Assembly: GCF_900112175.1 (NCBI RefSeq)
Contig: NZ_FOYT01000001.1
Coordinates: 1,116,001-1,180,000, forward strand
DNA: 64,000 bases
Direction of reading: 5' to 3'
Origin: Halogeometricum rufum
GTDB taxonomy: Archaea; Halobacteriota; Halobacteria; Halobacteriales; Haloferacaceae
Below, piece by piece: positions 1-64,000 of this stretch (positions within the stretch are counted from its first letter, which is position 1; each line of letters begins with the position of its first letter). The notes beneath the pieces were generated by a model. The model saw only the letters and a list, made by a program, of their open reading frames with translations, had not been told where the DNA came from and ran no database searches. A program made the translations under genes and the position numbers.

Positions 1-244
1 GGTCGTCGTGGTCTTCGAGCGCCGGGAGCTGCCAGTATTCACAGTTGCCGCACTCGGGCCCGTCGACCGACTCGTGTCGGGGGACGACCGTTCCGGCGTG
101 CCCGCAGTCGGGGTTCCGGTGCTTTCGACCGGTCCGGACGTCGACGTACACCGTCTCCCGACAGTCGTGTGCCTCGAGTTCGTCGCGGTCGTCGAACTCG
201 CGGTCGCAGTTGGTGCAGCTCGCGGTGATGCGGCGCTTAGGCAT
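1..244 (-). CDS. Zinc-finger protein, 3' end outside window (partial)
   Basis: The visible N-terminal 81 residues begin MPKRRITASCTNCDREF and contain a C2HC zinc-finger-like set (C10, C13, H26, C28), followed by further Cys/His pairs (DCGHAG, ECGNCEYW). The ATG is at 244 and the stop lies left of the window. It overlaps the small upstream gene by 8 bases, so it belongs to the minus-strand operon that begins at the PadR-like gene. The fold suggests nucleic-acid or protein binding; no specific function is recognised. Confidence 0.7.
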   Translation of the reverse strand, partial: MPKRRITASCTNCDREFDDRDELEAHDCRETVYVDVRTGRKHRNPDCGHAGTVVPRHESVDGPECGNCEYWQLPALEDHDD

Positions 245-356
245 CTTCGCCCTCCCGCGGGACGAGATGGCCGGGCAGACGATCCTCCAAGAGACGTGTC
301 TCGACATCCGCGTCCCAGTCGGCGGGCGAAAGCCGTCGAGAGTAGCGCCGAGTCAC
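237..356 (-). CDS. Small 39-residue hypothetical protein
   Basis: A GTG start at 356 overlaps the stop of the upstream gene (GTGA arrangement), and the TAA at 239-237 overlaps the start of the next gene. The product is MTRRYSRRLSPADWDADVET followed by about 19 more residues. It has charged termini and no recognisable domain. The call rests on translational-coupling geometry and on an acidic haloarchaeal-like composition that fills the space between two genes exactly. Function is unknown. Confidence 0.5.
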   Translation of the reverse strand: MTRRYSRRLSPADWDADVETRLLEDRLPGHLVPREGEDA

Positions 357-730
357 GACTCACGCACCTCCTCCAAGAGAGGGGCGAGGTCGGCAACGAG
401 CAGGCCTTCGTCCGGGTCATGTTCGAGCGGCAGCCGAACGCTTTCGTCGATGTCGCCGGCCTGAATTCCGAACTTCCCCAATGCGCTCCGAAGCGTGACT
501 GACGCACCGATGCCGCTGTCTCGGACAGTATAGGCGTCGGGGCCCGTACCACCACGGGCGATTCCGAGGCGGTTTGACTCGATGTCGACGTAGAACTCGA
601 CGCAGTCGACGTCCTTGAAGAACTGCTCGGTCGCGGTCTTGTTGAACCGGCCTTTCAGTTGCGTGTAGACGGCCAGTTGCGGCGTCTCGTGCGTGTTCCC
701 GCCTTTCTTCCGGACGCGCTCGAAGCTCAC
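353..730 (-). CDS. Hypothetical viral protein (125 aa)
   Basis: It starts MSFERVRKKGGNTHETPQLA. The ATG at 730 overlaps the stop of the upstream gene (ATGA). The protein is mixed alpha/beta with an acidic C-terminus and contains SRLGIARGGTGPDAY-like strands, but no catalytic motif is visible. It lies in a tightly coupled minus-strand run (3410 down to 1) under the PadR-like regulator. I do not recognise the family. Confidence 0.6.
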   Translation of the reverse strand: MSFERVRKKGGNTHETPQLAVYTQLKGRFNKTATEQFFKDVDCVEFYVDIESNRLGIARGGTGPDAYTVRDSGIGASVTLRSALGKFGIQAGDIDESVRLPLEHDPDEGLLVADLAPLLEEVRES

Positions 731-1455
731 GCCTCTTCACCTCCTTCGAGCGTCGCCTGCTCGCTCTTGTCGTCAGTTTCGGGGACGAATGCGACAGGGA
801 GCAGTTCTTCGTCGACGAATCGGGCGAACTGCTCGGGCGTCCACGAAGAGTTGTGGATGGCGACGTAGCCGCTCTGATAGAGCACGCCGGTGGCCACGCG
901 GCCCCGCCACGTCGTCTCGAACCCGATACCGATCTCCGACTGGATGGCGTCCTTCTTTGTCGCGTTGTCCCCGTATGCGATGTTCGTGTGGTCGACCTCG
1001 TAGTCGCTGTCGGCCGCCTGTTTCCGCCCAGCCATCCAGACGTCCCAGTTGCGGTCGTCGGCGTCACGCTGGTTTCGGACGAACTGTGGGACGTCGAACT
1101 GCACGCGGTCGACGTCGCGGTTCGTACGGGCGCGGATCGTCTCGAACGGGAACGTCGGATTCGTCCCACGCGTTTGCTCGGCGACGAACCAGCCCCCATC
1201 GTCAACGTCGGCGATCCACTCGGTCCAGACCTGCTCGCGTTCGGGGATACGCTCGGTCTCGATGCTGCCGTCGACGATGTGGATCTCTTCCTGTTCAGCG
1301 TCGACGAGCGACGCGACGCGGCCTTGCTGGACCTGTTTGTCATCGAGGTATCCGAACGTATCGCGGACGTCCAGCGTCGTGAAGCCGACCGCGCGGTAGT
1401 CTTCGAGCGGATCGGCGGCGGGACGACTGAGGAGTGCCATCGTCCCGGCGATCAT
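727..1455 (-). CDS. Hypothetical protein (242 aa)
   Basis: The ATG at 1455 was chosen because it forms an ATGA overlap with the stop of the upstream zinc-finger gene; a second Met five residues on (MALLSRP) is possible. The sequence is acidic, with paired aromatic and charged segments (EEWIADVDDGGWFVAEQ-like) and no transmembrane helix. Context is the provirus accessory or early operon read leftward. No domain is recognised. Confidence 0.6.
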   Translation of the reverse strand: MIAGTMALLSRPAADPLEDYRAVGFTTLDVRDTFGYLDDKQVQQGRVASLVDAEQEEIHIVDGSIETERIPEREQVWTEWIADVDDGGWFVAEQTRGTNPTFPFETIRARTNRDVDRVQFDVPQFVRNQRDADDRNWDVWMAGRKQAADSDYEVDHTNIAYGDNATKKDAIQSEIGIGFETTWRGRVATGVLYQSGYVAIHNSSWTPEQFARFVDEELLPVAFVPETDDKSEQATLEGGEEA

Positions 1456-2534
1456 GCCGCATCGACCTCCACGCGGACGCCGACGACTTGCTCGCAGTCG
1501 GGGCACTCGTAGCCGCCGTCCGAACGGCGTTGCATCTCGGCACCGTCGTTCCGACAGACCAACGCAACGTCCTGCCCGCCGTCGGTGGGCGTCACGCGCA
1601 CCAGCCCGTCACCTGGGCGGTACACCTCGCCGCGGCGCTCGAGTTCGTCGAGGACTTCCTCGGCACGGTCGGGCGTGATGTCGATGCGCTCGGCCGCGTT
1701 CGAGACGACGTCGGCGACGGGCGCGCCCCGGTCGATGGTGTGGTCCGCGACCGCGTCCAGGACGGCCCGGGACGGGTTGACGGTCTGCCCGCCGTCGGTG
1801 ACCAGGTCGTCGTACCGACGCGCTGACTCGTTATCGGTCGGGGAGACTTCGATACCCTCGGCGGCCGGGTGCCGCGCACGCGAACTGTGGCGGGCGTGGA
1901 CGAGATCGAGTTCGTCACCCACATCCCAACTGCCATCCGGGAGTACGGCCTTCGCGTCGCCGTCGTCGTCCTGGTCGTCCTCGTCCGAGCCGTCACGCTC
2001 GTCGTCGAGCATGTGCTCGGCGAGTTGGAACTCGCCGCCGATCTCACAGCCGGGGCGGCCCTCCTCGTCGCGTGTGAAGTTCGAGCAGAAGCCCGCGCCC
2101 ATCTCGTTGTGTTTACTGCAGAGCGGGAGGCCGCAGGACTGACAGCGGAAGTTGTGTGCGGCGTCGCCGCACTCGGTACACTGGTTCTCCCAGTCCGGGT
2201 CGGGATCCTCGTACTGCCGGCGGTGGATGTGCGACTCGGCGGCGGAGATGAACGGCTCGTCGAGTTCGACGACGTCCTCGGGGTCGACATCGCCGGGGAC
2301 GTCTTGGCCGCCGTCGGTGACGAGCGATGGGTCGATCTCGTCAGTCTGGTCGGCGTGGCGCGCTTCGATACGGACGATGTGCGACTCGTCGGTCGCACCC
2401 TTGTGTTTCGTGACAGTCCGCTCGACCTCGGTCGGCGGTCCGTCGTGGTCGTGCGGGTGGCCGTCGGTGGTGAGCGTCCCCTCGAACTCGCAGTCGAGAC
2501 AGACGAGCGCCCACTCCGTCTGGACGTCACTCAT
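1452..2534 (-). CDS. Multi-zinc-finger protein with winged-helix segment
   Basis: Three zinc-binding regions are visible: an N-terminal CLDC pair (C12, C15) followed by a His-rich loop; a central Cys cluster at about residues 135-180 (CTECGDAAHNFRCQSCG, then CSKH and GFC); and a C-terminal ribbon (CRNDG...ECPDC). An acidic, low-complexity Asp-rich linker separates the centre from a winged-helix-like segment (about residues 250-320, ending YRPGDGLVRVTP). The layout suggests a DNA-binding or adaptor protein of the provirus. Its start overlaps the upstream wHTH gene by 8 bases. Confidence 0.65.
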   Translation of the reverse strand: MSDVQTEWALVCLDCEFEGTLTTDGHPHDHDGPPTEVERTVTKHKGATDESHIVRIEARHADQTDEIDPSLVTDGGQDVPGDVDPEDVVELDEPFISAAESHIHRRQYEDPDPDWENQCTECGDAAHNFRCQSCGLPLCSKHNEMGAGFCSNFTRDEEGRPGCEIGGEFQLAEHMLDDERDGSDEDDQDDDGDAKAVLPDGSWDVGDELDLVHARHSSRARHPAAEGIEVSPTDNESARRYDDLVTDGGQTVNPSRAVLDAVADHTIDRGAPVADVVSNAAERIDITPDRAEEVLDELERRGEVYRPGDGLVRVTPTDGGQDVALVCRNDGAEMQRRSDGGYECPDCEQVVGVRVEVDAA

Positions 2535-2991
2535 CCTCCCCCTCCAGCCGCATGGCGGCGAACTGCGCGATCTCGTGGAACGCCTCGGTCTGTTCGGTCG
2601 CGTTCACGTCCTCGGTCTCGCGGTCCCACGTACACGCGCCCGCCTCGACGAGTCGCGGCAGGTGCGTGTGGACCAGCGAGATCCGGACCGTGTCGAGCGA
2701 CCGGCGCGTCCGGGAGGCGACGAACCCCGCGACGCTGTCGACCGTCGCGTGCGGCTGATCGGCGAGATACGCGATCACGGCCGCACGCGTCTCACTGGTG
2801 AGGACACCGTGGACGGTCGCGCGGTCGGCGGTGATCTTCGCGGTGGTGGTGCCGCCGTCAGTGACAGCTCGCTCCTCCATCGCCTGCAGTTGTTCGTGCG
2901 GGCGCACGCCGACCGCCTGTGGCCGCGTCGCGTGAGCGAGAATCCGCTGCTGTGCTGCCGTCTCCTCGGTCTCGTCTCCCTCGGCGGGCAT
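2527..2991 (-). CDS. Winged-helix protein, DUF7344-like
   Basis: The 154-residue protein has a haloarchaeal winged-helix signature: TSETRAAVIAYLADQ, then VDSVAGFVASR, then RISLVHTHLPRLVEAGAC. This pattern is typical of DUF7344-type wHTH proteins. The ATG at 2991 overlaps the upstream stop (TGATG), which is preferred over the GTG three bases earlier. It is probably a transcriptional regulator co-expressed with the adjacent PadR-like gene. The DNA target is unknown. Confidence 0.75.
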   Translation of the reverse strand: MPAEGDETEETAAQQRILAHATRPQAVGVRPHEQLQAMEERAVTDGGTTTAKITADRATVHGVLTSETRAAVIAYLADQPHATVDSVAGFVASRTRRSLDTVRISLVHTHLPRLVEAGACTWDRETEDVNATEQTEAFHEIAQFAAMRLEGEDE

Positions 2992-3410
2992 CACTCCGCA
3001 CCTCCGTCGGTCCGCACCGTCGTCGCGTTCGTGGCGCTGGGCGCCGTTTCGTCGCCGTCGACGATGGGGGCCGCGAGGTAGTCGACGTACGCGACGTACA
3101 CCTCGCGCCCGCCCTCGGTCAGTTCGTACTCGTTGGTGCGCTTGTCGAGTTCGCGCTTCGTGACCAGGCCGTCGTCGACGAGTCTGTCGAGATTCGGGTA
3201 CAGCCGGCCGTGGTTGATCTCTTTGCTGTAGTAGTCCTCTAACTCGCGCTTGATCGCGAGGCCGTAGCGCGCCTCGTCGGCGAGGACACGCAGGATCGTG
3301 TGCTGGAAGGCCGTCAGATCGCTCGCGTGGACCGAATCGGTTGGTTCTGCAACTGTTCCGCCGTCCGTCCTGAGGGAATGCTTTTCCCCTTGGTTGTGCG
3401 TATTGCTCAT
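2991..3410 (-). CDS. PadR family transcriptional regulator
   Basis: The 139-residue protein contains a PadR/wHTH core: DLTAFQHTILRVLADEARYG, LAIKRELEDYYSKEINHGRL, YPNLDRLVDDGLVTKREL, then the wing with NEYELTEGG. Start MSNTHNQGEK at 3410 was chosen because upstream in-frame sequence is the structured intergenic region with non-coding character. It is the first gene of a leftward operon and is divergent from the PhiH1-like repressor at 3650, forming a plausible lysogeny switch. The promoter lies at about 3538-3547, leaving a roughly 100-nt leader. Confidence 0.85.
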   Translation of the reverse strand: MSNTHNQGEKHSLRTDGGTVAEPTDSVHASDLTAFQHTILRVLADEARYGLAIKRELEDYYSKEINHGRLYPNLDRLVDDGLVTKRELDKRTNEYELTEGGREVYVAYVDYLAAPIVDGDETAPSATNATTVRTDGGAE

Positions 3411-3649
3411 TGGGCTAACCCCGGTGGTTTCGCATCGTCGAACCCCCGTCCGAGGGGTTGGCCCATCCGACCGGCGTGTTCCAGCACGCCGGTTTTCTGC
3501 CGAGTGGATGGGACATTCTGTCATTAACAGTCCGCCTACATATAGCTTACTGAGCAAAGCTCATTCAGACTATGTAGAACGCATTTTGAATGCGCTTGGC
3601 GATGGATATAAGCAGGAAAGACGCGTAAAAATCGGCAACCGGTGTTGAT
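3411..3649. promoter_or_regulatory. Divergent switch region with operators, two promoters and hairpins
   Basis: Between the divergent PadR-like and PhiH1-type repressor genes there are two perfect palindromes: TGAGCAAAGCTCA (3551-3563) and CGCATTTTGAATGCG (3580-3594). A plus-strand TATA-like box (ATATAAG, 3606-3612) serves the repressor. A minus-strand box (CTATATGTA, about 3546-3538) serves the PadR operon. The leftward leader contains a 9-bp stem (3470-3478 with 3485-3493) nested in a 7-bp stem (3462-3468 with 3506-3512), plus a 6-bp stem (3441-3446 with 3454-3459). Promoter assignments are inferred from consensus. Confidence 0.65.
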
Positions 3650-3994
3650 ATGAGCGTCGTAACAGACGGTTCGGACATGCGCCAGCGAGCGGACTGGATG
3701 TCGTACCCCGCCGACGACACCATTCTCGAACTTTTGCGGGACTACGGCAACCTCACGCCGTCCGCGATCGAGTCCCTCGGAGGACCGTCCAAGAGCTGGG
3801 CGCAAAACCGACTCCCCGTTCTCGCGAGATACGGAATGGTCGGCCGTATTCACCGGGGGCTCTATTACATCTCGACACTCGGCGTCGGTTACCTCGACGA
3901 ACACGTCGACGCCACCGAACTGAGTGAACGGGATGAACCGCTGGGTCCCGAGGACCGGCCGGAGTTCGTCTACGTCACTGACAACGACGAGTGA
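3650..3994 (+). CDS. PhiH1-type winged-helix repressor-like protein
   Basis: The 114 residues follow the layout of haloviral PhiH1 repressor-like proteins: RADWMSYPADDTILELLRD, a helix pair (LTPSAIESLGGPS, WAQNRLPVLARYGMVGRI), a beta-wing (HRGLYYISTLGVGYL) and an acidic tail. The ATG at 3650 follows a TATA-like box by about 40 nt. It is divergent from the PadR-like gene and flanked by palindromic operators, so it probably sets the lysogenic state. The identity of the bound operator is inference. Confidence 0.75.
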   Translation: MSVVTDGSDMRQRADWMSYPADDTILELLRDYGNLTPSAIESLGGPSKSWAQNRLPVLARYGMVGRIHRGLYYISTLGVGYLDEHVDATELSERDEPLGPEDRPEFVYVTDNDE

Positions 3995-3995
3995 G

Positions 3996-4256
3996 TCAGT
4001 CACTGGCGGCCTCTTTGTACGGCGTTCCATCACCGTATCGGAGCTGGACTTCTTCGCGACGGTACTGCTGTCGGTCGCGATGATCGGTCAATAGCGTGAA
4101 CTCGGCGTCAACGTCCCACGAGCTCGCGCATGTCTGGCACCACCAGTGATGGTTGACCGGCTCCCAGTTCGCGTGCCCTCGCGGGCACCGGAACGCCTGG
4201 CGCTGGATCGTATCGTCGAGATTGATGACGATCGCGACTGTATCCTCTGCTGACAT
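3996..4256 (-). CDS. Small zinc-ribbon protein (86 aa)
   Basis: The central segment FRCPRGHANWEPVNHHWWCQ followed by TCAS gives a Cys/His set (C, H, HH, C, C) typical of small haloarchaeal zinc ribbons. Upstream on the minus strand lies a TTTTATCC box and a motif (TGCGGAGTGAAAGTG in plus orientation, 4303-4317) that recurs upstream of two other genes in this window. The gene is convergent with the repressor gene (1-bp gap). It is probably a DNA- or protein-binding accessory protein. Confidence 0.65.
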   Translation of the reverse strand: MSAEDTVAIVINLDDTIQRQAFRCPRGHANWEPVNHHWWCQTCASSWDVDAEFTLLTDHRDRQQYRREEVQLRYGDGTPYKEAASD

Positions 4257-4302
4257 GCGCTTCGTGCTGACGGGGAGACGGATAAAAGAGGCGAGCCTTG
4301 GA

Positions 4303-4335
4303 TGCGGAGTGAAAGTGAAGGAATCGGCGAAAGTA
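4303..4335 (-). promoter_or_regulatory. Shared upstream promoter motif, copy 1
   Basis: The block TGCGGAGTGAAAGTG, then AATCGGCGAAAGTA, lies about 50-80 bases upstream of the 4256 start. A near-identical block occurs at 11955-11987 upstream of the interrupted gene at 11912, and a related core (ACTTTCACTC) occurs at 12359-12368 upstream of the 12412 gene. This implies a common promoter or activator site. Confidence 0.5.
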
Positions 4336-4399
4336 TAACTGACAATAGGTTAGTATTGGTGAGATAACATTTACCACAGGACAGACCGTCGTCCGTGTT

Positions 4400-5293
4400 A
4401 TGTCAGTTGCTGATAGTATCCCCGGGATGGCCGCGGGATCCACCGGTCGTAACGTGATTGTCGGTATCGTGTATCTGTTCGCCTTGCCGTTTCTCATCGC
4501 CCTCCTGCCGCTGACGCTCGGCGCGATCGTCGGCTTCAACGTCGGCGGCGTCGCGGACAAGCTCTCCGGGCTTCCGGGGGTTAGTGACGGCGGTGGCATT
4601 GTCTCCGGCGTCGCCGCGGCGGGGTTCGCGATGCTGCTATTCGTCGGCCTGGGTATCGCCATGCCGGCCGACGATACGAACGACACTCAACAGAGCATCG
4701 AGGATAGTGGCGCGACCGCGACCGACGCTGGTTCACAGGCGGCCGCGACGGCGACCGCGACGCAGACCGCCGCGCCGACCGCAACTGCGACGGCGACTGC
4801 CGAACCGACGGCGACGGCGACCGCGACGCCCGAACCAACACCGACGGCGACAGCGACACCCGCCCAGGACCTGTCGCATAGCGTCGGAGAGTCATTCACC
4901 GTTGGCTCCGGTGCGCAGACGATCGAGTACACCGTGACGGACGTCTCGACGACCGATCGCGTTGGGAGTGACGCCGTCGGCGAGGATGCGGACGGGCAGT
5001 TCGTCATCATCGAGATGGAGATGACGAACACCGGTGACGAGTCGCTCGACCTCTCCTCACGCCCGTTCACGCTCGTCGACTCACAGGACCGAGAGTTCGA
5101 GGTGGATACGATGGCGATGGGCTACACCGAGAACAGCATCGTCTTCGAGCAGCTGAACCCCGGACTCTCGAAGACCGGCGTGATCGTCTTCGACGTCAAC
5201 CCCGACGGCGAGTACGACCTGCACATTGCGCCCGCGGGGATGTTCTCGACTGCCGAGACGCATACCGTCGATCTGGAAGGCGAGATACAATAG
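4400..5293 (+). CDS. Membrane-anchored DUF4352-like exported protein
   Basis: Two hydrophobic segments lie near the N-terminus (about residues 17-45 and 65-90). They are followed by a Thr/Ala/Pro-rich spacer of TATATAEPT-type repeats (about 95-155), typical of a cell-wall-spanning or O-glycosylated linker. The C-terminus is a DUF4352-like beta-sandwich (VGESFTVGSGAQTIEYTV, VIIEMEMTNTGDESLDLSS, FDVNPDGEYDLHI). The domain is therefore displayed outside the membrane. It has its own promoter region (4336-4399). It may be a lysogenic-conversion (moron) gene; the ligand is unknown. Confidence 0.7.
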   Translation: MSVADSIPGMAAGSTGRNVIVGIVYLFALPFLIALLPLTLGAIVGFNVGGVADKLSGLPGVSDGGGIVSGVAAAGFAMLLFVGLGIAMPADDTNDTQQSIEDSGATATDAGSQAAATATATQTAAPTATATATAEPTATATATPEPTPTATATPAQDLSHSVGESFTVGSGAQTIEYTVTDVSTTDRVGSDAVGEDADGQFVIIEMEMTNTGDESLDLSSRPFTLVDSQDREFEVDTMAMGYTENSIVFEQLNPGLSKTGVIVFDVNPDGEYDLHIAPAGMFSTAETHTVDLEGEIQ

Positions 5294-5340
5294 CGAACGA
5301 AGCTATTGGAATCCTCAGTTTGTGACAGAAATCGCGTGTT

Positions 5341-5399
5341 GAACTCAGAGTATTGAGTTCGGCATGTTGAATGGAGGTCACGAAAGCAGTCAACATGCC
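5341..5399. terminator. Tandem hairpins between convergent genes
   Basis: GAACTCA (5341-5347) pairs with TGAGTTC (5354-5360), and GGCATGTTGA (5361-5370) pairs with TCAACATGCC (5390-5399), both perfectly. The two structures sit exactly between the stops of the convergent genes at 5293 and 5410. This suggests a bidirectional terminator or processing site. Confidence 0.5.
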
Positions 5400-5409
5400 T
5401 GCAAACCCG

Positions 5410-7749
5410 TTATCGAGCGACACGTCGCCCCAGTACGAATACGAACAGAGCGATCAACAAACCACCTGCGAGAGATTCGAGCCCGACAAGCGCCTTCGAT
5501 AGTAATCCGGTTGGATAGAGATCACCATAGCCGATCGTGGTGAACGTGATGATACTGAAATAGATGCTCTGGGCGAGAATAGGCAGGCTCTCGAATATGC
5601 CGCTTACCGATGGGTTGAGTGTCAACTGAAGCCGATAGCTTTCGTTTGTGCTATCAGCTGCGAACCCACCTAAAAAGGGGTACAGCAAACCGAAGAACAT
5701 GATTGTAGTTACCCACCCGAGGAACAGACGTTTGAAGCTCTCACCATAGTTGGTGAGCCACTTACTGAAGGATGCAATTGCCCACTGTGAGTAGTTCTGT
5801 TCCCGGCAGTGGTTCTTTCGTTGGACTTCTTCCTTTCGGATATGGAATTGACGTGTACGTCCAGAGAGTGCGTTTTCCTCGTGGAGAGACTGGAGGCGTC
5901 GATAGGTCCACGCTGCCGCTTCGTAGGGATGAACATCGTAGTCGAACGTCTCCTTATCAGATGCAAGAATTTCAGCGGGTGAGTGTTCGTATACGCATTT
6001 CCCGAAGAAATCATCCCCCTGCTTGACAAACTGTGTGGCACTATTGATACGGGTATCTCGAAAAACAGTTTGGTAAAGGCGGGCATTGCGAAAGTTGGCC
6101 CCACGACACTTTGCTGCGCTTAGCACGGCGTCTTCAAGCGTGGCACCTCGGAGGATTGCATCTCGGAGGATGGCGGTTGAAAGATCCGCGTCGGTAAGAT
6201 TCGCGTTCGGCATGTCGGCCTCTCTGAGATTCGTACCCGATAGATTGGCTTCCCCGAGGTCGGTCCCCGACAGGTCCGCTTCCTTGAGGTCAGCCCCCGA
6301 CAGGTCGGCTCCCGCGAGGTGAAAGTTCGACAGGTCAGCATTTCCGAGGTCCGCTCCCGAAAGGTTAGTTTCCTCGAGATTTGCATCCGATAGAGCAGTC
6401 TCCCTGAGGTACGCACCTGGAAGGTCAGCTCTTCGGAGGTCCGCCCCAGACAAGCTGGTCATCCGGAAGTTCGCACCTGACAGGTTGGCTTCCTCAAGGT
6501 TGGCCCGTGACAGGTCAGCTCCCTCGAGGTCAGCCCCCGACAGGTCGGCTCCCGCGAGGTGAAAGTTCGACAGGTCAGTATTTCCGAGGTCCGCTCCCGA
6601 AAGGTTAGTTCCCACAACAGATACATTCGACAGGTCAGTCTCTCTGAGGTATACCCCCGACAGGTTGGCTTCCTCGAGGCCCGCTCCTGACAGGTCGACC
6701 TTTCGGAGATTCGTCTCTGACAGGTTGGCTTCCTCAAGGTTGGCCCGTGACAGGTCAGCTCCCTCGAGGTCAGCCCCCGACAGGTCGGCTCCCGCGAGGT
6801 GAAAGTTCGACAGGTCAGCATTTCCGAGGTCCGCTCCCGAAAGGTTAGTTTCCTCGAGATTTGCATCCGATAGAGCAGTCTCCCTGAGGTACGCACCTGG
6901 AAGGTCAGCTCTTCGGAGGTCCGCCCCAGACAAGCTGGCCATCCGGAAGTTCGCACCTGACAGGTTGGCTTCCACGAGGTCGGCTCTTGACAGGTCGGCC
7001 CTCCGGAGGTTCGCACCTGACAGGTTGGCTTCCGCGAGGTCGGCCTCTGACAGGTTGGCTTCCGCGAGGTCGGCCTCTGACAGGTCGGCCCTCCGGAGGT
7101 CCGCCATCAGCAGGTTGGCTTCCGCGAGGTCAGTTCCGGACAGGTCGGTCCTCCGAAGGTCAGCTTCTAGTAGGTCGGCTCCCCCGAGGTCGGCCTCTGA
7201 CAGGTCGGCCCTCCGGAGGTTCGCCTCTGACATGTAGGCGAATTGGGGCTCTGACTCCGACAGATTGGCATCCTTGAGGTCCGCTCCTGACAGGTCAGCA
7301 TTCCGGAGGTATGCTCCCGACAGATCGGCGTCCTTCAGATCTGACTCTGATAGATGGGCGTCCTCCAGGTCCGAACCCGACAGGTCGACATCTTTGAGAC
7401 CCGCTCTTGAGAGGTCAACGAACTTGAGGTATGAACCAGACAGGTTGGATCCACCAAGCAAACAGTTGGAGAGGGAAATCGGTATATCAAATTTTGTTCC
7501 GACTAAGTACGCTTTGGGGAGTCGTTCTGGACCGTCACTCCGTGCGGATATGAGGCCATCAACAGGTTTGTTCTTAGTTTCAGCGTGCCAGATACAGTTC
7601 TCGCTATCTTCCCACGGTGGTCGCAGACAGACTACATCTCCAGAACCGGTCTCGGTCCATTGCGCACCGTCCACGAACTCCTTACTGTCCCAACCCCTAG
7701 GCTTGGGTAGACGATACCCGCACTGATCAGCTGATTTGTCCGTGGCCAT
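5410..7749 (-). CDS. Pentapeptide-repeat protein fused to a K+ channel pore module
   Basis: The 779-residue protein starts MATDKSADQCGYRLPKPRGW (ATG 7749, behind a TATGTATAAC box). Residues about 75-560 are A(D/N)LSxA-type pentapeptide repeats forming a predicted right-handed quadrilateral helix. A short basic linker follows (RRLQSLHEENALSGRTRQFH region), then a two-helix ion-channel module with selectivity filter TTIGYGDLYP near the C-terminus. The filter is intact for K+. Long near-identical DNA blocks inside the repeat show recent internal duplication. Base composition is more AT-rich than the flanks. The likely role is a membrane channel with a cytoplasmic repeat sensor; the ligand is unknown. 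Confidence 0.8.
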   Translation of the reverse strand: MATDKSADQCGYRLPKPRGWDSKEFVDGAQWTETGSGDVVCLRPPWEDSENCIWHAETKNKPVDGLISARSDGPERLPKAYLVGTKFDIPISLSNCLLGGSNLSGSYLKFVDLSRAGLKDVDLSGSDLEDAHLSESDLKDADLSGAYLRNADLSGADLKDANLSESEPQFAYMSEANLRRADLSEADLGGADLLEADLRRTDLSGTDLAEANLLMADLRRADLSEADLAEANLSEADLAEANLSGANLRRADLSRADLVEANLSGANFRMASLSGADLRRADLPGAYLRETALSDANLEETNLSGADLGNADLSNFHLAGADLSGADLEGADLSRANLEEANLSETNLRKVDLSGAGLEEANLSGVYLRETDLSNVSVVGTNLSGADLGNTDLSNFHLAGADLSGADLEGADLSRANLEEANLSGANFRMTSLSGADLRRADLPGAYLRETALSDANLEETNLSGADLGNADLSNFHLAGADLSGADLKEADLSGTDLGEANLSGTNLREADMPNANLTDADLSTAILRDAILRGATLEDAVLSAAKCRGANFRNARLYQTVFRDTRINSATQFVKQGDDFFGKCVYEHSPAEILASDKETFDYDVHPYEAAAWTYRRLQSLHEENALSGRTRQFHIRKEEVQRKNHCREQNYSQWAIASFSKWLTNYGESFKRLFLGWVTTIMFFGLLYPFLGGFAADSTNESYRLQLTLNPSVSGIFESLPILAQSIYFSIITFTTIGYGDLYPTGLLSKALVGLESLAGGLLIALFVFVLGRRVAR
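6301..6980. repeat. 240-bp unit duplications inside the pentapeptide gene
   Basis: The blocks at 6301-6500 and 6781-6980 are almost identical, and the intervening 6541-6780 block shares the same first about 55 and last about 60 bases. Each unit therefore spans 240 bp (80 residues, 16 pentapeptides). The pattern indicates duplication by recombination within one gene. Confidence 0.85.
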
Positions 7750-7949
7750 ACCAGTTATACATAGATGCGTGACGATAGGCGTTCTTCTGGTTACCCGAGA
7801 ACGACCTAACTGACCAACCACCACAACTTCAATTAGGTGCCGAAAGGGCCGAAGCAGAAGGGATACTCCCAACTCGCGGGCCGCAGATTGAATCGGTACT
7901 TCTCCGGAATAAGCTTTCAGGCAGAATACCAGCTAGGAAAACAGAGGTT

Positions 7950-8462
7950 TCAGTCCCGCTGCCCGCCGTCGGTCGCGACGCGCCCGACCGACGCGTCGGC
8001 CTCGTTCACGCCCTCCAGCGAACAGCCGTGATCGTGGACGATCTCCCAGACAGTCTCGTCGCTGTTCCCGCACTCCGCGCAGCGATATCCCACGACCTCG
8101 CTGTTGTGCGCTTCAGCAACTTCCCCCTCTCGGATGTCCCGAATCGACGAGAAGTAACTCATCGCGGGGTCCCCACTGGCCCCCGACACCAACACGAGAA
8201 ACTCGTGTTCGGGGCTGAGTTCGGGACTGTCGAGCCCTCGGTCCGCACCCGGCAGCGTCTCGTACAGCTCCCGGCCGTGCTCGCCGGCGAGGTCGCACGT
8301 CTCCTGGTGGACCAGCTGGCCCAGCGTCTCGTCGGCGTGGCCGCACTTGCGACAGCGGAACGCGAGCGTCTCGCCCTCGTGGATCCGCAGGCCGTCGACG
8401 TCAGTCGTCGCGATGAGCTCCTCGATGGCAACGCTCGGGAGGGGCCGACGCGCGACTTTCAT
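7950..8462 (-). CDS. Double C2HC zinc-finger protein (170 aa)
   Basis: Two copies of one module are visible: FRCRKCGHADETLGQLVHQE followed by TC, and YRCAECGNSDETVWEIVHDH followed by GC. Each presents C-x2-C then H and C ligands. The middle segment is acidic and carries no known domain. The ATG at 8462 overlaps the upstream stop (ATGA). It is the last gene of the leftward operon 9641-7950. The role is likely protein or nucleic-acid binding. Confidence 0.7.
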   Translation of the reverse strand: MKVARRPLPSVAIEELIATTDVDGLRIHEGETLAFRCRKCGHADETLGQLVHQETCDLAGEHGRELYETLPGADRGLDSPELSPEHEFLVLVSGASGDPAMSYFSSIRDIREGEVAEAHNSEVVGYRCAECGNSDETVWEIVHDHGCSLEGVNEADASVGRVATDGGQRD

Positions 8463-8830
8463 CCCAGCGTCACCTCACCTGACAGGCGCACCACCGCGCC
8501 CGACAGCTCCTCGACGCCACTCAGCGTCAGCTCCTCGCTCAGGTAGTCGTCGAGCGCTTCCAATCGAATAGTCCCGTCTCCGGTGGGCTCGAATCGAACC
8601 TCGTGGTCGACGCCGTCGCGCGTCGTGTAGGCGACTTCGAGGTCGCGCCGCTGACCACTTACGGCACGCAGCGCCGCGGCGGCCTGTTCCCACGCCTCCG
8701 CATGGGCTTCGTGTCGCTCAGCTCGCGAGAAGTCGACCGGTCCGCGACCGTCGTGTTCGGCGGTGACGATTTCGGCGTGCTCGCGTGCCTGGGCGTCGAA
8801 CGCCTCGGCGAGAGCAGTGAGATCGAGCAT
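8459..8830 (-). CDS. Hypothetical protein (123 aa)
   Basis: The N-terminal half is helical and His/Ala/Glu-rich (LTALAEAFDAQAREHAEIVT; HEAHAEAWEQAAAALRAVSG). The C-terminal half is beta-rich (VDHEVRFEPTGDGTIRLEAL). It sits between coupled genes in the 9641-7950 operon, starting one base after the upstream stop and overlapping the downstream start by 4 bases. No family is recognised. Confidence 0.6.
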   Translation of the reverse strand: MLDLTALAEAFDAQAREHAEIVTAEHDGRGPVDFSRAERHEAHAEAWEQAAAALRAVSGQRRDLEVAYTTRDGVDHEVRFEPTGDGTIRLEALDDYLSEELTLSGVEELSGAVVRLSGEVTLG

Positions 8831-9193
8831 CTACGCGTCCTCCCTTGCCGCGTCACTCCCATCGTCGGACGGGCCTTCTGGTGCGCCCCATCCCTCTCGG
8901 AATTCGGCGAGCCACTGCGCGACGTAGTAGTCGACCGCAGCAGCGAGCGGGGCGTCCGTCGCTGCGACCGCACGGAACAGACTCGCCCGCGTGTCTTCGT
9001 GGATGTCGGTGTCGCCGGCGAGGTCGCCCTCCAGCTCGGAAGCGAGCCAGCGCACCTCGGCCAAGCGCTGGTACACCTCGTCCTGCGACAGCATCTCGAA
9101 CTCGTAGTAGGTCATGTCGCCGGCGTCGACGCGATCGCGCTCGGGCTGGTACGGCTTCGAGCCCGCGTACTCGAGTTTGTGGGCGAACGTCAT
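8831..9193 (-). CDS. Hypothetical protein (120 aa)
   Basis: It begins MTFAHKLEYAGSKPYQPERD and is mostly helical and acidic (YEFEMLSQDEVYQRLAEVRW), ending in an Asp/Glu-rich tail. ATGA overlap with the 44-residue upstream gene supports the start. The layout resembles small DNA-binding or helicase-associated halovirus proteins, but no motif decides this. It is part of the 9641-7950 operon. Confidence 0.6.
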   Translation of the reverse strand: MTFAHKLEYAGSKPYQPERDRVDAGDMTYYEFEMLSQDEVYQRLAEVRWLASELEGDLAGDTDIHEDTRASLFRAVAATDAPLAAAVDYYVAQWLAEFREGWGAPEGPSDDGSDAAREDA

Positions 9194-9324
9194 GCCGTCA
9201 GCACCTCACGTTGTTCGAGGCCGCATTCGTCGCACTCGTAGAACTCGACTCGCGTCTCGGGGTACTCGGCGCCGTTATCGTCGACGAGGACGACGATACC
9301 GCCGCAGTTGCGACAGCGCTCCAT
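9190..9324 (-). CDS. 44-residue zinc-ribbon protein
   Basis: The short ORF MERCRNCGGIVVLVDDNGAE (then a strand and YECDECGLEQ) has two CxxC knuckles 26 residues apart, which is a complete minimal zinc ribbon. It is coupled on both sides: its ATG (9324) overlaps the upstream stop by one base and its stop overlaps the next ATG (ATGA). Such mini-ribbons are frequent in haloarchaeal viruses and chromosomes. The function is probably nucleic-acid binding. Confidence 0.7.
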   Translation of the reverse strand: MERCRNCGGIVVLVDDNGAEYPETRVEFYECDECGLEQREVLTA

Positions 9325-9641
9325 CAGTCCTCCCCCTCCACGCGCCGCAGGTCCACGTTTCCGGCCGGCCCGTCGCCGAGGAAGCGCTGCGTGCCCGGGA
9401 CTTCTCCAGTCAGCGGGTTGACGACGTCGGCGACGACGTACGTGGTCGCGTTCGCCCAGTCGCCTTCGAGTTCGGCGAGATGCTGGGTGATCGTGTCGCC
9501 GTCGCGGGTCCGGACGGTCCGGGCGCCGACGCGCTGGACGTCAAGCGGTTTCGTTCGGTCGCCGACGCGGACGCGGTCGCCCACGACGAGGTCCGCGACG
9601 GTGTCGATGCGTTCTTCTGCTCTGGATTTCGTAGTGTTCAT
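9324..9641 (-). CDS. Hypothetical beta-rich protein (105 aa)
   Basis: Start MNTTKSRAEERIDTVADLVV at 9641 is preferred over the GTG at 9662, because the conserved-looking core (VVGDRVRVGDRTKPLDVQRV; TYVVADVVNPLTGEVPG) starts well after it. The VGDRVRVG strand suggests a small SH3-like or KOW-like barrel. It is the first gene of the leftward operon, transcribed away from the GCATA operator array. Confidence 0.6.
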   Translation of the reverse strand: MNTTKSRAEERIDTVADLVVGDRVRVGDRTKPLDVQRVGARTVRTRDGDTITQHLAELEGDWANATTYVVADVVNPLTGEVPGTQRFLGDGPAGNVDLRRVEGED

Positions 9642-9734
9642 CGCTGGGTCCGGTCTCAGCACAGGTCACGTGTCTCAGCACGTGGCCGTCTTCTGCGACG
9701 GCGCCCTGTGCTTACCCAATAGTACGCCAGCCGA

Positions 9735-9806
9735 ATGCATAAATGTATGCATAGTATGCAACTTGTAATAGTGCATACTCTTATGCAGTTGAGCATACAA
9801 AGGCAT
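9735..9806. promoter_or_regulatory. GCATA/TATGC operator array between divergent operons
   Basis: Within 72 bp there are three perfect inverted repeats: ATGCATA-4-TATGCAT (9735-9752), the overlapping GCATAGTATGC (9749-9759) and TGCATA-4-TATGCA (9772-9787). Single half-sites follow at 9793-9798 and 9803-9806. The array sits between the divergent genes 9641 (minus) and 9820 (plus). The RHH protein encoded next door is the natural candidate binder. Confidence 0.7.
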
Positions 9807-9819
9807 GTGTAGAGGTACT

Positions 9820-9987
9820 ATGAATGCAGACATCGAATCGCCGGACATGTCGGATACCTCTATCCGCGTGTCGAACGAACTCGCCGACGAACTCTTCGAC
9901 CGGAAACGGCGAGGAGAGAGTTACGAGGACGTCATCTGGCGACTCATCGAACAGGCGGACGACACCGAGGAGGACGGTGATGCCTGA
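9820..9987 (+). CDS. Ribbon-helix-helix (antitoxin/CopG-like) protein
   Basis: The core TSIRVSNELADELFDRKRRG then ESYEDVIWRLIEQ is a classic RHH strand plus two helices, as in haloarchaeal DUF7557/VapB-like proteins. An alternative start is the Met at 9847, just before the strand. It overlaps the HNH gene by 8 bases. RHH dimers bind palindromic half-sites as arrays, matching the GCATA repeats immediately upstream, so autoregulation is likely. No toxin of a known family is adjacent unless the HNH protein plays that part. Confidence 0.75.
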   Translation: MNADIESPDMSDTSIRVSNELADELFDRKRRGESYEDVIWRLIEQADDTEEDGDA

Positions 9988-10420
9988 GACAGGATACCGC
10001 GAAAAGTGCCTTCGGGAGAAGGGCGAAGAGTGCGCAGATTGCGGGGCGACTGAGGACATCCATGTTCACCACAAAGACCGGGATAGATCGAACGACGATC
10101 TCGACAACCTCATCCCACTCTGCAAAGAGTGCCACGACGGGCGGCACTACGGAGAACGTGCTGAACGGATGTCTGGTCCACAGAATGTGCGCAACCGGAG
10201 AGCACCGAAGCGAGCCGAGGACAAGACAATCGAAGAGGCTGTACTAGACCTACTCCGTGAAGGGCGCGTCACCGCGCCGTACGCTGCCGATGAGACGGGG
10301 TACAGTCTACAGTACGTTCGCGACGTCCTCGGACGACTTGTCGAACACGGCCACGCACGCAAGGTCTACCAAGGACTCTACGAGTTCGTCGACGACCCAA
10401 GAGAGGAGGAGGATGACTAA
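9980..10420 (+). CDS. HNH endonuclease with C-terminal winged helix
   Basis: The 146-residue protein has a zinc-stabilised HNH motif: C18/C21 (CADC), HVHH at 28-31 for the catalytic His, N43 in LDNLIPLCKECH, and C48/C51/H52. The second half is a wHTH (KTIEEAVLDLLREGRVTAPY; YVRDVLGRLVEHGHARKVYQ). ATG 9980 is inside the RHH gene end, so the two are translationally coupled. It could be a homing-type or defence nuclease, or a packaging-associated HNH as in many tailed viruses, though it lies far from the terminase. Confidence 0.8.
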   Translation: MPETGYREKCLREKGEECADCGATEDIHVHHKDRDRSNDDLDNLIPLCKECHDGRHYGERAERMSGPQNVRNRRAPKRAEDKTIEEAVLDLLREGRVTAPYAADETGYSLQYVRDVLGRLVEHGHARKVYQGLYEFVDDPREEEDD

Positions 10421-10572
10421 CAATCTCAACTGGCCGCCGAACTTCGAGCGGACACCCGAGGGGGAGCGCACACGGAACAATCCTACGACGTCTCCCTCTG
10501 AAGGCGTTCTCGAATCTCGAAAACGAACCCGACCGCCTCAACGTCGACGACTATCACTACAGCAATGATTGA
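10413..10572 (+). pseudogene. Frameshifted remnant of a halovirus NLNWPPNFERTP-type protein
   Basis: Frame 1 gives MTNNLNWPPNFERTPEGERT, a start seen in haloarchaeal/haloviral J-domain-like proteins. The sequence then makes sense only by changing frame twice: EQSYDVSL in one frame, then KAFSNLENEPDRLNVDDYHY in another, before a stop at 10570-10572. The family proteins are usually well over 100 residues. This copy is therefore truncated and broken. It overlaps the HNH gene end by 8 bases. Confidence 0.6.
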
Positions 10573-10846
10573 GGTTGACTCGCCACTCTCAGGGACCACG
10601 GCTCTCAACCGGGGGGGTTGAGCGGTTACTCCCGACCACGGATTCGCCGGATCGCGGTCACAAAGCTGTTGACTGGTCCTCGGGGGGGCGAGTTCGACAT
10701 CTCCATACCCCAGTCGGACCCCTTATGCGACTTCTCTTCGCCACAGTCACTCGAGGTCATTTCAGGTGTACCTACAATCGGGTGCGTGTTGAATACTTCG
10801 ATTTGTATGACATGTATAACTTATAGAATGAGAGAATGTCGGGGTT
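10573..10846. other. Gene-less spacer
   Basis: I see no supported gene here. Both 80-odd-residue plus-strand readings have non-haloarchaeal composition. The stretch holds G-runs (CGGGGGGG at about 10610 and 10683) and becomes AT-rich towards 10800-10835. It may be decayed downstream sequence of the broken gene at 10413. Confidence 0.4.
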
Positions 10847-11479
10847 TCACCGAGAATCCGGCTTCAGAGTGTTGAATATGCCATCTGAAGAGTACACCAT
10901 CCCGCCTAAGACAGCAGCGAGGAACCCTTCAGCTGCAAGCATTCCATAGGAAATTCCAGCGCCTCGGATTTGAATTGCACCAACGACGATTCCTCCAGCA
11001 AAGAAAACAATACCAGCAATTGCGATCGCCATTGCCCACGTAATTGCGTAGGAGTTGAACTGGTGAACCTTCTGGTTATGGGTAACCCAGTCACAGTATT
11101 CCGCATGTAGTTTCTCGTAGAAACCTTTGTACGTTTTATCGCTGTTTCCGTCCGCTTCAACTCTTGAGAGGTCAATCCCCATCTCAAACGAGGAAGATGT
11201 ATAGGCCATCGCAGCTACAACTGATGATCCAAGTAGCGCCAAAGCACCAAGAGCGGTGTGGGCGTTCAGGAAATGGGAGGTAGCAATCGCGTCTGTCCGA
11301 ATCGACAAGGAAAGGGCACTACTGAGAATACCAAGAACGAGCAGATTCAGACGGAAAATTCCTACTGCCTTCTGGTCTTCTCGATGGATCTTTTCTATTT
11401 GTTGGTCCATCGTGTGACGCGCCTCCCGGCAGGCAGCTTCAAGTTTCAACTGCGCTTCGTCCCCTCCATTCCCGGACAT
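10847..11479 (-). CDS. Four-helix membrane protein (210 aa), unknown function
   Basis: The N-terminal helix is charged (EAQLKLEAACREARHTMDQQ, EKIHREDQKAVGIFRL). Hydrophobic segments follow at about residues 40-60, 76-98, 145-172 and 178-198, with a soluble loop between TM2 and TM3 (LSRVEADGNSDKTYKGFYEK). The layout, helical N-terminus plus two TM hairpins, resembles membrane effectors of the SLATT/Pycsar type in outline only; no diagnostic motif is present. Base composition is more AT-rich than the virion genes, suggesting an acquired accessory gene. Confidence 0.7.
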   Translation of the reverse strand: MSGNGGDEAQLKLEAACREARHTMDQQIEKIHREDQKAVGIFRLNLLVLGILSSALSLSIRTDAIATSHFLNAHTALGALALLGSSVVAAMAYTSSSFEMGIDLSRVEADGNSDKTYKGFYEKLHAEYCDWVTHNQKVHQFNSYAITWAMAIAIAGIVFFAGGIVVGAIQIRGAGISYGMLAAEGFLAAVLGGMVYSSDGIFNTLKPDSR

Positions 11480-11579
11480 ACATGAGGGAATTCCGTGGGC
11501 GGACTATAGTGTTATGGAATTATCATTAGATTCGAACAGGTAGGTTATCAAATTAGCTGTTACCGCTCCACGCCGTAGT

Positions 11580-11912
11580 CTATGTCTCCTCATCACCGAG
11601 GTCGCAGGCCCACCGGTAATGGGGATGGACCCAATCGGACTCATGAATATGCGCGTCAATCCACGATGCCGGATCGCTGATTTGCCGCCACAACACCTCA
11701 CTCTCCTCAAGATAGACACCGTGCTTGTCGAACGGGGTTGATTCCAGCGTTCGAGATGCGGTATTGAACAACACGGCCCGCTCACACTCGTCTACGAGCG
11801 CGACGAGTCGCGAGCCCTGGTGCGTTCCTCGATGGGTTTCACTGAGCTTCGAGTAGAGATCGGTGTAGAGTTCGGTCCGGTCCGTAGTCGGCAGCTGCTA
11901 GTCGATCGCCAT
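11580..11912 (-). pseudogene. Hypothetical gene interrupted by an amber codon at position 5
   Basis: Reading from ATG 11912 gives M-A-I-D-TAG-Q-L-P-T-T-D-R, then 105 uninterrupted residues (TELYTDLYSKLSETHRGTHQ ... HPHYRWACDLGDEET) with normal haloarchaeal composition. The TAG is at 11900-11898, immediately before CAG. No in-frame ATG, GTG or TTG follows until GTG 11774. Coding character upstream of that GTG shows the frame was once intact to 11912. Either the gene is dead, it makes the 64-residue tail, or the stop is read through. No family is recognised. Confidence 0.6.
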
Positions 11913-11954
11913 ATCGGTGGATCGGACGGGGACCTAAAGACGCTCAGCCATGGG

Positions 11955-11987
11955 TGCGGAGTGAAAGTGGACAAATCGGTGAAACTA
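11955..11987 (-). promoter_or_regulatory. Shared upstream promoter motif, copy 2
   Basis: TGCGGAGTGAAAGTG (11955-11969) and AATCGGTGAAACTA (11974-11987) match the block upstream of the 4256 gene at nearly every position with the same spacing. On the minus strand it lies about 45-75 bases before ATG 11912. Confidence 0.5.
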
Positions 11988-12011
11988 GATGGGATACACT
12001 CAGCCAAATGC

Positions 12012-12278
12012 CTATCGTCCCTGTTTCTCAAACTTGTGGAGCGATTCCGTGATAAAGCTGGAAATCCCAACACAAGCAACGACGAACAACTGTAGATTTT
12101 CGACCCGTTCAAGCATGAACTGGCGGGTGAGGTAGTAGAACGGCTCCCCTTTCGAGATATACGATTGCTGCAGCGCGACGCTGAAGAACTGAACAACGAA
12201 TACGGCTATTATTCCGACGGTGATGAGTAGAATAAGATGAGCGATTAGACGGCTGCCGATGGGCCCCTTTTGAACCAT
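12012..12278 (-). CDS. Small two-helix membrane protein (88 aa)
   Basis: Hydrophobic segments at about residues 12-38 (LIAHLILLITVGIIAVFVVQ) and 62-76 (LFVVACVGISSFI) flank a polar loop with LTRQFMLERVENL. No domain is recognised. The gene is AT-richer than the virion block and is one of several small membrane proteins in the accessory region. Confidence 0.55.
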   Translation of the reverse strand: MVQKGPIGSRLIAHLILLITVGIIAVFVVQFFSVALQQSYISKGEPFYYLTRQFMLERVENLQLFVVACVGISSFITESLHKFEKQGR

Positions 12279-12358
12279 GACCTTCGGTTTCAGTCCGGGG
12301 TTCTAAAAGCCGATGCTGAATACTTTTGCTACTACCTGCTTAAACTGAAACTGAATCT

Positions 12359-12368
12359 ACTTTCACTC
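12359..12368 (+). promoter_or_regulatory. Shared motif ACTTTCACTC, copy 3
   Basis: ACTTTCACTC, preceded by CTGAATCT and followed by TCCTTGGCGG, sits about 45-55 bases upstream of ATG 12412. It is the same core, in gene orientation, as the blocks at 4303 and 11955. Confidence 0.4.
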
Positions 12369-12411
12369 TCCTTGGCGGACCTATTCGTTCTCGCCGTCCA
12401 ACACGACCAGC

Positions 12412-12669
12412 ATGGGCAAGACGAACCCAACGGTACGCGACAAGATACAGGCGTACGAAGACTCGCTCACGAACTTCAGACGCGCGATGCCGGTCGAAAC
12501 CCAGCAGTATTTCGACGCGGTGTTCGACCGGATCCACGGGTACGGCGCGCCACTCGGTGCTGCGAACCCCATCCAACCGAAAACGGAGATGTTACTCGCT
12601 GCTGTGATCGACCAGGAGCGAGAGATCCAGCGCCTCCAGGAACGGGTCGAAGAACTGGAAAGCGAGTAG
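12412..12669 (+). CDS. DUF8156-like coiled-coil protein (85 aa)
   Basis: The N-terminus MGKTNPTVRDKIQAYEDSLT and the C-terminal coiled coil (AAVIDQEREIQRLQERVEEL) match the pattern of a small conserved haloarchaeal family (start MGRTNPTYRD, end in a Leu/Glu coiled coil). These proteins occur widely in haloarchaeal chromosomes and elements; the function is unknown. It stands alone on the plus strand, with its own promoter motif, between minus-strand membrane genes. Confidence 0.7.
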   Translation: MGKTNPTVRDKIQAYEDSLTNFRRAMPVETQQYFDAVFDRIHGYGAPLGAANPIQPKTEMLLAAVIDQEREIQRLQERVEELESE

Positions 12670-12681
12670 CTGAAGAGCTGG

Positions 12682-12978
12682 CTAAAATACACCGTTTAAT
12701 ACACCGAATATAGTGGACACAAACATAAGTAGCCATTTGAATATCGCCCATAGCCTTCTCAACGCCGTCCGCAGCCATTTATTTGGCAAATATATTTGGG
12801 TGGCGAGACTATAGAAAATCCCAATAGACCAGATTCCTGCTTGTTCGAGCCGCGAAATCTCTGTATCCAGCATAATAGCCAGCATCAGATACACAATAGA
12901 AGAACCGATTAAAAGTTCAGAAATCCATTCTATATCTATTTCTGCGAGCGTTTTGAGCGTCAACTTCGCGTTTACCAT
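12682..12978 (-). CDS. Small membrane protein (98 aa)
   Basis: Hydrophobic segments at about residues 22-40 (LLIGSSIVYLMLAIM), 48-60 and 78-96 (LWAIFKWLLMFVSTIFGVLN). A TATTTATATTTG box lies about 30 bases upstream of the ATG, giving a near-leaderless transcript. AT-rich; no family recognised. Confidence 0.55.
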   Translation of the reverse strand: MVNAKLTLKTLAEIDIEWISELLIGSSIVYLMLAIMLDTEISRLEQAGIWSIGIFYSLATQIYLPNKWLRTALRRLWAIFKWLLMFVSTIFGVLNGVF

Positions 12979-13072
12979 ACTAGCTATTCGAGATTCAAAT
13001 ATAAATACCCACTAGACAGATCAACTGTGTTGCCACTGATGGCGATACGTACACAAACTCCAGAACGCCGCC

Positions 13073-15076
13073 CTATTCCTGCAACACGTCGTCGCCCAAC
13101 ACCACTCTCGCGCCGGAAGGCCACCGCGACTCGGCGATCTCGCCGCGAATCTCGAACTCGGGGTCCCACCAGGTCTGCATGTACGCGACGATCCAGCCGT
13201 CGGGATACGCCGTCGCACTCCCGGGCGCGTCGACGACGTCGCCCTCAACGCGAAAGTGGAACGCGACCGACGACTCCTCGGTCGGCCCCTCTACGCGAAG
13301 CGTCCGCGTGTCTGACTCACTCCGTCTACTCTCGTCGTCCTCTCGCTCACTGGGCGGCGTCCAGCCCGTACTCGGGTCGATGCGCACACGGCCGTCCACC
13401 CCATCGCCCTCGACGAAAAACGCCGCCAACTCAGCTCCCTCCGAGACGTCCAGTCGGAGCGGGCCCTGGAACTCGAACTCGTCGACGCCGCGTTCGGGCC
13501 CGACGCGATCGGCGACGCGACCGTCCACGACAGTCCCCTCCGCAGCGGGCGTGCCGCGGATCTCCGCAGCGGCGGCGACGTAGCGACACACGCCACCACC
13601 GAGGGATTTCACGACGAGGCGATACGGGAGCGGGTCGTCCGATCCACCGCTCGGTGCCTCCCCGTCGTCCCCACCGGTCTCCCCGTCACTCTCGTCCCCA
13701 CCGGTCTCCCCGTCACTCTCGTCTCCACCGGTACCTGACTCTGGTCTGTCCGCCGTTCTCTCACGCTCGGACGGCAGGACATCGGGCTCGGTCGGCCGTT
13801 CCAACGCAGGTCCCCCATCGTCACCTTCACGATCGGTCTCACCGTCGACGGCGACGGTCGTCGCCTCGAGGCGCGTCCCTGGTGAGCCCGACAGCTGAAT
13901 CCCGTCGCCACCACCCGAGAGATGCGACCCCTCGATTCGAGAGTTCGGCCGCCCCTCGAGCGTGACGGCGCCACGGCCCCACGCCGCGCCCGAGACGTGG
14001 ACGCCGTCCAGCTGCATCGCGAGCGGCTCGCCTGCCTCGCCGGTCGGCTTCGTCGCTAGTACTGGAACCGCGCGCCCGTCGTCGACCTGGAGGCGGACAT
14101 CGCGAAGGATCGCCCCGCCCGTATCGAAGTTGACGTGCACACCGGAGATCGCCTTGTCGCTGTTCCTGATGAGAACGTCGCAGTCCTCGATGACGGGCCC
14201 CGCGAAGCGCTTGTCGTTCGTCTGCGCCCAGATCGCGCGGTTCAGCTGGATCGGCTCACCGTCGTCGTACGTACTCTCGACTTTCTGGTTGCGGGAGTCC
14301 CACGCTTCGGTATCCATCACGACCGTGCAGCCGCGAATCGTCGTCGAGCGCCCGGCACCGCGAATCGCCGTGTGGACGACGTTCTCGAAGTACGAATCCT
14401 CGATCAGATAGCTCCCGTCGCCCTTCCCGGTGTAGATGCCCGACTCCGAGCCGTTGTGAATCTCGATGTTCCGGAGGATCATGTGGCCCTGGTGCCCGCG
14501 CCCCGACCAGATGTCGAGCGTCGAGTCGGGATAGCGCCGGAACGCCGTGGGGCCAGTCCGGTAAAGCCCGTCGACGATGGCGACGCCAGCCGGATCCGTC
14601 ACGTTCGCGGCGAACAGCTGGGGCCCAGAGGGCGTCCAGCCGGTGTAGTCGACGTTCTCGACGAGGACGTCTCGCTTGATGCGGCCGCCCATCCCGACCG
14701 ACGTCTCGTAGTCGTCGCGACGGTCGATAGTGAAGTTCTGGAGCAGGGCCGATTCGGGCACCCCGAACTTCAGCCACCGCATCGACGTCCCCGTGGGTGG
14801 CCGAAAGACAACGTCCTCACGGGCGTCCGCGAGGCCGACGATCCCGCAGTGACTCCTGAGGACGGACGGCGAGGTGATCTTGTACGTCCCGGCGGGGAAT
14901 TCGACGAGCGTCCCGGCATCGAACGCCTGCTGTAGTGCCGCGTCGATCGGCGCGCCCCAGTCGGGATCCATCCCGAGGTCACGAACGGCGTGTCTGGTCC
15001 GCTCGAACGAGAGGCGGTCGCGAAGCTGCTGTTTCTCGCGCTGGGCGTGCTCGGGGTGGTACTCGACAGAGGTCAT
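13073..15076 (-). CDS. Tailspike-like right-handed beta-helix protein
   Basis: The 667 residues open with a helical attachment segment, then a pectate-lyase-like start (FDAGTLVEFPAGTYKITSPS) and a long parallel beta-helix (about 60-410) with ladder repeats such as HMILRNIEIHNGSESGIYTG and YLIEDSYFENVVHTAIRGAG. A Gly/Asp/Glu linker (about 440-470, GGDESDGET repeats) leads to two beta-sandwich-like C-terminal domains (about 480-665). The role is probably host-surface glycan binding or cleavage at the virion tail. It is the last gene of the virion operon and is coupled (ATGA) to the upstream wHTH gene. Confidence 0.8.
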   Translation of the reverse strand: MTSVEYHPEHAQREKQQLRDRLSFERTRHAVRDLGMDPDWGAPIDAALQQAFDAGTLVEFPAGTYKITSPSVLRSHCGIVGLADAREDVVFRPPTGTSMRWLKFGVPESALLQNFTIDRRDDYETSVGMGGRIKRDVLVENVDYTGWTPSGPQLFAANVTDPAGVAIVDGLYRTGPTAFRRYPDSTLDIWSGRGHQGHMILRNIEIHNGSESGIYTGKGDGSYLIEDSYFENVVHTAIRGAGRSTTIRGCTVVMDTEAWDSRNQKVESTYDDGEPIQLNRAIWAQTNDKRFAGPVIEDCDVLIRNSDKAISGVHVNFDTGGAILRDVRLQVDDGRAVPVLATKPTGEAGEPLAMQLDGVHVSGAAWGRGAVTLEGRPNSRIEGSHLSGGGDGIQLSGSPGTRLEATTVAVDGETDREGDDGGPALERPTEPDVLPSERERTADRPESGTGGDESDGETGGDESDGETGGDDGEAPSGGSDDPLPYRLVVKSLGGGVCRYVAAAAEIRGTPAAEGTVVDGRVADRVGPERGVDEFEFQGPLRLDVSEGAELAAFFVEGDGVDGRVRIDPSTGWTPPSEREDDESRRSESDTRTLRVEGPTEESSVAFHFRVEGDVVDAPGSATAYPDGWIVAYMQTWWDPEFEIRGEIAESRWPSGARVVLGDDVLQE

Positions 15077-15384
15077 GGATTAGTCGGACGGTCGCAGAGC
15101 GGGTCGATGAGGTCATTCTCGACGGCGCGGTCATAGGCGGCGCGGCCGCTATCGGTCAGGGCGTACAGCCGACCGCGATGTCGCTCCTCGTCGACGAGAA
15201 GTTCGGCGAGTCCGGCGTCGGCGAGCTGGCGAACGGCGCGGGAGGCCGAGGAGGTAGTCGTATCGGTCCGGTCGCCGAGGTCGCCTGGTGTCCCCGGACG
15301 GTCGGCGAGGGCGCGACAGACGGCGACTCGGTGCGTCGAGGCGATGAGGCAGCCGACGTGGTCCCAAGTCTGGTCGGAAGGCAT
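15073..15384 (-). CDS. Winged-helix (ArsR/MarR-like) protein
   Basis: Start MPSDQTWDHVGCLIASTHRV at 15384 gives 103 residues with a wHTH: HRVAVCRALADRPGTPGDLG, TTTSSASRAVRQLADAGLAE, and a wing GRLYALTDSGRAAYDRA. It matches haloarchaeal ArsR-like regulators. It is coupled to the tailspike gene, hinting that it controls late or host-range genes, which is inference. Confidence 0.75.
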   Translation of the reverse strand: MPSDQTWDHVGCLIASTHRVAVCRALADRPGTPGDLGDRTDTTTSSASRAVRQLADAGLAELLVDEERHRGRLYALTDSGRAAYDRAVENDLIDPLCDRPTNP

Positions 15385-15509
15385 GATTATCGGTCGGCCG
15401 CGAACCGTCACCTGAAACGACTAACAGAGACTGCCGCCAAAACCGATTCAGAAAACGTCTCAGATAAGGTCCAGGTACAACTTGCGGACTGAACTTCGCA
15501 AGCCCGCTC

Positions 15510-16007
15510 TCAGTTGTTCAGATGTTTGTTCTGGAAGAACGGCATTAGCATGATACCGAACACCACCGGAATCTCTTTCTTGTAGATTCCGAACTCTTCT
15601 CCGTTCGGGCTAGAACCGGCCCAGGTTACATCTTCTGAAACGACGTAGCGGTCATCTTCTTCGAAGATGTAACCGTAGGTGTCTCCCTTTGGACCGGCGC
15701 CAGCCCAAGTGATATCTTCTGAAACGATGTAGTAACCCTCCTCTTCTTCGAAGATGTAACCGTAGGTGTCTCCCTTTGGACCGGCGCCAGCCCAAGTGAT
15801 GTCTTCTGAAACAATGTAGTGACCCTCCTCTTCCTTGAAGATGTAACTGTAAATGTCGCCGTTCGGGCTGGAACCGGCCCAGGTGATGTCTTCTGAAACG
15901 ACATAGTACTCGCCTTCGGAAAACCCGTAGGCACGATCGTCCTCTAACCGACAATGGTCGCCTTCGTCCCTGATGTCGTATGGGTTACCTGTTAATAATC
16001 CACACAT
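15510..16007 (-). CDS. Protein of four tandem 27-29-residue repeats
   Basis: After an N-terminal 32-residue segment (MCGLLTGNPYDIRDEGDHCR) come four repeats of the form Y(V/I)VSEDITWAG(S/A)(S/G)P(N/K)G, then DxYxYIF(K/E)EEE, at about residues 34-145, followed by a basic tail. Two middle repeats are nearly identical at the DNA level (about 87 bp each). The unit predicts beta-hairpins, so the whole may form a small repeat sheet. An upstream AT-rich promoter (ATACTTATAATTTAG) is present. I do not recognise the repeat. Confidence 0.65.
   Translation of the reverse strand: MCGLLTGNPYDIRDEGDHCRLEDDRAYGFSEGEYYVVSEDITWAGSSPNGDIYSYIFKEEEGHYIVSEDITWAGAGPKGDTYGYIFEEEEGYYIVSEDITWAGAGPKGDTYGYIFEEDDRYVVSEDVTWAGSSPNGEEFGIYKKEIPVVFGIMLMPFFQNKHLNN
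15647..15905. repeat. Tandem 87-bp repeats in the 15510-16007 gene
   Basis: The segment GATGTAACCGTAGGTGTCTC plus its flanks recurs as near-identical units at about 15665 and 15752, with two more diverged copies on either side. The spacing equals one protein repeat. Confidence 0.75.
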
Positions 16008-16191
16008 ATCGTCACAATATAATCTAAATTATAAGTATCTTTCTATAGCTTACATTTCTGATGGTAGCGATGGTGGTCGGATTACGTTCAAAATATGGTT
16101 TTCTTTTGGAAACAGTAGAGGCGTAGCTATCAGTTTCCATCATCGATGAGAAATTCAGTGTGAACTCTGTGACGAACCAATGAAGGAGACG

Positions 16192-16635
16192 TCAGTCGTC
16201 CATCCCCATTGACTCTATATCGACATCGAACAGCGCCGAGAACAGTTTCCGCTCGGCGACGCGGAGATGCCGCGCGAACGTGGGTTGGGCGATCCCCAGC
16301 GACTCGGCCAACTCACTGGCCGTCGTCTCTCGCGGCCATTCGAAGTAGCCCTCGACGACAGCGACGCGGAGTGCGGTGCGCTGCTTGTCGGTCAAGGTCC
16401 GGACGACGGCGTGATCGATCGTCCCGACGTGGCCAACCGGACCGTGTCGGAGGCAGTCCTTGCAGAGGTCGATCTCGAACCGCTGTCGGAGCGCTCGCGA
16501 AAGCGGACGCGTCCCCGTCGCTGGATCGAGATTCTCACAGAGCGCATCGCCTTCGGCAGTCGGATGAGGGATGTGGGCGGCTGTCGGTATCCCCCTGCCT
16601 GTAGCAATGACGTAGTCACACTCCGTACTCGCCAC
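16192..16635 (-). CDS. HTH-10 (bacterio-opsin activator-type) regulator
   Basis: The C-terminal half is a textbook HTH-10 domain: LTDKQRTALRVAVVEGYFEW, then ASELAESLGIAQPTFARHLR, then AERKLFSALFD. The N-terminal half carries Cys/His residues (CENLDP; DLCKDCLRHGPVGH) that may form a zinc knuckle. The ATG overlaps the upstream gene end by 20 bases. The position at the distal end of the tail operon suggests late regulation. AT-rich DNA lies downstream (16008-16191). Confidence 0.8.
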   Translation of the reverse strand: MASTECDYVIATGRGIPTAAHIPHPTAEGDALCENLDPATGTRPLSRALRQRFEIDLCKDCLRHGPVGHVGTIDHAVVRTLTDKQRTALRVAVVEGYFEWPRETTASELAESLGIAQPTFARHLRVAERKLFSALFDVDIESMGMDD

Positions 16636-17020
16636 GCCCGTACCCTCCTACACCGTACGCGGTCGTCGGCGCTACATCGTCGGGTGACTCGTCACTATCC
16701 GAGTCGTCACCTGGATCCAGCCCGTCATCCTCGTCGCCGTCCGGCGTGCCGTACCCGGCCGGGAGCGCCCGATACGTTCCGCCGGGGATGCGCACGTGTA
16801 CGCGCTCGTCGACGACGACCAACCACTCGTCGTTTGCTGCGTCGGTACTGTCGTACTCTGGGAGATCGAGCTTCATGGCTTCTGACTCAGGTTTGGAATC
16901 CGGATCGGGGACGTGTGCTTTACAGAACGAGTCGGCCCGCGGGTGATCCTCGGCGAGCCCCCAGCCGGCTGGCCGTCGGCACTGATCGCCGTCGTCGGTC
17001 GTACCCTGACACTGTGTCAT
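16616..17020 (-). CDS. Small virion-region protein with zinc-binding N-terminus
   Basis: Cys/His ligands are visible near the N-terminus (C4, C14, C33, H36 in CQGTTDDGDQCRRPAGWG and SFCKAHVP). A short beta region follows (DEWLVVVDERVHVRIPGG), then an acidic stretch and a Tyr/Gly-rich end (AYGVGGYGRGEYGV). The Tyr/Gly motif also appears at the N-termini of two tail proteins in the same operon. It is likely a tail accessory protein. Confidence 0.6.
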   Translation of the reverse strand: MTQCQGTTDDGDQCRRPAGWGLAEDHPRADSFCKAHVPDPDSKPESEAMKLDLPEYDSTDAANDEWLVVVDERVHVRIPGGTYRALPAGYGTPDGDEDDGLDPGDDSDSDESPDDVAPTTAYGVGGYGRGEYGV

Positions 17021-17700
17021 CGGTTGGTAATGTGGAAATGGTCGGTCACGATGGGATTCGACGCGGAGAGGTTGCTCCCGGCCGGGTTGTACCCGGTTCC
17101 GGTCCCCGTCGTGTGGTCGGAGTTGTTCTCCGGGCCGACCGTCCCGAGCGCCGTGTTCGTGCCGAACGGATCCTCGACGAACTCGACGGTGATGTCGTTG
17201 TCCGCACCGCCGAACTCATTTCCGTCGTCCCACTGCACTTTCCCGCCGTACCACGTGTCGGGCGCTGCGGTCGCCGAGACGGTCCCGAGGACGCTCCGAT
17301 TCCCGCCGACGACCGTGTTCAACCGAAACGCGTCGCTGTCGGCGTCGAACGAAATCTCGTATGTTTCGCTTGTGCCCGATTCGAGGCCGAAGAAGACACG
17401 CAACCGGTTCAGTTGGTTCGTGAAGTACGCGTACACCCAGAACTCGTCACCCTTCTGCGGCGCTGGACTCGGGTTGGCGTCGTAAAAGGAATCGAACGAC
17501 TCCATCGCGAGCGCGTACGAGCCGGCGAGAACGGGCGAGGTGACGAACGAGTGGTCGCCGGTGTCGAACCCGGAGTAGTTGCTGGCGTCCTGGTCCTCCC
17601 ACGACTCGACGATAGTGACGGTACTCCCGGTCTGTGCAGCTGTCTGTGCGATCGCGCCACCGCTGGTGCGGATAGCGCCGCCGCTGACGTATTTTGGCAT
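17017..17700 (-). CDS. Tail fibre-type protein with LamG-like jelly roll
   Basis: ATG 17700 gives 227 residues. The core (residues about 25-215) is a concanavalin/LamG-like beta-sandwich: VESWEDQDASNYSG, GDEFWVYAYFTNQLNRLRVF, GGKVQWDDGNEFGGADNDIT. A very similar block occurs at the C-terminus of the next gene upstream (17720-19504). The predicted role is glycan or surface binding at the tail tip. Confidence 0.7.
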   Translation of the reverse strand: MPKYVSGGAIRTSGGAIAQTAAQTGSTVTIVESWEDQDASNYSGFDTGDHSFVTSPVLAGSYALAMESFDSFYDANPSPAPQKGDEFWVYAYFTNQLNRLRVFFGLESGTSETYEISFDADSDAFRLNTVVGGNRSVLGTVSATAAPDTWYGGKVQWDDGNEFGGADNDITVEFVEDPFGTNTALGTVGPENNSDHTTGTGTGYNPAGSNLSASNPIVTDHFHITNR

Positions 17701-17719
17701 AGGTCTTGTTCGGAATCGC

Positions 17720-19504
17720 TCAGGCGTTCGGGCGCCGGAAGAAGTCGTACCGGGTCGTCTCGGCGTCCGCGTTGTTGTTCCAGAGGCCGATGCCTTCGTG
17801 ATCGGTGTAGTCGGGGTCGTTGTACGGGCCGAGCGACGCGAGTGTGTTCTCGGCACCTCCGGGATCCTCGACGAAGTCGATACTGATGTCGCCATCACTC
17901 CCTCCGAATGCGTTGCCGTTGTCGCGCTTGATGCGGAACTCGTGGTGCACCTCGTCGGCGAGATCCGACGTCCCGATATCGACCTTCGTGAGTTGCGACT
18001 CCGACCCACCGGACCGTTTGCGAAGGCGGAGCTGGCGCGTGCCGCTGGCGTTGAAGAGCTCGGCGACGTAGCAGTCGGCGACTGACGCAGGGTCGGGAAT
18101 GCCGAACAGAATGCGCCGTTTGTCCGTATCGAGGTCAGTCGACCAGACGACGACCCGTGCCTCGACGCCCGTCGGGAAGTAATACTCCAAACCGTCGCCC
18201 GGTGCCGACGCAACGTACGACTGTGCCTCATCTGGCCCCTGCTCGAGGTAGGCCGTGCCGTCGAAGGCGTTGGCTGAATCGCCCGTAACGACCTCGAAGC
18301 CTCCGTTGATGACTGAGTACGACGAGAGATCTCCCGACTCGAAGGAGTCGATCCTGAACGGCCCCGTCGGCTCTGATGTGTCGCCCGAGCCCGAGGCGAC
18401 ATCCGTCGGTTGCTGGAGGTCGTGGAGCTGACGCTTGATCTGCGCGAGTTCGTCGATGGGGCCGAGCGGGGCGTTCACCTCAATCGTCGCGATAGCCTCG
18501 CCTTTCGATTCGCTAAACGAGGTCCGGTCGTGACTCAGCGTGCGATTGCCCCACTCAGGGATGGTCCGGTAATAGCCGGGGAGGACGGGTTCGGCGACGA
18601 CATCCAACTGACCCGAGAGGGCGTCGTTTTCCAGTCGCGATTCGAGTTCGGACTCGGCGCGGGCCTGCGCGTCGGCGTTGGTCGTGATGGACTTATCGTC
18701 GATGCGCCATGGTTGCTCGCCCACAGCGTCGATCTCCGAGTCGGCGCGTGCCGTCGCCGAGACACGCGTCCCGTCCGAGGCCTTGCCGCCGTACACCCGG
18801 ACGAGATTCGCGTAGTCGTACACCTCGCCCGAGGAGTCGTGTTCGACGGCGGTCCAGTCGGCCGTCCGGACGAGTTCGGTCGGATCGTAGCTCTCGACGA
18901 CCCGACCGGGCGTAGTGTGCTGGACGGTGAAGCGCATCCCCGCCCGCTCGTGGAGCGTCTGCAGGATTTCCAAAACGCTCCCAGTGGACTCGAACTCGGT
19001 CAGCGTCGTCTCCGTCGACGGTGGTGTGACGATCGCGTCGAAACTCGTGTGGCTATCCCAGACCTGCTTGATGGCGCGCCACGCTGCGATGTCCGCAAAG
19101 GAGATGGTGAGATTCGAGCGGGCTAACTCCCGTGCTGGGCCGCGCCCAGCGATGGTCGCCTCGGCGTCCGTCCCGTACGAGGGCCACTCCTCCAGCGTTC
19201 CCGAAAAGAGAATCTGGTCGCCGCGGTAGACGTCGAACGATCCGAACTTGAAGTCCGCCAGCCCGGCGATGCGCGGGACCGTCAGACTCGCATCGGAGAT
19301 GGCGGTGTGTTCGTAGTTGATCTCGGTGTTCGTGACCGCGGTGACGTCTGTCCGGCGGCCGTCCTTGGTCGTCAGGACCGCCCGGTAGATCTGCCGGCGC
19401 TGGCCGGAGTAGGCGGCCCCGTACTCGGGGTCACCGTACGCCGCACCGTGTTCTGGGTCACCGTACGCAAACCCACGCTGGAGCGGAGAGTCGTCACGCA
19501 CCAT
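17720..19504 (-). CDS. Tail hub / baseplate protein with C-terminal LamG-like domain
   Basis: The 594 residues begin with a Tyr/Gly repeat (GDPEHGAAYGDPEYGAAYSG). The hub-like region is about 35-370: QIYRAVLTTKDGRRTDVTAV, a beta-barrel with FDVYRGDQILFSGTLEEWPS, and LEILQTLHERAGMRFTVQ, typical of phage hub (gp27-like) proteins. A linker (QQPTDVASGSGDTSEPTG) leads to a jelly-roll domain (about 385-590). The position after the tape measure and before the fibres fits a tail-tip hub. Confidence 0.7.
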   Translation of the reverse strand: MVRDDSPLQRGFAYGDPEHGAAYGDPEYGAAYSGQRRQIYRAVLTTKDGRRTDVTAVTNTEINYEHTAISDASLTVPRIAGLADFKFGSFDVYRGDQILFSGTLEEWPSYGTDAEATIAGRGPARELARSNLTISFADIAAWRAIKQVWDSHTSFDAIVTPPSTETTLTEFESTGSVLEILQTLHERAGMRFTVQHTTPGRVVESYDPTELVRTADWTAVEHDSSGEVYDYANLVRVYGGKASDGTRVSATARADSEIDAVGEQPWRIDDKSITTNADAQARAESELESRLENDALSGQLDVVAEPVLPGYYRTIPEWGNRTLSHDRTSFSESKGEAIATIEVNAPLGPIDELAQIKRQLHDLQQPTDVASGSGDTSEPTGPFRIDSFESGDLSSYSVINGGFEVVTGDSANAFDGTAYLEQGPDEAQSYVASAPGDGLEYYFPTGVEARVVVWSTDLDTDKRRILFGIPDPASVADCYVAELFNASGTRQLRLRKRSGGSESQLTKVDIGTSDLADEVHHEFRIKRDNGNAFGGSDGDISIDFVEDPGGAENTLASLGPYNDPDYTDHEGIGLWNNNADAETTRYDFFRRPNA

Positions 19505-19505
19505 C

Positions 19506-20711
19506 TTATCGCGTCTTCGTCAAGCGGTCGATGCGCCCGGCGACGGCGACGTGGACGCCGACGCCCCGGCCGCGATACGTCGTGTCCTTCGTGGGCGCTG
19601 CGTTCTCGGCGAGGATGCTGTCCTTCGAGCTGCCGCTGGTCGACCACAGCCGGCTCGGATGGACGCCCTTGCCACCGCCGTCGTAGTCGATTTCGAGGAT
19701 GTACCACGTGTCCGCTGAAGCGGAAACAGAGGAGGACCCGAGCGTCTCCGTCTGGTTCTCGTCGACGCGGACCGTCTCGACACGGCCGCCCTCGAAGTCG
19801 AGTCGGGCGCGGATGTCTCGCTGCGCGTCGTCCTCGTCTTTACAGATGGCGAGGTCGATACGTTTCGTGTCTGCGAGCGGGTAGACAGCGAGGTTGGCCG
19901 TGTCGCCGATATCAACGTACTGCGGCAGGCCGTCGTCGGGTAAACTCCAATCGGTGGTGTAGCCAGGACCATCCCAGAGCGCGCTTGCCGAGCCCTCGAA
20001 CGCCGGCGTCGAGTACTCGAACGACGAGTCGCCACCGCGCCAGTTGTCACTTATCGAGTCATCGAAGTTCTCGAGGACTTTCGTCGCCGATCCGGTGAAC
20101 GATGTCACCGGGCTGTCGTCGAGCGCCCGGATTTCGTCTGACTCCGAGGAGTACCAGTGGATCTTGTCGGTCGTCGTATTGTGCCAGAACTGCGACTTCG
20201 TCAGGTCCTCTTGCGGCGGATCACTCGACCGCGTGTTGAGAATCCCAGACGTGTCCGGGACGCGCAGGTCGAGAATGTCGGTGGAGTTCGAGAGATCGCC
20301 CGATTCGGTCGCCCCTGGTGGGACGTTCACGACTGCGATGGCGACGCCGTCGACGCCCGTCAGCGACGGCGGGGCGGGGACCCATGTTTGCCAGCCCGAT
20401 CGGTCCGATGGAACTGCCGCGGCTGCCCGTCCCTGCTTGGCGCGGACATCTCCGAAGCGGTCGACGTAGATGAGGTCTTTGCGCGGATGTTGCGGGTCCC
20501 CTGGCTGGAGCGCGATGTCCTGCGTGGAGACACCGACGAGGTCGCCATCGTGACGGACTACGCCGGTCGACACCCGACACTCGATGCTGGACGTCGAGTC
20601 GCCGACGACCGTCCCGCAGCCATCCACGTGACCGTAGCCAGCACCGGGCTGGAGAACGGCGTTGAGGTACAGTGAGACTGCCGCATACGCGTTTTCGACT
20701 TGTAGTGGCAT
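19506..20711 (-). CDS. Tail fibre protein with shared N-terminal domain
   Basis: The 401 residues start MPLQVENAYAAVSLYLNAVL. The first about 160 residues share the pattern of the next gene upstream, including QHPRKDLIYVDRFGDVRAKQ versus QYPRKDVIVADSTGVLHVVE. The second half is a lectin-like sandwich (LENFDDSISDNWRGGDSSFE). The role is likely a tail fibre or receptor-binding subunit. It is separated from its neighbours by one base on each side. Confidence 0.7.
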   Translation of the reverse strand: MPLQVENAYAAVSLYLNAVLQPGAGYGHVDGCGTVVGDSTSSIECRVSTGVVRHDGDLVGVSTQDIALQPGDPQHPRKDLIYVDRFGDVRAKQGRAAAAVPSDRSGWQTWVPAPPSLTGVDGVAIAVVNVPPGATESGDLSNSTDILDLRVPDTSGILNTRSSDPPQEDLTKSQFWHNTTTDKIHWYSSESDEIRALDDSPVTSFTGSATKVLENFDDSISDNWRGGDSSFEYSTPAFEGSASALWDGPGYTTDWSLPDDGLPQYVDIGDTANLAVYPLADTKRIDLAICKDEDDAQRDIRARLDFEGGRVETVRVDENQTETLGSSSVSASADTWYILEIDYDGGGKGVHPSRLWSTSGSSKDSILAENAAPTKDTTYRGRGVGVHVAVAGRIDRLTKTR

Positions 20712-20712
20712 C

Positions 20713-22071
20713 TCAGTTTACCCGGTAGGCGACCGTGCGTTCGACTCCGATCCCGTTGCCGCCCTCGTCAGATGGGGTGTAGTCTGTCCCCGTCGTGTTC
20801 GCAAGCCGGAGATGTGCGACCTTTGGCGACCCTGTCGAATTTGAATACGAGGCGACGCCCGACTCGTTCTCGGTGTAGTTCGGCGCGACCGAGGCGTCGA
20901 TAGATGCCTGCGTTGTCCCGCTCGGGTCGTTGAGTTCGAGGACGATCCCGGAGTCAGTCGACCCGTCGTCTAATCGAAGGCCCCAGGCGTAGACGGTGAG
21001 CGTCTTGCCATCCGGCACGAACACTGGTTGCTCGTAGTCGTCGTTTGCTTCTATCGAGAACGAGTCAGCGTCGGGTTCGGCGATGGCCTCGGCGGCGAGG
21101 TCCTGGTCGGTGCGGACCATCGCCTCCTGGCCGGTCGTCCCGGCGGCACCGAGACTCATCGTCCCATCGTCGTAGATACGAAGCAGCCAGTCGTTCGCCG
21201 TCTTATCGTACGCTCCCCAGACGTGTCCCAAGGCCCGATTGATTTCGAGCGTGATGGTGTTCTTCCCGCCGTCGTCGAGCACCCGAGCGAGCGAGAAGTA
21301 GTTCGTGCCCGACCCCGTGTCGAGCGTCACCTGTCCGTTCGCGCCGTCATCGGCGGCGGCAAGCGTGAGTTCCCCGCCCGCAGAGAGGTCGACTGCCGTG
21401 TCCTGCGTGATGGTGACATCCGAGTCGAACGTCCACGCACCCGTGACGGACTCGGACTCGGCGAGAGCGGCCAGGTCGCTCCCCTCGTAGCCGTCGACCG
21501 TGTCGGCGTCGAGGCCGTTGCCGTCACCCTCGTCCGCACTCGTCAGCGTGGCGTCGGGCCACGGGCGGACTCGCCTATCGGAGACGTACGTGACCGTGCT
21601 GTCGTCCATCTCCGAGGACGCGGTCGTCCCTGCGGGCACCCAGACCTCGGCGATAGGTGCGACCTCGGTCCACGCCGAGGCGCCACTCACGTCCGAGAGG
21701 TCAGAGAGGTCGGGCGGCTCGGGCTGGTACGTCTGTCGGTCGGTCGCCGTGTCGGCGAGGATGCCGTTGGCCTTTGCCTCTCTGGGAGTTCCCTCGACGA
21801 CGTGCAGCACGCCCGTACTGTCGGCGACGATGACGTCCTTGCGCGGGTACTGGGCGTCGCCATCCGCGAGCGTGACCGTTGCTGAGGAGACGGCGACGGT
21901 GGTGTTCTCGACGGCCACCTCGCCCGAGGCGACGTCGACCGTGATGTCGGTGCTACTGCTGGTGAGCGACGCCGCACAGCCCGATGTGACGCCCGTCCCC
22001 ACCGCACGTTGGAGGAGTTGGACGGTGTCGAGCCCGACGGCGCCGTCGAAGTTTCTGACTTGAAGTGTCAT
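20713..22071 (-). CDS. Tail fibre protein
   Basis: The 452 residues contain an N-terminal attachment domain (about 1-165) homologous in pattern to that of the downstream gene, and a central phage-fibre stretch (TVDGYEGSDLAALAESESVT, GAWTFDSDVTITQDTAVDLS) as found in many tail fibres. The C-terminal receptor-like domain has FVPDGKTLTVYAWGLRL. Such fibres attach to the baseplate by their N-termini. Confidence 0.75.
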   Translation of the reverse strand: MTLQVRNFDGAVGLDTVQLLQRAVGTGVTSGCAASLTSSSTDITVDVASGEVAVENTTVAVSSATVTLADGDAQYPRKDVIVADSTGVLHVVEGTPREAKANGILADTATDRQTYQPEPPDLSDLSDVSGASAWTEVAPIAEVWVPAGTTASSEMDDSTVTYVSDRRVRPWPDATLTSADEGDGNGLDADTVDGYEGSDLAALAESESVTGAWTFDSDVTITQDTAVDLSAGGELTLAAADDGANGQVTLDTGSGTNYFSLARVLDDGGKNTITLEINRALGHVWGAYDKTANDWLLRIYDDGTMSLGAAGTTGQEAMVRTDQDLAAEAIAEPDADSFSIEANDDYEQPVFVPDGKTLTVYAWGLRLDDGSTDSGIVLELNDPSGTTQASIDASVAPNYTENESGVASYSNSTGSPKVAHLRLANTTGTDYTPSDEGGNGIGVERTVAYRVN

Positions 22072-22088
22072 TTGCGGTTATGATTAAA

Positions 22089-22675
22089 TTATGAAAAGTC
22101 GTTGCGCTCGGCCGCCGCGACGACGCCGTCCCGCGTGGGGTAGCGCTCCGTCGAGGCGATGGTCGTCGTCTGGAGCGTCACATCGTACGGGGGCTGGCGA
22201 GCGACTGGTTGGACTGGCCGCCCGTCACCACCGCCCAGCGGCCGTCGTACATCGACCCCTCGCGTGTCGGCGGCGGGTTGCCGTCCGTGTAGGTGCCGTC
22301 CGACGATTTCGCGAGGGGTTCGATCCGGACGAGTTGCGAAAAGGAGTCGTCGAACTGCTCGCGGTAGAAGACGTCCTGTCCCGGCGGGTCGTAGGTGATG
22401 ACGTCCCGGGAGCGGACGAGGTACTCGCGGAGGTCGTCGAAGCGAGCGCGTGGGTCGTCGTCAGGGTCGCCGTTCGAGGGCTGGGCGGCGCAGACACACC
22501 GATACGTGACGGAGCGGCCGGGGACGACCGGGGAGAGTGGATTCTCGGCTGAGAGGCCGTCGACGCGAATGCCGTTGATGTGCCACGGCGCGTCGAAGCC
22601 CGCGTAGCCGGTCGCCGGTGCGCCGTAGTGGCCGGTGCTGTAGCTCCGGTCGCTGTAACTCGGTGTGGGTGTCAT
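22089..22675 (-). CDS. Tail protein gene split by a frameshift
   Basis: The first frame runs from ATG 22675 (MTPTPSYSDRSYSTGHYGAP) to a stop at 22178. The sequence beyond continues as clean haloarchaeal coding in the -1 frame: DGRPVQPVARQPPYDVTLQT, then TTIASTERYPTRDGVVAAAE, to TAA at 22089. The switch must fall near WAVVTGG (about 22215-22225). Coding statistics change frame with no gap, so this was one gene of about 195 residues. It may be a mutation, a sequence error or a programmed -1 event. It lies between tape measure and fibre, the usual distal-tail-protein position. Confidence 0.65.
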
Positions 22676-22681
22676 GATGGG

Positions 22682-25600
22682 TTAGGACCGCGAGAAGCTG
22701 CGCCGCTGTTTGCGCTGGTTGAGTTGCTCCAATTCGTCGTAGATCAGCCGGGCAAGTGTCTCGGGGTCGTCCTCTCGTGCGTCGATGCTGATGTCGACGT
22801 TGTACGTGTCGCCGCCGCCACCAGCCGCGCCGGCGCTCTCCAACGCGTCCGCGAGGACGCCCGTCCCCTGCGAGTTGAGTGGTATGATGGCCTCGTCGTC
22901 GCCATCCTCGCCGATGAGCGCTGACGTGGGGCCAGTGACGATGCCGCCTGAGGCCATCGGCGAGAGCGGACCGCCTGGTGACGCGCCTTCGGAGGGCGCG
23001 CCGGCGACGCTCCCACCAGAGCCGCCGCGGTTGCCGCCCCCTTGGGAACTACCACTACTGGACGACCCGCTGGACGAGTCGCTGCCCGAGTCGTCACTCC
23101 CGTCGTCGCCGCTGTCGGGACTGCCAGACAGAATACTGGAGGCGCGAGAAACGGCCTCTTGCGCCTCCGAAATGATGTTACCGGCGATTCGCTTCACCGA
23201 CTCGAACTTGCTCTCAAACTCGCCAACAATGCTCCCGAGGACGTCCTCGACGTCCGAGAGCATGTTGTCGAGCGCCGTCTTGAGCGCGTCTTTCGCCTCG
23301 CCGGACTTCGTCTCAACCGTCGACGCAACCTCCTCGAATTTCGACGTGACCTCCTCAAGGATTTTGCCGAGTATCTCGACGACCATGTCCTTGATCGCCG
23401 TCCAAATCTCGGTCGCGCGCTCCTTGAGCCCCGTCAGAATCTCGACGGCGTTCTCTTTCAGCGTCGTGATGAGTTCCGTCGCGCGGTCTTTGAGGTCGGT
23501 GACGAGTTGGACGACTGTCTCTTTCAGCGTGGTCACCAACTCGACGGCGCGGTCTTTCAGTTCCGTGACGAGACGGACGAAGTCTTCCTTGAGGCCGGTG
23601 ACCTTCTCGACAACAGTCGATACCCACTGCGTGATTTGCTCCGTGACGTCGGTGATGAACTGCGTGAAGGCCTCGCTGATGGCCGTCAGCATCTCCGGGA
23701 TGATGGACCCGCCAATGAGTTCCTGATACAACGTCTCGAACCAGCCGATAACATCTCCGATGAGTCCAGCAACCGCAGAGATGAACCCGCCAATCCACGT
23801 TTTTAGATAGCTCAGAATGCCGGACGTGATCCGACGGACCAACCCGGCGATGAGTTCCAAGAACGTCCGCCAGTCGGACGCTTGCGCTGCTTGGAATGCC
23901 TTGATGAGCGTGTCCAGCGTGTCGAGTACGCCCCCAATGAGCGACAGGACGGTGTCGATGAAGAACCGAGTCGAGGCGATGATTTCGTCACCGAACAGGT
24001 CCCAGACGGCCGCGATGGCCCCCACAGCCACCTCGATGATTCCGCGCAGTGTGTTCAGTGCCCCGCGGGCGACTGAGATGACGACGCCGAGGAACGTGGA
24101 GACGATATTGATAATCGTCTGTCCGTGCTGCTCCCAGAACACCGCGAAGCGGTCCAGGAGCGGCGCCGCGAACTGTAAGAGTGCCGAGAGACTCCCGCGA
24201 ACGATATCGAGGACGAGCGCGTACGTCTTGCGGAGCGACTTGAGAATCTTCGAGCCGTGCGTCTGCCAGAGGCGGAACAGCGCGGTCGTGACTGCGGTGA
24301 GCGTCGCCTGGAGGACCTGTCCCGCACTGCGGAGGATGGACACCATCTCCCCGCTCCGTGTCCGGAACAGACTGGTGATGTCGTCGAACGTGACGGTGAA
24401 GATGTCGACGAAGAACGTCGCGAAGTCCTGTTCGATGACGCCGATTGCGGCCAGTCCATTCTGGACGGCAGTCTGGAGTGCGGTGAGTTTCGCGACGACG
24501 GCCGCACGGTGCGTCTCCCACGCCGCTTCGATCTGGGCCAAGCCGTCGGCGACAGCCGCACGGGCTTGTGTGATACCCGCTTTCAGCCGCGTTTTGATGG
24601 CTGCAACGGCCTGCGAAACCTGTGTTTTGATGCCTGCGAATGCTGTCTTCGTGATGTCCTGCAGGCCGAGGATGTTCTTTTCCCACGCCTGCTTGAGCAG
24701 GAGCGTCGCCCCGATGGCGGTCGTGATGGGGTTCGTCAGGCCAAGGATGACCAGCCCGAGTTTGGTGATGGTCTTGATAGTCGGGCGGCCCTGTTCGTCG
24801 AGGAAGCCGAGTTTCTTTCCAAGGTCCTGAATCTTCGACAGTACGGGCGTGATGGCGTCGGTGACCTTGTTGATAGCCTGCTCGACCTGCGTTCCGTGGC
24901 GGTTCCAAATTTCAGTCGCCCGCGTGACAGCTTGCTCAACGATTGTGCGAACGCGAGTGACGGCCTGCTCAACCTGCGCTTTCAGCGAGTTGTAGTAGTC
25001 GATGACCGCCGTCTGCAGCGTCTGTCCGTGCGTGGTCCACAGTTGCTCAATGCGCGTGACGGCCTGCGCGACGCGCTCGCGGATGCCAGCAACTGCCTCG
25101 GTGATGCGCGCTCGCAGGTTGGTGTACGCGGCGACAACCGTCGGCACGACCGTCCCGGCGTGGGTCTCCCACGCCGTTCCGATGGTCGTCAGGACGCCCC
25201 GGATTGTCTTGCCCGCGGCCTTGATACCGGCGACGAGCGTCTCCGCGACCGCGGTGGCGATGCGGTCAATCGCTCGGATGATGTCGGTCTGCGTGATGCC
25301 GACTGCCGCCGTGATGTCGTTGAGAATCGGGACGACGACGTTCCGCGCCGTCTGCCACGTCTTCGTGAACTCCGTTGCGAGGGCGTTCGCGACGAGCGTG
25401 ATGTCATCACGAATCCCGGCGAAGTTGGTCGCCACCGCGGCGCCGAGAGCAACGACCGCGGCCGTGGCGATGCCGAGCGGCCCCGTCAACGCGACCAGTG
25501 CGGGGACGACCGTGCCGGTGAGCGCTGCGCCGAGTGACGTCGCTGCCGCGGCGGCTGTCAGCACCGCCGGCGCGAGCGTCGACGTGACGACGACCGCTGA

Positions 25601-26641
25601 CTGGATAGCCGGCGGGAGGCGTGTGAACGCCGCCAGCGCCTCCCCGAGCGCGCCGATGAGCGCCGTGATGCCGGGGAGCACTGTGTTCGTGACCGTGACA
25701 CCGATATCCAACAGCGGCGGGAGGACCGAGACAATCGCCGCCGCGAACGCCTTGAACTCGGGGTACGTGTCGGCGACGACCTGTCGGAGCGTAGCGAAGC
25801 CGTCCGCCGCCGGTCCCGTGAGATACGAGATGAGCGATTCCAGCGCCGGAAGCGCGATACGCGCGAGTTCGACCATGCCGCCGACCACCTGCGGGATGAT
25901 GGTCATGGCGGCTTGGCCCATCTGCACCATCGCGGCGCGGAACTGGTCGACGGGGCCGACAACGGCGAGGATGTTCCGCACCAACTCGGGTAACGCGTTG
26001 ACGGCCTGCACCAACAGCGGGCCGAACACTTCGCCGAGCGGCTGGATGAGCGCCCGAATCTCTTGCTTCGCGTCTTTGAACGCAGTGGTGAGTTCCTTGA
26101 AGTGCGTCGCCACGCCCGTCGCAGCGAGACCGCCCATCACGGCGACCAGCGATCCTGCCGCCGCCGCGACGCCGCCGAACGTGACGACGAGTGGTGCGAG
26201 GATCGTCGACAGCGTCAACAGCGCCGGGATGGCTGACGCCGTCAGGACCGTCCCGAGAGTCGCGGAGGCGACCGACGCCGTCGACGTCGCGCCCGAATAG
26301 GCGCCGACGCCCGCCGCCGCGGCCGAGGACTTCGCCCCCACCTCGGTCATCTGGTCGCCGAGATGGTCCAGTCGCCCGGCCGCGAGTTGCGCAGAGGCGG
26401 CCGTCTGCGTGACCTCGTCCTGTGCAGCACCGAGCCGCGAGTCCATCCCCGACGCGGCGGCCGCGGTCTGGGCGGCTTCATTCCCAAGGTCCGACAGCCC
26501 CGACGCCGCCCGCGAGGCCGCACTTCCGAGGATCGTCGAGGCTTTCGCCAACCCCGACGCTTCCTTCTCGGCCTTGTCGGTGGCGCGGTTGAACGGACTG
26601 GCGTCTAAGTCTAAGGATACGGAAAGATTCTCGAATGCCAC
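22682..26641 (-). CDS. Tape measure protein
   Basis: The 1319 residues start with a helical, Ala-rich coiled coil (LDLDASPFNRATDKAEKEAS) typical of tape measures. Hydrophobic membrane-like stretches follow at about 125-180 and 350-410, then long amphipathic repeats (LVTELKDRAVELVTTLKETV and related 11/22-mers near 1010-1090), ending in a Ser/Gly-rich region. It is the longest gene and lies directly after the tail chaperone pair. At the usual 0.15 nm per residue, it would set a tail of roughly 200 nm. Confidence 0.9.
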   Translation of the reverse strand: MAFENLSVSLDLDASPFNRATDKAEKEASGLAKASTILGSAASRAASGLSDLGNEAAQTAAAASGMDSRLGAAQDEVTQTAASAQLAAGRLDHLGDQMTEVGAKSSAAAAGVGAYSGATSTASVASATLGTVLTASAIPALLTLSTILAPLVVTFGGVAAAAGSLVAVMGGLAATGVATHFKELTTAFKDAKQEIRALIQPLGEVFGPLLVQAVNALPELVRNILAVVGPVDQFRAAMVQMGQAAMTIIPQVVGGMVELARIALPALESLISYLTGPAADGFATLRQVVADTYPEFKAFAAAIVSVLPPLLDIGVTVTNTVLPGITALIGALGEALAAFTRLPPAIQSAVVVTSTLAPAVLTAAAAATSLGAALTGTVVPALVALTGPLGIATAAVVALGAAVATNFAGIRDDITLVANALATEFTKTWQTARNVVVPILNDITAAVGITQTDIIRAIDRIATAVAETLVAGIKAAGKTIRGVLTTIGTAWETHAGTVVPTVVAAYTNLRARITEAVAGIRERVAQAVTRIEQLWTTHGQTLQTAVIDYYNSLKAQVEQAVTRVRTIVEQAVTRATEIWNRHGTQVEQAINKVTDAITPVLSKIQDLGKKLGFLDEQGRPTIKTITKLGLVILGLTNPITTAIGATLLLKQAWEKNILGLQDITKTAFAGIKTQVSQAVAAIKTRLKAGITQARAAVADGLAQIEAAWETHRAAVVAKLTALQTAVQNGLAAIGVIEQDFATFFVDIFTVTFDDITSLFRTRSGEMVSILRSAGQVLQATLTAVTTALFRLWQTHGSKILKSLRKTYALVLDIVRGSLSALLQFAAPLLDRFAVFWEQHGQTIINIVSTFLGVVISVARGALNTLRGIIEVAVGAIAAVWDLFGDEIIASTRFFIDTVLSLIGGVLDTLDTLIKAFQAAQASDWRTFLELIAGLVRRITSGILSYLKTWIGGFISAVAGLIGDVIGWFETLYQELIGGSIIPEMLTAISEAFTQFITDVTEQITQWVSTVVEKVTGLKEDFVRLVTELKDRAVELVTTLKETVVQLVTDLKDRATELITTLKENAVEILTGLKERATEIWTAIKDMVVEILGKILEEVTSKFEEVASTVETKSGEAKDALKTALDNMLSDVEDVLGSIVGEFESKFESVKRIAGNIISEAQEAVSRASSILSGSPDSGDDGSDDSGSDSSSGSSSSGSSQGGGNRGGSGGSVAGAPSEGASPGGPLSPMASGGIVTGPTSALIGEDGDDEAIIPLNSQGTGVLADALESAGAAGGGGDTYNVDISIDAREDDPETLARLIYDELEQLNQRKQRRSFSRS

Positions 26642-26684
26642 GGGTGTGAGGGCGGAGAGTCAGTTCTGCGCGCGATACGGTGCG

Positions 26685-27381
26685 TCAGTCGTTGGTGTCG
26701 AGCGGCATCCCGAGCGGCGAGACGCCGAACTCACGGGCCTGCCGGTAGGCCATCCGCTCTAAGAAGAGACGGTCCGAGCGCGGCAGGTCGCCGTATTCGG
26801 AGGGTGTCTTTCCGAGTGCGACGAGAAGTTGCCAGTAAATCGGGGCGAGCGTGTCGAACTCAGCGAAACTCGGCGGCCGCCTCGACGCCGTCCGCCATCT
26901 CTTGGCGGACCTTCATGAGGAGCGACTGTCGTACCTCGGGCGGCTCGGCCGCCCAGAACTCGTAGTCCAGCGTATCGTCGACGGAGTGCTCGGCGAGGAG
27001 TTCGGTGATGCGGCGCGTCGCCGACTTGTACGTCTCGTACTGGTCGTCGTCCAGGCCGTCCTCGTCGAGGCCGGCGAAGTCCTCCGCGAGGTCCTCCAGC
27101 CACTCGATGGTGTCGCCCTCAAGGCGCGTGAACCCGACATCCTCGCCGTAGATGGTGACGTCGACGCGCTGGTCCTGCCGCGCCTGTTCGAGTCGCTGCT
27201 TGAGTTCGGAGGCTTCCTCCTGTTCGGCCCGGGCGTCGTCGAACTTGGCTTGCGCCTGTTCGCGCGCCTTCTGCGCCGTCTCGGGGTTGTCGTAGTCCGG
27301 GGCGTCCTCGACGGCCAGCGAGTCGTCGACCTGTGCGCCGCCGTCCGTGCGGATGTCGTCCGCGGTGTTGGTGTCGGTCAT
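26685..27381 (-). CDS. Tail assembly chaperone, G and G-T frameshift fusion
   Basis: Frame 0 (27381-26860) encodes the 173-residue G-type protein ending ADGVEAAAEFR-stop, with an acidic coiled coil and EFWAAEPPEVRQSLLMKVRQ. The +1 frame continues past that stop for 59 residues, AEFDTLAPIYWQLLVALGKT to MPLDTND (stop 26687-26685), and has no usable start codon before its interior. The likely slip is at TTT.C (26868-26865), giving a 231-residue fusion. The position between tail tube and tape measure is exactly that of lambda G/GT. Confidence 0.8.
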
Positions 27382-27405
27382 GATGTATCGAAAGAAGGAG
27401 TGGGG

Positions 27406-27894
27406 TTACGGCGAGGTGCTGCCAACGTGGTAGCCGCCGTTCGCGTCGACCTGGAACGTGACTTCGCTCCCGTCCTGTGGGAGCGTCATCTCGTTGAAGT
27501 TGACTTCACAGCGGTAGAACTCGAGCGTCTGCTGCGGACTCCCCGCGTTGGCGGGTTCGTCAGCGTAGACGTGAATCCGCAGGTCGAGTTCCTGGCGGGC
27601 TTTCGGCTCCCCATTGGAGTCGACGATGCCGAGCGTCTCCAGCTGCGGCATGTCGGCCGCCAGTGAGGTGACGAACTCCAGCCCGAGCGCTTCGTGCTCG
27701 TTGAAGCGCTGGACCCAGCGGCTCTCGTGGAACTGGAACTCGGTGGTGGTGTCTTCGGACGTGACTGTCGTCTCGCCCATCGTGAAACCGACGATGGATT
27801 CGGATTCGCCGGCTTCGCCGATGGAGTCGACGACTGCGATTTCCATGAACGCGCCACTGAGGGCGTTCTTGAGGTTAGCGTTGTCTGCTGTCAT
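27406..27894 (-). CDS. Major tail (tube) protein
   Basis: The 162-residue beta-rich protein contains FMEIAVVDSIGEAGESESIV, FHESRWVQRFNEHEALGLEF and LEFYRCEVNFNEMTLPQDGS, consistent with a tail-tube fold. It lies directly upstream of the tail chaperone pair and after the tail-completion genes. No sheath gene is adjacent, so the tail should be non-contractile. Confidence 0.7.
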   Translation of the reverse strand: MTADNANLKNALSGAFMEIAVVDSIGEAGESESIVGFTMGETTVTSEDTTTEFQFHESRWVQRFNEHEALGLEFVTSLAADMPQLETLGIVDSNGEPKARQELDLRIHVYADEPANAGSPQQTLEFYRCEVNFNEMTLPQDGSEVTFQVDANGGYHVGSTSP

Positions 27895-27999
27895 TGGTGT
27901 GTTGGGTGGTGGTGAAGCGAACTGTTGACTGCTGGTGAGCGAACGATGCGACTCTCAGACCGGGGTCGGGAGAACAGCGGCCGCGCTGGGGGCAGTCGC

Positions 28000-28461
28000 T
28001 CAGACGCCGCGTGTCTGGTAGCGGAACCGCTGCGGGAGCGTCACGTGGCCGACGATGTCGTCGTCCTCGCCGCCGCCGACCTGTATCTCTCCCGGCCCGT
28101 TCGCGCCGCCGATCGGGACGACGCCGGGCGCGATGCCGCCGTCGAGTGCCTCGGCGACCGTGTCGGCCACGTCGTACAGGTGCAGGCGGCCGTGCGACTC
28201 CCAGTAGGGCTGCGAAGCGACGACGGCCACCTGGAAGCCCGCGCGGACGCGGTTGCCGACCGGCCCCATCCGCGACTCGTTCTTGTCGACCAGTTCGACG
28301 TTGACGAACAACTCCGCGTCAGGGATGCCCGTCTTCGATGGCTGGTCGATGACGCGCGCCGGGTTGCCGTCGAGATAGCCGTCGACGAGCGGGTCGTACG
28401 CTTGGAGCGTCGTGACGATGGCTTCCAGGAGGTAGGCGAGACGGCCCTCTACCTGTGCCAT
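28000..28461 (-). CDS. Tail terminator / completion protein
   Basis: The 153 residues begin with a helix (MAQVEGRLAYLLEAIVTTLQ), followed by beta strands (AELFVNVELVDKNESRMGPV; GFQVAVVASQPYWESHGRLH) and a helix DVADTVAEALDGG. This layout matches gpU-like tail terminators. The position between the HK97-gp10-like gene and the tail tube agrees. Assignment is by context and fold pattern only. Confidence 0.6.
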   Translation of the reverse strand: MAQVEGRLAYLLEAIVTTLQAYDPLVDGYLDGNPARVIDQPSKTGIPDAELFVNVELVDKNESRMGPVGNRVRAGFQVAVVASQPYWESHGRLHLYDVADTVAEALDGGIAPGVVPIGGANGPGEIQVGGGEDDDIVGHVTLPQRFRYQTRGV

Positions 28462-28464
28462 CAG

Positions 28465-28929
28465 TTAGACCCTCCGTTCGGCGCGGCGGACCGCCTCGCG
28501 CAGGCGGTCGTTGATGTCGTCCTCGACGGCGTGCAACGCGGGGCCGAGAAACGGTTGAGCAGGCGTTCCTGGATGCTGGACCGTAGTCGCAAAGACAGTC
28601 TCACCGTCGGCCGTGAAGCGCAGCGGCGTGCCCGTGATGGTGTGCGGGCCAGTCCCGAACTCCACCTCGGGCGCGTACTCGACGTTGGTTCCGATGACGG
28701 CCCGAGCGAACCCCGCACCGATCTGCTCGACCACGTGGCCGATACTCGCCCGAAGCGTGCCGGTGTCGACCGGGGCACGCTGCTTGGCCTCGCGTTCGAC
28801 CATCAAGGCGAGGTCCTCCAGCGCCCGGTTGACCTCCTCGACGACGAGTTCGCCGAAGCGGTCCAGGTCGCGGGCGAGGTCGGCGGGCGTATCGCCCTCC
28901 CACTCGACGTCGGCGGTGACGCGGACCAT
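28465..28929 (-). CDS. HK97 gp10-like tail component
   Basis: Family hallmarks are visible: KQRAPVDTGTLRASIGHVVE, NVEYAPEVEFGTGPH and HPGTPAQPFLGPALHAVE. The 154 residues match the usual length. The protein sits at the head-tail joining end of the tail. The ATG overlaps the upstream stop by one base. Confidence 0.85.
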   Translation of the reverse strand: MVRVTADVEWEGDTPADLARDLDRFGELVVEEVNRALEDLALMVEREAKQRAPVDTGTLRASIGHVVEQIGAGFARAVIGTNVEYAPEVEFGTGPHTITGTPLRFTADGETVFATTVQHPGTPAQPFLGPALHAVEDDINDRLREAVRRAERRV

Positions 28930-29309
28930 CAGACGGCCTCCGAGTAGCGCTCGCAGTCGAAGACGTACATCTCGGGCGTCGCTTTCCGAGCGTAGTGATG
29001 GCGCTCGTTGACGACCTTGTAGAGGTCGGCCGCCGACTCGTCGCGGTAGCGCGGCCAGACGCGGACGCGGTCGCCCACTTCCATTTGGCCTGCCCTATCG
29101 CGTGGCGACCAGATGGTGAGCGCGGCGTCGACGACTTCGCCGGCGGCCGTCCGGCCGAGGTTGCCCGCTTCGGCGGGCGAGGCCGCCATCACGTCGAGCC
29201 GGAGTTGCTCGACCCACTCTTCGGTGGGCTGGTTGAGGTCGTCGGTCCCCCCCGTCTCGACCTGTCGCTCGGCGACCAGTCGGTGGGCGTCGCGCTGGCG
29301 GTGGGACAT
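28929..29309 (-). CDS. Head-tail adaptor / head closure protein
   Basis: The 126 residues fit the phage head-closure pattern: an N-terminal Gln/Glu strand with TEEWVEQLRLDVMAASPAEA, then DAALTIWSPRDRAGQMEVGD and YKVVNERHHYARKATPEMYV. The position just upstream of the gp10-like gene supports it. The family is assigned by pattern and synteny. Confidence 0.65.
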   Translation of the reverse strand: MSHRQRDAHRLVAERQVETGGTDDLNQPTEEWVEQLRLDVMAASPAEAGNLGRTAAGEVVDAALTIWSPRDRAGQMEVGDRVRVWPRYRDESAADLYKVVNERHHYARKATPEMYVFDCERYSEAV

Positions 29310-29312
29310 GGG

Positions 29313-29495
29313 TTAGATGACCCCGACGTAGGCGACGACGGCGAGGAACGTGAACAGGAGCGCGAAGCCGCCGTAGGTGGCGACATGCCGCCACGAGTAC
29401 GTTATCACGTGCCCTCGAAGAGCGGCCGAAGCGGCCATGTTGAGGAGTTGCCACGCGGCGAGGGCGAGGAACGCGCCGACGAGGAACTCACTCAT
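29313..29495 (-). CDS. Two-helix membrane protein (60 aa)
   Basis: Two hydrophobic helices are visible (FLVGAFLALAAWQLLNMAAS; GGFALLFTFLAVVAYVGVI). It lies inside the head-tail connector cluster with three bases to the next gene. A membrane protein in this place could be a lysis (holin-like) or superinfection-exclusion factor; nothing in the sequence decides. Confidence 0.6.
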   Translation of the reverse strand: MSEFLVGAFLALAAWQLLNMAASAALRGHVITYSWRHVATYGGFALLFTFLAVVAYVGVI

Positions 29496-29496
29496 C

Positions 29497-30195
29497 TTAC
29501 TTCACGTCCTCGGCGACTTCCAGATGGATGTTCGAGTCGTGCGGGACTGGTCGATACGAGCCGTCGCCGTACTCGATGACGAACTCCACGGAATAGTCGC
29601 CCGCGGCCGCGAAGTCGCCCGACTGCACGTCGTAGGTGACCTGCCCGTCGCTGCCGTCCGTCACGTTCGTGGTCGAGGCGCCCGACAATTCGGCCGACTC
29701 GTCCGGCGCGTCGGCCCAGACGGTGACGGCGGTCGCCGACGACACGTCGATGGCGTTGCCGTCGCGATCCGTCAGCGTGTGCGTCAGCGCCGTGTAGTCG
29801 TCGCCGGGCTTGCGCTGGTAGTCCGGCGTCGACGTCTCGGCGATCGTGGGCGTGCCCGTCTGGACCTCCTCGACGACGTCGATGCGGAGGTTCCGGCCCG
29901 CGGGGACGTGCTGGTAGGAGGTGCCGGAGTTGCGGTTGATGACGAACTCGGCGTGGTACGTCCCCGCCGAGTCGAGTTCGGTCGTCCCGAACACGAACGA
30001 GACGACGCCGTTGGCGCCGTCCTCGATGGTGGCCGCCTGCCCGGAGATGACGGTACTGCCGGCGTCGTCCTCGACGTAGAGGTCGACGCTCGTCACCGAC
30101 GAGACGTCGATGGCTGCGCCATCGCTGTCGGTGAGTGTGTAGGTGAACTTGCTATGGTCGTCACTCGGCTTGCGAGTGTGTGCGGTTGCTGGCAT
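29497..30195 (-). CDS. Two-domain Ig-like virion protein
   Basis: The 232 residues are two copies of one beta-sandwich domain of about 105 residues: RKPSDDHSKFTYTLTDSDGA with IDVSS, and RKPGDDYTALTHTLTDRDGN with IDVSS. Both end in a strand pattern Y..EFVI. The domain resembles BppU-type N-terminal (baseplate/decoration) modules. It is likely a surface-exposed head or tail decoration protein. Confidence 0.7.
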   Translation of the reverse strand: MPATAHTRKPSDDHSKFTYTLTDSDGAAIDVSSVTSVDLYVEDDAGSTVISGQAATIEDGANGVVSFVFGTTELDSAGTYHAEFVINRNSGTSYQHVPAGRNLRIDVVEEVQTGTPTIAETSTPDYQRKPGDDYTALTHTLTDRDGNAIDVSSATAVTVWADAPDESAELSGASTTNVTDGSDGQVTYDVQSGDFAAAGDYSVEFVIEYGDGSYRPVPHDSNIHLEVAEDVK

Positions 30196-30200
30196 CTATA

Positions 30201-30638
30201 TCAGGCCTCCGAACTTTCGGAGACGGTGTCGCCGCCCTCGTCGGGCGGTTCGTCACCTCCCTCGGGCGCGTCCGCTGTGGCATCCCGCCTGTCGGCGAGC
30301 GCATCAAGCGCCCCCGTTCTGTTCTGCCCCTCCCGTTCGGCGTGGGCGAGGCTGTCGAGACGGTCGTCGTACGCGCCCGTCGCGAGGGCGTCCTCGATTT
30401 CGGGGATGGTCTTGTCGAGGAGTGGGTACTCCGATTCGACACGCTCGAAGCCGTGATCGCGGCAGAGCCACTCGGGGACGGGGAGCGTTTCCTCGTCTTC
30501 GTCGTCCGTGTCGGCGTTCAGCGTCACGGTTTCCGCGGCGTCCACCGTGATGGTGTTGCCTTTCTCGACCTGGATGCCGAGCGGCCGGGACCGGTAGCGA
30601 TGCGCCGGACCAGTGTAGCGAAGTTCGACGTCGGTCAT
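30201..30638 (-). CDS. Virion-region protein with helical motif shared with 31038 gene
   Basis: A beta N-terminus (VELRYTGPAHRYRSRPLGIQ) leads to a helical segment LLDKTIPEIEDALATGAYDD, then DSLAHAEREGQNRTGALDAL. The same pattern (KTIDELEAALADGELSEAEL, LLEAEKSGKHRNGATDVLDD) appears in the gene at 31038. The C-terminus is Asp/Gly/Pro-rich. The role is unknown but probably structural. Confidence 0.6.
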   Translation of the reverse strand: MTDVELRYTGPAHRYRSRPLGIQVEKGNTITVDAAETVTLNADTDDEDEETLPVPEWLCRDHGFERVESEYPLLDKTIPEIEDALATGAYDDRLDSLAHAEREGQNRTGALDALADRRDATADAPEGGDEPPDEGGDTVSESSEA

Positions 30639-30640
30639 GA

Positions 30641-31036
30641 TTACTTCACCTCGGGGAACGAGACACCGAGCTGCGATTGCGTCCGATAGCCGGCCTCGCC
30701 GAGTGCCTGCTTGACCTCGTCACGAAGCGCCTGCGGGGGCCGGTAGTCGTAGCCCGCCCCAGAGACGAGGTCCTCGCTGTTGATGCCGTCCTCCTTGATG
30801 CCGGCGACGCGTTGGCGGGCCAGCCGGATGACGGCCGTCTGCACGATGAACGGGACGTCAGCGCTGGCCGCCCGCCAGCCAACGTCCTCGGCGCAGTACG
30901 CCTCGACACGCTCGGATTCTGCCTTGAGTGCGTCGTCGAGCAGCTGGTTCCAGTCGCTCTCGTCGAGCGCGAAGTCGACAGCCGTGAACTGCAGTTCAGT
31001 TGCGAAGCGGTCGCGGTCGACGTACGGGAACGGCAC
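30641..31036 (-). CDS. Head-tail connector protein
   Basis: GTG 31036 lies one base after the upstream TAA and gives 131 residues. The helical core resembles phage gp6/gp15-type connectors: ALDESDWNQLLDDALKAESE, RVEAYCAEDVGWRAA, VPFIVQTAVIRLARQRVAGI. An ATG 45 bases earlier would overlap the upstream gene and gives poor composition. The position after the capsid gene agrees. Confidence 0.7.
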   Translation of the reverse strand: MPFPYVDRDRFATELQFTAVDFALDESDWNQLLDDALKAESERVEAYCAEDVGWRAASADVPFIVQTAVIRLARQRVAGIKEDGINSEDLVSGAGYDYRPPQALRDEVKQALGEAGYRTQSQLGVSFPEVK

Positions 31037-31037
31037 G

Positions 31038-31403
31038 TTAGGCCTCCGACAGCGCGTCGTCGAGGACATCGGTCGCGCCATTGCGATGCTTCCCCGACTT
31101 CTCTGCCTCGAGGAGTGCTTTCAGTTCGGCCTCCGAGAGCTCTCCGTCAGCGAGCGCCGCTTCGAGTTCGTCGATGGTCTTCTCTGACGGGTCGAACGGC
31201 GCCTCGAGTTCGACGTCTTCGTTCCCGTCTTCTTCCTCGCCGTCTTCGCCATCCGCGTCGTCGACTGCGACGGGGTCGAGCGAATCGCCGAACGCCGCCC
31301 ACTCCTGCTCGGTCGGCTCGAACTCCTCGCCGCGCTCGATGATCTCGTCGTGTGAGTGGCGGCGGTACGAGTGGGTGCCCGTCCAGCGTGCGCGGTCAGG
31401 CAT
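31038..31403 (-). CDS. Virion-region acidic protein (121 aa)
   Basis: The N-terminus MPDRARWTGTHSYRRHSHDE is basic and aromatic. The middle is strongly acidic (DDADGEDGEEEDGNEDVELE). The C-terminus repeats the helical motif KTIDELEAALADGELSEAEL found in the 30201 gene. It immediately follows the capsid gene, so it may be a head accessory protein. Confidence 0.6.
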   Translation of the reverse strand: MPDRARWTGTHSYRRHSHDEIIERGEEFEPTEQEWAAFGDSLDPVAVDDADGEDGEEEDGNEDVELEAPFDPSEKTIDELEAALADGELSEAELKALLEAEKSGKHRNGATDVLDDALSEA

Positions 31404-31404
31404 T

Positions 31405-32538
31405 TCAGACCCCCGTGTAGTGCAGGACGCCCGAGACGCCCTGGTACGTCGAGCGGAAGAAGGGGTTCCGGCACGAGAGGGCCTTGAAGTTCGTCACCAT
31501 CGGGCCCGAGTCCCACGACAGGTTCGTCGGCGCCTGCGAGTCGACGACCGACAGCGTCTGCGGGTCGTTGATCACCATCACGATTTCGTCCTCGGGGATC
31601 ATCGGCGTCTCGCGCAGCTGGACGTACGGGTGATCTTGCTGGAGGCGCGTCCGGACGTTCATGTTGCCGTCGCCGCGCGGGTCCTTCTTGTCCAACACCG
31701 CGTTGTGAGCGGTGTTGTAGTAGAGGTAGGCGCCACGCGAGCGCGGCATCATGTTCCGGTCAGAGTCGCCGCCCTGGTTCTCGAAGTCCGACAGCGCCTT
31801 CTCGATCGTGTCCTGGACGTTCCCCGGCGAGGACGTCGTCCAGCTACCGCTTGCAGAGCCCTGGATCCGCCCGGCGGTGTTCCGGTAGCCGTCGACGGTG
31901 AGTGTCCCGCCCTCGGGCATCGGGACAGCCGTGTCCCAGCCGTCGAGCATGAGCTTGTCCTCGCTCTCGCGGAGGATCCGCCCGGCCTCGCGGGCCTTGC
32001 GGGCCTCCTTGTCCGAGCCCATGTTCTCCGACTGTGCCTGTTCGCGCGAGGAGACGCGGTAGTCGACGTGCGTCATCGGCGTCGCGATGCCGACGGTCCC
32101 CTTGGCGGTGGCGATCTGGTCGGATTTCGCGCGGCCGTCCATCGAGCGCTCGGCCTCGATAGCGCCCTCGCTCTCGACCTGCTCGGTGTACTCGGTGTAC
32201 GACAGGGAGGACGAGACGGTGTCGATCGCGAGCGCGTCGTCCATCAGCGTCAGCTGCAGGTTGACCTCGTCGATGATATCGTCGGAGCGGTCGACCCACT
32301 CCTCGTAGTCCATCACCTGCGCGTTCGCGCGCGGCGACGAGTTCGCCTTCAGCGTCGGGTTGAGATACCCCATCCGGAACGCACCGTCGAGCGTCTTCCA
32401 GAATGACGGGCCGTGCGCGGAGTTCGCGCGAATCTGCTTGATCGCCTGTTCCTGCTGGTCTGGCGTCCCGAAGACAGCCAGCTGGTGGAGGTGCGAGGGC
32501 GGTTCGAGCGCGTCGGTCGTGTCGTGATGTGCCTGCAT
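31405..32538 (-). CDS. Major capsid protein, HK97 fold
   Basis: The 377 residues have the E-loop/N-arm and P-domain pattern of a HK97-fold capsid protein of the encapsulin/linocin-like branch: DDIIDEVNLQLTLMDDALAI, EAGRILRESEDKLMLDGWDT, DFENQGGDSDRNMMPRSRGA, and C-terminal VVDSQAPTNLSWDSGPMVTN. The neighbours (protease/scaffold, decoration, connectors) are as expected. The promoter is shared with the terminase operon. Confidence 0.85.
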   Translation of the reverse strand: MQAHHDTTDALEPPSHLHQLAVFGTPDQQEQAIKQIRANSAHGPSFWKTLDGAFRMGYLNPTLKANSSPRANAQVMDYEEWVDRSDDIIDEVNLQLTLMDDALAIDTVSSSLSYTEYTEQVESEGAIEAERSMDGRAKSDQIATAKGTVGIATPMTHVDYRVSSREQAQSENMGSDKEARKAREAGRILRESEDKLMLDGWDTAVPMPEGGTLTVDGYRNTAGRIQGSASGSWTTSSPGNVQDTIEKALSDFENQGGDSDRNMMPRSRGAYLYYNTAHNAVLDKKDPRGDGNMNVRTRLQQDHPYVQLRETPMIPEDEIVMVINDPQTLSVVDSQAPTNLSWDSGPMVTNFKALSCRNPFFRSTYQGVSGVLHYTGV

Positions 32539-32540
32539 GA

Positions 32541-33053
32541 TTAGATCCTCCGAACGTTGATGCGAGCGCGTTCACCGGCGGCCGCACCGGAGTTGTCGAC
32601 CGCTTCCGTCGCGACGAGAAGGCCAGCGCCGGCGGTCGTCGTTGCCTTCAGCGACCCATCCGAGTAGCTGCCGAGGATGTCGCCGGCGGAGATGTCCGCG
32701 TCCGCCGCCGCCGAGAGGTCGGTCCCCGAGGCGAGCAGTGCGTTCTGGGCGGTGTCGCCCGACCGCAGCACCATCGCCTGGACGACTGTGCCCGAGGTGA
32801 TCGTGTCGTCGATCGGGTCCGTCGTCGTGTCGGCGTTTCGCAGCGGCGGCGTCGACGGGACTTCGATGAGCATCACCTCGGCGTCGGTCTTGTCGACGCT
32901 GTCGACCGGCGCGAGGATGGGCGTGCCGTCACTGGTGGTGCCGGTCTGTTCGACGAGTTCCCCCGGCGTGAGGTCCTCGCCAGCCTCGCCTTCGACGTAC
33001 GGTTCGTCGTCGAGGAACCGCTTGCCGTCGATCGCAGCGGGAGACTTGCCCAT
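32541..33053 (-). CDS. Capsid decoration-like protein (DUF2190-like)
   Basis: The 170-residue beta-rich protein has features of phage head decoration / DUF2190 proteins: GEDLTPGELVEQTGTTSDGT, ADISAGDILGSYSDGSLKAT and GAGLLVATEAVDNSGAAAGE. It sits between prohead protease and capsid genes and overlaps the upstream stop by one base. Confidence 0.7.
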   Translation of the reverse strand: MGKSPAAIDGKRFLDDEPYVEGEAGEDLTPGELVEQTGTTSDGTPILAPVDSVDKTDAEVMLIEVPSTPPLRNADTTTDPIDDTITSGTVVQAMVLRSGDTAQNALLASGTDLSAAADADISAGDILGSYSDGSLKATTTAGAGLLVATEAVDNSGAAAGERARINVRRI

Positions 33054-34330
33054 CAGTCAAGCACCCCCGTTCCGTACGCGTCGGCGTCGTCGTCCGTCTG
33101 GGTGTTCGCCGTGACGCGGTCGGCCGTCCCCGTATGCCCGGGGAGTCCGGATCCGGCCGCCACTTCCTGTTCCTTGCGGTCGAGTTCCTCGTCGGGGAGG
33201 TCCGCGAGCCACTCGACGTCGTCCTGGTCGTAGTCCGCGGAGTTCGCCGCGATCTCCTCGGCGCGGTCGCGCTTGGATGCTTGCTCACGTTCCGTCCGGA
33301 TGTCGTCGATGAGCGACTCGCGGAACTGATCGAGGTCGTCCGTGGTGACGACGTCGTCGGGGAGGTCGCCGTCGTCGACGCCCGCTCCACCGTTGTCGTC
33401 GTCATCGTCGTCGCCCGAGTCTGCGTTTGCCACCACGTCGCGGTGGAGTTTCTGTACGTGGTCGTCGCACGCGTCGTTGAGTGCGTCTCGCGTGATGTTG
33501 CTGTTCGCCGTGATTTCCTTGATGAGATTCTCTCTATCCATATCAGAGCCGTTCGCGGTCTGTGACTGCGAACTGGGACCCACACGGGATTCCGCCCGCT
33601 CGTCAGATGTGTCGGTGCCTTGGTCGCCGCCCGCTCGGTTGACGAGCGAGCGGATCTTCTCGAGAACGCTGGCGCCGTCCCCCGTCTGGGGCGCGGAGTC
33701 AGCGTCAGCATCTTCGTCGTCACTGTTCGCGCGGACGGGGACACGGAGCGTCGTATCCTCGGTGTTCGCCGTCACACCGCTGGGGTCGAACCCGCAATCC
33801 GGGAGCGTACAGCGGCCTTTCTTGTTCGGCAGGAGAGCGATGCTGTCCGGTGTGAGATTCCCCTCGACGTTCGCGCGGTGCTGGCCGTCGTAAACGCCCG
33901 GCGCAAGCGGCGTGGCGAAATACTGCGAGGAAACGTTCAGCGGCTCGCCGTTCTCCAGGGCGGCGACGATGTCTTCGGCCTCGCCGCCCAGCTCTGCGGC
34001 TCGATCGGCGTTCACCGCGAGATCCGCGTCGACGGAATCATCGGCGTTTCGTGTCGGGTCCAGCGCCTGACCGACAGTGATCTGCTTGCCGATCTCGGTG
34101 TTCGCCGAGACGACGCCGCCGCTATCGTCACGCGGATGGTTGACAGTGAGTGGCTTGCCGTCCCACTCGTCTGTCGAGGCGGCTACGTGGTCCGCGGGAA
34201 CGTAGCCGCCCGCCAGCTGCATCGGGCGGATGAACGTGACGTCTTTCGCGACCAGATGGCGGTCACCATCGATCACGCGCTCTTCGACTTGGTCGGTGTC
34301 AACGCTGTTTGTGACTAACTGGTACTGCAT
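33053..34330 (-). CDS. Prohead protease (DUF2213-like) fused to scaffold
   Basis: The N-terminal about 185 residues match DUF2213 prohead proteases (FIRPMQLAGGYVPADHVAAS, NVSSQYFATPLAPGVYDGQH, DSIALLPNKKGRCTLPDC). After an Asp/Ser-rich linker, residues from about 264 (MDRENLIKEITANSNITRDA) form an acidic helical coiled segment typical of scaffolding. The fused arrangement and an internal Met at the scaffold start suggest two products. In the family the protease cuts scaffold and capsid during maturation. Confidence 0.8.
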   Translation of the reverse strand: MQYQLVTNSVDTDQVEERVIDGDRHLVAKDVTFIRPMQLAGGYVPADHVAASTDEWDGKPLTVNHPRDDSGGVVSANTEIGKQITVGQALDPTRNADDSVDADLAVNADRAAELGGEAEDIVAALENGEPLNVSSQYFATPLAPGVYDGQHRANVEGNLTPDSIALLPNKKGRCTLPDCGFDPSGVTANTEDTTLRVPVRANSDDEDADADSAPQTGDGASVLEKIRSLVNRAGGDQGTDTSDERAESRVGPSSQSQTANGSDMDRENLIKEITANSNITRDALNDACDDHVQKLHRDVVANADSGDDDDDDNGGAGVDDGDLPDDVVTTDDLDQFRESLIDDIRTEREQASKRDRAEEIAANSADYDQDDVEWLADLPDEELDRKEQEVAAGSGLPGHTGTADRVTANTQTDDDADAYGTGVLD

Positions 34331-34360
34331 GAGTTCGGGTTCGAGCTCGAAGGACTGGTT

Positions 34361-35242
34361 TCAGCCGACAACGGGGAGAATCGCGCACCGGCCGTTCGGA
34401 TGACAGGGCGGCTGGAGTCGATACGCTCCAGCGAGTGAATCGGGCTCGTCGTCGCCGAGTTCGTCGGCGGTGATCTGGAACGTCCCGGTCCGCATCTCGC
34501 TGATCGAGAACTCCCGGCCGTCGAGGCGCTTGCAGATCGGGCAGACACGAGAGTCGCCCGCTGTGGACCACTCGCCGTGACTGACGGTCTCGACGCCGGC
34601 GTCCTCGTAGCGGTCGAGCGACGCCGTCGAGTAGGAGTTGATCACCTCTGTACGGGCCAAGGTTTCTGCCCGGGTGCGCTGGATGGTGCGGACCTCTTTC
34701 GTGATGCGGTCGGCAATCTTCCGCGGGTTCTGCCCCTGCGCCAGGCCCTTCGTGAGTTCGCGACGGAGTGGCTGGGCCATCTCCCGTGTGATGCCGCGGA
34801 GGTTCTCGAACGCCCGGCGGTACAGTTCTCGGAGTTGGCGCGTGGGGATCGGGAGATTCCCAAGCTCGTCGAACTCGCGATCCGGGACGTCGACGCCCTG
34901 TTGTCGGAGCCGGCCGGCCGCCCCGCTCCAGCCCTGCTTGTAGGCGGCCTTAACGTACCCGCCTGTCCAGTGGCCGCCCGAGGCGAGCGTCCCCTGCGGG
35001 ACGCGTTCGAGGATCATGTCGTTGATCCACTGCTGGAGGTCCCGCTCGAACTGTCGAACCATCTCCTGACGCGTCGGGAAGTCGTACCGCTCGGTGGGTT
35101 CGGAGTCGTTGGCGGTGAGCCCGAACGCATCGTGTTCGTACCCGACGGTCCGTCGGATGAGTCCACGAAGCCGGCCGAAGCGGCGGCGGATCTCGCGGAC
35201 GAAGTCCTGCCGAAGCGCGCGTGTACCGGTCGGGTCGGCCAT
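34361..35242 (-). CDS. MuF / SPP1 gp7-like minor head protein
   Basis: The 293 residues carry the MuF family pattern: TRAETLARTEVINSYSTASL, HGEWSTAGDSRVCPICKRLD, then CHPNGRCAILPVVG at the C-terminus. The family binds portal and DNA and enters with the genome. It follows the portal directly (start adjacent to the portal stop). A 30-bp spacer separates it from the protease gene. Confidence 0.85.
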   Translation of the reverse strand: MADPTGTRALRQDFVREIRRRFGRLRGLIRRTVGYEHDAFGLTANDSEPTERYDFPTRQEMVRQFERDLQQWINDMILERVPQGTLASGGHWTGGYVKAAYKQGWSGAAGRLRQQGVDVPDREFDELGNLPIPTRQLRELYRRAFENLRGITREMAQPLRRELTKGLAQGQNPRKIADRITKEVRTIQRTRAETLARTEVINSYSTASLDRYEDAGVETVSHGEWSTAGDSRVCPICKRLDGREFSISEMRTGTFQITADELGDDEPDSLAGAYRLQPPCHPNGRCAILPVVG

Positions 35243-37156
35243 CTATCCTCCATCTCGCCAGCCAGTCCAGCCACCGAGGACTTCGTCCTTCATGGCCGCC
35301 GCCAGCCGCGCGGATTTGAGGTGCCGCCGGGCGCCGCGGAACGTTCCGCCCATCGACGACCAGGCGTCGAGCAGGATAATCCGCGCAGGGGTCGAGGCCT
35401 GGCGCCACGATTTCGGCATCGTCCAGTCGTTGGCGGTCGGTCTGCCGCTACCAGTGGCGTTGCTCGTTACGTCCGCGACCGGGCTGTCCAAGTCGATCTT
35501 CGGCATCTCCGTCGCCTCAAGTTGCGACGCCGTGTAGAACCCGACGCCCACGCGAGCGTCTTTCAGCCCGACGATGTACGTCGGCGACGACGTCGACGCC
35601 TCGACCTCGCCGTTCTTTCCCTCGAACGGCTCCGTTCGGATGTCGGTGACGACGCCCAACCCCTGCGGTGTCTGGACGGGGTCGCCCTCAGCGAACTGCC
35701 GGGCGTTGCCGACCGCCTGGTGGAACGTCTCCCAGACGGCCGGGTCTGTCTCGTCGACGTTGTCGGTCGGCCCCTCTGTTCGATCTGGGAACGTCCCCGT
35801 CTCGACGAACTGCTCGGCCCGTTCTCCTCGAAGGTCGGGGACGGCCGTTTCGAGGTTTTTGACGACCTGCGATCGGTCGACTTCGAGTGAGGCTTTCTGC
35901 TCGTCGGACAGTTCCGTCAGATCCGGCCAGTTGATATCGTACGTGACGCCATTGGGCGACGGAAGGACGCCGTACTCGACGAGTGGATCGAGCGTCCCGC
36001 GGGCGATATGGGGTCCGGCGTACTGCTGCTGGCGTTCGCCGACGGTCCCCAGATAGTCTTTCTCGTCCTGCTGTGCGGAGGCGAGTTCGCCCGCACTCGC
36101 GCCCTCGATCATCCGTTTCGGGATGCCCGTATAGGCAGAGAGCGCCTTGATGTTCGGATCGATGATGCCGCTGGGGTCCTTGACCTCGCCGCCCAGGCGC
36201 TCGACGTCGGCCCCGACCGTCCGCATGAACGGCTGGAGGCCGTGGTACCAGTTGCGTGCGTCCTCGCCGACCAGTTCCTTGACGGATTCGGGGTCGACCT
36301 TCTCGGGGTCGATGTTGATCGCGAGACCGTAATCGGCAGCTCGATAGGAGAGTTCGGCAGTGGAGCCGTACGCCTTCTCCATGTCGAGGATGTTGTTCAG
36401 GACCGGCTCCATCCGCGGCCGCGACTTCGTCTCGTCGTCGTCCAGCTCTCGCGAGGGGATGTCGACGACGCGGGAGTGATGGACGTGGAGGACGCCACTT
36501 TCGTCGTCATCGGTCTCGACATCGGCGTCGTCGCCCAGGTCGATCTGGTACTCGATGGGCTCGCCCCACCGATCACTCCCCGGCTGGCCATACTCGATCT
36601 CCTCGATCATCGGCTCCGGGTAGACGCGGAACCCACGGAGGAATTCGAGGTTTGGCGCGTCACTGTCGGGCGGTGAGACCTGCTTCTTGAAGTCGTCAGG
36701 TCCGTTCGTGTCGGCGAAGTCGTAGACGAGAAGCCCGTGCTGACCGATGCCGGCCATGCGATCGGCACGGGCGGCGTAGCTCCAGACGTCGTGTTCGCGG
36801 GCGAGTGTTGCGACCGCTTGTTCGAACTCCGTCTGGTTATCGTCAGATTCGGAGTTGCACTCGCGACGGCCGCCGCGGTCGACGACTTCCGGTGCGTGCT
36901 TCCAGGTCGTCTTCGCCTTCTGTGCAACGACGGCGTAGGCCCAGGGGTTCCGGAGATACAGCGCGTAGTAGTTGTCCTCGTCCCAGCCGTCGTCACCGTC
37001 AGGCCAGCCGAACGTCTCGTAGTGATCGCGATGCTCGAAGCCCGAGTCACCGAGTTCGGAGGCGAGTCCCTGCCGAAGCCCGTTCGCGACGGCGTTGGCG
37101 ACGAGAGTCTGGTCCTGTTTTGTCAGGCGACGGTCGGATGGTTCGTCTTCAGACAT
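35243..37156 (-). CDS. Portal protein (DUF1073-like) with C-terminal extension
   Basis: The 637 residues have a portal core of the DUF1073 type: NPWAYAVVAQKAKTTWKHAP, GIGQHGLLVYDFADTNGPDD, STAELSYRAADYGLAI, and TGIPKRMIEGASAGELASAQ. After about residue 470 there is extra sequence: a PxxxGxGVVTDIRTEPFEGK-like SH3 segment and a helical end (ARIILLDAWSSMGGTFRGAR). The extension makes it longer than typical portals. It lies between TerL and the MuF protein. Confidence 0.85.
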   Translation of the reverse strand: MSEDEPSDRRLTKQDQTLVANAVANGLRQGLASELGDSGFEHRDHYETFGWPDGDDGWDEDNYYALYLRNPWAYAVVAQKAKTTWKHAPEVVDRGGRRECNSESDDNQTEFEQAVATLAREHDVWSYAARADRMAGIGQHGLLVYDFADTNGPDDFKKQVSPPDSDAPNLEFLRGFRVYPEPMIEEIEYGQPGSDRWGEPIEYQIDLGDDADVETDDDESGVLHVHHSRVVDIPSRELDDDETKSRPRMEPVLNNILDMEKAYGSTAELSYRAADYGLAINIDPEKVDPESVKELVGEDARNWYHGLQPFMRTVGADVERLGGEVKDPSGIIDPNIKALSAYTGIPKRMIEGASAGELASAQQDEKDYLGTVGERQQQYAGPHIARGTLDPLVEYGVLPSPNGVTYDINWPDLTELSDEQKASLEVDRSQVVKNLETAVPDLRGERAEQFVETGTFPDRTEGPTDNVDETDPAVWETFHQAVGNARQFAEGDPVQTPQGLGVVTDIRTEPFEGKNGEVEASTSSPTYIVGLKDARVGVGFYTASQLEATEMPKIDLDSPVADVTSNATGSGRPTANDWTMPKSWRQASTPARIILLDAWSSMGGTFRGARRHLKSARLAAAMKDEVLGGWTGWRDGG

Positions 37157-37162
37157 GCGTAG

Positions 37163-38680
37163 TTACCAGTCGAAGTAGTCGCTGTAGTCGCGGCTCGTCT
37201 CAGTCTCGGAGAGCCAGACCGCCATCAACGCTGCGTCCAGGTGGTCGGGCGACCGGCCCAGGCGTTCCTTCACCTCCGCCTTCGGCGTCGCAGCCAGCAC
37301 GTCCGCGCCCCCGTCCCCGCGAGAACCGAGGTGTTTCTCCTCCCACTGGATCGTTCGAGCGGCCACCTTCGCCTGTTCGTAGAGATCGCTGTCGGCGAAC
37401 GTCCCGCCCTGTTCGAGCCAGGTCGCGAACAGTCCGAGCGATTCGGCCCACTTGTCGTCGTACGCCGTCCCGTCGACGGCCTCACTCTGGTTCTTGAATC
37501 GCGTGACTGTCCCGAACCGGTCGTCGAGTCCATCCGCGAGGCCGGATCCTTCACCGACGGCGTCGACGGCCAGTCCCGGCGTGGGCCACTCGCGAATCTT
37601 CGCTGCCAGTCGCTGCTCCTGTGTGACGTGGTCGGTGCCACGTGCTGCGTACTCGTTCTTGAGGAACCGATTGTGGACGCCGAACGCGACTGTTTCGTCA
37701 CCGCTGCGGGCGACGTCGATACCGAGTTCCGACGGCGTTTCGCGGGTCGGAGTAGCATCGGGGTCGTACGCGGTCTCGACGAGCGACGGGTCGAGTGGGC
37801 GGTAGACGCTGGCGCTTGCGGGGGGCGTCACGCCGATCCGGCGGCGGTACCAGCGAGCGTCCAGGTCATCGCGATGGACGTGCGCAGTCTTCGCCTGTTC
37901 GAACCCGGGCCACTCCTCACCGACGTACGACTCCCAGTCCTGCTTGATCTTCCAGACCGTCGCGAGTCCGTCGATTTTCTCACCGTCGACGGTGCCGCGT
38001 TCGACATGGACGTTGTGACTGTCGAACGACGTCAGGCGGATCGTCTCCCACGTCGGATCTTCGTACAGCTGCTGGAGGGAATTCGACTCGTCTTCGGGTG
38101 GATTGGCGATGGCGACGAGGCGGTCGCGCTGGTCGGAGACGAGCGACTCCATCGAGTCGAACGTCGCCTCGGTGACGTCGTCCTTGTCGGCTTCCTCGAT
38201 TATTCCGAGGACGTATCCCCCGTGGACACCCTCGAGTTCGCCCGTGTCTTTCGGCGACGCGGCCTCGAAGTACTGGTTCGGGCGGCCGTCGATTTCGATG
38301 CGCGGCGGCGAACGCTTGTACTCGCCCGGGAGACCGATGCCACCGAGTGCGTTGTCGTGCAACGACTCGACCGGCTTGCAGAACGTCCGCTTGAGCTTCG
38401 GGTACGTGCCGGACGTCGCGAGGACAGAGCCAGGAGAGAGCGTGACGAGCCAGACGTTCGTGACACAGGCGAGGATGAACGACTTCCCGATGCCGTTCGC
38501 GGTCTGGACGAGGAGTTTCTCGTTCTCGACGATCGCCCGGCAGATCTTTCGCTGGGCCTCAGTGACCGTGACGTCCAGGTACGCTTCGATCGCGTCTTCC
38601 AGCCACGTGGGGTCGCCGCGCCGAGCGCGTTCGGAGAAGCGGCGGCTGACGTCTCGAAGGGAGGTCTCGGTCGTGCTCAT
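37163..38680 (-). CDS. Terminase large subunit
   Basis: The 505 residues show an ATPase domain with Walker A-like LLVQTANGIGKSF (K66) and Walker B with catalytic Glu in VLGIIEEAD (157-165). An RNase-H-like nuclease follows, with acidic residues in ELGIDVARSGDE (D322), AVDAVGEGSG (D373) and SPDHLDAALMAVWL near the C-terminus. It packages DNA into the prohead and follows TerS by one base. Confidence 0.95.
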   Translation of the reverse strand: MSTTETSLRDVSRRFSERARRGDPTWLEDAIEAYLDVTVTEAQRKICRAIVENEKLLVQTANGIGKSFILACVTNVWLVTLSPGSVLATSGTYPKLKRTFCKPVESLHDNALGGIGLPGEYKRSPPRIEIDGRPNQYFEAASPKDTGELEGVHGGYVLGIIEEADKDDVTEATFDSMESLVSDQRDRLVAIANPPEDESNSLQQLYEDPTWETIRLTSFDSHNVHVERGTVDGEKIDGLATVWKIKQDWESYVGEEWPGFEQAKTAHVHRDDLDARWYRRRIGVTPPASASVYRPLDPSLVETAYDPDATPTRETPSELGIDVARSGDETVAFGVHNRFLKNEYAARGTDHVTQEQRLAAKIREWPTPGLAVDAVGEGSGLADGLDDRFGTVTRFKNQSEAVDGTAYDDKWAESLGLFATWLEQGGTFADSDLYEQAKVAARTIQWEEKHLGSRGDGGADVLAATPKAEVKERLGRSPDHLDAALMAVWLSETETSRDYSDYFDW

Positions 38681-38681
38681 C

Positions 38682-39371
38682 TTACTCGTCAGCGTCTTCT
38701 GCGGCGTCCATCCCGGCGAGCAGTTCCTCGTGGACGTTCACGTTGACCGTCGCGCCCTCGTCGTCTTCGTAGATCCCCGCCGCCTCACCCTGCTGTTCGA
38801 GGTGATGCGACTGCTCGCGACGCAGGAACGACCGCTGCTTCATGTCCGCGACCTCCTCGACGGCGGCGACCATCTTCTTGTAGATCGGATCGCCATCGGG
38901 GTCCTGGACATAGTAACTCTCACCCGAGTCAACCCGGCGGGTTTCGTCAGTAAACCGGATCCGCTTGTCGTAGGGCGTGGCTTCAGGCGGGAGTTCCTCT
39001 TCGTCGAGGACCTCCCAGTCGGGGACCTCGATCGGGTGGTCCTTGTGGTTCGTCGTCGACGCCGGTCGGAGGGCGACGACCTTCTCGCGTTCGGTGGCCG
39101 ATAGCTCGGCTTCGCGAGCGCGGTCGTACAGGCGTTCGTGCCGGTCGATGATGCGCTCGCGGACGTGCGCCTGCTCTTTCTCGATCTGCTCGATGACCTC
39201 CTCTTTGGGGGCTTCGTTCAGGTAGCCGCGGATGGTCGACCGGGCGTACTCGTCGTAGCCGTGTTCGACGAACCGGTCTTGGATCTCGTCGACGTCGCAG
39301 CCGTCGAGATGCTTCCATTTGAGAGCGAGCGTGACGCGGCGGTCACGCGCGGACGTACGCGAGTCGGTCAT
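38682..39371 (-). CDS. Terminase small subunit
   Basis: The 229 residues start with an HTH-like segment (LKWKHLDGCDVDEIQDRFVE, DEYARSTIRGYLNEAPKEEV), then a long coiled coil (IEQIEKEQAHVRERIIDRHE), and end in helices before an acidic tail. This is the usual DNA-binding plus oligomerisation plan of TerS. It is the first gene of the virion operon behind a strong TATA box. Confidence 0.8.
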   Translation of the reverse strand: MTDSRTSARDRRVTLALKWKHLDGCDVDEIQDRFVEHGYDEYARSTIRGYLNEAPKEEVIEQIEKEQAHVRERIIDRHERLYDRAREAELSATEREKVVALRPASTTNHKDHPIEVPDWEVLDEEELPPEATPYDKRIRFTDETRRVDSGESYYVQDPDGDPIYKKMVAAVEEVADMKQRSFLRREQSHHLEQQGEAAGIYEDDEGATVNVNVHEELLAGMDAAEDADE

Positions 39372-39390
39372 GTTGCGGAGCGTTGAGGAT

Positions 39391-39410
39391 TCGTATATAG
39401 TTTAAATACG
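39391..39410 (-). promoter_or_regulatory. TATA promoter of the virion operon
   Basis: On the minus strand the sequence CGTATTTAAACTATATACGA is centred about 30 bases upstream of ATG 39371. It is a strong archaeal TATA element giving a nearly leaderless transcript. All genes from TerS to the tailspike follow in one direction with little spacing. Confidence 0.65.
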
Positions 39411-39421
39411 GTTCGCGGGGG

Positions 39422-39772
39422 TTAGGGGCCGGACAGGACATCGCCCGTTCCGGGGTCAAGTTCGACAATTCGGACGTCGTCGCGAAGCAGCGCCAGCTCC
39501 CGTCGACTGCTGGCCTTGACCGGTGGGAGGACGAGCAGCGGGACGTACTCGGTGGCGTGTTTCGCGTACAGCCGCGCCTGTCCGAATCCGTCGGTGAGGC
39601 TGTCGGCGTCGTTCTCGACTTCGACGGCCCACGTGGCGAGCGAGCCCTCGGCGAGAAAGTCGGGTTCGCGACCCGTTCGGAGGGTTGGTTCGTGCGTGAG
39701 GTTGCCGGCGCCGACGCAGTCGGTCAGCCAGACGCGGACGATGTCGTGGAACGCGGCCTCGCTGATGGTCAT
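39422..39772 (-). CDS. PD-(D/E)xK nuclease-like protein (116 aa)
   Basis: The pattern REPDFLAEGSLATWAVEVEN, then DSLTDGFGQARLYAKHATEY with VPLLVLPP, has the D, then E-x-E arrangement and following helix of the PD-(D/E)xK fold. The length is minimal. It is coupled (ATGA) to the small membrane gene upstream. It may be a Holliday-junction or defence-like nuclease; the catalytic assignment is inference. Confidence 0.6.
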   Translation of the reverse strand: MTISEAAFHDIVRVWLTDCVGAGNLTHEPTLRTGREPDFLAEGSLATWAVEVENDADSLTDGFGQARLYAKHATEYVPLLVLPPVKASSRRELALLRDDVRIVELDPGTGDVLSGP

Positions 39773-39933
39773 CGATTCCTATCGCGGCGTTCACGACGCT
39801 GCTGTTTCTCGTAGACTGGCCGGAGGATCGTGGTCGGGTCGACGGTGAGGCGGTCGAGGAAGAACGTCAGGATGCTGCCGAGGACGGCGCCGGCGAGCAT
39901 GAGCACGATCGGTTCGACCGGGTTGTGGGCCAT
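39769..39933 (-). CDS. 54-residue single-TM protein
   Basis: The ORF MAHNPVEPIVLMLAGAVLGS then ILTFFLDRLTVDP has one membrane helix and a basic C-terminus (QQRRERRDRNR). Its stop overlaps the nuclease start (ATGA), supporting translation. A mobile-looking element begins six bases upstream of its ATG, which may have separated it from its promoter. Confidence 0.6.
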   Translation of the reverse strand: MAHNPVEPIVLMLAGAVLGSILTFFLDRLTVDPTTILRPVYEKQQRRERRDRNR

Positions 39934-39938
39934 GAGCT

Positions 39939-40672
39939 CTGTTGAAATCCTTGGGCTGTGACAGAAGCGCGTGCTGAATACTGAGGGTGGGTCTCGCTCG
40001 GAAGCCTTGTTTATCCCAAGCTGTCAGCACTGAACTATCTATCAAGTAGCGCGTGCATATCGGCCGCTTCCTAGAGAGTTATTTAGTCTTAAGAGAATAG
40101 CTCATTTGAGGGTCGATTATTCAATATGCCAAAGGAATCTGCTAATCGTCTGGTAAATTATCTCGAAAAGCAAGCGGGTCCATATTTCCGCGGAGCAATC
40201 CACTATTCTGAAGATGAATATTATATATTATATCTGCGAGACGACGTAGATTCTCTATACTCAAATGAGAAAATGGAGGAGCTGGTACAGTATTACCGGG
40301 AGGAAAATCAGTATCATTCTTCTGAGGAGCCGTTCGAACTCGGAAATAACCATTGTACTGTGAATTTTTACGACGGCGCGATACTATTCCACTTCACACA
40401 AGGAGACAGGCTCGGTACTGTAATCACCCTTGAACCGGAAGCAGGCCGAGATATTGTCGGATTCATCACAGAGTGTCTAAAACAGTTACACTATAACTCT
40501 CCACAGGAAATCCCCGAAGCACCGACGTGGTTGAGTGAATGACGCTCTCGTGTCGCATTCGTTCTGTCTCTATCCGCTCAGTACTGCTGAGCCTGTGAGT
40601 GTCTCGTGACTGACTCACGCCACGTATTCAGCACAGCCTCGACAAACTATCATAGGCAGAGGATTTCAACAG
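39939..40672. mobile_element. Non-autonomous element with terminal inverted repeats
   Basis: The left end CTGTTGAAATCC (39939-39950) with GTGCTGAATAC (39971-39981) is matched in inverted orientation at the right end: GGATTTCAACAG (40661-40672) with GTATTCAGCAC (40624-40634). The 734-bp body is AT-richer than its surroundings and carries one plus-strand gene against the minus-strand operon. No transposase is present. No clear target duplication was seen. It is probably a MITE-like or IS-derived insertion. Confidence 0.6.
40126..40542 (+). CDS. DUF7522-like protein in the inserted element
   Basis: The 138 residues show the haloarchaeal DUF7522 pattern: EDEYYILYLRDDVDSLYSNE, then LGNNHCTVNFYDGAILFHFT and LEPEAGRDIVGFITECLKQL. 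AT-rich codons and an orientation opposite to the operon support origin as passenger of the inserted element. A GCTCAG/CTGAGC hairpin (40576-40592) follows the gene and may terminate it. Function is unknown. Confidence 0.75.
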   Translation: MPKESANRLVNYLEKQAGPYFRGAIHYSEDEYYILYLRDDVDSLYSNEKMEELVQYYREENQYHSSEEPFELGNNHCTVNFYDGAILFHFTQGDRLGTVITLEPEAGRDIVGFITECLKQLHYNSPQEIPEAPTWLSE

Positions 40673-40685
40673 GCCTGGCCACGAG

Positions 40686-41225
40686 TTACCCTCCCAGCCC
40701 GAGCCAGTCGGGGACGACGTCGAACGAGCCGAACCCGTGCATGTGGTTCAGGAGGAGTGCGCCAGCGACGATGCCGGCGCCGAAGTAGTGCATCTCCTCG
40801 CGAGCCTGCCGGACGATGTAGTTGGGGATGCGTTTCGAGCGGTTCGCGGCACGCTCGCCGAGGAAAACGGCACTGATGACGGCGGCGAGGACGTTCTGGG
40901 CGGCGACGGGGTCGTGTGCCCACCAGATGCCGAGGACGACACCGAAGAAGAACGCGTGGAACTCGACGCCGTACGAGAACGGGCCGTTGTATTCGGTGTC
41001 GCTCTCGGAGTCGATGTTCGAGAGCTGCCCGAACAGCGGGACGCGGTCGACCAGCTGTTGATACGCGTTGGTGATGCGCGCGGTCCCCTCGGCTTCGGCG
41101 CTGACGGGGTCGGGGTGGTCTGTTCGGTTGAAGTGACCGGCGTACGCCTGCAGCGGGTTCTCGTGAGAGTCCGCGTCGAACGTCTCCCCGCAGCTCGGGC
41201 ACTCGTAGGTCTTCTGCTCAGTCAT
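40686..41225 (-). CDS. Zinc-finger plus membrane protein (179 aa)
   Basis: An N-terminal zinc finger (YECPSCGETFDADSHENPLQ with AGHFNRTDH) precedes two or three hydrophobic segments (HAFFFGVVLGIWWAHDP; VLAAVISAVFLGERA; FGAGIVAGALLLNHMHGF). This links a cytoplasmic zinc module to the membrane. It overlaps the upstream membrane gene by 8 bases. Function is unknown. Confidence 0.65.
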   Translation of the reverse strand: MTEQKTYECPSCGETFDADSHENPLQAYAGHFNRTDHPDPVSAEAEGTARITNAYQQLVDRVPLFGQLSNIDSESDTEYNGPFSYGVEFHAFFFGVVLGIWWAHDPVAAQNVLAAVISAVFLGERAANRSKRIPNYIVRQAREEMHYFGAGIVAGALLLNHMHGFGSFDVVPDWLGLGG

Positions 41226-41514
41226 GGATCGCGTGGTAGTGGTCCGTCAGTTTCGCGTGACCGTAGGCGAACACCAGCAGCACGCCCACGAATCCAGTGA
41301 GGATGAAGAACGCCGCTGTGAACGACGGGGGGAAGAAAAACCGCGACGACAACGCCGCGAGCGAGAGCCCAGCGACGAGGTACGCCCAGTGGAACACCGG
41401 CGGTGAGGAGTTGTCGCCGTACCGGAGGTCGAAGAACAGCGCCGTGATCACCACGCCCGTCAGAAAGCCAGCGAGGCGAGCCAATTCGAGCGCCGAGGTG
41501 GGATCGTCAGGCAT
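41218..41514 (-). CDS. Three-helix membrane protein (98 aa)
   Basis: Hydrophobic segments ELARLAGFLTGVVITALFF, VFHWAYLVAGLSLAALSSRF and AAFFILTGFVGVLLVFAYG make three helices. It lies in a run of small membrane genes before the terminase operon. The size and topology fit a class I holin-like protein, but this is inference only. Confidence 0.6.
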   Translation of the reverse strand: MPDDPTSALELARLAGFLTGVVITALFFDLRYGDNSSPPVFHWAYLVAGLSLAALSSRFFFPPSFTAAFFILTGFVGVLLVFAYGHAKLTDHYHAIHD

Positions 41515-41520
41515 CGGGCA

Positions 41521-41700
41521 TCACCGCCGTCTGAGTGCTTCGCCGACGCCGAGCGTCCCGAGGATGATCGAGACGAACGCCATTACGACGGTCTGTGAGA
41601 CCTGGAAGTTGCCGTACCGGGCGCCGAGGAACGCGTAGCCAACGAACACCGCGCACATGGCGATGCCGAGCGCGCGTGCGAGAGGATCTTGCTCGTCCAT
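41521..41700 (-). CDS. Two-helix membrane protein (59 aa)
   Basis: Start MDEQDPLARALGIAMCAVFV at 41700 is the first Met after sequence of non-coding character. Two helices (LGIAMCAVFVGYAFLG; VVMAFVSIILGTLGVG) and a basic tail (EALRRR) follow. It is the first of the membrane-protein run read leftward. Confidence 0.6.
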   Translation of the reverse strand: MDEQDPLARALGIAMCAVFVGYAFLGARYGNFQVSQTVVMAFVSIILGTLGVGEALRRR

Positions 41701-42092
41701 GCATGGTATCAAAGGTCGCTGCGGCGCCGTCGCGCAGGCAACGATTCGGGTACGCGCGGGAGGGGAATCGAACACCCTCACGTCGGGGTGGCCGCGTCGT
41801 CGATTGTCTCGACGCTTACAGCGGCGTCCGACGCCCAAGCCAGGCGCGCAAGGCGGGCGGATTTGGGATTGACTACTGGATATGGTCGAACCAGACGATA
41901 GTGAAGGACGAACGAGTACGAGGGTCTGCAGGAGCGCGTGAGCGGTCCCATCCACTCACGGACAAGCAAGCGAACTCGCGTCAGTTCCGTCGCCGACGGT
42001 AGTGTGCTGACCGCCCGCTCAGAGTCCGGTACAGGTCCCTCGCTCCTCGCTCTCGCAACTCATCAGTCATCGGGACCCGTATCGTGTCACAG
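41701..42092. other. Gene-less 392-bp stretch with tRNA-like T-arm
   Basis: No supported gene is seen. On the minus strand GTTCGATTC (within 41764-41775) looks like a T-loop with GAGGG/CCCTC arms, but the loop is too long and no matching acceptor stem exists. A hairpin CGTCG-7-CGACG also lies at about 41800-41816. This may be the promoter region for the membrane-gene run. Confidence 0.4.
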
Positions 42093-42266
42093 TCAGACGT
42101 CGATCGTATCGCGATCGAGGACGCGATACGTTTCCCCGCCGACGTCGACGCGGAGTGTCGTCCGGTCGATGTCTGCGATGTCCGGCGTCGGGATCTCGTC
42201 GACGACGTCGCCCTCGAGAACGTCGTCGCCGAAGTGAAAGCAGACGCGGCGCTGCTGTGTCGACAT
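42093..42266 (-). CDS. 57-residue beta-rich protein
   Basis: The ORF MSTQQRRVCFHFGDDVLEGD, then VVDEIPTPDIADIDRTTLRV and DVGGETYRVLDRDTIDV, has acidic composition and strand patterning. It begins four bases after the stop of the upstream gene, so it is the distal member of the pair 42845-42093. No family is recognised. Confidence 0.6.
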   Translation of the reverse strand: MSTQQRRVCFHFGDDVLEGDVVDEIPTPDIADIDRTTLRVDVGGETYRVLDRDTIDV

Positions 42267-42269
42267 GGC

Positions 42270-42845
42270 TCAGACTAAGGCCGGGTCGTCCGGGAACGGC
42301 TCGTCGAACGCGCGTTCGTACAGTTCGGCGACGCGGTCGTGAATTTCCTCGTTCACGCAGCCGTGTTCGCTGGGTGCGGAGGCACAGACCGCCTCCTGGT
42401 AGCGGTCGCTCGGGAACTTGACGTCGCTCGTCGAGGCGTATCGGGATTCGCGCGCGCAGACCGGGCACTTCGGCGAGCAGAACTCCCGCATCCACTGGAC
42501 GTCGAAGCCCTTGGTGGCGAGGCGCTCGGCCAGCGTCAGCCAGACCGACGCGTCGAACGCCCGGTCGTCGGCCGCCTTGATCTTCTTGATCGCGATGTGC
42601 GCCCGGCCGACCGACTTCGGGTCGGCGCCGGCTTTCGAGTAGACGCGCTTGTAGTACGTCTGGAGCGCGCTCGCTTCGGAGCGGAGTTCGCCGTTCGTCA
42701 GTGCCCCCTCGCGGGTGGCCCAGTCGCCGGCGGCCAGTGGATGTTCGACCGGCGTGCGAACGCGGACGCCGTGGTCGGGGTGCCACGACGAGGCTTCGCT
42801 CAGCGGTGCTCCTGACGCTGGATCGAATGCTAAGTCTCCCTTCAT
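42270..42845 (-). CDS. Hypothetical early viral protein (191 aa)
   Basis: The N-terminus MKGDLAFDPASGAPLSEASS has PxSGAPLSEAxxWHPDHGV character. The middle is helical (ALQTYYKRVYSKAGADPKSV; AHIAIKKIKAADDRAFDASV). A Cys pair (CSPKCPVCARES) and a later Cys (HGCV) suggest a zinc site. Helix-rich basic stretches suit DNA binding. No family is recognised. It is the first gene of a pair. Confidence 0.6.
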   Translation of the reverse strand: MKGDLAFDPASGAPLSEASSWHPDHGVRVRTPVEHPLAAGDWATREGALTNGELRSEASALQTYYKRVYSKAGADPKSVGRAHIAIKKIKAADDRAFDASVWLTLAERLATKGFDVQWMREFCSPKCPVCARESRYASTSDVKFPSDRYQEAVCASAPSEHGCVNEEIHDRVAELYERAFDEPFPDDPALV

Positions 42846-42970
42846 GAGCGACGAGAAAGCCGATGCTGTCAGTTCGGGTTGCCCATCATCCCCGCCGTGG
42901 GTCGGGCCGCCCGTGCGATCGGAGTTACCCTGTGCTACTGGTTCGAACTACAAAAACTCAACTTCGCTGG

Positions 42971-43219
42971 TTACTCCTTGCCGGCTGGTGAGAGTCGGTA
43001 CAGTGGCGTCCGCGTCGCCGTTGGGTTCGCGACGCGTTCTGCCTCGCCGGCGTCGATGAGGTTCTGGATGGCGTTGCGGACTGATCGATCGGGCGTACCG
43101 GTCGCGTTGGCGATCTCTCGTCTGGACAGTGGTTCGTCGGCCGTGCGGAGGATGTGGTAGACGAAGCGTGTCGTCGGGCCCTCGTCCTGGACAGTCGGTG
43201 GGAGTGGTTGGAGTGTCAT
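42971..43219 (-). CDS. MarR-like winged-helix protein (82 aa)
   Basis: The sequence TTRFVYHILRTADEPLSRRE, IANATGTPDRSVRNAIQNLI, DAGEAERVANPTATRTPLYR is a complete HTH plus wing. It is coupled (ATGA) to the zinc-finger gene upstream. It is probably an early regulator of the provirus. Confidence 0.75.
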   Translation of the reverse strand: MTLQPLPPTVQDEGPTTRFVYHILRTADEPLSRREIANATGTPDRSVRNAIQNLIDAGEAERVANPTATRTPLYRLSPAGKE

Positions 43220-43395
43220 GCCGGCTTCCCTCCTGGAAGGTAGCTGTAGTCAATCTCGCGCGGTGCTTTCTCGCAGTCGTACTGAAAGTGCGTATCGTGA
43301 CGCTGGTTCTCGCCGAACGGTTTCTCACAGAACGGACACGCGGTCATCACGACCGTCCGACCGTTCCGCTGGTTCTGGCGGTACTCGATCGCCAT
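43216..43395 (-). CDS. 59-residue zinc-finger protein
   Basis: Start MAIEYRQNQRNGRTVVMTAC at 43395 overlaps the upstream stop by one base. CPFCEKPFGENQRHDTHFQY then DC supplies a C2HC set. Coupling at both ends (43219 and 43395) supports it. It is probably nucleic-acid binding. Confidence 0.65.
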   Translation of the reverse strand: MAIEYRQNQRNGRTVVMTACPFCEKPFGENQRHDTHFQYDCEKAPREIDYSYLPGGKPA

Positions 43396-43793
43396 CAGTG
43401 ATCCTCCAATCGCTGCAGCTGTTCGTAACAGTAGGCGACGACGTCCTTCGGCACAGGGTCCCACTCTACAATCGTGTCGACGATCGTCTGGACGTACTCG
43501 ACGTCGCCCACGTACGCGTACCACTTCTCGCCGTTCTTTCTCACGCGAATCAGGTCACGCTTTTCCATTCCTCGCGTCAGCGCTGTCTGGAACGCTGAGC
43601 GTTCGTTCGGTTTCGAGGCGTGATAGTCCGTGTCTCCACCGCCGAAGCTGAGGAGCATCGCGAGGCGGTCTTCGGCGATGAACGTCGGTTGGTTGTGTAC
43701 CGTGTTCTTCTCGACCGTCCCGACCACGCGGTCGTACGCCCGCTTCGTATCGATTCCGTCCTCGTCTGTGTTCTCGTTCTCGGTCTCGTTCAT
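43395..43793 (-). CDS. Winged-helix-like early protein (132 aa)
   Basis: The core is helical with a turn-helix (LAMLLSFGGGDTDYHASKPN, AFQTALTRGMEKRDLIRVRK) and a wing (NGEKWYAYVGDVEYVQTIVD). The acidic N-terminus is low complexity (NETENENTDEDG). It is the first gene after the repeat-rich 43794-44128 region and so may be regulated there. Confidence 0.6.
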   Translation of the reverse strand: MNETENENTDEDGIDTKRAYDRVVGTVEKNTVHNQPTFIAEDRLAMLLSFGGGDTDYHASKPNERSAFQTALTRGMEKRDLIRVRKNGEKWYAYVGDVEYVQTIVDTIVEWDPVPKDVVAYCYEQLQRLEDH

Positions 43794-44128
43794 CTGAACC
43801 GTGGTGTCGGGAACCGCACCTCGTCTCGGGACGCCCGACCACGCCCCTCGTCATCCCCCGCCCCGCTACCACCCACCTTACAGGTGTTGTAAGTAGGGTA
43901 TTCCACGCCTCTGTTCTTCTAACGCCGAAGACGACGCCGAAGAACGACGTACCTTACAGTAGCGAAGCGAGCTTGTACAAGCTCAGCTTGGTACGTCTCC
44001 AAGCGAGGTTTAGTTAGGCGGTGGGATGCCGCGGAAGATTACTGTCGAGAGAGCGTGAGACGGCGGCGGCTGACACCCCACCCCCACGGCCCGCCTTACA
44101 ACACCTGTAAGGCCGGTGTGAGCCGAGG
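43794..44128. promoter_or_regulatory. Inverted-repeat-rich intergenic region, candidate origin or operator
   Basis: The 335 bp hold CTTACAGGTGTTGTAAG (43877-43893) and its exact reverse complement (44095-44111). The latter is the core of an 8-bp stem, 5-nt loop (44093-44113). A perfect 16-bp palindrome GAGCTTGTACAAGCTC (43969-43984) sits between ACGTACC (43947-43953) and GGTACGT (43990-43996). A further half-site CCTTACAG lies at about 43952-43959. The right hairpin follows the stop of the 44129 gene. No gene is supported here. Confidence 0.6.
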
Positions 44129-45052
44129 TCATTCCGCGTTCACCCCGAGCGAGAGCCGATAGACGCCGTCTTTCTTCTTCACCTGCGAGTAGCGGGTGGA
44201 GTCAGCGGCCCAGGTGTCGACCTGGTTGAACACGCGCTTCACCTGCGTGGTCTGCAGGGATTCGTTCCGCGCGGTCTCCAGACGGCGCCGGACCTCACCG
44301 GCGTGCAGGAGGACGCGAGCGCCGTTCGCGTCGTTCTTGAGCTGTCCCCAGTCGGCGAGATTGTGTAGCAGTAGTTCGGCACGTTCCTTTGTCGCCGAGA
44401 CATCGTCGACGACGGTCGCGACGCCGTCCTTCACGACCTTCGCGATTTTATCATCGCCGGGGACCGAATCCAGCAGGTCGACACCGGTCTCTTCGGCGAC
44501 GTGGTTCATCTGCCGCCGGATGCGGGCGACGTCGCGCTTCACCGACTGGTGGTTCGTGATCTGTTTCTCGCGAATGGCGTCGATCTGCTCGGACTGAACG
44601 CGGTCGACGAGCGGGTCAGTGCTGTCTGCGCGCTCTTCGACGGACTCGACGACCGTGGGGGAGGGCTGTTCGCCGAACAGGAACTGGTAGAGCGCTTCGC
44701 TCTCGTCGCGGCTGTTGTCGAGCATCAGGCCGATCGGGTGATTGCCGATCCAGAGGTTCGCGGGGTTCCCGCCGTTCCCGCGGAACTCGACGGTGGGACG
44801 TTCGTGGATGCGTCGGACATGAGCGACGGCGGCGTGGGCGGCGTTCTCCGCGCACTCACGGGCGTCGCGCTCGGCATCGAGTTCGTCCTGGAGGCGCTCG
44901 TTCTCGGCCTCCAGGTCCGCGACACGTTGTTCGAGGCGCTCGGTTTTCGATCGCTGGCGGTCGAGTCCGTCCTCGAGGTCGCGAACGCGGTCGAGCACTC
45001 GCTGCAGCGTGTGGGTGTCGGTCGCCTGCCGCTCCAGGTCCGGGGTGCTCAC
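44129..45052 (-). CDS. Coiled-coil and winged-helix early protein (307 aa)
   Basis: Residues about 15-80 form a long coiled coil (VRDLEDGLDRQRSKTERLEQ and following heptads). Residues about 155-235 are helical (REKQITNHQSVKRDVARIRR), and the C-terminus has a wHTH-like end (DWGQLKNDANGARVLLHAGE; SQVKKKDGVYRLSLGV). Its place next to the repeat-rich region suggests replication initiation or DNA-binding control, but no initiator motif is seen. The start overlaps the upstream stop (GTG/ATG coupling at 45052). Confidence 0.6.
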   Translation of the reverse strand: MSTPDLERQATDTHTLQRVLDRVRDLEDGLDRQRSKTERLEQRVADLEAENERLQDELDAERDARECAENAAHAAVAHVRRIHERPTVEFRGNGGNPANLWIGNHPIGLMLDNSRDESEALYQFLFGEQPSPTVVESVEERADSTDPLVDRVQSEQIDAIREKQITNHQSVKRDVARIRRQMNHVAEETGVDLLDSVPGDDKIAKVVKDGVATVVDDVSATKERAELLLHNLADWGQLKNDANGARVLLHAGEVRRRLETARNESLQTTQVKRVFNQVDTWAADSTRYSQVKKKDGVYRLSLGVNAE

Positions 45053-45624
45053 GTCCCGTCACCCCCCGTGACGGCGTCCAGTCGGTTGAGTAGCGGAACG
45101 AACTCCTCGGCGTCGGCGTCGACGCTGTCGATACGGTCCTGGCCGGTGAGCGCGCGGTTCTGGGCCTTGACCTGCTTGTGGAGCGCCTCGACGAGCGCCC
45201 GGAGTTCGTCGACCTCGCTTTCGAGGGCGTCGATGCGTTGCGCGGCGTTGGTGTCGGTTGCCGTCTCGGCGGGCAGGTCGATGTCGGCGGCCGTCCCCTC
45301 TTCGAGGTCGGTGGTCGTCGCGACGACCTGACCCGCCGATTCGGTCTGGGCGTGTGGCGGTGTCCGCTTCGACTCGGTGGTATCGTCGTTTGAGGGTTCG
45401 GCGTCGAGGCGGTCGGCGGCGGTCGCGAAGTGGTCCATCGTGATCCGGTCGGCGTGCTCGTCGAATGCGACCATGACCGCCTCGCTACAGAGGTCGTCGA
45501 CGTAGTCTGGCTCGCCGCCGTACTCATCGGCGAGGGCCGCGGCGGTGGTGTCGTCGGCCAGCTTCGCCGAGGCCTCGTCGAGTTTCTGCTCCCAGACGAG
45601 TTCGGCGCCGGCGGTCTGGCTCAT
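45049..45624 (-). CDS. First early gene: coiled-coil protein (191 aa)
   Basis: Start MSQTAGAELVWEQKLDEASA at 45624 was chosen over the upstream in-frame GTG by composition. The N-terminal half is helical (DDTTAAALADEYGGEPDYVD). The C-terminal half has a coiled coil (RIDALESEVDELRALVEALH). It is the provirus gene closest to the tRNA and probably partners the next coiled-coil protein. Confidence 0.6.
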   Translation of the reverse strand: MSQTAGAELVWEQKLDEASAKLADDTTAAALADEYGGEPDYVDDLCSEAVMVAFDEHADRITMDHFATAADRLDAEPSNDDTTESKRTPPHAQTESAGQVVATTTDLEEGTAADIDLPAETATDTNAAQRIDALESEVDELRALVEALHKQVKAQNRALTGQDRIDSVDADAEEFVPLLNRLDAVTGGDGT

Positions 45625-45758
45625 GCCGCACACCACCCGGTTTCCGCTGCAGAATGTACAGACTTCTCTATCGCGGAATGTGGTTCATTCGACCGAGAAG
45701 GGGCGTTTCCCTGGCGTCCACGGGGGTTGAACCGTGGGATTGTCAGGGTTTTAGTTGA
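45625..45758. other. Provirus-host junction next to tRNA 3' end (candidate attR)
   Basis: The stretch links the first early gene to the tRNA-Thr 3' end. It contains a 6-bp hairpin CCACGG (45718-45723) with CCGTGG (45732-45737). Tailed haloarchaeal proviruses often integrate in tRNA 3' ends, and virus genes abut this one. The second att copy and integrase are not in the window, so the exact crossover is unknown. Confidence 0.5.
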
Positions 45759-45831
45759 AGCCGGTGGAGGGATTTGAACCCTCGGCCTATTCCTTACGAA
45801 GGAATCGCTCTGCCAGCTGAGCTACACCGGC
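45759..45831 (-). tRNA. tRNA-Thr (anticodon CGT)
   Basis: The minus strand folds into a full cloverleaf: acceptor GCCGGTG/CACCGGC (7 bp), D-arm GCTC/GAGC, anticodon stem ATTCC/GGAAT with loop TTCGTAA (anticodon CGT, Thr ACG codon), and T-arm GAGGG-TTCAAAT-CCCTC. The discriminator base is T. No intron is seen. The tRNA marks the host side of the provirus junction. Confidence 0.95.
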
Positions 45832-45889
45832 GCGGTGGGCTTTCGAACGCATCCTATCGTATTCCGATGACAAAGAAAAGGCTTCCGAA

Positions 45890-46918
45890 TCAGCGCGCAG
45901 TGAGCGTCACGTCAACACACACGTTGTGCTCGTGCGGCGCGTACGACCGGACGATCCGCTCGGTGTCCACCCGGACGTCGTACTGCGGTTCTGCCGCCTC
46001 CCGGATCGCTTCGATACCGGGGCCGAACGGGTCGTCCTCGTGCTGGATGTCGTAGTAGTGGAGGACGCACTCGTCGCCTGCGAGTCGGACCGCGGTGTCG
46101 AGGAAGTCGTCGGCGCTGTGGGGGAGGTTCATCACCAGACGCTCGGCCCAGCCCTCGTAGTCGTCGACCACCTCGCGCACGTCGCCCTGAATCGCGGTCA
46201 CGCGCTCTGCGACGCCGTTGCGCCGCGCGTTCTCCCGGAGGTAGTCGACGGCGACGGGGTTGAGGTCGCATCCGACCGCCTCCGCGCCGCGCTTGGCCAT
46301 CGGGACGACGAACGGCCCGACGCCGGCGAACATGTCGAAGACGCGTTCGCCCTCGTGGACCTGTTCGACCACGCGGTGGCGTTCGGTCGCCAGTCGGGGA
46401 GAGAAGTAGACCTCGGCGATGTCGAGGAGGAACTCGCAACCGTACTCGCGGTGGACCGTCTCCGTCGCGGTCGAGTGCGCCGAACGGTCGCTCGGCGAGT
46501 CGTCCTCCGCGGCGGCGTCCACGAGGACGTCCCAGTCGCGGACCCGGAGTTCACCCTTCACCTTCGAGGCGCGGTTGACGACGGTCCGCGCGCGGAGGTC
46601 CGAGGCGGCGATGGCGTCGGCGATACGCCTGGCGCGTTCGGGGTCGTCCTCGTCCAGAATCACCACGTCGCCGAGGCGTTCGTACGTCGGTTCGAAGCCG
46701 AGGACGTCTTCGGGCATCGTCTGCGTCTCGCGGGGCGGCGCGTCGAACTCGACCACGTCGTACGCGTCTTCGGCCGCAGTCGCGTCCGTCACGGGGATGT
46801 AGAGCGACCCCTCGCGGGCGGTGATCTGGAAGGACTGGTCCACCAGGTCCCGGTCCGCGAGGGCGCGCCGCGTCGCCTCCCCCTCGTCGGTCGAGACGCG
46901 GACGCACGGAACGTTCAT
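45890..46918 (-). CDS. trm5: tRNA (guanine37-N1)-methyltransferase Trm5
   Basis: The 342 residues fit archaeal Trm5. The N-terminal D1/D2 domains (1-150) are followed by the class I methyltransferase with AdoMet motif VFDMFAGVGPFVVPMAK (193-209), GCDLNPVAV, and the catalytic NLPHSADDFLD (264-274). The enzyme makes m1G37, preventing +1 frameshifting. ATG 46918 was chosen because upstream in-frame sequence is Arg-rich out-of-register. It lies 58 bp from the tRNA gene. Confidence 0.9.
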   Translation of the reverse strand: MNVPCVRVSTDEGEATRRALADRDLVDQSFQITAREGSLYIPVTDATAAEDAYDVVEFDAPPRETQTMPEDVLGFEPTYERLGDVVILDEDDPERARRIADAIAASDLRARTVVNRASKVKGELRVRDWDVLVDAAAEDDSPSDRSAHSTATETVHREYGCEFLLDIAEVYFSPRLATERHRVVEQVHEGERVFDMFAGVGPFVVPMAKRGAEAVGCDLNPVAVDYLRENARRNGVAERVTAIQGDVREVVDDYEGWAERLVMNLPHSADDFLDTAVRLAGDECVLHYYDIQHEDDPFGPGIEAIREAAEPQYDVRVDTERIVRSYAPHEHNVCVDVTLTAR

Positions 46919-47037
46919 GCGCGATGCTGACGGTGCGGCGGAGTAAGCGTGACGCTTCGGCGGCCGGCGACTGGCGATTGGCGACGGACGACCGGGCCGC
47001 GGCGACGAGGGGGCGTCGGAGGGCGCACGGGGGGCCG

Positions 47038-47541
47038 TCAGCAGACGACGACCGGTTCGGACGCGCGGCGGCCCTCCTCTACCCGACCCAACCACTCGCT
47101 CACGGCGACGGTGTGGCCGCCGCGGACGTGCGGGACCACGTTCGTCAGGACGCCGTCCTCGTAGACGGCGACGACGATGGGCGGCAGATACTGCGCCTCG
47201 TGTTCCGGCCCCATCCGTCCCGTCCCGACCGTCGCCTCGCGGTCGAACTCCGGAAGCCTCGCGCTCGTCACCCGCGCCCACTCGCGGAAGTCGGCCACGC
47301 GCCGTCGTGCGAGTCGCTTCCGCGGTTCGACCGGTTCGCCGAGGAACACCGTGCGGTCCCACTCGCGGACCACGACCCTGTCGGCGTAGCCGTCGCGTTC
47401 GAGACGGCGAATCCGGCCGACGCAGGGATGCTCGCGGTGCGCTTCGTCCGGGGTGTGTCTCGTCCACACCTCGATAGTGCGGCCGTTGGCGGGCACCGCC
47501 GTCGCCGGCGTTCGAGTCGTCACCTCCTTCGAATGTTTCAT
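47038..47541 (-). CDS. Conserved haloarchaeal hypothetical protein (167 aa)
   Basis: ATG 47541 (MKHSKEVTTRTPATAVPANG) follows a GGAGGTG Shine-Dalgarno-like site nine bases upstream, which decides it over the ATG at 47583. The core is RHTPDEAHREHPCVGRIRRL, EWARVTSARLPEFDREATVG and LPPIVVAVYEDGVLTNVVPH. No catalytic motif is visible. It is separated from Trm5 by about 120 bp. Confidence 0.65.
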   Translation of the reverse strand: MKHSKEVTTRTPATAVPANGRTIEVWTRHTPDEAHREHPCVGRIRRLERDGYADRVVVREWDRTVFLGEPVEPRKRLARRRVADFREWARVTSARLPEFDREATVGTGRMGPEHEAQYLPPIVVAVYEDGVLTNVVPHVRGGHTVAVSEWLGRVEEGRRASEPVVVC

Positions 47542-47753
47542 CTCTGACACCTCCTCGTTCGAACCCACGCGCTCGGCGCGCATGAACCGCGTGACCGGTT
47601 CCCGCGGCGTGGGAACGGGGCCCGCATCGACCGGGAGGCGGCCGGCCTGCGAGTCACCGCGGCGTTCAAGCCCCGGCCGCCCGTCACGGCCCCTGTGTCA
47701 CCCACGCGCGTTCGACCGACGACCGCAGACGCACGGACGACGGGGCGGGAGCG

Positions 47754-48515
47754 ATGACGCCGTCGCTCCCCGACGCCCTCGGAATCGGCGACGACTCCGT
47801 CCTCGCCGTCGTCGGCGCCGGCGGCAAGAAGACCGCGCTGTACCGCCTCGCGACCGAACTGTCCGACGCGGTACTCACGGCGACGGTCCGCATCCCCATC
47901 TTCGACGACCACGTCGAACGCGTCGCCGTCACCGACGACCCCGCGTCGGCCGCGACGGCCGTCGCCGAACGACCGCTCGGTCTGGTCCCCGAACGGGAAC
48001 GGGCGGACCGCTACCGCGGGTACGACCCGAGCGTCGTCGACGAACTCGCCGCGGCGGGCGAGACGCCGCTTCTGGTGAAAGCCGACGGCGCGAGAAATCG
48101 CCTGTTCAAGGCCCCCGGCGAGGGCGAACCGCAGATACCCGACGCCGCGACGGTGGTCGCGCCGGTGGTGTCGGCCCGGGTCGTCGGCGAACCGCTCTCG
48201 GCGGAGGCGGTCCACCGGCCGGAACGGGTCGCCGAACTCACCGACTGCGCGCCGGGCGAGACGGTCCGCCCCGCCCACGTCGCCGCGGTGCTCGCCGACG
48301 CGACGGGCGGCCTGCGGGGCGTCCCCGACGGCGCGTCGGTCGTGCCCGTCGTGAACATGGCCGACACGCCCGCACTCGAATCGGTCGGCCGGGAGGTGGC
48401 GGCGGGCGTCCTCGACCGGGCGCCGGCCGTCTCGCGCGTCCTCGTCACTCGGCTGAACGCCGAGGCGGCCGTCGTCGACGTGGTCGAACGCGACCAGACC
48501 GCGTCGTCACTCTAA
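47754..48515 (+). CDS. yqeC: YqeC family protein (selenium/molybdenum-hydroxylase accessory)
   Basis: The 253 residues have the YqeC plan: a P-loop-like GAGGKKTALYRLATEL near the N-terminus, LLVKADGARNRLFKAP in the middle, VVAPVVSARVVGEPLSAEAV, and a final VLVTRLN strand. The family is associated with selenium-dependent molybdenum hydroxylases and cofactor insertion. Its 3' end overlaps the convergent mobA by nine bases, agreeing with a molybdenum link. Confidence 0.8.
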   Translation: MTPSLPDALGIGDDSVLAVVGAGGKKTALYRLATELSDAVLTATVRIPIFDDHVERVAVTDDPASAATAVAERPLGLVPERERADRYRGYDPSVVDELAAAGETPLLVKADGARNRLFKAPGEGEPQIPDAATVVAPVVSARVVGEPLSAEAVHRPERVAELTDCAPGETVRPAHVAAVLADATGGLRGVPDGASVVPVVNMADTPALESVGREVAAGVLDRAPAVSRVLVTRLNAEAAVVDVVERDQTASSL

Positions 48516-49136
48516 CGCTCGCTCCGCGGCCCGCAACTCCGCTCGCGTGTTGACGTTCTCGAACGTAGCAGGCGCGGCGCGGTCCCTGACCTCCGCTTCG
48601 GTCACGGTCACGCACGACGCCAGTTCGTCCACCGCCGCGAGGACCTTCCGGTCCCCGCGGTCGAGCGCGCGTTCGCACGCCGCGACCATCGCCGCGGTCC
48701 GGTAGACCGCTTGTGTCGGCTGGTACCACTCGCCGTCGGGGCGCGGGACGGCGGCGTCGTGACCCGCCGCCCGGTCGAACAGGTACGAGACGAACGCGGG
48801 GTCGACGAACGGCATGTCGCAGGCGACGACGGCGGCGTACTCGGACTCGACGGCCGACAGGCCGGTGTGGATGCCGGCCATCGGTCCGCGGTCCGGCACG
48901 GGGTCGGTGGCGAGGGCGACGGGGACGTCGCAGCCCTCGACGGCCGTCCGGAACGCCGCCCGCTGGTCGTCGCGGCAGTTCACGACGAGTCGGTCGCAGA
49001 CGCGGGCGAGTCTGTCGGCGACGCGTCGGACGAGGGGACGGCCGGCCAGTTCGGCCAGCGCCTTGTCGCCGTCCCCGAAGCGCGTGGAGTAGCCGCCGCC
49101 GAGAATCACTCCCTCGCGCGTCGATGCCTCGCTCAT
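48507..49136 (-). CDS. mobA: Molybdenum cofactor guanylyltransferase MobA
   Basis: The 209 residues start with the nucleotidyltransferase motif GVILGGGYSTRFGDGDKALA (a MobA-like LaGGxSxRxGxxK). They continue with PDRGPMAGIHTGLSAVESEY, VVACDMPFVDPAF and PRPDGEWYQPTQAVYR. MobA links GMP to molybdopterin to form the MGD cofactor. The convergent yqeC neighbour fits Mo-enzyme biogenesis. Confidence 0.9.
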   Translation of the reverse strand: MSEASTREGVILGGGYSTRFGDGDKALAELAGRPLVRRVADRLARVCDRLVVNCRDDQRAAFRTAVEGCDVPVALATDPVPDRGPMAGIHTGLSAVESEYAAVVACDMPFVDPAFVSYLFDRAAGHDAAVPRPDGEWYQPTQAVYRTAAMVAACERALDRGDRKVLAAVDELASCVTVTEAEVRDRAAPATFENVNTRAELRAAERALE

Positions 49137-49259
49137 ACCTCGTCACTCTCGGCACGCACAGAAAAATCCGGAGGCAGAGTCGGTGGGGGACGCGGCGGCG
49201 CTCGGGACTCGACGCCGGTCGGAGCGACCACTCTTGGAAGTGGCGACCGTACCGGAGGT

Positions 49260-49439
49260 ATGGCCTACCGTGCCGTCCTCGCGAACCGCGACATCCGCTG
49301 TGAGGGGTACACGATGACCGACCACGGCGTCGAACTGTACGACGAGGAGGAGACGTTCCTGGCGTTCGTCCCGTACGAACACCTGCACTCGCTGTTGGAC
49401 GAAGAGGCGACGACGGAACCGGACCCGGCGATACTCTGA
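49260..49439 (+). CDS. Small conserved haloarchaeal protein (59 aa)
   Basis: The ORF MAYRAVLANRDIRCEGYTMT, then DHGVELYDEEETFLAFVPYE and HLHSLLDEEA, is acidic with alternating strands and one helix. ATG 49260 follows a GGAGGT-like site. It sits between mobA (divergent) and tfb (convergent). Function is unknown. Confidence 0.7.
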   Translation: MAYRAVLANRDIRCEGYTMTDHGVELYDEEETFLAFVPYEHLHSLLDEEATTEPDPAIL

Positions 49440-49475
49440 GTCGGACGCGGAGGGCCGCTCCGCCCCGGACCGTCG

Positions 49476-50561
49476 CTACGCTCCCGCTTCCGACTCGGCG
49501 CTGCCGACGAACGGCGTCGCGTCCCACACTTCGAGCAGTTCCTGATAGCGGTTGCGGATGGTCACTTCGGAGATGTCGGTCACCTCGCTGACCTCGTGTT
49601 GGGTCACGTCCTCGTTCGTCAGTTGCGCGGCGGCGTAGAGAGCGGCCGCCGCGAGGCCGACGGGCGACTTGCCGGAGTGGACGTTCGCCTCCTTCGCGTT
49701 CTCTATCAGTTCCCGAGCGGTGCGTTCGGTCTCCTTCGGAACGTCGATGTCGGAGGAGAACCGCGGGAGGTACTCCGTCGGGTCGGCGGGCTTGATCTCG
49801 AGGCTGAGTTCCCGGACGATGTAGCGATACGCGCGCTCGAACTCGTCCTCGTCGACGCGGGAGACGCGCGCCACCTCGTCGAGCGACCGGGGGACCTGCG
49901 CCATGCGCGCGGCGGCGTGTAGCGACGCGGTGGCGATGCCCTCGATGGAGCGGCCGGGGAGCAGGTCGTCCTCCAGTGCGCGCCGGTAGATGACGCTCGA
50001 CGTCTCGCGGACGTTGTCGGGGAGTCCGAGCGCCGACGCCATCCGGTCTATCTCACCGAGCGCCTGCTTCAGGTTGCGTTCTTTGGAGTCGCGCGTGCGG
50101 AACCGCTCGTTCCACGTGCGCAGTCGCTGCATCTTCTGACGCTGGTTCGACGACAGGGAGTTGCCGTAGGCGTCCTTGTCCTGCCAGCCGATGTTCGTCG
50201 ACAGCCCCTTGTCGTGCATCATGTTCGTCGTCGGCGCGCCGACGCGGGACTTCTCGTCCTTCTCGGTGGCGTTGAACGCGCGCCACTCCGGTCCGCGGTC
50301 TATCTCGTCCTCGTCGACGACGAGGCCGCAGTCCTCGCACACCGTCTCGCCCCGGCCGTCGTCCGTGGCGAGGTTCGTCGACCCGCACTCGGGACAGCGA
50401 AGCGTCTCCTCGGTCGCCTCCGCGCGTTCGTCCGCCGTCTCGTCGCGTTCGCCTGCCGCCGCCTCGCGTTCGTCCGCCGTCTGCTCGCGGCGGTCTGTCC
50501 GACGGTTCTCCGAGTCGGTCTGGACGCGCTGACGCGCGTTCTCGGTAGCGGTGTCACTCAT
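49476..50561 (-). CDS. tfb: Transcription initiation factor TFB
   Basis: The 361 residues have an N-terminal Glu/Arg/Thr-rich extension (REQTADEREAAAGERDETAD), then a zinc ribbon (C56, C59, C75, C78; CPECGSTNLATDDGRGETVC), the B-finger (GPEWRAFNATEKDEKSRVGA), and two cyclin repeats (about 165-260 and 260-350) ending in an HTH (TQHEVSEVTDISEVTIRNRY). TFB recruits RNA polymerase to TBP-bound promoters. Haloarchaea carry several TFBs; this one is full length. Confidence 0.95.
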   Translation of the reverse strand: MSDTATENARQRVQTDSENRRTDRREQTADEREAAAGERDETADERAEATEETLRCPECGSTNLATDDGRGETVCEDCGLVVDEDEIDRGPEWRAFNATEKDEKSRVGAPTTNMMHDKGLSTNIGWQDKDAYGNSLSSNQRQKMQRLRTWNERFRTRDSKERNLKQALGEIDRMASALGLPDNVRETSSVIYRRALEDDLLPGRSIEGIATASLHAAARMAQVPRSLDEVARVSRVDEDEFERAYRYIVRELSLEIKPADPTEYLPRFSSDIDVPKETERTARELIENAKEANVHSGKSPVGLAAAALYAAAQLTNEDVTQHEVSEVTDISEVTIRNRYQELLEVWDATPFVGSAESEAGA

Positions 50562-50711
50562 TATTGGGTTCCAGGGCGGGGAGAACGGGTGTCCCGACCC
50601 TCGCTCGATATCACGTAACGGCTCCGCGCTCAAAAATGTGTCGCGGTTGTGCCGACATTATTCTCGCTAATCACGTTCGTCACGACAGTTCGTGAGGAAT
50701 CGGCCGCGTCC

Positions 50712-52088
50712 TCAGTCGGTCGCGAGGCCGTCGAGGGGGTCGCCGGGCGGCGACTGCGCCCCGACTGCCGCGTCGCCGGCGACGGCCGAGAGCACGTCCG
50801 CCGAAGAGACGACGACGCCGCGTTGGCGGAGTCGGTCGTACGCCTCCCGGCCGGCGCGTCCGGCGTAGTTCCGTTCCGCGAACGGCCGTTCCTCGACGAG
50901 GACGACGCGGTCGGCGGCCGCGGCGGCGCGGAGGTTCGCGAGGTTGCCGGTGCCCACCTCCACGTCGGCGACGACGACGCAGTCCGCTTCGGCGACGCGC
51001 TCCGCGACTCGCTCGCTCGCGTCCTCGCCGACGGCGGAGAAGGGATCCACCGTCACCGCGTCTATCCCGAGGCTCCGGGCCGTCTCGGTGTCGGTGTCGC
51101 CCTCGTTCAACGCGCCGACGCTGACCTCGTAGCCGGCGGCCGAGAGGAGATAGAGGTGTCGGGCCGCGGTGCCCCCGCCGCCCACGACGTGGACGCGCCC
51201 TCGCGCCTCGTCGGCGTCGGTGGGGCGGTCCGGGAGCGCGGTGACGTACACGGACCCGGTGACCGGGTGGCGCGCGACGACGGCGTTCGCGCCGAACGCC
51301 CCCTCCAGGTTCGCCTCGGTGAGGACGGACGCGGGCGGCCCCGTGGCGACGACGCCCCCGCCCGACAGCAGGACGAGTTCGTCGCAGTAGTGCGCGGCGA
51401 GGTTCAGGTCGTGGATGGCCGCGACGGCCGTCTTCCCGGCCGAGACGGACTCGCGGACGAGTTCGAGCGTCCGCACCTGGTGGTTGATGTCGAGGCTGGC
51501 CGTCGGTTCGTCCAGCAGGAGGACGGGCGTCTCTTGCGCGAGGGCCCGCGCGATGAGTACGCGCTGTCGTTCGCCGCCGGACAGGTCACCCACCGACCGG
51601 TCGGCCAACGCGGCCGTCTGCGTCCGTTCGAGGGCGCGTTCGACCGCCGCGTCGTCGCCCTCGCGCCAGCCACCCAGCCGCGAGCGGTGGGGCGTCCGAC
51701 CCATCCGCACCGTCTGGCGCACGTCGAAGTCGAACGTCAGCGTCGTGTCCTGCGGGACGGTGGCGACGAGGCGACTCGTCTCCTTCGAGGAGAGCGACCC
51801 GACGCGTTCGCCCGCGACGACGACGACGCCGCGCGAAGGCGAGAGCGCGCCGTTCATCGCGCGGAGCAGCGTCGTCTTCCCCGCGCCGTTCGGGCCGATG
51901 AGCCCGACGAACGACCCCTCGTCGACGGACAGGTTCACGCCGGAGAGAATCGACGCGCCGCCGAGTTCGACGTCGAGGTCCGAGACGCGAATCGTCGGCT
52001 CGGCGGCACGGCCGGCGGTGTCGCCGTCGACGCCGTCGTCTCCGGCGTCCCCGGTGACGCCGTTCGCCCCGCTCGGTCGCTCGGTCAC
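50712..52088 (-). CDS. btuD: BtuD-type ABC transporter ATPase with C-terminal extension
   Basis: GTG 52088 overlaps the btuC stop (GTGA). The ABC domain (about 32-285) has Walker A GPNGAGKT (65-72), Q-loop VPQDTTLT, signature LSGGERQ (169-175), Walker B LLLDEP (190-195) and switch H226. Residues about 298-458 add a Rossmann-like domain ([20 protein letters not shown], then [20 protein letters not shown]). The transporter takes up cobalamin or similar corrinoids/siderophores. The extension is atypical of bacterial BtuD. Confidence 0.85.
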
Positions 52089-53104
52089 AGCCGATGCACC
52101 TCCCGCGTGCGGAGGAGGTAGAGGAAGAAGGGGGCGCCGATGGCCGCGGTGACGATGCCGACGGGTATCTCCGTCGCGCCGGACCGCGCGAGCGTGTCCG
52201 TGGCGACGAGGAAGGAGGCCCCCGCCAGCGCACTCGTCGGCAGGAGGACGCGGTGGTCCGGGCCGACGAGGAGGCGCATCGCGTGGGGGACGACGAGTCC
52301 GACGAAGCCGATGACGCCCGAGACGGCGACGGCCGCCGCGGTGACGACGCTCGACACCGCGAGGAGGACGCGCTTCGTGCGCTCCACCTCGATGCCGAGG
52401 CTGTGGGCGTCCGCCTCGCCGAGCAACAGCACGTTCATGTCGTTCGCGTAGCCGAGGAGGACGAGAAACAGCGGCGGGAGGATGGCCGCGACGACGCCCA
52501 CCTCCCCCCACGTCGTCCCGCTCAGGTGCCCCATCAGCCAGTAGACGACGCGGCGGAGGCTCCACCCGCTCTGGAGCATCATGAAGGAGATGACCGCGCC
52601 GAGGAACGTCTGGACGGCGACGCCCGCGAGGAGGAGCGTCGCCGTCGGCGTGTGCCCATCGCGCGTGGCCAGCAGGTAGACGCCGAAGCCGGTGAGCACC
52701 GAGGAGACGAACGCCGCCCCCTGCAGTTCGAGTCCGAACGGGAGGGCGAGCGGAAAGACGATGGTTGCGACGGCGCCGACGGCCGCGCCCGAGGAGATGC
52801 CGATGATGGAGGGGTCCGCCATCGGGTTGCGGAAGAACCCCTGCATCACGACGCCCGCGGTGGCGAGGGCGAACCCGACGAGGGCGGCGAGCAGAATCCG
52901 CGGCAGACGCACGTTGACGACGATGACGCGGTGCGCCTCCGACACCGCGGGGACCACCGCGGGCAGGAGTTCCGCGACGACGGCCCGCGTCACCGTCGCG
53001 GGCGGGATGGAGACGGCGCCGACGCCGGCGCTCCCGAGGACGACGGCGACGAGGAGGACGCTCAGGCCGCCCGACCACGCGACGACCCGCGTTCTGACGC
53101 TCAT
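52085..53104 (-). CDS. btuC: BtuC-type ABC transporter permease
   Basis: The 339 residues form a FecCD-family permease with about ten helices and the family signatures [40 protein letters not shown] and [20 protein letters not shown]. It is divergent from btuF across a 66-bp spacer with a palindrome. The substrate is cobalamin-like by operon context; an iron-siderophore substrate is possible. Confidence 0.9.
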
Positions 53105-53116
53105 GGTTCGTTATCC

Positions 53117-53131
53117 AATCCAACTTGGATT
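53117..53131. promoter_or_regulatory. Palindromic operator between btuC and btuF
   Basis: AATCCAACTTGGATT is a perfect inverted repeat (7-bp arms, 1-bp centre) in the 66-bp divergent promoter, with AGGTAAATA just right of it as a possible TATA box for btuF. It would let one regulator control both halves of the importer. Confidence 0.6.
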
Positions 53132-53170
53132 AGGTAAATACTTGTTGCAATAGTCGCACGGTTGGGCCAC

Positions 53171-54316
53171 ATGCGACGCAGCACACTCACGCTCGTGACG
53201 CTTCTCCTGGTCGTCGCCGCCCCCCTGGCGGGCGCGACGACGGTCGGAGCGGCGTCGGCACAGGCAGACTCGTGTACGTTTCCCTACTCCGCGACGGACG
53301 CGACCGGAACCGAGGTGACGGTGGACTCGGACCCCGAACGCGTCGTCACGCTGAGTCCGAGCGCGGCCCAGACGATGTGGGAGCTAGGGGCGTCGGACGA
53401 GGTGGTCGGCGTCTCGCAGTACGCCGCCTACCTCGACGGCGCGGACGAGAAGGCGAACGTCTCGGGCGGCGGCGGTCCGAGCGTCGAACGCGTGCTGGCC
53501 GCGAACCCGGACCTCGTCCTCGTCCCGAACTCCACCTACGGGTTCGCCCGGGACCGCGTCGAGCAGATTCGCGCGCAGGGCGTCCCCGTGTTCGTCTTCG
53601 GCGCGGGCACGTCCCTGTCGTTCGTCGCGGACAAGACCGAACAGATCGGCCGCCTCACCGGCAACTGCGAGGCGGGGCGCGAGTCGGCGGCAGAGATTCG
53701 CACGTCCGTCGACCAGATGCGCGAGGTCCTCGCGGACGAGGAGAAGCCCGTCGGTCTCAACTACTTCTACGGCTACACCTCCGGCGCGAACACGTTCATC
53801 GGCGACGTGATGACCACGGGCGGCCTGCGGAACGGGGCCGCGGAGGCCAACATCACGGGCTTCGCGCAGGTGAACACCGAGACGGTGGTCGAGATGAACC
53901 CCGAGTACGTCGTCGTCCCCTCCGGCGCGTCCGTCCCGAGCACGGCGGCGTGGAACAGCACCACCGCCGTACAGGAGGGTAACGTCGTCGCGGTGAACGA
54001 GAACTACCTCCAGCAACCCGCGCCGCGGTCGGTCGACGCCGCCGAGACCATCATGCAGGCGGTCCACCCCGAGGCGTTCGAGGAGTACCGGGCGATGCAG
54101 ACCCAGTCGAACGCGACGGCGACGGCGGCCGAGACGGAGATGGCCACCACGACGGGCGACGCGCCCGAGACGACGGCGCAGGCGACGACGACGGTGGCCG
54201 TCGACGACACGCCCGCGGCGTCGCAGACGGCCACGGGGACGAGTACGCCCGGATTCGGCGTGCTCCTCACGTTCGTCTCCCTCCTCGCGACGGCCCTGCT
54301 GGCGACGCGTCGCTGA
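53171..54316 (+). CDS. btuF: BtuF-type substrate-binding protein, PGF-CTERM anchored
   Basis: ATG 53171 (MRRSTLTLVTLLLVVAAPLA) gives a signal peptide. The periplasmic-binding domain (about 30-305) has VVTLSPSAAQTMWELGASDE and VERVLAANPDLVLVPNSTYG. A Thr/Ala-rich linker (about 315-355) precedes TPGFGVLLTFVSLLATALLA-TRR, a PGF-CTERM sorting signal cut by archaeosortase A. The protein is therefore lipid-anchored outside the cell and delivers the corrinoid to BtuCD. Confidence 0.9.
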   Translation: MRRSTLTLVTLLLVVAAPLAGATTVGAASAQADSCTFPYSATDATGTEVTVDSDPERVVTLSPSAAQTMWELGASDEVVGVSQYAAYLDGADEKANVSGGGGPSVERVLAANPDLVLVPNSTYGFARDRVEQIRAQGVPVFVFGAGTSLSFVADKTEQIGRLTGNCEAGRESAAEIRTSVDQMREVLADEEKPVGLNYFYGYTSGANTFIGDVMTTGGLRNGAAEANITGFAQVNTETVVEMNPEYVVVPSGASVPSTAAWNSTTAVQEGNVVAVNENYLQQPAPRSVDAAETIMQAVHPEAFEEYRAMQTQSNATATAAETEMATTTGDAPETTAQATTTVAVDDTPAASQTATGTSTPGFGVLLTFVSLLATALLATRR

Positions 54317-54401
54317 ACGCGGGAACGGCCGCACCGAGACGCGACACTCTCGTCTGTCGACGGGTCCGTACCGTCTTGTCGCGGCGGCCGAATCGGGAGA
54401 C

Positions 54402-55001
54402 ATGGACGTTGGAATCCTCGGCACCGGGAGCGTCGGGACCGCACTCGCGACCGGACTCGCGGCGGCCGGTCACGACGTCGTCGTCGGGTCGCGCGACCCC
54501 GAGTCGAACCGAATCGAGGGCGTCACGGTCGTCTCGCAGCGTGCGGCGGCCGAACGGGGCGTCGTCGTCCTCGCACTACCGGCCGGCGCGGTCGTCGACG
54601 TCGCGTGCGAACTCCGAGACGCACTCGCCGGAAAAACGGTCCTCGACGCGGCGAACGAGTACCCGACCGCTCGGGGAGACGGCTCCCTCGCCGAACGCGT
54701 CGCCGACGCCGCGCCCGAGGCGCGCGTCGTGAAGGCGTTCAACACCATCGGGGCGAACCGCATGACGGACCCGGTGGTGGCCGGCGACCCGGCGACCATG
54801 TTCGTCGCGGGCGACGACGCCGACGCCGTCGCGGCGGCCGAGACGCTGGCGGCAGACCTCGGCTTCGACCCGGTGGCGGCGGGGGACCTGACGGCGGCGG
54901 TCCATCTGGAACACCTCGCGCGGTTCTGGATCCACCTCAGTCGGGAGTACGGCCGCGACGTGGCCGTCCGCTTCCTCCGGGAGGGCGACGGACGGACCTG
55001 A
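54402..55001 (+). CDS. NADPH-dependent F420 reductase-like protein
   Basis: The 199 residues have a Rossmann motif at the start ([20 protein letters not shown]), then [11 protein letters not shown]. The family pattern [20 protein letters not shown] and [19 protein letters not shown] follows. The family transfers hydride between NADPH and coenzyme F420, or acts as a related oxidoreductase. It stands alone between btuF and srp19. Confidence 0.8.
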
Positions 55002-55090
55002 GGACGAAGCGACGCGCGTCGCTCTCGGCGTCGCTCCGACGACGAGCGCGGACCACAACCGTATTACGGGCGCGTCGCGGTCGTTCGACT

Positions 55091-55372
55091 ATGGCTGTGG
55101 AGAACGTCATCTGGCCCCGCTATCTCGACGCGTCGACGTCGCGGTCGGCGGGCCGACGCGTGCCGCTCGGAGACGCCGTCGAGGAACCGACCGTGGACGA
55201 GATAGCCGAAGCGGTCCAGCAGATCGGCTACGACGCCGTCATCGAACGCGACGTGAGACACCCGCAGGAGTGGGACGCGCGCGGCCGCGTCGTCGTCAAG
55301 GGAGCCGACGACTCGACGAAGAACGACCTCGTCCAGGCCGTCGCCGCCTACGTCGGCATCCTCCGGGACTGA
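55091..55372 (+). CDS. srp19: Signal recognition particle subunit SRP19
   Basis: The 93 residues match archaeal SRP19: [40 protein letters not shown], then [20 protein letters not shown]. It binds 7S RNA and aids SRP54 loading. The stop overlaps the gar1 start by one base (TGATG), so the two are coupled. Confidence 0.9.
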
Positions 55373-55599
55373 TGGCGATGCAGCGAGTGGGGACCGTCTC
55401 GCGGACCGCACAGAACCTCGCCATCGCCCGCTGTGAGGGTGCTGAACACCCGGACATCGGACGCGAAGTGGTCGACGAGTCGCTCTCGTCGGTCGGCCGC
55501 GTCGTGGACGTGTTCGGCCCCGTCTCCCGACCGTACGTGGCCATCACCACCTCTGGTAACCCCGCGTCGCTGGTCGGCGAGAAGCTCTACGCGCGCTGA
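55372..55599 (+). CDS. gar1: H/ACA RNP protein Gar1
   Basis: The 75 residues show the Gar1 fold pattern: RVGTVSRTAQNLAIARCEGA, SSVGRVVDVFGPVSRPYVAI, and LVGEKLYAR at the end. Gar1 joins the pseudouridylation complex. Start 55372 is coupled to srp19; the Met at 55378 is an alternative. Confidence 0.9.
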   Translation: MAMQRVGTVSRTAQNLAIARCEGAEHPDIGREVVDESLSSVGRVVDVFGPVSRPYVAITTSGNPASLVGEKLYAR

Positions 55600-55638
55600 A
55601 ACACAACCCCCATAGCCTCCCCACCAGAACGTCCGCCC

Positions 55639-56673
55639 ATGCGAACACGCGTCGCCTTCGGCATCGGCCTCGCTACGCTCGTCTTCCTCCTCGTCCAGTT
55701 GGGCGCGCTGGCGCTCGTCCCCACGTTCTACGACGCGGGCTACCAGACCGTCGAGGACCCCACCGACCCGACGAACAGCCTCGTCTACATCGGCGCCATC
55801 CTCGTCGCCACCGCCGTCATGCTCGCGGCGTTCAAGTACGACTTCGACTGGGCCGTCCGCGCCCTCGTCGTCGTCACCAGCGGGATGCTCTCGTGGTACG
55901 TCTTCTCGGTGTTCCTCCCCGGTCTCGTCGCCGTCGGCGCGGCCCTCGTCGTCGCCGGCGCACTGGTCGCGTACCCCGAGTGGTACGTCATCGACACCGC
56001 GGGCGTGCTGATGGGCGCCGGCGCGGCGGCCCTGTTCGGCATCAGTTTCGGTCTCCTCCCGGCCGTGGTCCTCCTGACAGTCCTCGCCGTCTACGACGCC
56101 ATCAGCGTCTACGGCACCGAACACATGCTCGACCTCGCCGAGGGCGTGATGGACCTCAACATCCCCGTCGTCCTCGTCATCCCGACCACGCTGTCGTACT
56201 CGCTGCTCGACGACGACTTCGCGGACGCGAACGACGTCCACGAGGACGACGCGGACGCCGCGGCCGCGACCCCCGCCGGTGATTCCGTCGAATCCGCGGC
56301 CGGGACGGGCGGCGACGACGAACCCGCGGCCGCCGCCGACGGCGACGCCGCCCCGGACGAGGACGGCGTCCGCGACGCCTTCTTCATCGGACTGGGTGAC
56401 GCCGTGATGCCCACCGTGATGGTCGCCAGCGCCGCGTTCTTCCTCCCGAAGACGCTCGCCCCGTCGCTGGGCGTCCCCGGACTGCCGGCGCTGACGCTCC
56501 CCGCGTTGACCGCGATGCTGGGGACGTTCGCCGGCCTGTTCGCCCTGCTCGCCCTCGTGCTGAAGGGCCGCGCGCACGCCGGCCTCCCCCTCCTGAACGG
56601 CGGCACCATCGGCGGCTACCTCATCGGCGCGACGCTCTCGGGCGTGCCGGTGCTGACCGCACTCGGACTGTAA
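55639..56673 (+). CDS. Presenilin/SPP-type intramembrane aspartyl protease (PSH)
   Basis: The 344 residues have about nine helices. Catalytic Asp residues lie in the YD motif (VYDAISV, D153) and the GxGD motif (GLGDAVMP, D254). The PAL-like element is PLLNGG (317-322). A long acidic loop (about 190-245) separates helices 6 and 7. The family cleaves membrane peptides, including signal-peptide remnants. It lies on the plus strand after gar1. Confidence 0.9.
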   Translation: MRTRVAFGIGLATLVFLLVQLGALALVPTFYDAGYQTVEDPTDPTNSLVYIGAILVATAVMLAAFKYDFDWAVRALVVVTSGMLSWYVFSVFLPGLVAVGAALVVAGALVAYPEWYVIDTAGVLMGAGAAALFGISFGLLPAVVLLTVLAVYDAISVYGTEHMLDLAEGVMDLNIPVVLVIPTTLSYSLLDDDFADANDVHEDDADAAAATPAGDSVESAAGTGGDDEPAAAADGDAAPDEDGVRDAFFIGLGDAVMPTVMVASAAFFLPKTLAPSLGVPGLPALTLPALTAMLGTFAGLFALLALVLKGRAHAGLPLLNGGTIGGYLIGATLSGVPVLTALGL

Positions 56674-56718
56674 TCGGCGGCCGCCGGCGAACCGGCGGGG
56701 ACGGCCCGCGAAAACGAG

Positions 56719-57216
56719 TTACCGCTCGCCCGCGCCGTTGCGGACGAACACGGCCATCCCCGTCTCGAAGTCCGCCATCGCGTCGGCGGACAGTTCCGCT
56801 CGCCCGACGCCGACGACGTCGTCCTCGGGGGTGACGACGGCCACCTCGTCGCCCGGTCGAACCGCGGGGTCGACCGCTCGGACGAACTTCGCGAAGGCGT
56901 TCTTGCCGTCGCGGACGAACGGTTCGCTCTCCTCGCCGACGGTGACGCGGTTCGACGGCGCGGAGAGCGACTCGACCAGTCGGACGCCGCCCTCGACGCC
57001 GAGCGTGAACCGGCCGTCGGTGCCGTAGGAGACGATGCGCCCCTCGTCGGCCAGCACCTGTCTCGGTCGACCGCTCGTCGACCGCCGGACGGTCAGGTCG
57101 TCGTCGGGGAACAGTGCCGCGCCCGCGCCCGCGCCGAACTGGTAGTCGGCGACGGTTCGGAGGTCCGCGAGCGTCGCGTCGCCCCCGCCCGTCGTCTCGT
57201 CGGTGTCGTCGCTCAT
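56719..57216 (-). CDS. PUA domain protein (ArcTGT/TGT C-terminal-like)
   Basis: The 165 residues end in a PUA fold: FVRDGKNAFAKFVRAVDPAV, RPGDEVAVVTPEDDVVGVGR, and ELSADAMADFETGMAVFVRN. The N-terminal half has YQFGAGAGAALFPDDDLTVR, similar to the C-terminal part of archaeosine transglycosylase. It may bind tRNA or rRNA. It overlaps nothing and is convergent with the protease gene. Confidence 0.85.
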   Translation of the reverse strand: MSDDTDETTGGGDATLADLRTVADYQFGAGAGAALFPDDDLTVRRSTSGRPRQVLADEGRIVSYGTDGRFTLGVEGGVRLVESLSAPSNRVTVGEESEPFVRDGKNAFAKFVRAVDPAVRPGDEVAVVTPEDDVVGVGRAELSADAMADFETGMAVFVRNGAGER

Positions 57217-57364
57217 ACCCCGTCTACCCCCGGCGACGTGAAGTCAGTCGCGGTCTGGGACGGCCGGCGCGCGACGCCATCCGCTCCGCGCGGACGTTGT
57301 GGGCTGTTAGCACGGTCGTCGCACGAAGAAACGCATAAGTGACGGACGCCTCTCCGAGACGAGT

Positions 57365-57544
57365 ATGTCGATCGACGCGCGGCAGACTGCGGTCGGAACC
57401 TCCCTCCTCCTCGCCAGCAGCGTGCTGTTTCTCACGACGGGCGTGGACGGCCGCGTCTCCGTCCTCCTCGCCGCCACCGCCGTCGCCGCCGGTGCCCTCG
57501 CCCTCGTCCGCCTCCTCGGGTCGGCCGACGGACGGGCGGCCTGA
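57365..57544 (+). CDS. Small two-helix membrane protein (59 aa)
   Basis: The ORF starts MSIDARQTAVGTSLLLASSV and has two hydrophobic helices (about 10-25 and 32-52, RVSVLLAATAVAAGALALVR). A 10-base GC spacer precedes ATG 57365. It is a typical haloarchaeal small membrane protein; function unknown. Confidence 0.6.
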   Translation: MSIDARQTAVGTSLLLASSVLFLTTGVDGRVSVLLAATAVAAGALALVRLLGSADGRAA

Positions 57545-57613
57545 CCGAGGCGCGCCGGCGACGGCCGCCGCCTACCGTGTGTTTTTAACAGGCAGTTGGT
57601 CCAATCGGGGGAC

Positions 57614-58585
57614 ATGTCAGCTCTCCAGTCGCTCCGCACCGCGGTCGGATCGCTCGGCCGGAACCCCGTCCTGTTCCTCGTCGGTCTCGCGTACGGTCTC
57701 GTGACGCTCCCGCAGTCGGCGTTGCAGTTGGCCGGCGTTCCGCTCGCCCCCACGGTGTTGCAGGCGGTCACGTTCTTCGTGACGCCCTTTCTCATCGCGG
57801 GCATCATCGGGATGGCGTCCGAGTCGCTCGACGGCGAGACGTCGCTCGAGACGCTCACTCGCGTCGGCCGCGACCGGTACGTCCCGCTCCTGGTCGCCAA
57901 GTTCGTCGAACTCGCCATCCTCGTCGGCCTCGGCATCGCGGCGGGCATCGTCGGCGTCGTCGGTGGCCTCGTCGCCTTCGTCGCCCTCGGCAGTCCCGTC
58001 GTCGCCGCCATCGTCGGCGGAGTGGTGCTCCTCGCCTTCGTCGTCGTCTTCTTCTTCATCCAGTTCTTCCCCGTCGCCGTCTCGCTCGGCGACGCGGACG
58101 CCATCGACAGTTTCCGCGTGAGCATCCGCCTCGTGCGTCAGAACCTCCTCAGCACGCTCGGCTACTCGATAATCGGCTTCGTCGTCAGCACGGTGGCGAC
58201 GCTCCCCGTCTCCGGTCCCATCTACTTCCGCGTGTTCCAGAACCTCGACCAACTCCAAGACCTGCCGGCGCAGGGACAGGGGATGGCCCCCGGCGCGACG
58301 CCGCAGGCGTTCCAGTCGTTCCAGTTCTCCACGCAGGAGGTACTGCTCCTCTCGGCCATCTCGCTGGCCGTGACGATGCTCCTGTTCGCGTTCCGACAGA
58401 CGTACGCGACGGCGTTCTACCGGGACCACGCGCCGTCGCCGGCGGACGCAGACTTCGACGACGACGCGTTCGACGACGAGACGGGCGGCTTCGACGACAG
58501 CGCGTCGACCGGTGACGAGACGACGGGCTTCGGCGACGGTCCGACCGACCGGGACGACGGCGCGTCGGGCGACGACCGGTTCTGA
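57614..58585 (+). CDS. DUF7847-like polytopic membrane protein
   Basis: MSALQSLRTAVGSLGRNPVL at 57614 fits a helix plus membrane start. About six helices follow (VLFLVGLAYGLVTLPQ; TFFVTPFLIAGIIGMA; ELAILVGLGIAAGIVGVVGG; VVLLAFVVVFFFIQFFPVAV), with DSFRVSIRLVRQNLLSTLGY typical of the family. The tail is acidic and Asp/Gly-rich (about 285-323). Function is unknown. Confidence 0.7.
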   Translation: MSALQSLRTAVGSLGRNPVLFLVGLAYGLVTLPQSALQLAGVPLAPTVLQAVTFFVTPFLIAGIIGMASESLDGETSLETLTRVGRDRYVPLLVAKFVELAILVGLGIAAGIVGVVGGLVAFVALGSPVVAAIVGGVVLLAFVVVFFFIQFFPVAVSLGDADAIDSFRVSIRLVRQNLLSTLGYSIIGFVVSTVATLPVSGPIYFRVFQNLDQLQDLPAQGQGMAPGATPQAFQSFQFSTQEVLLLSAISLAVTMLLFAFRQTYATAFYRDHAPSPADADFDDDAFDDETGGFDDSASTGDETTGFGDGPTDRDDGASGDDRF

Positions 58586-58603
58586 CCCGGCCCGCAGGGG
58601 CGC

Positions 58604-59101
58604 TCAGAGCAGGAACGTCTCCTGTCGCTCGGACATGTCGAGGAAGTTGTCCGCCGCCGCCACCAGTTCGTCGGCGGTGGACTCCTGGAACGCGATGACC
58701 TCGACGCGGACGCCCTCGTGCCGGAGGTGCGAGCAGAGGCGCGAGAAGTCGCCGTCGCCCGTGCAGAGCACGATGGTGTCGACGTGGTTCGCCAGCGTCA
58801 CCGCGTCGAGACTCATCCCGACGTCCCAGTCGGCCTTCTTCGACCCGTCGCCGAACGTCTTGATGTCCCGTATCTTCGTCTCGAAGCCGATGTCGACGAG
58901 GGCGTCGAAGAAGCTCTCTTCGTCGGGCGAGTCCGCGCGGACGACGTACGCGATGGCGCGCGTCAGGTCCCGACCGGAGACGGCCTTCTCCAGCAGCGAC
59001 GAGTAGTCGATGTTTCGCGAGTACAGGCTCTGAGCCGAGTGGTAGAGGTTCTGTGCGTCGGCCAGAATGGCCACGCGCTGCCCGGGGTGGATATCGGTCA
59101 T
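58604..59101 (-). CDS. NYN domain (LabA/DUF88-like) ribonuclease
   Basis: The 165 residues show the PIN-like NYN fold: QRVAILADAQNLYHSAQSLY (N-terminal D/N set), DWDVGMSLDAVTLANHVDTI and VLCTGDGDFSRLCSHLRHEG with the GDxDF acidic motif, then DELVAAADNFLDM. Such proteins are putative RNases. ATG 59101 follows a TTCATAAGG box. It is divergent from dapA. Confidence 0.85.
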   Translation of the reverse strand: MTDIHPGQRVAILADAQNLYHSAQSLYSRNIDYSSLLEKAVSGRDLTRAIAYVVRADSPDEESFFDALVDIGFETKIRDIKTFGDGSKKADWDVGMSLDAVTLANHVDTIVLCTGDGDFSRLCSHLRHEGVRVEVIAFQESTADELVAAADNFLDMSERQETFLL

Positions 59102-59392
59102 GTTCGAATCCCCGGGAGCATCCCTTATGAATTGACGTGGCTGGCGCGCCGGTCGGTCGCACGGCGGTTCTTGCGACCGACGTAAGGTATTTGAGCGCGT
59201 GGCGCAGTCAGACGAGTGTGACGCACACCACGTCGTCCTCGTCCGGTGGCCGCCGGTCGATAGCGACGCGTGGCGCTCTTCTTCCGAAAAAACGCGCGCC
59301 GTAACGCTCTGGGCGGGAGTGGCGACCTCGTCCCGGGCGACTCCCGGACTCGGCGCGCAGGCGACTGACCGACCACGCGATACGCAACACAA
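59102..59392. promoter_or_regulatory. Divergent spacer upstream of dapA and the NYN gene
   Basis: No gene is supported in the 291 bp. A minus-strand TTCATAAGG-type box lies about 30 bases before ATG 59101. Right of centre a CGAAAAAACGCGCG run is the AT-richest part, at about 59286-59300. I found no clear palindrome or riboswitch. Confidence 0.4.
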
Positions 59393-60319
59393 ATGACGAA
59401 CTTCGACTTGACAGGGGTTTACCCGGCGATGACGACGCCGTTCGCCCCGGACGGAAGCATCGACCACGAAACGCTCGCAGACGACGCCCGACGCCTCGAA
59501 GGCGCCGGCGTCGCCGGCCTCGTTCCCGTCGGCTCCACCGGCGAGAGCGCCACCCTCACCCACGACGAACACGTCGCGGTTGTCGAGACGGTGGTGGACG
59601 CCGTCGACGACGTGCCCGTCATCGCGGGTTCGGGGTCGAACTCGACCCGCGAGGCCCTCGAACTCTCCAGACGCTCCGCGGCCGTCGGCGCGGACGGACT
59701 CCTCCTCATCTCGCCGTACTACAACAAGCCCGAACAGGAGGGAATCGTCGAACACTACCGAACCGTCGCCGACGAGGTGGACGTTCCGCAGATCGTCTAC
59801 AACGTCCCCTCGCGCACGGGGAGCAACATCGAACCGGCGACGGTCGAGGCGCTCGCCTCCCACGACAACATCGCGGGCTACAAGGCCGCCAGCGGCGACA
59901 TCGGCCAGATATCCGAAGTCGTCGAGCGCACCCGCGAGGAGGAGTTCTCGGTGCTGTCCGGCGACGACGCCCTCACGCTGCCCGTCATCTCTGTCGGCGG
60001 CGACGGGGTCATCTCCGTCACCGGCAACGTCGAACCCGAGCGCATGGTCGCGCTGGCGGACGCCGCCCTCGGCGGCGAGATGGACCGCGCCCGCGACCTG
60101 CACCACGAACTCGGCCCGCTCAACCGCCTGCTGTTCGCCGAGACGAACCCCATCCCGGTGAAGGCGGCCATGGAGATTCGCGGTCACTCCTCGGGGGCGC
60201 TCCGCCCGCCGCTGACCGACCTGACGGCGGAGAACCGCCAGGCGCTCGAAGCCGCCCTCGACGAACTCGACGCGACGCGCGAGGAGTCGCTGGGACTCGA
60301 ACCGGCGGAGGGCGCGTAG
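59393..60319 (+). CDS. dapA: 4-hydroxy-tetrahydrodipicolinate synthase
   Basis: The 308 residues carry DapA signatures: VPVGSTGESATLTHDEHV, the active-site Tyr in IVYNVPSRTGSNI, and the Schiff-base Lys in AGYKAASGDI, with LLLISPYYNKPEQEGI between. The enzyme condenses pyruvate and aspartate semialdehyde, the first committed step to lysine. It is the head of the operon; dapB starts at the base after its stop. Confidence 0.95.
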   Translation: MTNFDLTGVYPAMTTPFAPDGSIDHETLADDARRLEGAGVAGLVPVGSTGESATLTHDEHVAVVETVVDAVDDVPVIAGSGSNSTREALELSRRSAAVGADGLLLISPYYNKPEQEGIVEHYRTVADEVDVPQIVYNVPSRTGSNIEPATVEALASHDNIAGYKAASGDIGQISEVVERTREEEFSVLSGDDALTLPVISVGGDGVISVTGNVEPERMVALADAALGGEMDRARDLHHELGPLNRLLFAETNPIPVKAAMEIRGHSSGALRPPLTDLTAENRQALEAALDELDATREESLGLEPAEGA

Positions 60320-61090
60320 ATGGGTGACCCCGTCCGCGTCGCGGTCACGGGCGCGGCCGGTCGGATGGGCCGCGAACTCCTCGACGTGGCCGCCGGGCGC
60401 GACGACGTGTCGGTGGTCCTCGCGGTGAACCGGAGCCCGGTCGAATCGGTGTCGGGGGTCGACGTCCGCGACGCCGCCGACCTGTCCACCCACCTCGCCG
60501 AGACGAACCCCGACGTGTTGGTGGACTTCACCGGCCCCGAGTCGAGCACAGACTACGCCGCCGCCTGCGCCGAGGCGGGCGTCGGCGTCGTCGTCGGCAC
60601 CACCGGCTTCGACGCGGACGGGCGCGCGGCGCTGGACGAGGCGGCAGAGTCCGTCCCGCTCCTGCACGCGACGAACTTCTCGCGGGGCGTCGCGGCGCTT
60701 CGTCGCGCCGTCCGAGAGGCCGTCGCCGCCCTCCCCGACTACGACGTTGAGGTCACCGAGACGCACCACAACGGCAAGCGCGACGCGCCGTCGGGGACGG
60801 CGACCACCCTGCTCGACGAGGTAGACGACGTCCGCGGCGCGTCCGACCGCGTCTACGGCCGCGAGGGCGACCAGCCCCGAACCGAGGGCGAGATAGGCGT
60901 CCACGCCCGCCGCGCGGGCGGCGTGACCGGCGAACACGAGGTGCTGCTCGCCGACGACCACCAACTGCTCTCCCTGACGCACCGTGCGGGGTCCCGCGGC
61001 GTCTTCGCCGCCGGCGCCCTCGACGCTGCCGTCTGGCTCGCCGACCGCGACGCCGGGCGGTACGACTTCGACGAGGTACTCGACGCATGA
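60320..61090 (+). CDS. dapB: 4-hydroxy-tetrahydrodipicolinate reductase
   Basis: The 256 residues show an N-terminal Rossmann motif GAAGRMGRELLDVAA, DFTGPESS, VGTTGFDADG, ATNFSRGVAAL, and the substrate-binding signature ETHHNGKRDAPSGTA. It reduces the DapA product with NAD(P)H. Overlap with dapD is ATGA. Confidence 0.95.
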   Translation: MGDPVRVAVTGAAGRMGRELLDVAAGRDDVSVVLAVNRSPVESVSGVDVRDAADLSTHLAETNPDVLVDFTGPESSTDYAAACAEAGVGVVVGTTGFDADGRAALDEAAESVPLLHATNFSRGVAALRRAVREAVAALPDYDVEVTETHHNGKRDAPSGTATTLLDEVDDVRGASDRVYGREGDQPRTEGEIGVHARRAGGVTGEHEVLLADDHQLLSLTHRAGSRGVFAAGALDAAVWLADRDAGRYDFDEVLDA

Positions 61091-61932
61091 GCATCCAATC
61101 CGAGATAGACGACCTGTGGCAGCGCTACGAAGACGACGAGATAGACGCGGAGACGGCCGGCTCGGAGACGCTGGCGACGCTCGACGCCTTCCTCGTCTCC
61201 CTCGAACAGGGCGACGTGCGGGCGGCCGAACAGGTCGGCGACTCCGGCCCGGACGGCTGGGTGGTCAACGAGTGGGTCAAGCGAGGCATCCTGCTGAACT
61301 TCGGGCTGCGCGAGACCATCGCCCGCGACTACGGCGGCGTGACGTACTACGACGTGCTCCCCCTCCGCGGCACGGCCGACTTGGGCCAGCGAGGGACGCG
61401 AAACACGCCGGACGGCACCACCATCCGCCGGGGGGCGTACCTCGGGTCGGACTGCATCATGATGTCGCCCTCCTTCGTCAACGTCGGCGCGCACGTCGGC
61501 GACGGGACCCTCGTGGACTCCTGCGACACCGTCGGCTCCTGCGCGCAACTCGGCGAGAACGTCAAGCTGGGCGCGAACACCCTCGTCGGCGGCGTCCTCG
61601 AACCCGTCGAGGACGCGCCCGTGATAATCGAAGACGGCGTCTCGCTCGGTGCGGGCTGTCGGGTCACCTCGGGCTTCCACGTCGGCGAGAATACCGTCGT
61701 CGGCGAGAACACGCTCCTGTCGCCGCGCATCCCCGTCTACGACCTCGTCGAGGAGGAGGTGCTGTACGGTCACCTGCCGTCGAACCGCAGAGCGTTCACC
61801 CGCTACGTGGAGTCATCGCTCGGCGACCACGACATCTTCGCGGGCGGCGCGTACAAGCCCGCCGTCGTCGCCCTCGACATCGAGGACGACACCCTCGACA
61901 AGACGCGGCGCGAGGAGGCACTGCGCGGATGA
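61087..61932 (+). CDS. dapD: Tetrahydrodipicolinate N-succinyltransferase
   Basis: The 281 residues have an N-terminal helical part and a left-handed beta-helix of hexapeptide repeats (TTIRRGAYLGSDCIMMSPSF, VDSCDTVGSCAQLGENVKLG). It transfers succinyl from succinyl-CoA, defining the succinylase branch of lysine synthesis. It is coupled at both ends by ATGA overlaps. dapC and dapE are not in the window. Confidence 0.9.
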   Translation: MSIQSEIDDLWQRYEDDEIDAETAGSETLATLDAFLVSLEQGDVRAAEQVGDSGPDGWVVNEWVKRGILLNFGLRETIARDYGGVTYYDVLPLRGTADLGQRGTRNTPDGTTIRRGAYLGSDCIMMSPSFVNVGAHVGDGTLVDSCDTVGSCAQLGENVKLGANTLVGGVLEPVEDAPVIIEDGVSLGAGCRVTSGFHVGENTVVGENTLLSPRIPVYDLVEEEVLYGHLPSNRRAFTRYVESSLGDHDIFAGGAYKPAVVALDIEDDTLDKTRREEALRG

Positions 61933-63188
61933 CGCCCGCCGGTGGCGGGGGAGGAGAGGCGGACCCGCGGATTCGACGGCTCTCCGAGTGGGACGGAGAC
62001 GAACTCCTCGCACTCGCGGAGGAACACGGCACGCCCCTCTACGTCGTCGATTTGGACCGCGTGCGGGAGAACTGCGCTCGTCTCGACGCGGCGTTCCCCG
62101 ACGCCGAAGTGCGCTACGCGCTGAAGGCCCACACGGGCCGCGCCGTCCTCGAAACCGTCCGCGAGGCGGGACTCGCCGCCGAGTGCGCCTCCGCGGGCGA
62201 GGTCGAACGCGCCCTCGCCGCCGGGTACGACGGGAGCGATGTCCAGTACACCGCCGTCAACCCGCCGGGACGTGACCTCGACCACGTCGTGGACCGCTGG
62301 CGCGACCATCCGGAACTCACCGTCACCGTCGGCGCGGCGGACACCGTCGACCGCCTGCGCGAACGCGGGTTCGACGGCCGCCTCTGCATCCGCGCCAACC
62401 CGGGCGTCGGCGCGGGCCACCACGAGAAGGTCCAGACGGGGGCGAACGCGAAGTTCGGCGTCCCGTACGACGACGTGGCCGAGTTGGCCGAGTCCGTCGC
62501 CGACGACTTCGAACTCGTCGGCCTGCACGCCCACGCCGGGAGCGGTATCTCCGGCGACGACCTGTCGAACCACCGCGAACTGGTCCGACGGATGGGCGAA
62601 CTCGCCCGCGAGGTGGCGTCCCGCGTCGGCCCCCTCGAGTTCGTGGACGTGGGCGGCGGGTTCGGCGTCCCCTACCGCGAGGACGAACCGCCCCTCGACC
62701 TCGAGAGCGTCGCCGACGCGACGCGGGAGGCTCTCGGCGACGTCTCCGGCACCCTCGCGGTCGAACCCGGCCGGTACGTCGTCGCCGACGCGGGCGTCCT
62801 CCTCACGCGGGTCAACACCGTCAAGGAGGCGCCCGACGCCACCGTCGTCGGCGTGGACGCGGGGATGACCACCCTGCTCCGCCCCGCGATGTACGACGCC
62901 TACCACGAGATTCGGAACCTGTCGGCGACCGAGGACGTTCAGGCGATATCTGCCACCGTCGCGGGCCCTATCTGTGAGTCCTCGGATGTGATGTGTGAGA
63001 ACAGGTTACTCGCCGCTCCCCGTCGAGGACATCTCCTCGCCGTCGGGAACGCGGGTGCCTACGGATACGAGATGGCAAGCACCTACAACTCGCGGCCTCG
63101 ACCGGCCGAAGTCGCACTCTCGGGCGGCGACGCCCGCGTCGTGCGGCGACGAGAGACCCTGGCTGACCTCACGGAGTTAGAAGAATGA
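61929..63188 (+). CDS. lysA: Diaminopimelate decarboxylase
   Basis: The 419 residues are an alanine-racemase-fold PLP enzyme: Lys in EVRYALKAHTGRAVLE, HAHAGSGISGDDLSN, FVDVGGGFGVPY, AVEPGRYVVADAGV, and the active-site Cys motif GPICESSDVMC. It converts meso-DAP to lysine. The start ATG 61929 overlaps the dapD stop and has a Gly-rich leader (MTPAGGGGGEAD). Confidence 0.95.
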   Translation: MTPAGGGGGEADPRIRRLSEWDGDELLALAEEHGTPLYVVDLDRVRENCARLDAAFPDAEVRYALKAHTGRAVLETVREAGLAAECASAGEVERALAAGYDGSDVQYTAVNPPGRDLDHVVDRWRDHPELTVTVGAADTVDRLRERGFDGRLCIRANPGVGAGHHEKVQTGANAKFGVPYDDVAELAESVADDFELVGLHAHAGSGISGDDLSNHRELVRRMGELAREVASRVGPLEFVDVGGGFGVPYREDEPPLDLESVADATREALGDVSGTLAVEPGRYVVADAGVLLTRVNTVKEAPDATVVGVDAGMTTLLRPAMYDAYHEIRNLSATEDVQAISATVAGPICESSDVMCENRLLAAPRRGHLLAVGNAGAYGYEMASTYNSRPRPAEVALSGGDARVVRRRETLADLTELEE

Positions 63189-64000
63189 GCGTACTTCACG
63201 AACGAATCCCTGTCGCAAAGTATCACGGAACCGGAAACGACTTCATCGTCGTGGACGCGGAGGAGTCGGTCCCCGACCGACCCGCGTTCGCGTCGACGCA
63301 CTGCAACCGAGACTCGGGCATCGGCGGCGCGGAGGCCGAACGGCGCGGCGCGGACGGCGTCCTCTTTCTCGCACTCGAACGTCGCTACTCGCCGCCCCGC
63401 GTCGTGATGACTCTCGTCCAACCCGACGGCTCCGTCGCCGCGATGTGCGGCAACGGCGCGCGGTGCGCCGCCTCGTGGGCCGCCGGGCGGACCGGGTCGT
63501 CGGAACTGATGATAGACACGCCCGCCGGCACGCGCCACGCCATCGTCGAGGGCGACCGGGTCACCATCGAGATGGGCGACCCGTCGTTCCGCCCGCGCGA
63601 CGTCCCCCTCGCCCGGGAGTCCGAACTCGTCGAGGAGGACGTCGAAGGACTGACCGTCACCGCCGTGAACACGGGCGTCCCGCACGCCGTCGCGTTCGTC
63701 GACGACGTGGACGACGTCGACCTCGACGCCGTCGCGCCCGCCGTCCGTCACGCCGACGTGTTCCCCGAGGGCGCCAACGTCACCGTCGCCTCTCCGAACG
63801 ACGACGGGTCGTTCAGTCAGCGCACGTTCGAACGCGGCGTCGAGGGCGAGACGCAGTCCTGCGGCACCGGCGCCGTCGCCGTCGTCGCCGCCGGCAAGCG
63901 CGTCGGACTCCTCGACGGCGACGCCGCCGTGACCGTCTCGCCGCCCGGCGGCGACCTCGAAATCACGGTCCCCGACGACGGTCCGGCCACCCTCTCCGGG
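63185..64000 (+). CDS. dapF: Diaminopimelate epimerase, 3' end outside window
   Basis: 272 residues are visible from ATG 63185 (MSVLHERIPVAKYHGTGNDF), overlapping the lysA stop (ATGA). Both catalytic cysteines are present, in AAMCGNGARCAASW and ETQSCGTGAVAVVA. The enzyme makes meso-DAP from LL-DAP. The usual length is 270-290, so only the last few residues are missing. Confidence 0.95.
   Translation, partial: MSVLHERIPVAKYHGTGNDFIVVDAEESVPDRPAFASTHCNRDSGIGGAEAERRGADGVLFLALERRYSPPRVVMTLVQPDGSVAAMCGNGARCAASWAAGRTGSSELMIDTPAGTRHAIVEGDRVTIEMGDPSFRPRDVPLARESELVEEDVEGLTVTAVNTGVPHAVAFVDDVDDVDLDAVAPAVRHADVFPEGANVTVASPNDDGSFSQRTFERGVEGETQSCGTGAVAVVAAGKRVGLLDGDAAVTVSPPGGDLEITVPDDGPATLSG

Follow-up and report, generated by a model that had tools for sequence, protein, structure and literature searches.

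Two small open reading frames, here called G and T, overlap in different frames in the tail gene region of an element carried by Halogeometricum rufum, and the second of them has no start codon close to its beginning. This raises the question of how T could be translated, and of the direction in which a ribosome would have to move to reach it. The only demonstrated case of programmed frameshifting in archaea was, as of 2021, a -1 site in Saccharolobus (review, PMC8211752), and our search of the literature returned no experimental proof of +1 shifting in these organisms. The DNA analyzed here is a stretch of 64,000 nucleotides (referred to as the window), for which a preliminary description had proposed a programmed +1 frameshift in the tail chaperone of an archaeal virus.

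Organization of the chaperone locus

The features of the locus are collected in Table 1. The final codons of G are GCC GCC GAG TTT CGC TGA, T reads AEFDTLAPIYWQLLVALGKT...DTND, and the overlap between both frames comprises 18 codons. The gene order is tail tube, G, T and tape measure, which bears out the location described before, flanked by the tail tube and tape measure genes as in lambda G/GT. HK97 gp10-like, portal and Mu F-like genes are found farther upstream of the tail tube candidate, weaker relatives of which exist in 12 further genomes besides the provirus G088, and no sheath gene was recognized in the element. The window is part of a 1.87-Mb chromosomal contig, and among its relatives at the order level are haloarchaeal genomes that carry related tail modules; the element is therefore a provirus in a haloarchaeal chromosome. 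The reading of these genes as a chaperone is supported.

Table 1. Coordinates in the window of the features of the chaperone locus and the evidence for each
Feature	Position	Strand	Evidence and remarks
Tail tube candidate, 162 aa	27894..27406	minus	Immediately upstream of the chaperone; G088 has a 37% identical counterpart there
G, short tail assembly chaperone ORF, 173 aa	27381..26860	minus	ATG start, TGA stop; 35% identity to G of the G088 provirus; between tail tube and tape measure
GT fusion (predicted), 231 aa	27381..26685	minus	Translation with TTTC taken as one Phe step
TGA opening the +1 frame	26915-26913	minus	Sequence; bounds the overlap where the shift can occur
GAGG, SD-like word, tentative stimulator	26883-26880	minus	12-15 nt upstream of the slip codon
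TTT_CGC slip site (predicted)	26868-26863	minus	TTT_C kept in 14/14 +1-offset modules
T, 59-residue extension, +1 frame	26864..26685	minus	First codon GCT at 26864, TGA ending at 26685; translation, coding-like composition, homologous T domains in G088, G112 and G140
Tape measure protein, 1319 aa	26641..22682	minus	GTG start; PHROG tape measure family, E 4e-37

The analogy with lambda supports considering G and T as a tail assembly chaperone gene of the G/GT type in two parts: both ORFs are small, they overlap and are flanked by the tail tube and tape measure genes, and the second one is start-less, has a conserved offset and site, and is predicted to be expressed as a fusion. By the same analogy, G would serve to coat the tape measure protein, tail tube subunits would be recruited by the T domain of GT, the rarer product, and the G:GT ratio would be set by the slip frequency. 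Neither G nor T matched a named family in Pfam or PHROG, an absence that is weak evidence since such proteins diverge fast. The structure model obtained for G (pLDDT 74.5) consists of a beta-hairpin and helices and had no match in the PDB; it resembles viral proteins only weakly, the best of these matches (E 4e-4) being unnamed, and several annotated tail assembly chaperones appear only at E 0.1-0.5.

The observation of a second frame of 59 residues without a nearby start was confirmed, and is correct in its details: the earliest ATG, GTG or TTG in the T frame is the ATG at 26753, which corresponds to residue 38 and is located downstream of the conserved T core. Codon-position GC (GC3 minus GC2) is +0.39 in the T frame, a coding-like value, versus -0.09 in the -1 frame, which is not coding-like and closes after 32 codons, and a lambda-type -1 offset with an X_XXY_YYZ heptamer was not found at this overlap. 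The junction predicted for GT is ...AAAEF-AEFDTLAPIYWQLLVALGK (EF-AEFD), with a single F followed by A after the +1 step at TTT.

Two other observations were made in the window. A tRNA-Thr gene and then trm5, coding for tRNA m1G37 methyltransferase (45759-47467), are found near the boundary of the provirus with the chromosome, as it appears from GC content. The m1G37 modification guards against +1 slips, and the closeness of trm5 to this boundary is probably a coincidence; exact repeats of at least 14 bases around the tRNA-Thr gene were not found elsewhere in the window. In addition, positions 5410-7872 encode an 820-aa protein with pentapeptide repeats and a C-terminal ion channel domain.

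Conservation of the overlap in related proviruses

The G088 provirus (loci L007/L011) is found in another haloarchaeal family, and its T is 33% identical to that of the window, next to the values given in Table 1 for the tail tube and G. Its overlap reads CAG TTT CGC TCG GAG TGA. The T of this provirus is also in the +1 frame, and is start-less ahead of the conserved T core. The stop of G is located two codons farther on than in the window, with TTT_CGC and the offset unchanged, and therefore TTT_C, and not the stop, is the conserved element. Of the TTT-C-GC-TGA context that had been initially described, the TTT_C part stands, whereas the adjacent TGA was dropped as part of the signal, given that in relatives the stop can be found up to 8 codons beyond TTT.

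The corresponding overlaps in the other proviruses are AAG TTT CGC CAC CAG TAG in G204, GAG TTT CTC GGC CAG TAA in G112, and GAG TTT CTC GGG TAG in G140 (Halopiger goleimassiliensis). BLAST comparisons within a set of 18 sequences indicated homology among four of the T domains, those from the window, G088, G112 and G140 (E ~1e-7 or better), which share the pattern LL...G.TP.E.G.L...R..LE, and a weak homology of the G204 T to this group. The T frames of G112 and G140 also lack a start codon ahead of the conserved core, and the differences between them by codon position are 13/4/29, concentrated at third positions; at the sequence level, T is shown to be under coding selection in the relatives, as for a translated protein. 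When genome contigs were scanned with a T profile, the sole match was in Halopiger goleimassiliensis, with the site as in G140. Degenerate-pattern scans of IMG/VR for relatives of G, T and the tail tube found none, and a phage collection searched for relatives of G or the tail tube gave no credible match.

Survey of G/T overlaps in haloarchaeal tail modules

The survey of G/T overlaps, which is not exhaustive, covered 40 tail modules or isolated viruses of haloarchaea, sorted according to which frame continues with a coding-like composition. A +1 offset was found in 14 modules, which are not fully independent (11 are non-redundant), and a -1 offset in the remaining 26. The +1 set comprises five proviruses (the window, G088, G204, G112 and G140) and nine isolated viruses, namely HSTV-2, HRTV-7, HF2, HJTV-1 and HRTV-27 of the Hafunaviridae, HRTV-4, HFTV1 and HRTV-29 of the Haloferuviridae, and HHTV-1 of the Madisaviridae. 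A frame break could also be produced by a single indel, that is, by a sequencing error or the decay of the gene in one genome, but with both frames being coding-like and the identical offset and site recurring in the remaining four proviruses and in all nine viruses, the chance of this is negligible.

The last 10 codons of G include an in-frame TTT_C in all 14 modules with +1 offset versus 1 of 26 with -1 offset (Fisher test, 6e-10, or 1.4e-8 with the 11 non-redundant members), and this TTT_C is the sole feature common to the +1 set. The site is TTT_CGC in 11 cases, TTT_CTC in two and TTT_CCA in one. The bodies of the 40 chaperone G genes contain TTT_C 3 times in 6,295 codons, and by chance it would be expected in the last 10 codons of 0.07 of 14 genes. 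In the late genes of the window provirus TTT accounts for 10 of 6,853 codons, and in-frame TTT_C occurs there only twice.

These data bear on the possibility that TTT_C is kept for its amino acids, encoding Phe in both frames, and that the slip takes place elsewhere in the overlap. The 18 codons of the window leave room for other sites, but no other element is common to the 14 modules, the residues adjoining TTT_C differ between families, and elsewhere in the surveyed G genes, leaving aside the final 10 codons, Phe is mostly encoded by TTC (30 TTT out of 213), all of which makes this explanation very unlikely. Comparison of related haloviral overlaps, the check that had been suggested for this locus, thus found both the frame offset and TTT_C conserved.

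It could also be considered that T is translated independently of G, from a non-canonical start or by reinitiation past the G stop, with no frameshift involved. T does begin beside the stop of G, and the T frame of HHTV-1 opens with an ATG and is annotated as a separate gene. However, the window, G088, G112 and G140 have no start codon before the conserved core, no near-cognate start for T is conserved, and independent translation would leave the conservation of TTT_C within G unexplained, so we regard this alternative as very unlikely. Of the two findings that had been named as contrary to a frameshift, G and T in a single frame was seen in none of the homologues inspected, and a separate start for T is plausible only in HHTV-1. 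Even this virus probably shares the TTT_C slip site, though its T could start at its own ATG.

With respect to the -1 modules, those with a resolvable site have G_GGA_AAN or A_AAA_AAG. The T domains of two of them, L019 and L017, resemble those of +1 modules (BLAST E 1e-5 to 1e-2), and judging from this similarity the direction of the shift appears to have switched among apparently homologous chaperones. HGTV-1 (L083, 16397-16843) is the only -1 chaperone with TTT_C, in the context GAT TTT CAC; it is possible that tRNA-Phe slips back there from T_TTT, in what would be a single-tRNA -1 site. Six other provirus loci (L012, L013, L014, L016, L021 and L060) have a -1 offset and a T without start, and no X_XXY_YYZ heptamer was recognized at their G/T overlap; GAGATGTTG is common to several of them, close to where the T homology begins. 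Loci L054, L055 and L056 (the G246, G300 and G179 proviruses, respectively) also show a -1 offset with very few start codons in T, and no heptamer was found in them by eye.

Direction and mechanism of the shift

Taking these results together, we estimate a probability of nearly nine in ten that the window provirus makes the long form of its chaperone by a +1 ribosomal slip at UUU-C. In most ribosomes, translation of G would end at its TGA and yield the short chaperone. A minority of them would move forward one base while UUU, paired with tRNA-Phe, occupies the P site and the A site holds CGC. tRNA-Phe would then shift from TTT (26868-26866) to TTC (26867-26865), leaving GCT (26864-26862) as the next codon, and reading from GCU onward would give the GT fusion. 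The occurrence and efficiency of the slip, its mechanism in the P site and the chaperone function are inferred; the conserved offset and site in relatives support the earlier proposal that a Phe tRNA slips by +1 from TTT to TTC.

A shift of -2 would lead to an identical reading frame, and the GenBank notes for HJTV-1 and HRTV-27 (Hafunaviridae) indeed mention a 'putative programmed translational -2 frameshift'. The codon under tRNA-Phe after the slip would be UUC in all 14 modules for a +1 movement, whereas for -2 it would be AGU, CCU or GGU, with no acceptable pairing in any of the 14. A -2 shift is therefore very unlikely, and the GenBank notes for Hafunaviridae are unlikely to be right.

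Regarding elements that might stimulate the +1 slip, no signal was found for a downstream RNA structure. Of the 11 non-redundant +1 modules, 8 have an SD-like word 10-18 nt upstream of TTT, versus a 7% background; the interval was chosen post hoc, and several of these words derive from a conserved Glu-Ala/Val. None of the ten -1 sites tested has such a word 10-18 nt upstream, and -1 genes have them at other spacings. We consider the upstream SD-like word as a stimulator to be a lead only. The tRNA-Phe of Haloferax volcanii has only m1G rather than wyosine (PMC7761594), and a tRNA-Phe lacking wyosine may be more slippery.

Comparison with known recoding sites

A +1 shift at TTT-CGC has already been proposed for HF1-group haloviruses, based on six genomes (PMC7230728). 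As in the window, the tail tube and tape measure genes of HF1, HF2, Serpecor1 and Hardycor2 flank two chaperone ORFs, with a +1 offset and TTT-CGC just before the stop of G; unlike it, these are contractile-tail Hafunaviridae with a longer T, and no sequence similarity to G or T of the window was detected. A +1 shift has also been inferred for the tail assembly chaperone of HSTV-2 (PMC5009743, PMC8211752), another +1 G-T fusion with the site TCC TTT CGC AGA, although its stop is found 8 codons after TTT and the proteins are unrelated. For HVTV-1 and the HCTV viruses -1 shifting was inferred (PMC5009743, PMC8211752). Lambda G/GT and its haloviral -1 counterparts (HVTV-1, HCTV-1/2/5 and Hardycor1) share with the window the position of the genes, the two-product logic and a small T, and differ in shifting by -1 at X_XXY_YYZ heptamers.

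Outside archaea, influenza PA-X and plant amalgaviruses use UUU_CGN +1 sites, where tRNA-Phe was proposed to move from UUU to UUC (PMC5052127). The slip codon and the class of A-site codon are the same as in the window, but these are eukaryotic RNA viruses and other genes are involved, and archaeal A-site codons also include CTC and CCA. The window has an in-frame site of this kind within the overlap, a downstream +1 ORF, and conservation of both in relatives.

Implications for annotation and recoding in haloarchaea

We found no literature extending TTT-CGC to virus families beyond those already published. As far as could be found, the presence of TTT_C in an unrelated provirus tail family, in Haloferuviridae and probably in HHTV-1 would be new, as judged from sequence comparisons, and so would the variants with CTC and CCA and the apparent change of direction. 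TTT_C also supplies a rule for the annotation of haloviral chaperones, applicable to HRTV-29, HFTV1, HRTV-4 and the -2 labels in Hafunaviridae. In the case of HRTV-29 (L095, MZ334526, 1420-2099), the deposited chaperone joins the -1 frame, with a composition of -0.08 and no recognizable homology, and the +1 frame (ending at 2071) has a composition of +0.35, a T like that of HFTV1 and GGG TTT CGC at the overlap; the chaperone is likely misannotated as -1. The records of HFTV1 and HRTV-4 give T as a separate gene.

A more general reading, to which we give somewhat better than even odds, would be that UUU_C, mostly as UUU_CGC, constitutes a general haloarchaeal +1 recoding signal, used by every +1-type tail chaperone of haloarchaeal viruses in several unrelated families and matching the motif of eukaryotic RNA viruses, that it possibly exploits the wyosine-less tRNA-Phe and is perhaps helped by an SD-like word 10-18 nt upstream, and that related genes have switched between -1 and +1. 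The signal is compact and conserved amid diverged surroundings, and a reporter test in Haloferax would therefore be direct. Its connection with the UUU_CGN sites of eukaryotic viruses suggests a feature common to both systems, either in the translation machinery or in tRNA-Phe.
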